NCBI GenBank assembly: GCA_003224135.1
Contig: QHYO01000020.1
Coordinates: 1,684-13,951 of the forward strand
Direction of reading: 5' to 3'
DNA from: Acidobacteriota bacterium
Lineage (GTDB): Bacteria > Acidobacteriota > Terriglobia > Acidiferrales > UBA7541
Length of the DNA: 12,268 nucleotides
Positions within the stretch are counted from its first letter, which is position 1. Every line of letters begins with the position of its first letter. A program made the translations under genes and the position numbers. The notes under the pieces were generated by a model. The model saw only the letters and a list, made by a program, of their open reading frames with translations. It ran no database searches and was not told the DNA's origin. Below, one piece after another: positions 1 through 12,268 of this stretch.

Positions 1-1169
1 GCCTGTAGCTGGCTTTCGGAGTCGATCAGGAAATTCGCGGACGTGACGATTTCTTCTCCTTCTTTTAGTCCCTTCAAGACGACGAAGTCTCCGCCGGCGC
101 GTGCGCCGAGTTCGACTTCGCGCGGTTCGAGATAGCCGTCGCCGCGATTCACGAAAACGATTTGCCGCGTGCCGGATTGCAGAACCCCACTGGTGGGAAT
201 CGCGAGCTGCGTTCCCCCGCGCACTTTCAGCACGGCGTTTACAAACATTCCCGGGGTGAGTTTCAAGCCCGGATTGGGGAAAATCAGTCGGACACGCGCC
301 GTGCGCGTCGTCATGTCCACTTGCGGATAGATAAAGTTCACGCGACCTTCGAAATTACGGCCTGGGTAGGTGTCCACGGTGAGGGTCGCGCGGTCACCGA
401 TTTTGATTCTTCCCAGATCGTTCTGAAACACCTCGGCGAGAATCCAAACGGTCGAGAGATCGGCGACGGAATAGAGCCGCGTTTCCGGCTGAACCGTAAG
501 ATTCGGCAATGCGTTCCGCTCGGTGATGTAACCCGACACGGGAGAATCGACTTGAAGTTCCTGCTGCACTTGACCCGAGGATTCGAGCCGCGCAATTTCG
601 CGCGGCGCCACCCCCCATTGCTTGAGTCGTTCGATAGCCGCATCCAAAAGTGAGGCCGCACTTTCGGGGACACCCGGGACTGTGCTTCCCGTGACGCGCT
701 GCTGGTTCTGTTTCGCGACGAGATACTCGCGCTCCGTCGCCGTGAGGTCCGGGCTGTAGATAGTGAACAGAGGCTGCCCTTTGCGGAGATATTGATAGGT
801 CGCGTCGGCAAAGACCTTTTGGATGTATCCCGAGTACCGCACTTGCACGTAGGCGAGCTTGGTTTCATCGACGGCGACGTTGCCCGTCGCGCGAATCTCA
901 TCTCCGACCATCTTGCGTTCCACCCGGCCCATGCGAACGCCGATACTTTGCATGCGTTCGGGTGAGAGTTGCACTGGCACAAGGGAGGTCTCATGCGGCG
1001 CCATCGAGGGGCTTTCCGATGCGTTCGGCGCGCCTTCGCTCGAAGCGGATGGCATCGCCGCTTCCGCTTTCTTATGTTGTGCCGAGCGCCACCAAAGCCC
1101 GCCGAGAATTCCGATAAGGGCAATGTTGCCCACAACCGCGAAGACGAACGCATTCCGATAATTTCGCAT
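1..1169 (-). CDS. CusB-type RND efflux periplasmic adaptor subunit (3' end outside window)
   Basis: This is the membrane-fusion (periplasmic adaptor) subunit of a tripartite heavy-metal RND pump, linking the inner-membrane pump to the TolC-like channel encoded just upstream. The ATG at 1167-1169 is preceded by a good Shine-Dalgarno (AGAGAGGAAA). About 389 residues are visible. They begin with an N-terminal membrane anchor (about residues 4-25), followed by a short Ser/Pro/Ala linker. Then come the CusB-like stretches: VQLSPERMQSIGV, a barrel-sandwich strand with SGYIQKVFAD, a helical hairpin starting at DLTATEREYLVAKQNQQR, the second lipoyl half VDSPVSGYITERNALP, and a beta-barrel with TVWILAEVFQNDLGRIKIGD. 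The last codons read VTSANFLIDSES, typical of the CusB membrane-proximal domain. The YTCPMHP heavy-metal-binding domain found at the start of some CusB proteins is absent. Copper/silver is the family's usual substrate, but the sequence does not prove the metal. The inner-membrane pump gene should lie beyond position 1. Confidence 0.9.
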   Translation of the reverse strand, partial: MRNYRNAFVFAVVGNIALIGILGGLWWRSAQHKKAEAAMPSASSEGAPNASESPSMAPHETSLVPVQLSPERMQSIGVRMGRVERKMVGDEIRATGNVAVDETKLAYVQVRYSGYIQKVFADATYQYLRKGQPLFTIYSPDLTATEREYLVAKQNQQRVTGSTVPGVPESAASLLDAAIERLKQWGVAPREIARLESSGQVQQELQVDSPVSGYITERNALPNLTVQPETRLYSVADLSTVWILAEVFQNDLGRIKIGDRATLTVDTYPGRNFEGRVNFIYPQVDMTTRTARVRLIFPNPGLKLTPGMFVNAVLKVRGGTQLAIPTSGVLQSGTRQIVFVNRGDGYLEPREVELGARAGGDFVVLKGLKEGEEIVTSANFLIDSESQLQ

Positions 1170-2473
1170 GACTCTTTTCCTCTCTTAGCGCAGCGACAAT
1201 CGGCAAGGTTCTGCCAGTACTCTTCATCGAGGTGCAGCACGTCCAAGAACGCAATCAGCACGGGCTGAAAATCCTGTTTGTTCGATTGGTAAGCTGCGAG
1301 GCCCGACTGAAACGCAGAGCGCGCTTGCGGTGCGAGACCTTCGCGGTGAATCTTGAGGAGCTCCGTCGTTTGCTGCGCGACGACGTATTGCCCGCGCAAC
1401 TCCGATGCCACTTGCTGTGACTGAACCTCGAACTCACTGCGAGCACGCAACTCTTCGGATTGCGCTTGCGCCAATTCCGGCTTCTGTTTGCGGCTCCGGT
1501 AAATGGGTACGCGCATGCCAAGCGAAAGCATGTAGTAGGCCCGGAACTGCGTCGGATCGGTCCGCTGCCACATGTATTGCACGTTGAAATCAGGATAGAA
1601 ATCCTTGCGTGCCAGATCGACTTGGAGTGACTGCTTGTCGATCATCTTTTGCGATGCAGCCAGTTCCGGGTTCTGCGCTTTCGCGGCAGCGAGAAGCTCC
1701 TGGTAGTTCTGCAAGAGGGGAGTTTCTGTGAGATCGGCCGGCTCGACGTCCGGCGAATCCTGGGGGCGGTTGAGAAACTGCTTCAACTGAGCTTGCAGCT
1801 TGCCAACCTCCAGATGGTGCATGGCGATTTCGCGAACCAGTTTCGTCTTTTGCAGTTGGGCTTGCAGTACATCCTGCTGTGTCCCCATGCCGGAACGGTA
1901 GCGAGCGTCAGCGGCCTGCTCCACTTGCTTAAGGAGTTCACCGTCGCTTTCGAGAATCGCGAGAGTTTTTGAGAGATACGCCAACTGGAAATAGGAAGCT
2001 TTGACTTCGGCCAGCACCGCTCGGCGCACAGACTCGACCTGTTGCAGCGACACGTCTGCTTCGCGTTTTGCAATCTCTCCCCGCAATTTCAACTTTCCGG
2101 GGTACGGAATGTCCTGCGTGACGCCGAGGCCGATGTAGGCGAAGTCGCTGTTGGTGTAACCCGCGAACGGCCGCGGGCTGCCGACGCTCAGGTGTTGCAG
2201 AGTGAATTGCGGATCGGGCAACGTCGAGACTTGCGTGGGAATTTGTTTAGCCGCTTGCCAGACGTGCCGTGCAGATTCAATTTGCGGATTGTTTTTCTCT
2301 GCTTCCTGCAGCAAGTCGGCTAGCGGAGTTACAATGTGCGCGTGTTGTGGCGCGGATTCTTGCGCAAACGCGGACCTTCCAAGAGCCGCTAAGAGCAATA
2401 AGGCGCACAGAATTCTTACCAATCCATTCCCCGAACGGCGCGGGGTCATATTCCATTTCACAAGCAAAGACAT
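338..2473 (-). CDS. TolC/CusC-type outer membrane efflux protein, with an out-of-frame run-on into the adaptor gene
   Basis: This is the outer-membrane channel of the metal efflux pump. I chose the ATG at 2471-2473 because AGGAGAAGG lies directly upstream; the frame is open further up to 2590 without support. A signal peptide ends near residue 37 (SAFA/QE). The mature part has the TolC/OEP two-repeat pattern: TPLADLLQEAEKNNPQI, AKREADVSLQQVES, AEVKASYFQLAYLSK, DARYRSGMGTQQDVLQAQLQ, QNPELAASQKMIDKQ, DFYPDFNVQYMW, LGMRVPIY, and finally LDEEYWQNLAD at about residue 424 (near 1204). A CusC-like protein should end within about 15 residues of this point. Instead the frame stays open for roughly 280 more codons, through 338, out of frame with the adaptor gene. 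This tail is Arg/Ser-rich and has no family resemblance. Another frame has a TAA at 1185-1187, 15 nt before the adaptor ATG. The natural end was probably there, and a small indel moved the frame. The functional part is therefore about 1185-2473. Confidence 0.8.
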   Translation of the reverse strand: MSLLVKWNMTPRRSGNGLVRILCALLLLAALGRSAFAQESAPQHAHIVTPLADLLQEAEKNNPQIESARHVWQAAKQIPTQVSTLPDPQFTLQHLSVGSPRPFAGYTNSDFAYIGLGVTQDIPYPGKLKLRGEIAKREADVSLQQVESVRRAVLAEVKASYFQLAYLSKTLAILESDGELLKQVEQAADARYRSGMGTQQDVLQAQLQKTKLVREIAMHHLEVGKLQAQLKQFLNRPQDSPDVEPADLTETPLLQNYQELLAAAKAQNPELAASQKMIDKQSLQVDLARKDFYPDFNVQYMWQRTDPTQFRAYYMLSLGMRVPIYRSRKQKPELAQAQSEELRARSEFEVQSQQVASELRGQYVVAQQTTELLKIHREGLAPQARSAFQSGLAAYQSNKQDFQPVLIAFLDVLHLDEEYWQNLADCRCAKRGKESCEIIGMRSSSRLWATLPLSEFSAGFGGARHNIRKRKRRCHPLRAKARRTHRKAPRWRRMRPPLCQCNSHPNACKVSAFAWAGWNARWSEMRFARRATSPSMKPSSPTCKCGTRDTSKRSLPTRPINISAKGSLCSLSTARTSRRRSASISSRNRTSSASREAQSRVSPKVRPHFWMRLSNDSSNGGWRRAKLRGSNPRVKCSRNFKSILPCRVTSPSGTHCRILRFSRKRGSIPSPISRPFGFSPRCFRTIWEESKSVTARPSPWTPTQAVISKVA

Positions 2474-2620
2474 TTTCCTTCTCCTGAACGTGCGTATCGA
2501 ACGATCGCCGGTCGGCACTTCCGCGGGCGGGCTCGCGACCGAAAGCGAATCGGCGGATGAAAGGAACAATTGAGACGGAAAAAGAGACACCCGTGAACAG
2601 CCGCACGGTTCAGGAGCAGA

Positions 2621-2980
2621 TCAGATCAGGAGGGAAGAATGAAGCGTGTACAGTTCGGGAGGCGAATGCTGCGGAGCTTCAAGATCGGCACGAGATGCAC
2701 CAGAAAACTCATGGACTTGTGGGGACGGCAAGATGTCGGCAACGAACACGACGGGGGCGTGCAGCGCCACATGGGCGACTGGCAACACGCTTGGAGATTG
2801 CGAGGAAACCATCGACTTACAGCAATCATGGCTTTGATTGGACGGGTCGCAGGGCATCGAGCCACAGCAGTGCATACTCTCCTGGTCCTGGGTCATCGCG
2901 GACATGCAATCCGCAAATTGCAAGCCCAAAAGGGCGACCGCGGCCAAAACCACGAATAGTCTCTTGCCCATCATACTCAT
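2621..2980 (-). CDS. Small secreted Cys/His/Met-rich protein heading the metal efflux operon
   Basis: A 119-residue protein in the same direction as the TolC-like gene, ending 147 nt upstream of it. It has a classical signal peptide (MGKRLFVVLAAVALLG and onward) followed by a metal- or disulfide-type cluster. Residues C25, M36, H37, C38, C39, M42, C44, H51, C53, C54 and M57 all fall within about 33 residues. The C-terminal half is bland and ends in SPPELYTLHSSLLI. I know of no named family. From memory, proteins with CC...C...CC motifs and this kind of C-terminus occur beside metal pumps in Acidobacteriota, but I cannot verify that here. A periplasmic metal-binding or metal-delivery role is inferred from the ligand-rich motif and the location. 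Three ATGs are possible (2980, 2974, 2971) and none has a clear Shine-Dalgarno. The ATG at 2971 gives the tidiest signal peptide. Confidence 0.65.
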   Translation of the reverse strand: MSMMGKRLFVVLAAVALLGLQFADCMSAMTQDQESMHCCGSMPCDPSNQSHDCCKSMVSSQSPSVLPVAHVALHAPVVFVADILPSPQVHEFSGASRADLEAPQHSPPELYTLHSSLLI

Positions 2981-2983
2981 TCG

Positions 2984-3012
2984 ACTCTAGGCGGATTAGA
3001 CGCTTCAGTCAA
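2984..3012 (-). promoter_or_regulatory. Possible promoter of the metal efflux operon, nearly leaderless
   Basis: On the minus strand, TTGACT (3012-3007) and TAGAGT (2989-2984) are separated by exactly 17 nt. The -10 box ends only 3 nt before the first ATG of the small secreted protein. A start about 7 nt downstream would fall within the ATG-AGT-ATG-ATG cluster, giving a leaderless or near-leaderless transcript. That would agree with the missing Shine-Dalgarno. It is a hexamer match only. Confidence 0.35.
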
Positions 3013-3125
3013 CGAAAGGATACAAATCTGGCAGTTCGACGGCTAAGGCAATCGAGGTTGGCCAGCCACATCCTAACGTCGCGTGTTTATACTGAACAGG
3101 TGTCGGAACGAAGAATCAAATTCGC

Positions 3126-3476
3126 TTGGGTGCTGCTTTGCTGATGGTTGTGGATCTATCCACAGCAGGCGTCTGCACGGCAGGAACGTTCACCATGCTG
3201 GACGCTCCTGCGAGCATAAGCCTGAGCGGGAGTAGCGCGACACATGGACAACCCGTCCAGAATCTTGACGACGACGGGTGCTTTTGCTGTTCTTTGTATG
3301 TTCGACCATGCCTATGGATACCGGAATGTCTCCTTCGCACTCTTGAATACAGGGGCATGGCCGATTTTCGGCGAGCGGCATGCCAAAGAAGTTCTCGATC
3401 TTTTCCGACGGAGCCAAGCCGAATCTCTCGTAAAGGCGGATCGCGCTTTCGAGGGGCGCCGTCGTGTCGAGGGTAA
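3126..3476 (+). pseudogene. Degenerate small Cys-rich (CFCC) protein gene
   Basis: The frame reads LGAALLMVVDLSTAGVCTAG, then a polar linker, then DDDGCFCC at about 3272-3295. A hydrophobic start followed by an acidic CFCC tail looks like a small secreted metal-associated protein. It is divergent from the copper-type operon. No normal start exists: a TGA lies at 3093-3095 in frame and only TTG (3126) or rarer codons follow it. In the next frame, a GTG at 3100 gives MSERRIKFAWVLL, a good signal-peptide beginning, which hits TGA at 3142 just where the hydrophobic core continues in the other frame. A one-base frameshift near 3135-3140 would join them. Past about 3310 the frame shows no recognisable protein and runs over the opposite GNAT gene. 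The convergent ends seem lost or fused. A genuine TTG-started gene is the alternative. Confidence 0.4.
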
Positions 3477-3813
3477 CTCTCTTGCAATTTCCTTCGCGGA
3501 AATGCGATTCCGCCCGCATCAGCAACTGTGCCGCAATCCCGCTGCCTTGCTAAGCGGGAACAACGGCCATTCCCCGGATGTGGCCTTCTGCCGCGTTGAC
3601 GACTCCGCAAGCGATCGTTCCGACGATTTCACCGGATTTCTCGTTTGCTACAAATACGAGCATCCCTTGAAGGCGATTCGCAATCGTGTCCCCCGCGAGG
3701 ACCGTGTCGGCGAACGCACCGGACGTGTAGCTGTCGCGATATTCCTCGAATGCAGCGGATAGGCACGCGAGGATGCCGCTCGCGTCCTCGGCCGTCGCCT
3801 TCCTTATTAGCAC
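3190..3813 (-). pseudogene. GNAT-family N-acetyltransferase interrupted by an in-frame TAG
   Basis: The family uses acetyl-CoA to acetylate an amine on a small molecule or protein; the substrate is unknown here. The GTG start at 3811-3813 is well supported by GGGAGG 7 nt upstream, and the N-terminus MLIRKATAEDASGILAC is typical. Codons 1-87 run to HIRGMAVVPA. A TAG (3552-3550) comes next, then the same frame continues with QGSGIAAQLLMRAESHF, which is the acetyl-CoA-binding motif A (Q-x-x-G-x-A/G). It goes on to SAIRLYERFGL and KIENFFGMPL near 3370, the usual end of such proteins. The TAG falls exactly inside the cofactor loop, so the product is inactive unless suppressed. Beyond FFGMPL the frame lacks a stop and continues to 3190 through the reverse of the CFCC gene, which looks like a deletion or junction scar. 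One base change (for example CAG to TAG) would explain the nonsense codon. Confidence 0.75.
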
Positions 3814-3940
3814 CAGAGCGCCTCCCGCTGGTGCCAGATGTCAAAAGGAATTCTGCGACGCAAATGCGGTGGTGCAAGAACCACATTGGTGGGCGCTTGC
3901 GCCAATGTCAGTCGCGATTGGGCGCGGAAAAAGAAAGGTA

Positions 3941-3972
3941 TTGACTCTGGACTATACTCCAGGGTGTAGGTT
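3941..3972 (+). promoter_or_regulatory. MerR-type metal-responsive promoter/operator
   Basis: TTGACT (-35, 3941-3946) and TAGGTT (-10, 3967-3972) are separated by 20 nt, longer than the 17 nt used by ordinary sigma-70 promoters. The spacer contains an inverted repeat: ACTCTGGA (3944-3951), six bases, then TCCAGGGT (3958-3965), pairing at 7 of 8 positions. This is the layout MerR regulators act on by twisting DNA when metal binds. The bases closely resemble the zntA/mer class of operators as I remember them (TTGACTCTGGA...TCCAG.GTGTA). It lies 21 nt before the merR-like start and drives that operon, so regulator and resistance genes would be co-induced. Confidence 0.85.
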
Positions 3973-3993
3973 CATAAAGGGAGCAACAGCGGC

Positions 3994-4410
3994 ATGCAAA
4001 TCGGAATCGTAGCCAAAAAAGTTGGACTCAGCGTGGACGCGATTCGTTTCTATGAGCGGAACGCGCTATTGCCGCGACCTGCCCGGACGCAGGGAGGCTT
4101 TCGCCAGTACGGCGAACGTGATGTCGAAACGCTGGCCTTTATCCGTCGCGTACAAGGTTTGGGATTCAAACTAAGCGAAATCCGGAGCCTTTTGAATTTG
4201 CGTGGAAGCCGCATGCAGCCCTGCGCGCCGGTGCGCCGCCGCTTGCAGGCGAAGTTGGCGGATGTTCGGGAGAAGCTGGCAAATTTGCAAAAACTGGAGT
4301 TCGAACTGCGTTCGGCTCTGCGCAGCTGCGACAAGGAACTTCGCAAGCAAGGCGCGCACTGTCCGATCCTGAGGGACAGAGATTTGCAGGGGGAGAAAAC
4401 TCGTCAATGA
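3994..4410 (+). CDS. MerR-family heavy-metal-responsive transcriptional regulator
   Basis: A 138-residue regulator, the usual length for MerR/ZntR/CadR-type proteins. The N-terminal winged helix-turn-helix is clear: IGIVAKKVGLSVDAIRFYER, PARTQGGFRQYGERDVETL and FIRRVQGLGFKLSEIRSLL. A long dimerisation helix spans about residues 78-112. Three cysteines, C77, C112 and C123, match the positions of metal ligands in MerR. The 35-residue C77-C112 gap is the same as in MerR and ZntR, while the 11-residue last gap is closer to ZntR than to MerR. Residues 122-124 (HCP) may supply a His ligand. The start is ATG at 3994 with GGGAG 10 nt upstream. It is the first gene of the operon and would repress and activate the promoter at 3941-3972. 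The MerT-like gene downstream makes mercury the likeliest inducer, but Zn, Cd or Pb cannot be excluded. Confidence 0.9.
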   Translation: MQIGIVAKKVGLSVDAIRFYERNALLPRPARTQGGFRQYGERDVETLAFIRRVQGLGFKLSEIRSLLNLRGSRMQPCAPVRRRLQAKLADVREKLANLQKLEFELRSALRSCDKELRKQGAHCPILRDRDLQGEKTRQ

Positions 4411-4730
4411 AAATCGAGATCCTGTACGTCGCGGAGTGCCCGTCGCATCCTGCCGCGGTGAAACTGGTGAGAGACGTTTTAAGCTCGGAAGGGCTTTCCG
4501 CAGACGTGCGTGAAGTGCTGATCACAGATGAAACTGTCGGGGCCGCCCTTGGGTTCCGGGGTTCGCCTACGATCCGAATCGACGGGCGGGACGTGGCGGG
4601 AGAGCCAGCAACGAAGGAAAGTTTCGGGCTTAGCTGCCGACTTTATCCGGGATCACCTGAAATCGGCCTTCCCCTGGCGGACCTGGTGCGTCGCGCGGTG
4701 GTTGCCGCCCGAAAAGAGAGCCGACCATGA
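4407..4730 (+). CDS. Thioredoxin-fold small protein of a mercury-type operon (SaoT/DF-like)
   Basis: A 107-residue cytoplasmic protein that starts inside the merR stop (ATGA overlap), so translational coupling is likely. It has a thioredoxin-like outline: a first strand EILYVAECPSHPAA with C11 where the active-site loop would be, a helix, then FRGSPTIRIDGRDV with the cis-proline type S-P-T turn, and GLSCRLYPGS with C77. C11 is followed by P-S-H, so it is not a CxxC motif. C11 and C77 may cooperate. From memory, NCBI protein-family names for similar proteins include a 'DF family (seleno)protein' and a thioredoxin-like '(seleno)protein SaoT' seen near mercury genes. I cannot confirm membership. 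A role as a thiol carrier or reductant that takes metal from the adjacent MerT-like transporter is inferred from position only. Confidence 0.75.
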   Translation: MKIEILYVAECPSHPAAVKLVRDVLSSEGLSADVREVLITDETVGAALGFRGSPTIRIDGRDVAGEPATKESFGLSCRLYPGSPEIGLPLADLVRRAVVAARKESRP

Positions 4731-5068
4731 AGCAGGCGACAGGCATCTCGGCATCGTTCGGCGCGGTCTTGAGTTCCGTCGCGACCATCAGTTGTTGTTT
4801 GCCGCTCGGTTTCGCCGCGGCTCTGGGAGCTGGCGCGGCGAGCGCGTTCTTCACGACGCTGCGTCCCTGGCTATTGGGACTTTCGGTTGCGTTGATCGGA
4901 CTGGGATTTTGGCAACAGCATCGCGCGAAGCAATGCTCAGTCCCGGGCCGAAGGTTTGGCATGGTGTTGCTCTGGGCCGCGGTGGCAGTTGTCCTGGGAA
5001 TGATTCTGTTTCCACAGGAGATCGCAGCGTTCATCGCCGACCGGCTCGACGGAGCGTGGAAACTATGA
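4727..5068 (+). CDS. MerT-like mercuric ion transport membrane protein
   Basis: A 113-residue integral membrane protein, about the length of MerT (116). There are three predicted membrane helices: about residues 11-38 (containing C23-C24), 45-62 and 78-95. The adjacent cysteine pair inside helix 1, in the context SSVATISCCLPLGFAAALG, corresponds to the mercury-binding CC of MerT (TCCLGPL type). MerT has a second cysteine pair in the loop before helix 3, but here only one cysteine is seen (C70), so metal transfer may differ. The ATG at 4727 overlaps the stop of the preceding gene (ATGA), and its own stop overlaps the next start in the same way. No merP or merA is in the window. The thioredoxin-like neighbours may replace MerP as thiol partners. 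The family call comes from helix pattern and motif. Confidence 0.75.
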   Translation: MKQATGISASFGAVLSSVATISCCLPLGFAAALGAGAASAFFTTLRPWLLGLSVALIGLGFWQQHRAKQCSVPGRRFGMVLLWAAVAVVLGMILFPQEIAAFIADRLDGAWKL

Positions 5069-5655
5069 AGAAGCGAGCAATCGTTGTCGCGGTAGCGGCG
5101 ATTTTGGTGCTGCTGGGTCTCGTGTATTTGTGGGGCCTAGGTTCCGCGCCGCCAGGACAGGAACCAGTGCTCACTCTCTCGGAGACAAATTTCAGCGAAT
5201 TTGAAAAGGCCTTCGATGCCGAAGCTGACGTTCCCCGCTTGGTGCTGCTCCTGTCCCCCACATGACCAGGTTGTCTGCGGGGGGCTTCCGCAGCCGAGCA
5301 ACTCTTGATGCGGCATCGGGACCGAAAGATGCGTGTGCTGGTGGTCTGGGAACCGATCCTCACAACGGATTGGCGGCCGCCCGGAGGCGCCGCGCTTGGG
5401 CGAATTTCAGACGGCCGGACGCGTCAGTTTTGGGATCCGGGACACCTGGTCGCTGCGGCGTTGAATGGGATGGCGAAAGAGAAGCCGCCACAGCCGGAAC
5501 CAGCCTGTTGCATTCAGAAGGGATTCTACTGGGATGAGGCGATTCTGTACGCACCGCACGGGCGCTGGAGAGATGCACCGGAGTCCATTTTTTGGAGCGG
5601 CCCGGTTTTTCGCATCATTCCGGGTCTGGAGAAGGCTCTCTCCGAAGAGCCCTGA
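5065..5655 (+). CDS. Candidate selenoprotein: membrane-anchored thioredoxin-like protein with a UPGC motif (TGA at codon 67 read as Sec)
   Basis: ATG 5065 overlaps the MerT-like stop (ATGA). The frame codes for 196 residues if the TGA at 5263-5265 (codon 67) is read as selenocysteine. Residues 5-25 form a membrane anchor. A thioredoxin-like domain follows: VPRLVLLLSPT, then U67-P-G-C70, LRGASAAEQLL, the strand RVLVVWEPILTTDW, then RISDGRTRQFWDPGHLVA and PACCIQKGFYWDE with C148-C149. The TGA sits precisely where a thioredoxin-like protein has the attacking cysteine of CxxC, after a predicted beta strand. The frame before and after it is the same and makes one coherent protein. A bacterial SECIS-like hairpin begins a few bases after the TGA. 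Inferred role: a strongly nucleophilic selenol/thiol pair facing the periplasm that strips or reduces mercury compounds for the MerT-like partner. The alternative is a nonsense mutation; a 66-residue truncated product would lack the domain. Confidence 0.8.
5266..5303 (+). promoter_or_regulatory. Bacterial SECIS-like stem-loop directly downstream of the in-frame TGA
   Basis: A perfect 6-bp upper stem is formed by CTGCGG (5275-5280) and CCGCAG (5288-5293), closing a 7-nt loop GGGGCTT. A lower stem pairs GTTG (5270-5273) with CAAC (5299-5302), plus a G-T wobble (5269/5303), with an asymmetric internal loop (1 nt and 5 nt). The loop opens with guanines and begins 16 nt after the TGA. A bSECIS for SelB binding is expected to lie immediately 3' of the UGA, with a short apical loop starting about 16-37 nt away and a G among its first two bases. 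All of these are met. The element is inside the coding sequence, as usual in bacteria. Confidence 0.75.
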
Positions 5656-5680
5656 CGGTTCGCGGCGGGGGAACGCGAAG

Positions 5681-6070
5681 TTGGAGACCTCGAATAAGGT
5701 CGTGAGCAAAAGAGCCTGCTGCAGTTCACCGGCAGCGATGTGCTATTGGTTCGCAGCGTCGCTGATTGCGTGGGGAGTTCTGAGCGTCGTTGGCGCGTAC
5801 TGGCATCCTCTGCATTGGTATTCTGCCTCCACTACTCTTTTTGCCATGGCGATGGGTTGCGTTGCCAATTGGCTCAGGAACCGCTCGTTTCATTGCGCGA
5901 TCACCGGCCCGCTGTTTCTCATCGCCGGGATCTTTTTTCTGTTTGCTGACTTGCGCATCGCTCGCGTAAATGGGCCTTTGGTGTGGTCGCTGCTCCTCAT
6001 CGGAACGGCCGTGGCATTTCTCCTGGAATGGCGGTATGCGAAGCGCTCCTCCTCGACGGAAAACGCCTAA
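5681..6070 (+). CDS. Small four-helix membrane protein at the end of the metal operon, unknown function
   Basis: About 129 residues, beginning 25 nt after the selenoprotein stop on the same strand, so probably the last gene of the operon. I favour the TTG at 5681 because GGGGGA sits 8 nt upstream. GTG at 5702 and ATG at 5738 are possible alternatives with poorer or no ribosome site. Four hydrophobic segments are visible: around CYWFAASLIAWGVLSVV, SASTTLFAMAMGCVANWL, ITGPLFLIAGIFFLFADL and WSLLLIGTAVAFLLEW. The short N-terminus carries a Cys-Cys pair (KRACCSSP), and there are further Cys near helices 1-3. I do not recognise the family. Location and vicinal cysteines make a metal-transport or accessory role plausible but unproven. 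Confidence 0.6.
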   Translation: METSNKVVSKRACCSSPAAMCYWFAASLIAWGVLSVVGAYWHPLHWYSASTTLFAMAMGCVANWLRNRSFHCAITGPLFLIAGIFFLFADLRIARVNGPLVWSLLLIGTAVAFLLEWRYAKRSSSTENA

Positions 6071-6132
6071 TCCGTCGCGGAGAAATGTGCACACGAGCCA
6101 ACGCGGCATGCCTCAGATAGACGTGCTAGCAG

Positions 6133-6165
6133 CCTTGCAAAATGTCTAATAGAGTTCATGCAAGG
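6133..6165. terminator. Weak inverted repeat between convergent genes
   Basis: CCTTGCA (6133-6139) and TGCAAGG (6159-6165) form a perfect 7-bp inverted repeat around 19 bases, between the convergent ends at 6070 (+) and 6194 (-). There is no T-run on either side, so it is at best a weak or Rho-assisted terminator. Confidence 0.25.
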
Positions 6166-6193
6166 GCCAAGCTCTAGCCGATTAACGTAAGCA

Positions 6194-7264
6194 TCAGCGC
6201 GATGTAACGTCAGAAGGCGGCGGCATGTTGCGGTGCTTCATCCACTCCATGCTGATCTTGTGGTTCTTCTTGTCCGCTGGAATCTCCTCCAGGCTCGGCA
6301 TAAAAATTTGGAGACCCGCTTCAGGAGTCATTCTCGTGTATCCGTTCACCAGTTGATCCTGATAGTTCGTCAGATCCAAATCGAACCAAGCGTTCTTCGA
6401 CAAATCCACCATCATCAAATCGACGTGCCGCATGGTGAGTTTCCCGAAATCGATGGTGCCACCTTGCAGTTGCATAAAATTTCGCCATTGCTCGACGCGC
6501 GCTACATCTTCCCGAGCGTCGCCGAAGATCTGCTGGAAGTCCGGATTGATGATGCGCACGCTGGTAAGCCGTCCGCGGATATGCGGTGGTGGAGCGGCGC
6601 TCCCCGTATCCAGGTAAATGTCATTATCCTTGACCTCCACGCCAGGAATACCGGTTGAGGGAAAGAGGCTGGCAGCCGTGACATTGAACCCGGCCAACAA
6701 TTTCTTGAAGGGAATTTTTAGCAGATTTATTTTTGTCACCTGAATCTGAATGCGATTGTCAGGCGCGACTCCGATGGTGGAAATTACTTCGATGGGCAGA
6801 GGTACCACTTTGTGAAGTGTCCCCTTCAATTTAAGCTGATCGCCGTCGCCAGAAAGCTTGATATTCTTCAGCGGCGAATTGCTGATGCCTTCGTTAAGAA
6901 AGTTCGCCAGATCTCCGACGTTGGTGTGAATCACCCCGTTTTTCACGTCTATGTAAAACGATTCCGGATCATCTAAGGAGGGATTAGTATTACGTGAGGT
7001 GCGCGCCATCTGCCCGCGCAGCCAGCGTACGTACACGCGGAATCCGGTCGGCCCCTTGCGTAGCATCAAGTTGTGCGCGTAGATGTTCGTGGGCGCCAAC
7101 GCGGATGAAGTGCCGGCGATAGGCGGGCCGCCGGCATCAATCACGTCGAGCTTAGCATGGGTGGAGGCTGATGGTGCCGTAGCGCGCGTGGTGCGCCACA
7201 GCCACCACCCCAGCAAAGCCACGATAGAGACGAGAGCAATGCCCAATGTCAGTCGAGCGCGCAC
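6194..7264 (-). CDS. Conserved-looking membrane-anchored protein of unknown function
   Basis: 356 residues starting at a GTG (7262-7264); no convincing Shine-Dalgarno is seen. A single N-terminal anchor (LTLGIALVSIVALLGWWLW) is followed by a low-complexity Ala/Ser/Thr linker, then an exported domain without cysteine motifs. The middle (about residues 90-200) alternates short strands with turns, for example FYIDVKNGVIHTNVGDLANF, NIKLSGDGDQLKLKGTLHK, PDNRIQIQVTKINLLKIPFK. This suggests a beta-rich, possibly lipid-binding or LmeA/DUF2993-like fold. That is only an impression. The C-terminus contains NFMQLQGGTIDFGKLTM and a polar tail. It is convergent with the metal operon and divergent from the L,D-transpeptidase, with about 250 nt of shared upstream region. 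An envelope-associated role is the most that can be inferred. Confidence 0.65.
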   Translation of the reverse strand: MRARLTLGIALVSIVALLGWWLWRTTRATAPSASTHAKLDVIDAGGPPIAGTSSALAPTNIYAHNLMLRKGPTGFRVYVRWLRGQMARTSRNTNPSLDDPESFYIDVKNGVIHTNVGDLANFLNEGISNSPLKNIKLSGDGDQLKLKGTLHKVVPLPIEVISTIGVAPDNRIQIQVTKINLLKIPFKKLLAGFNVTAASLFPSTGIPGVEVKDNDIYLDTGSAAPPPHIRGRLTSVRIINPDFQQIFGDAREDVARVEQWRNFMQLQGGTIDFGKLTMRHVDLMMVDLSKNAWFDLDLTNYQDQLVNGYTRMTPEAGLQIFMPSLEEIPADKKNHKISMEWMKHRNMPPPSDVTSR

Positions 7265-7519
7265 GCGTTCAGCTAAACCAAATCCACCGCGACCGTCAAT
7301 ACTCCTTATCCTTGGTCACCGAAGATTTTTGTGGTGGTCGTGGCGGTTACGCTCCTCGTGCTCGCGGTCGCTCTTCCGTTCGCTTAGGCGCAAATTACGC
7401 CGACTCCAGTGCGTGAGATTGAGAAGATGAAACGGCTAAGGTGCTTCATCGAACAGTAGGATTATTCGACCGGTTTCTATGCTTGCGGCGGCGCTCTGAA
7501 AGGGATCGTGGGATTGACA

Positions 7520-8545
7520 ATGAAAATGTTGCGGAGTTTGGGCTTGGGTGCAGTGATTGGGCTGTGCGTTCCCGGAGGCATCGTGGCGCAGCGGGCGCCT
7601 GCAACAAAACCGAGCGTGGCGGCTAAAGTTTCGGAGTTGGAAATTCAGGTGTTGCTTGATCGGGCGGGATTTTCGCCCGGGGAGATTGATGAGGGCGGAG
7701 GAGCGAATAGCCGGAGGGCTTTGGCGGCATTTGAGGCAGCGCATCGGATTGCTGCGGGGCCGCGAGGACGCAAGCTGCTACTAAAGGCGTTGCATGCAGG
7801 GAGTGTTGAGGCGATCGTGTCCTATAAGATTACGGCGGAAGATGCGAGTGGGCCATTCGCGGCGACGATTCCGGAAGACATGGACGAGAAGGCGAAGCTG
7901 GCGGGGCTTTACTACACGTCGGTGGTGGAAGAGTTGGGCGAGAAATTTCACTGTGCGCCGGAGCTGCTTAAGCGTCTGAATCCTGACGCGCATTTTGCGG
8001 CGGGAGAAGAAGTTAAAGTGCCGAACGTGTTGAACGCGGAGCATGAGGCTGGGGGCGATGAGCCGTCGGCGGGTGTGGCAGGAAAACGAGTGCCGACGAC
8101 CGGCGCGAGAGGCCAGAGAGAATCATTGCATGCTGGGCTGAGAGTGGTGGTATCGAAGAGGACGGCGAGTTTGACGGTATATGGCGCACGAGGACGAATT
8201 ACTTTTTGGGCGCCGGTGACAACCGGCAGCACGCACGATTTCCTGCCGCTGGGAACATGGCGGGTAACTTCGGTAACGCGCAATCCGACGTTTCATTATG
8301 ATCCGGAGCTTTTTTGGAATGTCGATCCGGAAAAGGCGAAAGTAAAGATTGCGGCGGGCCCGAATAATCCGGTGGGAGATGTGTGGATCGACATCAATAA
8401 GCCGCATTACGGAATACATGGGACGCCAGAGCCTGGGCGGATCGGGCAAGTGGAGTCGCATGGGTGTGTGAGGATGACGAACTGGGATGCGCTGAAATTG
8501 GCGGGGCTGGTCGCGAAGGGGACGCCGGTGATTTTTCGGAAATAA
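7520..8545 (+). CDS. L,D-transpeptidase (YkuD) with N-terminal peptidoglycan-binding and LysM regions
   Basis: An exported cell-wall enzyme of about 341 residues that forms or remodels 3-3 peptidoglycan cross-links, or attaches proteins to the wall. The ATG at 7520 has GGGA about 7 nt upstream; a GTG at 7508 is an alternative start adding four residues. A signal peptide ends near A23. A PG-binding-1-like repeat is seen at about 40-85 (LEIQVLLDRAGFSPGEIDEG, then RRALAAFEAAH). A LysM-like stretch follows around 115-160 (YYTSVVEELGEKFHCAPELL, LNPDAHFAAGEEVKVP). The YkuD catalytic domain spans roughly 205-341, with conserved HGTPEP and the signature SHGCVRM; the catalytic cysteine is about residue 316 and the motif histidines about 300 and 314. 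All key residues are present, so it should be active. Neighbouring genes do not suggest an operon. Confidence 0.92.
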   Translation: MKMLRSLGLGAVIGLCVPGGIVAQRAPATKPSVAAKVSELEIQVLLDRAGFSPGEIDEGGGANSRRALAAFEAAHRIAAGPRGRKLLLKALHAGSVEAIVSYKITAEDASGPFAATIPEDMDEKAKLAGLYYTSVVEELGEKFHCAPELLKRLNPDAHFAAGEEVKVPNVLNAEHEAGGDEPSAGVAGKRVPTTGARGQRESLHAGLRVVVSKRTASLTVYGARGRITFWAPVTTGSTHDFLPLGTWRVTSVTRNPTFHYDPELFWNVDPEKAKVKIAAGPNNPVGDVWIDINKPHYGIHGTPEPGRIGQVESHGCVRMTNWDALKLAGLVAKGTPVIFRK

Positions 8546-8914
8546 CGAAGGTAAGCGATCCCGTTTTTTAATTCTTGCAACGCCGCAGTGCAACCGGGCG
8601 GCCGTTGCCGTGATAGGTAACCGTTCTTGAGGATGGCGAGCCAGTGCCGGAAAAACCGTCCTGGGACTCCACACTCCGGTCTGCGACAGACACCTGAATG
8701 AGCGAAAACCAGCAGTGCATTGCGTTCTTCCGGCAGACGGATAAGGAACTGCGAACGATGCGAAATTGGACCGAAGCCAACGTTCTATTTGGCCTAAGTT
8801 GGTAACAACTGTGGTAACAACTGCGCCTAAAACCGCACATTTCCACTATTCCCGAAATCAGGAAATCGCTTGAAACATTGAGTATTTAACGTTTCGGGAG
8901 ACTAACAACGGGTT
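8546..8914. other. Gene-free stretch beside the integration scar
   Basis: I see no credible gene here. Open frames in this stretch lack family features and ribosome sites. The only structure is the short GGTAACAACTG tandem repeat and the tRNA fragment that follows. It may be the decayed end of an integrated element. Confidence 0.5.
8801..8823. repeat. Two tandem GGTAACAACTG repeats (12-bp period)
   Basis: GGTAACAACTG occurs at 8801-8811 and again at 8813-8823. Related copies GGTAACATT (8995-9003) and GGTAACAACT (9005-9014) lie on the other side of the tRNA fragment, inside the recombinase remnant. They may be arm-type binding sites of the recombinase or the duplicated 3' end of an integrase gene. 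Confidence 0.6.
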
Positions 8915-8942
8915 GGAGGTTCGAGTCCTCCCCGGTTCACCA
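8915..8942 (+). other. tRNA 3' fragment (T arm, acceptor 3' strand and CCA): attachment-site remnant
   Basis: GGAGG (8915-8919), TTCGAGT (8920-8926) and CCTCC (8927-8931) make a perfect 5-bp T stem with the standard seven-base T loop. Then come CCGGTTC (8932-8938, acceptor 3' strand), A (discriminator) and CCA (8940-8942). A complete tRNA would need GAACCGG about 65 nt upstream, and it is not there, nor are D or anticodon arms. So only the 3' end exists, as is left at one end of an element that integrated into a tRNA gene. The amino acid cannot be assigned. Confidence 0.8.
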
Positions 8943-8970
8943 AATCCATTCTCAACACATCAGGCTCCTT

Positions 8971-9290
8971 CTAAGCCCGACTCGCGGCCAACTTGGTAAC
9001 ATTGGGTAACAACTCGGTTGCAATTTCATTCAGAGGCGCCCGGAACTGGTCGGTTTCAACGTGCTGATAGACAGAGAGCGTTGTTTGCACGCTGGAATGA
9101 CCGAGAAGCTCAGACACCACCTTTGTCGGATAGCGCCTGAGTAGCTGGGTTGAAAGCGTATGCCTGAAGTCATGCCAACCACCGAGTGCCAGTCCGAGTT
9201 CCTTTGCCACCGGTCGGAGATGTCGATTGGCAGCGTTCTTCTTGGTCTATCGGGGTCCCGGATCGAGATCGGAAGACCCATACGCCTTGG
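8971..9290 (-). pseudogene. Tyrosine recombinase/integrase remnant, frameshifted and N-terminally truncated
   Basis: The C-terminal catalytic half of a phage-type integrase is clear on the minus strand: GGWHDFRHTLSTQLLRRYP (HxxR), VVSELLGHSSVQTTLSVYQH with the second His and the Tyr nucleophile, ending at 8971, 28 nt from the tRNA CCA. The text NAANRHLRPVAKELGL before it joins a different frame that reads VWVFRSRSGTPIDQ (near 9240-9285), so there is a one-base frameshift around 9240. A TAG in the second frame lies just upstream of the junction. The first catalytic Arg region and the DNA-binding N-terminus are not recognisable further up. The element is probably immobile. Confidence 0.75.
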
Positions 9291-9501
9291 CCAGTGATTT
9301 CATCCGCTCCAGTGCCGATCAGAATCCTGCCAGGCCGAGAGGTGGCCCAAGTTTCCGCCAATGAGCGCAAGAAACACAACGTTCATATCCGCGAGCGTCT
9401 AGGACAAATCTCCCGTTACCATTGCATGCGAGTTATTGTGACCGAAACTCAGATATTTTTTTATAAAGAGTCGGGAATTGCCCATAGGACGCCTGCGCGG
9501 G

Positions 9502-10917
9502 CTAGATCCCTAGTCGCGACGCTGCCATCCGTGCAGCATGGTAGCCGCACATTCCGTGCACTCCCGCGCCCGGCGGAGTGGATGAGGAGCAGAGATATAT
9601 ATCCTTGGCCGATGTCCGGTAGTGGCGCCACGTTGGCCGAAACAAAAACTGGGTAATGTCCAAGGAGCCGCCCGAAATGTCCCCGCCTATCAAATTGGCG
9701 TCCATTTTTTCCAGTGCCGCAGGAGAAAAAATGCGCCGAGCCAGGATACAGTCACGGAAACCAGGAGCGAAGCGCTCGATTTGCGCTTCGAGGGCCTCCA
9801 GCATGTCGAAATCTGAGCCGTTCGGCACATGGCAATACGCCCAAGCAGTGTGCTTCCCCGCGGGAGCGCGTGTGGCGTCGAACAGACTCGGCTGTGCTAG
9901 CAGGACAAATGGACGTTCTGAATGGCGGCCAAGCCGCATGGCTGCTTCGGAAGCCGCGATTTCGGCTGCGCTTCCACCCAGATGCACGGTCGCGGCACGC
10001 AAGCACTCGGCTGCTTTCCACGGAATCGGCTGCGACAAAGCGTAATCGACTTTGAAAGCTCCGGGGCCATAGCGGTACTTGGCCAATTGCCGTGTGTACG
10101 TCGTCGATAATCGGCTGCTTGCCATTCGTACCAACTGAAGTGGAGTCACGTCGCACAGCGTGACGTCATAATTTGCGAGAGATGTAAGGCTGTCGATACG
10201 CGCAGAGGTCGTTATTTCGCCACCGAGCGCCGCAAGATGGCTGCATAACGCTTTGGTGATGGACTGAGCGCCGCAGCGAGGAATTGGCCAGCCCACCGCG
10301 TGTGCCGCAGCGCCCAGCAAGACGCCAAACGCCGCGCTCAACGCTTCGTCGAGACTCAGAAACGAATGGGCGGCCAAGCCGGCGAAGAGCGCTTTGGTGC
10401 GTTCGCGGCGAAACGAAAAACCAGCAAGCATTTTCGCGGAAGGAAAAGCAACTAATCCGAAACGCGCAAGCAACAACGGATGGCGAGAAAACAGGCGAAT
10501 GGGACGAAGCACTTCGGATGACAGGTCGGACCAGCGTTCGGCGAACGGCCCGATAAGCCTGCGCCAAGCTCTGCCATCCTGACCTAACGACGATTCAGCG
10601 TCGCGCACGTCGCGCTCCAGTGTGATCGCCGTGCCGTCATCGAGGGGATGGGCCAGCGGGCATGGCGAATGAATCCATTCGAGTCCGTGGTTCGATAATG
10701 GAAGTGAGGAGAAAAATGGCGACCCAGCAGCGAATGGATACACCGCCGATCCAAAGTCATGGAGAAAGCCGGGCAAAGTGAGCTCGAGAGTTCTCGCGGC
10801 GCCTCCCGGTTGAGGCTCCGCTTCGAAAACGTCCACCTTCAACCCTCGCTGCGCGAGAACAATGGCCGTCGAAAGCCCATTGGGACCGGCGCCGATGACG
10901 CAAGCTCTGCGTGTCAA
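9502..10917 (-). CDS. Phytoene-desaturase-like NAD(P)/FAD-dependent oxidoreductase
   Basis: 471 residues in the CrtI/PYROXD2-like amine-oxidase-fold family; the substrate is unknown. The N-terminal dinucleotide-binding site is complete: V-I-G-A-G-P-N-G (G9, G11, G14), then DVFEAEPQPGGAART (E32, with the G-G-A-x-R-T turn near 38-43). The C-terminal FAD-binding signature is also present: PPGAGVHGMCGYHAARMA at about residues 450-467. Length is slightly short of, but consistent with, the family (about 480-530). The start is TTG at 10915-10917, supported by GAAGGG about 10 nt upstream and by placing the glycine motif at residue 9. It follows the lipase-maturation-factor gene after 41 nt on the same strand, so the two are probably co-transcribed. 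No other carotenoid gene is nearby, so a pigment role is not implied. Confidence 0.9.
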   Translation of the reverse strand: MTRRACVIGAGPNGLSTAIVLAQRGLKVDVFEAEPQPGGAARTLELTLPGFLHDFGSAVYPFAAGSPFFSSLPLSNHGLEWIHSPCPLAHPLDDGTAITLERDVRDAESSLGQDGRAWRRLIGPFAERWSDLSSEVLRPIRLFSRHPLLLARFGLVAFPSAKMLAGFSFRRERTKALFAGLAAHSFLSLDEALSAAFGVLLGAAAHAVGWPIPRCGAQSITKALCSHLAALGGEITTSARIDSLTSLANYDVTLCDVTPLQLVRMASSRLSTTYTRQLAKYRYGPGAFKVDYALSQPIPWKAAECLRAATVHLGGSAAEIAASEAAMRLGRHSERPFVLLAQPSLFDATRAPAGKHTAWAYCHVPNGSDFDMLEALEAQIERFAPGFRDCILARRIFSPAALEKMDANLIGGDISGGSLDITQFLFRPTWRHYRTSAKDIYLCSSSTPPGAGVHGMCGYHAARMAASRLGI

Positions 10918-10958
10918 TTTAGGTTTTCCCTTCAGGTATCAGGTCACAGAGATGCGAA

Positions 10959-12268
10959 TCACTGCCGCGGCGCAAGCGAATTCGGCCACTGGACAACTGC
11001 AATCTTACCGTCTGGTTCGCGCTCCAGCGTCGGCGCGTACAATCCCAGCAATTCCCGTCGCCACCACAGCCTCTGCGTTCGCTTTTCAACCGGCGTTGTG
11101 AACCAGTATTGCCAAATAACCGCACGCACCTGACGTGGTGGTTCGTGAGGAAAAGGATTCGCGGCAAAGAGCGAAACAACGTCCGAGCTGTCAGTCAGGA
11201 GCCGTTCTTCGGTTCTAGGCACAATCGGATTGGAGCGCCACTCGCCGAGCGATGCAAACCACAGATTCCAATCGAACCGCGGCTGATAGGGAGCATAGAT
11301 GCCCGGCGCCTTGCTCGGGTCCTGCGGTTTAAACCGGAACGGATAGGTAACCCAGTTCTGCCCGTCCGCCGAACCCTGGAATTCGATTTCGTAGCGACCA
11401 CGCGTCATGACCGCGAACAACCCATAGCGTCCGGCAATGCGAAATGGTTCGAGCGCAGCCACCGGCGTAGCTGGCAGTGGAAAACCGGGCCGGATCATCC
11501 AGATCATTTGCGCCGTCGATGCGTAGAAGAGCCACCCGAAAACAACCGCGGTTATCGCAGTCCTTGGAAATGCGAACTGAGTTCGAAACTGTCCGGTCCA
11601 GGTGCGGTCGCGATCTTCTTTCGCTACGGATGCTTCCGTCGATGGCGCTGCGCCAAGCTGGTCGGTGGAGTTTAAACTGAACCATGCGGCGCCCGCTCCG
11701 CATTCGGCTGTTGCCTTCGCCGTAGCGAGAAAACGTTCCTTCCAACGCCGCGGCAGAAACCTCGCCAGTAAATGGTCATCCAAGAGCAGAAAACCGAGCA
11801 CCAGAACAAGATAATTCAGAAACGTGTAATTGGTCGTCAGGATGATCGCAATCTGCCACACCGTCATGGTGAAAAAACAAACAATTCGCCAGCGTCTCGG
11901 CAGGAAAAGCATCCACACCAGAACAAGCTCCAGCGCGAGCGTGCCGAATGCCGTCGACGCGTGAAACCAATATGGAAAGTGCTGGACGTACCACCCAAGC
12001 CACGTCGGCAACGGACCATTCTGGTAATACTCATCCATCGCCGTGAAGTGTCGCCATTCGGGATCGCCACTTGCAATTTTTGCGACCCCCGATTCAAAGT
12101 AAATCCGGAACCATTCCCAGAGCAAAAGGAACACACTGGCGCGAATGGGCGCATGCCAGCGGCCGAGTCCTGGACGCCATCCCTGTGGAGCGAGGAACAA
12201 CGAAATAAATCCCGCCTCCAGCAGCATGCCATCCGATTGATAGCCGGAGAATTCCGATGCCGCGCTCA
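10959..12268 (-). CDS. Lipase maturation factor family protein (5' end outside window)
   Basis: 435 residues are visible. The ATG at 12227 is internal, because the frame is open to the window edge and the extra residues, SAASEFSGYQSDG joined to MLLEAGFISLFLAP, continue the conserved beginning of the LMF domain (FQWD-LLLE-GF type). Further family text: RIYFESGVAKIASGDPEWR, TAMDEYYQNGPLPTWLGWY and VQHFPYWFHASTAF. Hydrophobic helices occur near residues 40-55, 100-135, 145-165 and 230-255. A soluble C-terminal region holds RYEIEFQGSADGQNW, YQPRFDWNLWFASLGEW and FTTPVEKRTQRLWWRRELLG. In animals LMF1 is an ER protein needed for lipase folding; the bacterial members have no established function. 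The gene is followed after 41 nt by the FAD oxidoreductase in the same direction. Confidence 0.88.
   Translation of the reverse strand, partial: SAASEFSGYQSDGMLLEAGFISLFLAPQGWRPGLGRWHAPIRASVFLLLWEWFRIYFESGVAKIASGDPEWRHFTAMDEYYQNGPLPTWLGWYVQHFPYWFHASTAFGTLALELVLVWMLFLPRRWRIVCFFTMTVWQIAIILTTNYTFLNYLVLVLGFLLLDDHLLARFLPRRWKERFLATAKATAECGAGAAWFSLNSTDQLGAAPSTEASVAKEDRDRTWTGQFRTQFAFPRTAITAVVFGWLFYASTAQMIWMIRPGFPLPATPVAALEPFRIAGRYGLFAVMTRGRYEIEFQGSADGQNWVTYPFRFKPQDPSKAPGIYAPYQPRFDWNLWFASLGEWRSNPIVPRTEERLLTDSSDVVSLFAANPFPHEPPRQVRAVIWQYWFTTPVEKRTQRLWWRRELLGLYAPTLEREPDGKIAVVQWPNSLAPRQ

Follow-up and report, generated by a model that had tools for sequence, protein, structure and literature searches.

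Organization of the locus

The window analyzed here, a stretch of 12,268 nucleotides of acidobacterial DNA, contains an operon whose genes follow the order merR, DF family, merT-like and a candidate selenoprotein gene, all on the forward strand. The first of these (3994..4410) encodes a MerR-family regulator that scores over the cut-offs of PF09278, PF13411 and PF00376; against the mercury-specific model TIGR02051 its best score is 111 bits (cut-off 150.85). Its cysteines lie at positions 77, 112 and 123, an arrangement that we take to resemble that of metal sensors with a cysteine triad. The merT-like gene (4727..5068) encodes a small membrane protein whose residues 23-24 are a Cys-Cys pair and which a prior reading of the DNA without database searches (the sequence-only reading) had called MerT-like. 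That name stands in part: a profile of the merT-like proteins of the window's clade finds proteins over the Pfam MerT cut-off, but the window protein itself falls far below the MerT cut-offs (for NF033556, 22.5 bits against 180). Between the two lies a member of the DF family (4407..4730; NF049942, 86.3 bits, cut-off 70), whose first selenoprotein report, in PMC12013277, concerned Desulfosediminicola flagellatus. The window copy has a conserved Cys-Pro (ECPSH), and no in-frame TGA occurs in it or in 10 aligned relatives. A further small membrane protein is encoded downstream of the candidate selenoprotein gene (5681..6070, forward strand), and in L024/L076 and L032 its relative sits within the operon, before the merT-like gene. 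Upstream of the operon, a CusB/HlyD-type efflux adaptor is encoded on the opposite strand (3-1169, reverse).

The end of the merT-like gene is joined by an ATGA overlap to the start of the fourth gene (5065..5655, forward strand). GGAG at 5051..5054, 10 bases from the ATG, is by inspection its likely ribosome binding site. The frame from 5065 to 5655 has one internal stop, TGA at 5263-5265, which is codon 67 of the translation (...RLVLLLSPT*PGCLRGAS...), and a second TGA at 5653-5655 forms its 3′ end. With the internal TGA read as selenocysteine (Sec), the product would have 196 residues, a predicted N-terminal membrane helix and thioredoxin fold, and a U-P-G-C motif with Sec at 67 and, as its second redox residue, Cys70 (TGT, 5272..5274). 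Mechanical ORF finding split the gene at this TGA, as the sequence-only reading had expected of a gene finder: one ORF ends at 5265 and fragments follow, including the in-frame 5305-5655. The point at which gene finders cut the selenoprotein would thus be its active site.

Codon 67 across the family

Homologs were collected in two rounds. The first covered 41 genomes (the window's own and 40 relatives) and gave matches at 13 places in 12 genomes, two of which (L026 in G016:C35 and L028 in G017:C329) comprise only the C-terminal part of the protein, lack the Sec half and are perhaps decayed copies; these were left out. When the single protein was searched against species genomes, four relatives were obtained, all with Acidobacteria or Bryobacterales in their titles. 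The resulting close set of 15 site-covering genes includes the window and these four named loci, and codon 67 is TGA in all 15. In the second round, a profile of the close genes was run against 396 genomes of the phylum and matched 55 places in 49 genomes; one was the window again and three weak matches (G406, G143:C352 and G100) were left out, so that 51 were read. Codon 67 was TGA in 22 and a Cys codon in 7 of the first 29 of these, and TGA in 18 and a Cys codon in 4 of the other 22, among which L122, L127 and L133 were read by eye and then classed by script. The single-protein query found no match at E 0.001 in plasmid records, and the 41 pattern matches in viral contigs included no relative.

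Over the whole family of 66 members, codon 67 is thus TGA in 55, a Cys codon in 11 and nothing else, the motif taking the form UxxC in 53, UxxU in 2 and CxxC in 11. The earlier claim at this site, that TGA replaces the first cysteine of a CxxC-type motif, is borne out by these counts; homologs with an unrelated residue, which had been named as grounds for refutation, were not found, all 11 non-TGA members having a Cys codon. The comparison suggests that Sec is the usual state of the family and Cys a rarer, scattered one. With the site masked, a quick tree implies at least eight changes between Sec and Cys, gain and loss not being separable; four of the Cys rows, all from one family, are near copies, and so are some Sec rows. 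In two relatives from genus g57 (L127:3001-3414, reverse strand, and L133) codon 70 is TGA as well, giving an apparent double-Sec site, SPT-U-PK-U, with two in-frame TGAs in each gene.

The reading frame had also been described as coherent on both sides of the TGA, and in the 15 close genes, window included, homologous protein is indeed encoded on both sides. Together with the restriction of codon 67 to TGA (55 of 66) or Cys codons (11 of 66), this shows that the TGA does not stand there by chance. A true stop, marking a decayed or truncated pseudogene, or a sequencing error would agree with the usual meaning of TGA, which also ends this gene, and the C-terminal remnants in two genomes are of the kind that a pseudogene would leave; neither accounts for the same-codon TGA in most members with only Cys codons otherwise, for the coding sequence that continues past it or for the covarying hairpin described below. 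On these comparisons we regard the reading as stop, pseudogene or error as nearly refuted and assign it a very small probability.

A conserved hairpin behind the UGA

Immediately downstream of the motif, the segment CUGCGGGGGGCUUCCGCAG (5275..5293, forward strand) can fold into a bacterial SECIS-like hairpin with its apical loop at 5282-5286, 16 bases from the UGA. When the regions 3′ of the UGA in the 15 close genes were aligned without gaps, a single stem of five to six pairs was found in all, with 97.8% of the 90 cells paired and three of the six pairs changed on both sides; none of 500 shuffles was as high on either measure, and slid versions of the stem paired in at most 64.4%. The pattern extends to the wider family, in which 90.5% of cells over 8 pairs are paired in 37 Sec rows, compared with 37.5% in 7 Cys rows. 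The Sec rows show both-side changes in six pairs and 34 cells; out of 500 shuffles, the number as high as observed was 0 for the percentage, 0 for the cells, 4 for the pairs and 1 for the pair types, and slid stems paired in at most 58.1%. Codon choice follows the same line: Arg72, Gly73 and Ser75, which lie in the hairpin, are encoded by CGG, GGG and TCC only in 15 of 15 close genes, while codon variation in the other 13 invariant columns compared (Met, Trp and the Sec codon excluded) is 0.84-2.26 bits.

We also applied the published bSECIS rule (loop of 3-9, stem of at least 4, a G among the first two bases of the loop, spacing of 16-37, -7.5 kcal/mol; PMC13188914), coded with no upper bound on the stem and using several window lengths. 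As coded, it is satisfied by the window's hairpin and by 30 of 37 Sec rows and 1 of 7 Cys rows in the smaller set, compared with 210 of 1407 other positions in the same 37 Sec genes that served as controls. In the larger set, made up of the UxxC Sec rows and all Cys rows but one, the hairpin conforms in 40 of 53 UxxC Sec rows and 2 of 10 Cys rows; only one of nine terminal TGAs does so, and that one is the window's own. Among the 13 Sec rows that miss the strict rule, L093, L097 and L107 still fold the stem. The folding energy of the window's hairpin was no more favorable than expected for its composition (z 0.10 relative to shuffles) and was for this reason dropped as evidence, so the case for the hairpin is one of conservation and covariation, not of stability. 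An Rfam search of the window returned nothing over the gathering score.

Selenocysteine machinery

The genome that contains the window (4.5 Mb in 804 contigs, 85% complete) encodes residues 1-225 of SelB at the end of contig C489, with 248.6 bits (cut-off 242.25), and the first part of contig C305 carries a weak match to SelA, 33 residues long (422-454, 21.8 bits); no tRNA-Sec scored over the cut-off in this incomplete assembly. The proposal to look for the Sec machinery in the same genome was therefore answered in part, by a SelB N-terminus over the cut-off and a fragmentary SelA, with tRNA-Sec over the cut-off missing. Most close relatives have all three components: over the 41 close genomes, selB, selA and tRNA-Sec were over the cut-off in 36, 36 and 34, and over the 11 with a site-covering gene (own genome included) in 11, 9 and, at 58 bits or more, 9. 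The SelB search also returned matches far below the cut-off with one in-frame TAG each in G005:C211, G007:C1 and G011:C177.

Across the phylum sample, selA was over the cut-off in 249 of 396 genomes, namely in 33 of 37 genomes with the Sec form (36 others and the window's own) and in 216 of the 359 others, Cys-form genomes included (Fisher p 0.0003). No SelA over the cut-off was found in the Sec-form genomes G143, G179 and G304. Since 9 of 10 Cys-form genomes have selA too, the gene discriminates weakly between the two forms.

These data bear on a further alternative, that readthrough of the UGA inserts a standard amino acid such as tryptophan. The inserted residue is not readable from sequence alone, which leaves room for this alternative; yet the only other codon used at the site is that for Cys (11 of 11 non-TGA members), 40 of 53 Sec rows have a hairpin that fits the bSECIS rule, and 33 of the 37 Sec-form genomes in the phylum sample have selA over the cut-off. 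We consider a standard amino acid at this position as improbable as a true stop, and the reading of TGA 5263-5265 as Sec close to certain. SelB carrying Sec-tRNA would read the UGA by virtue of the hairpin directly 3′ of it. Sec/Cys exchange, hairpin covariation and a shared operon are seen by comparison, and from them we infer actual Sec incorporation.

Predicted structure and conserved residues

An AlphaFold2 model built from the 15-row alignment (pLDDT 85.9, pTM 0.80) places a helix at residues 2-23, a strand at 58-63 and a helix at 68-83, with Sec67 between the latter two, at the start of helix 1. When the model was compared with solved structures by Foldseek, three matches were obtained at E ≤0.001, each with probability 1.00 and all thioredoxin-like: two thioredoxin-like proteins and one secreted disulfide oxidoreductase, with query-based TM-scores of 0.42-0.45 and target-based ones of 0.53-0.59. 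ResA and DsbE appeared at lower ranks and glutathione peroxidases within the first 50, and no viral model matched at E 0.001. The thioredoxin-like domain that had been proposed from the letters is thus supported by both the model and its matches, the prediction being a thioredoxin fold anchored in the membrane, in which Sec67 precedes helix 1. The 196-residue product would accordingly have a single N-terminal helix as its membrane anchor, a thioredoxin-fold domain that probably lies outside the cytoplasm and an active site formed by Sec67-Pro-Gly-Cys70. The Sec reading and the thioredoxin fold taken together are highly probable, only slightly less so than the Sec reading by itself.

Two residues, Arg58 and Pro65, are invariant across the 66 rows, and Phe50 (65 of 65) and Trp95, Trp156 and Trp168 (65 of 66 each) are nearly so. 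The Trp-Asp pair at 156-157 led us to consider kinship with glutathione peroxidases, in which the pair is Trp-Asn; this candidate was set aside, since hhalign gave 2% with five glutathione peroxidases of the close genomes. Against seven proteins that we label TlpA-like from their motif, hhalign of the 66 members gave 91% in a match limited to the first 95 columns, which include the anchor.

No Pfam or NCBIfam family, and hence no named thioredoxin family, scored over the cut-off for the 25 members scanned (15 close, 10 wider). Thioredoxin_4 (PF13462) remained below it, with best E values of 0.24 and 0.084 for the close and wider members, respectively, and a search of the sequences of solved structures gave a best E of 0.06, to a glutaredoxin. 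Weak Pfam matches to DUF5693 (in 4 of the 15 close members, with E 0.002 at best), MalF_N_TM, TM_HPP and UPRTase were rejected as probably due to chance or to the membrane helix.

Genomic surroundings of family members

By Blast with the window proteins, the 15 close loci include a MerT-like gene in 13 (not L025 or L027), a DF gene in 11 and a merR gene in 11; the merR and DF genes of L020 are encoded on the opposite strand, and L024 and L032 have an extra gene between the operon genes. With clade profiles, 54 loci, the close ones included and with flanks of unequal length, have MerR in 19, MerT-like in 20 and DF in 12. Several distant loci place the family gene among unrelated genes. In neighbors of distant members picked by hand, the Pfam MerT cut-off was exceeded in L150, L116, L137, L145 and L125 (not in L128 or L130), Pfam MerC in L113 and the CopZ-type zf_CopZ in L137 and L128; every distant neighbor tested was below the cut-offs of the NCBIfam MerT and MerC models. 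Two genes behind the Cys-form member in L134, which has a merR gene upstream, lies a MerA gene (L134:4045-5478; TIGR02053, 502.6 bits, cut-off 454.45).

MerA over the cut-off was found in neither the window's own genome nor the other 11 matched genomes, with at most 30 candidates scored per genome, some genomes being incomplete and a divergent MerA below the cut-off still possible. One of the 41 close genomes, G033, has MerA over the cut-off, and it holds no copy of the selenoprotein gene.

Discussion

The selenoprotein probably carries out thiol/selenol redox or exchange chemistry, and a direct role in metal handling has a chance not far below even. A selenol-thiol site next to a metal-type regulator and a MerT-like protein suggests soft-metal handling or the repair of metal-damaged thiols, so that the pair would most likely act on soft metal ions or on thiols that these have damaged. 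The selenoprotein could take up Hg(II)-like ions and hand them to the MerT-like protein, or it could reduce the cysteines of that protein.

About as likely as soft-metal handling or thiol repair is a general TlpA-like reductase role, and we likewise put somewhat under an even chance on an extracytoplasmic, TlpA/ResA-like thiol-disulfide reductase of general function, or on a peroxidase, for which metal genes would be mere neighbors in part of the family. Such a function, like that of the carrier considered below, agrees with Sec at position 67. The best Foldseek matches are thioredoxin-like, ResA- and DsbE-type proteins follow, and glutathione peroxidases fall within the first 50, in keeping with such enzymes; so are the profile match to the seven TlpA-like proteins (confined to the first 95 columns, anchor included), the many distant members away from metal genes and the absence of MerA over the cut-off from close carriers. 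The merR, DF and merT-like genes kept beside close members argue the other way, as do the hand-picked distant neighbors over cut-off (five Pfam MerT, one MerC and one NCBIfam MerA), and the 2% hhalign value speaks against a peroxidase in particular.

A more specific and more tentative proposal is that the selenoprotein takes the place of MerP, as a putative Sec-based carrier that would deliver Hg(II), or an ion like it, to the MerT-like protein. In known mer operons merP is expected after merT, the very place where the selenoprotein gene overlaps the merT-like gene, and selenolates bind soft metals strongly; the three MerR cysteines (77, 112 and 123), like those of Cys-triad metal sensors, would suit this too. 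The fold of MerP is not the thioredoxin fold, which counts against the carrier, as does the lack of MerA over the cut-off in close carriers. A Sec-containing putative mercuric transport protein is listed in PMC13188914 and lends the carrier some plausibility. We give the same modest chance as for the carrier to a selenol-based metal relay or guardian with a MerT-like partner, standing in for MerP in bacteria without MerA.

If the Sec reading holds, a thioredoxin-fold selenoprotein with definite genetic partners is added to those known, the possible retention of Sec machinery in acidobacterial lineages gains one explanation, and natural Sec/Cys pairs with two UxxU variants become available for testing the benefit of selenium in metal-thiol chemistry.

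We compared the family with the parts used here of PMC13188914, PMC12013277, PMC9312934 and PMC2398784, and table entries, names and model scans set it apart from the listed families as apparently new, of a known kind. Table 1 of PMC13188914 (119 families, 2026) holds no entry that could be matched to it, the scans having covered the NCBIfam models named in the table and not its entries defined by cd or PTHR domains. By name, it is none of DF and the eight other new families in the sections of PMC12013277 (deep-Sep) consulted. In those parts of the wider literature that were covered, no such selenoprotein family is described; new candidates from groundwater genomes by Deng et al., as mentioned in PMC13188914, lie outside the comparison and may include an earlier listing of the family.

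The predicted model most resembles the TlpA/ResA/DsbE oxidoreductases, with which it shares one N-terminal helix, a thioredoxin fold and an active pair where helix 1 begins, along with a remote profile similarity across the first 95 columns. Unlike these, it belongs to a family with Sec in 55 of 66 members and with no Pfam or NCBIfam model over the cut-off among the 25 members scanned. Thioredoxins differ in that the family has a conserved Trp-Asp (156-157) directly before the strand at 158-162, probably at the place of the thioredoxin cis-proline. The DF family (NF049942) is an operon neighbor but a separate protein. With the catalogued UxxC selenoproteins (thioredoxin, SaoT, HUIPC motif, GOS_C, DsbG-like and others, as listed in Table 1 of PMC13188914) the family has in common the UxxC Sec and the bSECIS hairpin, whereas the NCBIfam models named in that table gave no hits to the 15 close (E 1) or 10 wider members (E 0.1). 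The Sec-containing putative mercuric transport protein (PF02411 type) in the same source is alike in its use of selenium in a mer-like transport setting; here, in contrast, Sec would lie in the thioredoxin-fold partner and not in the MerT-like protein. In Table 2 of the marine survey PMC2398784, Cys homologs are far commoner (3,506 Sec and 58,225 Cys), whereas in the new family Sec appears to be the dominant form (55 of 66).
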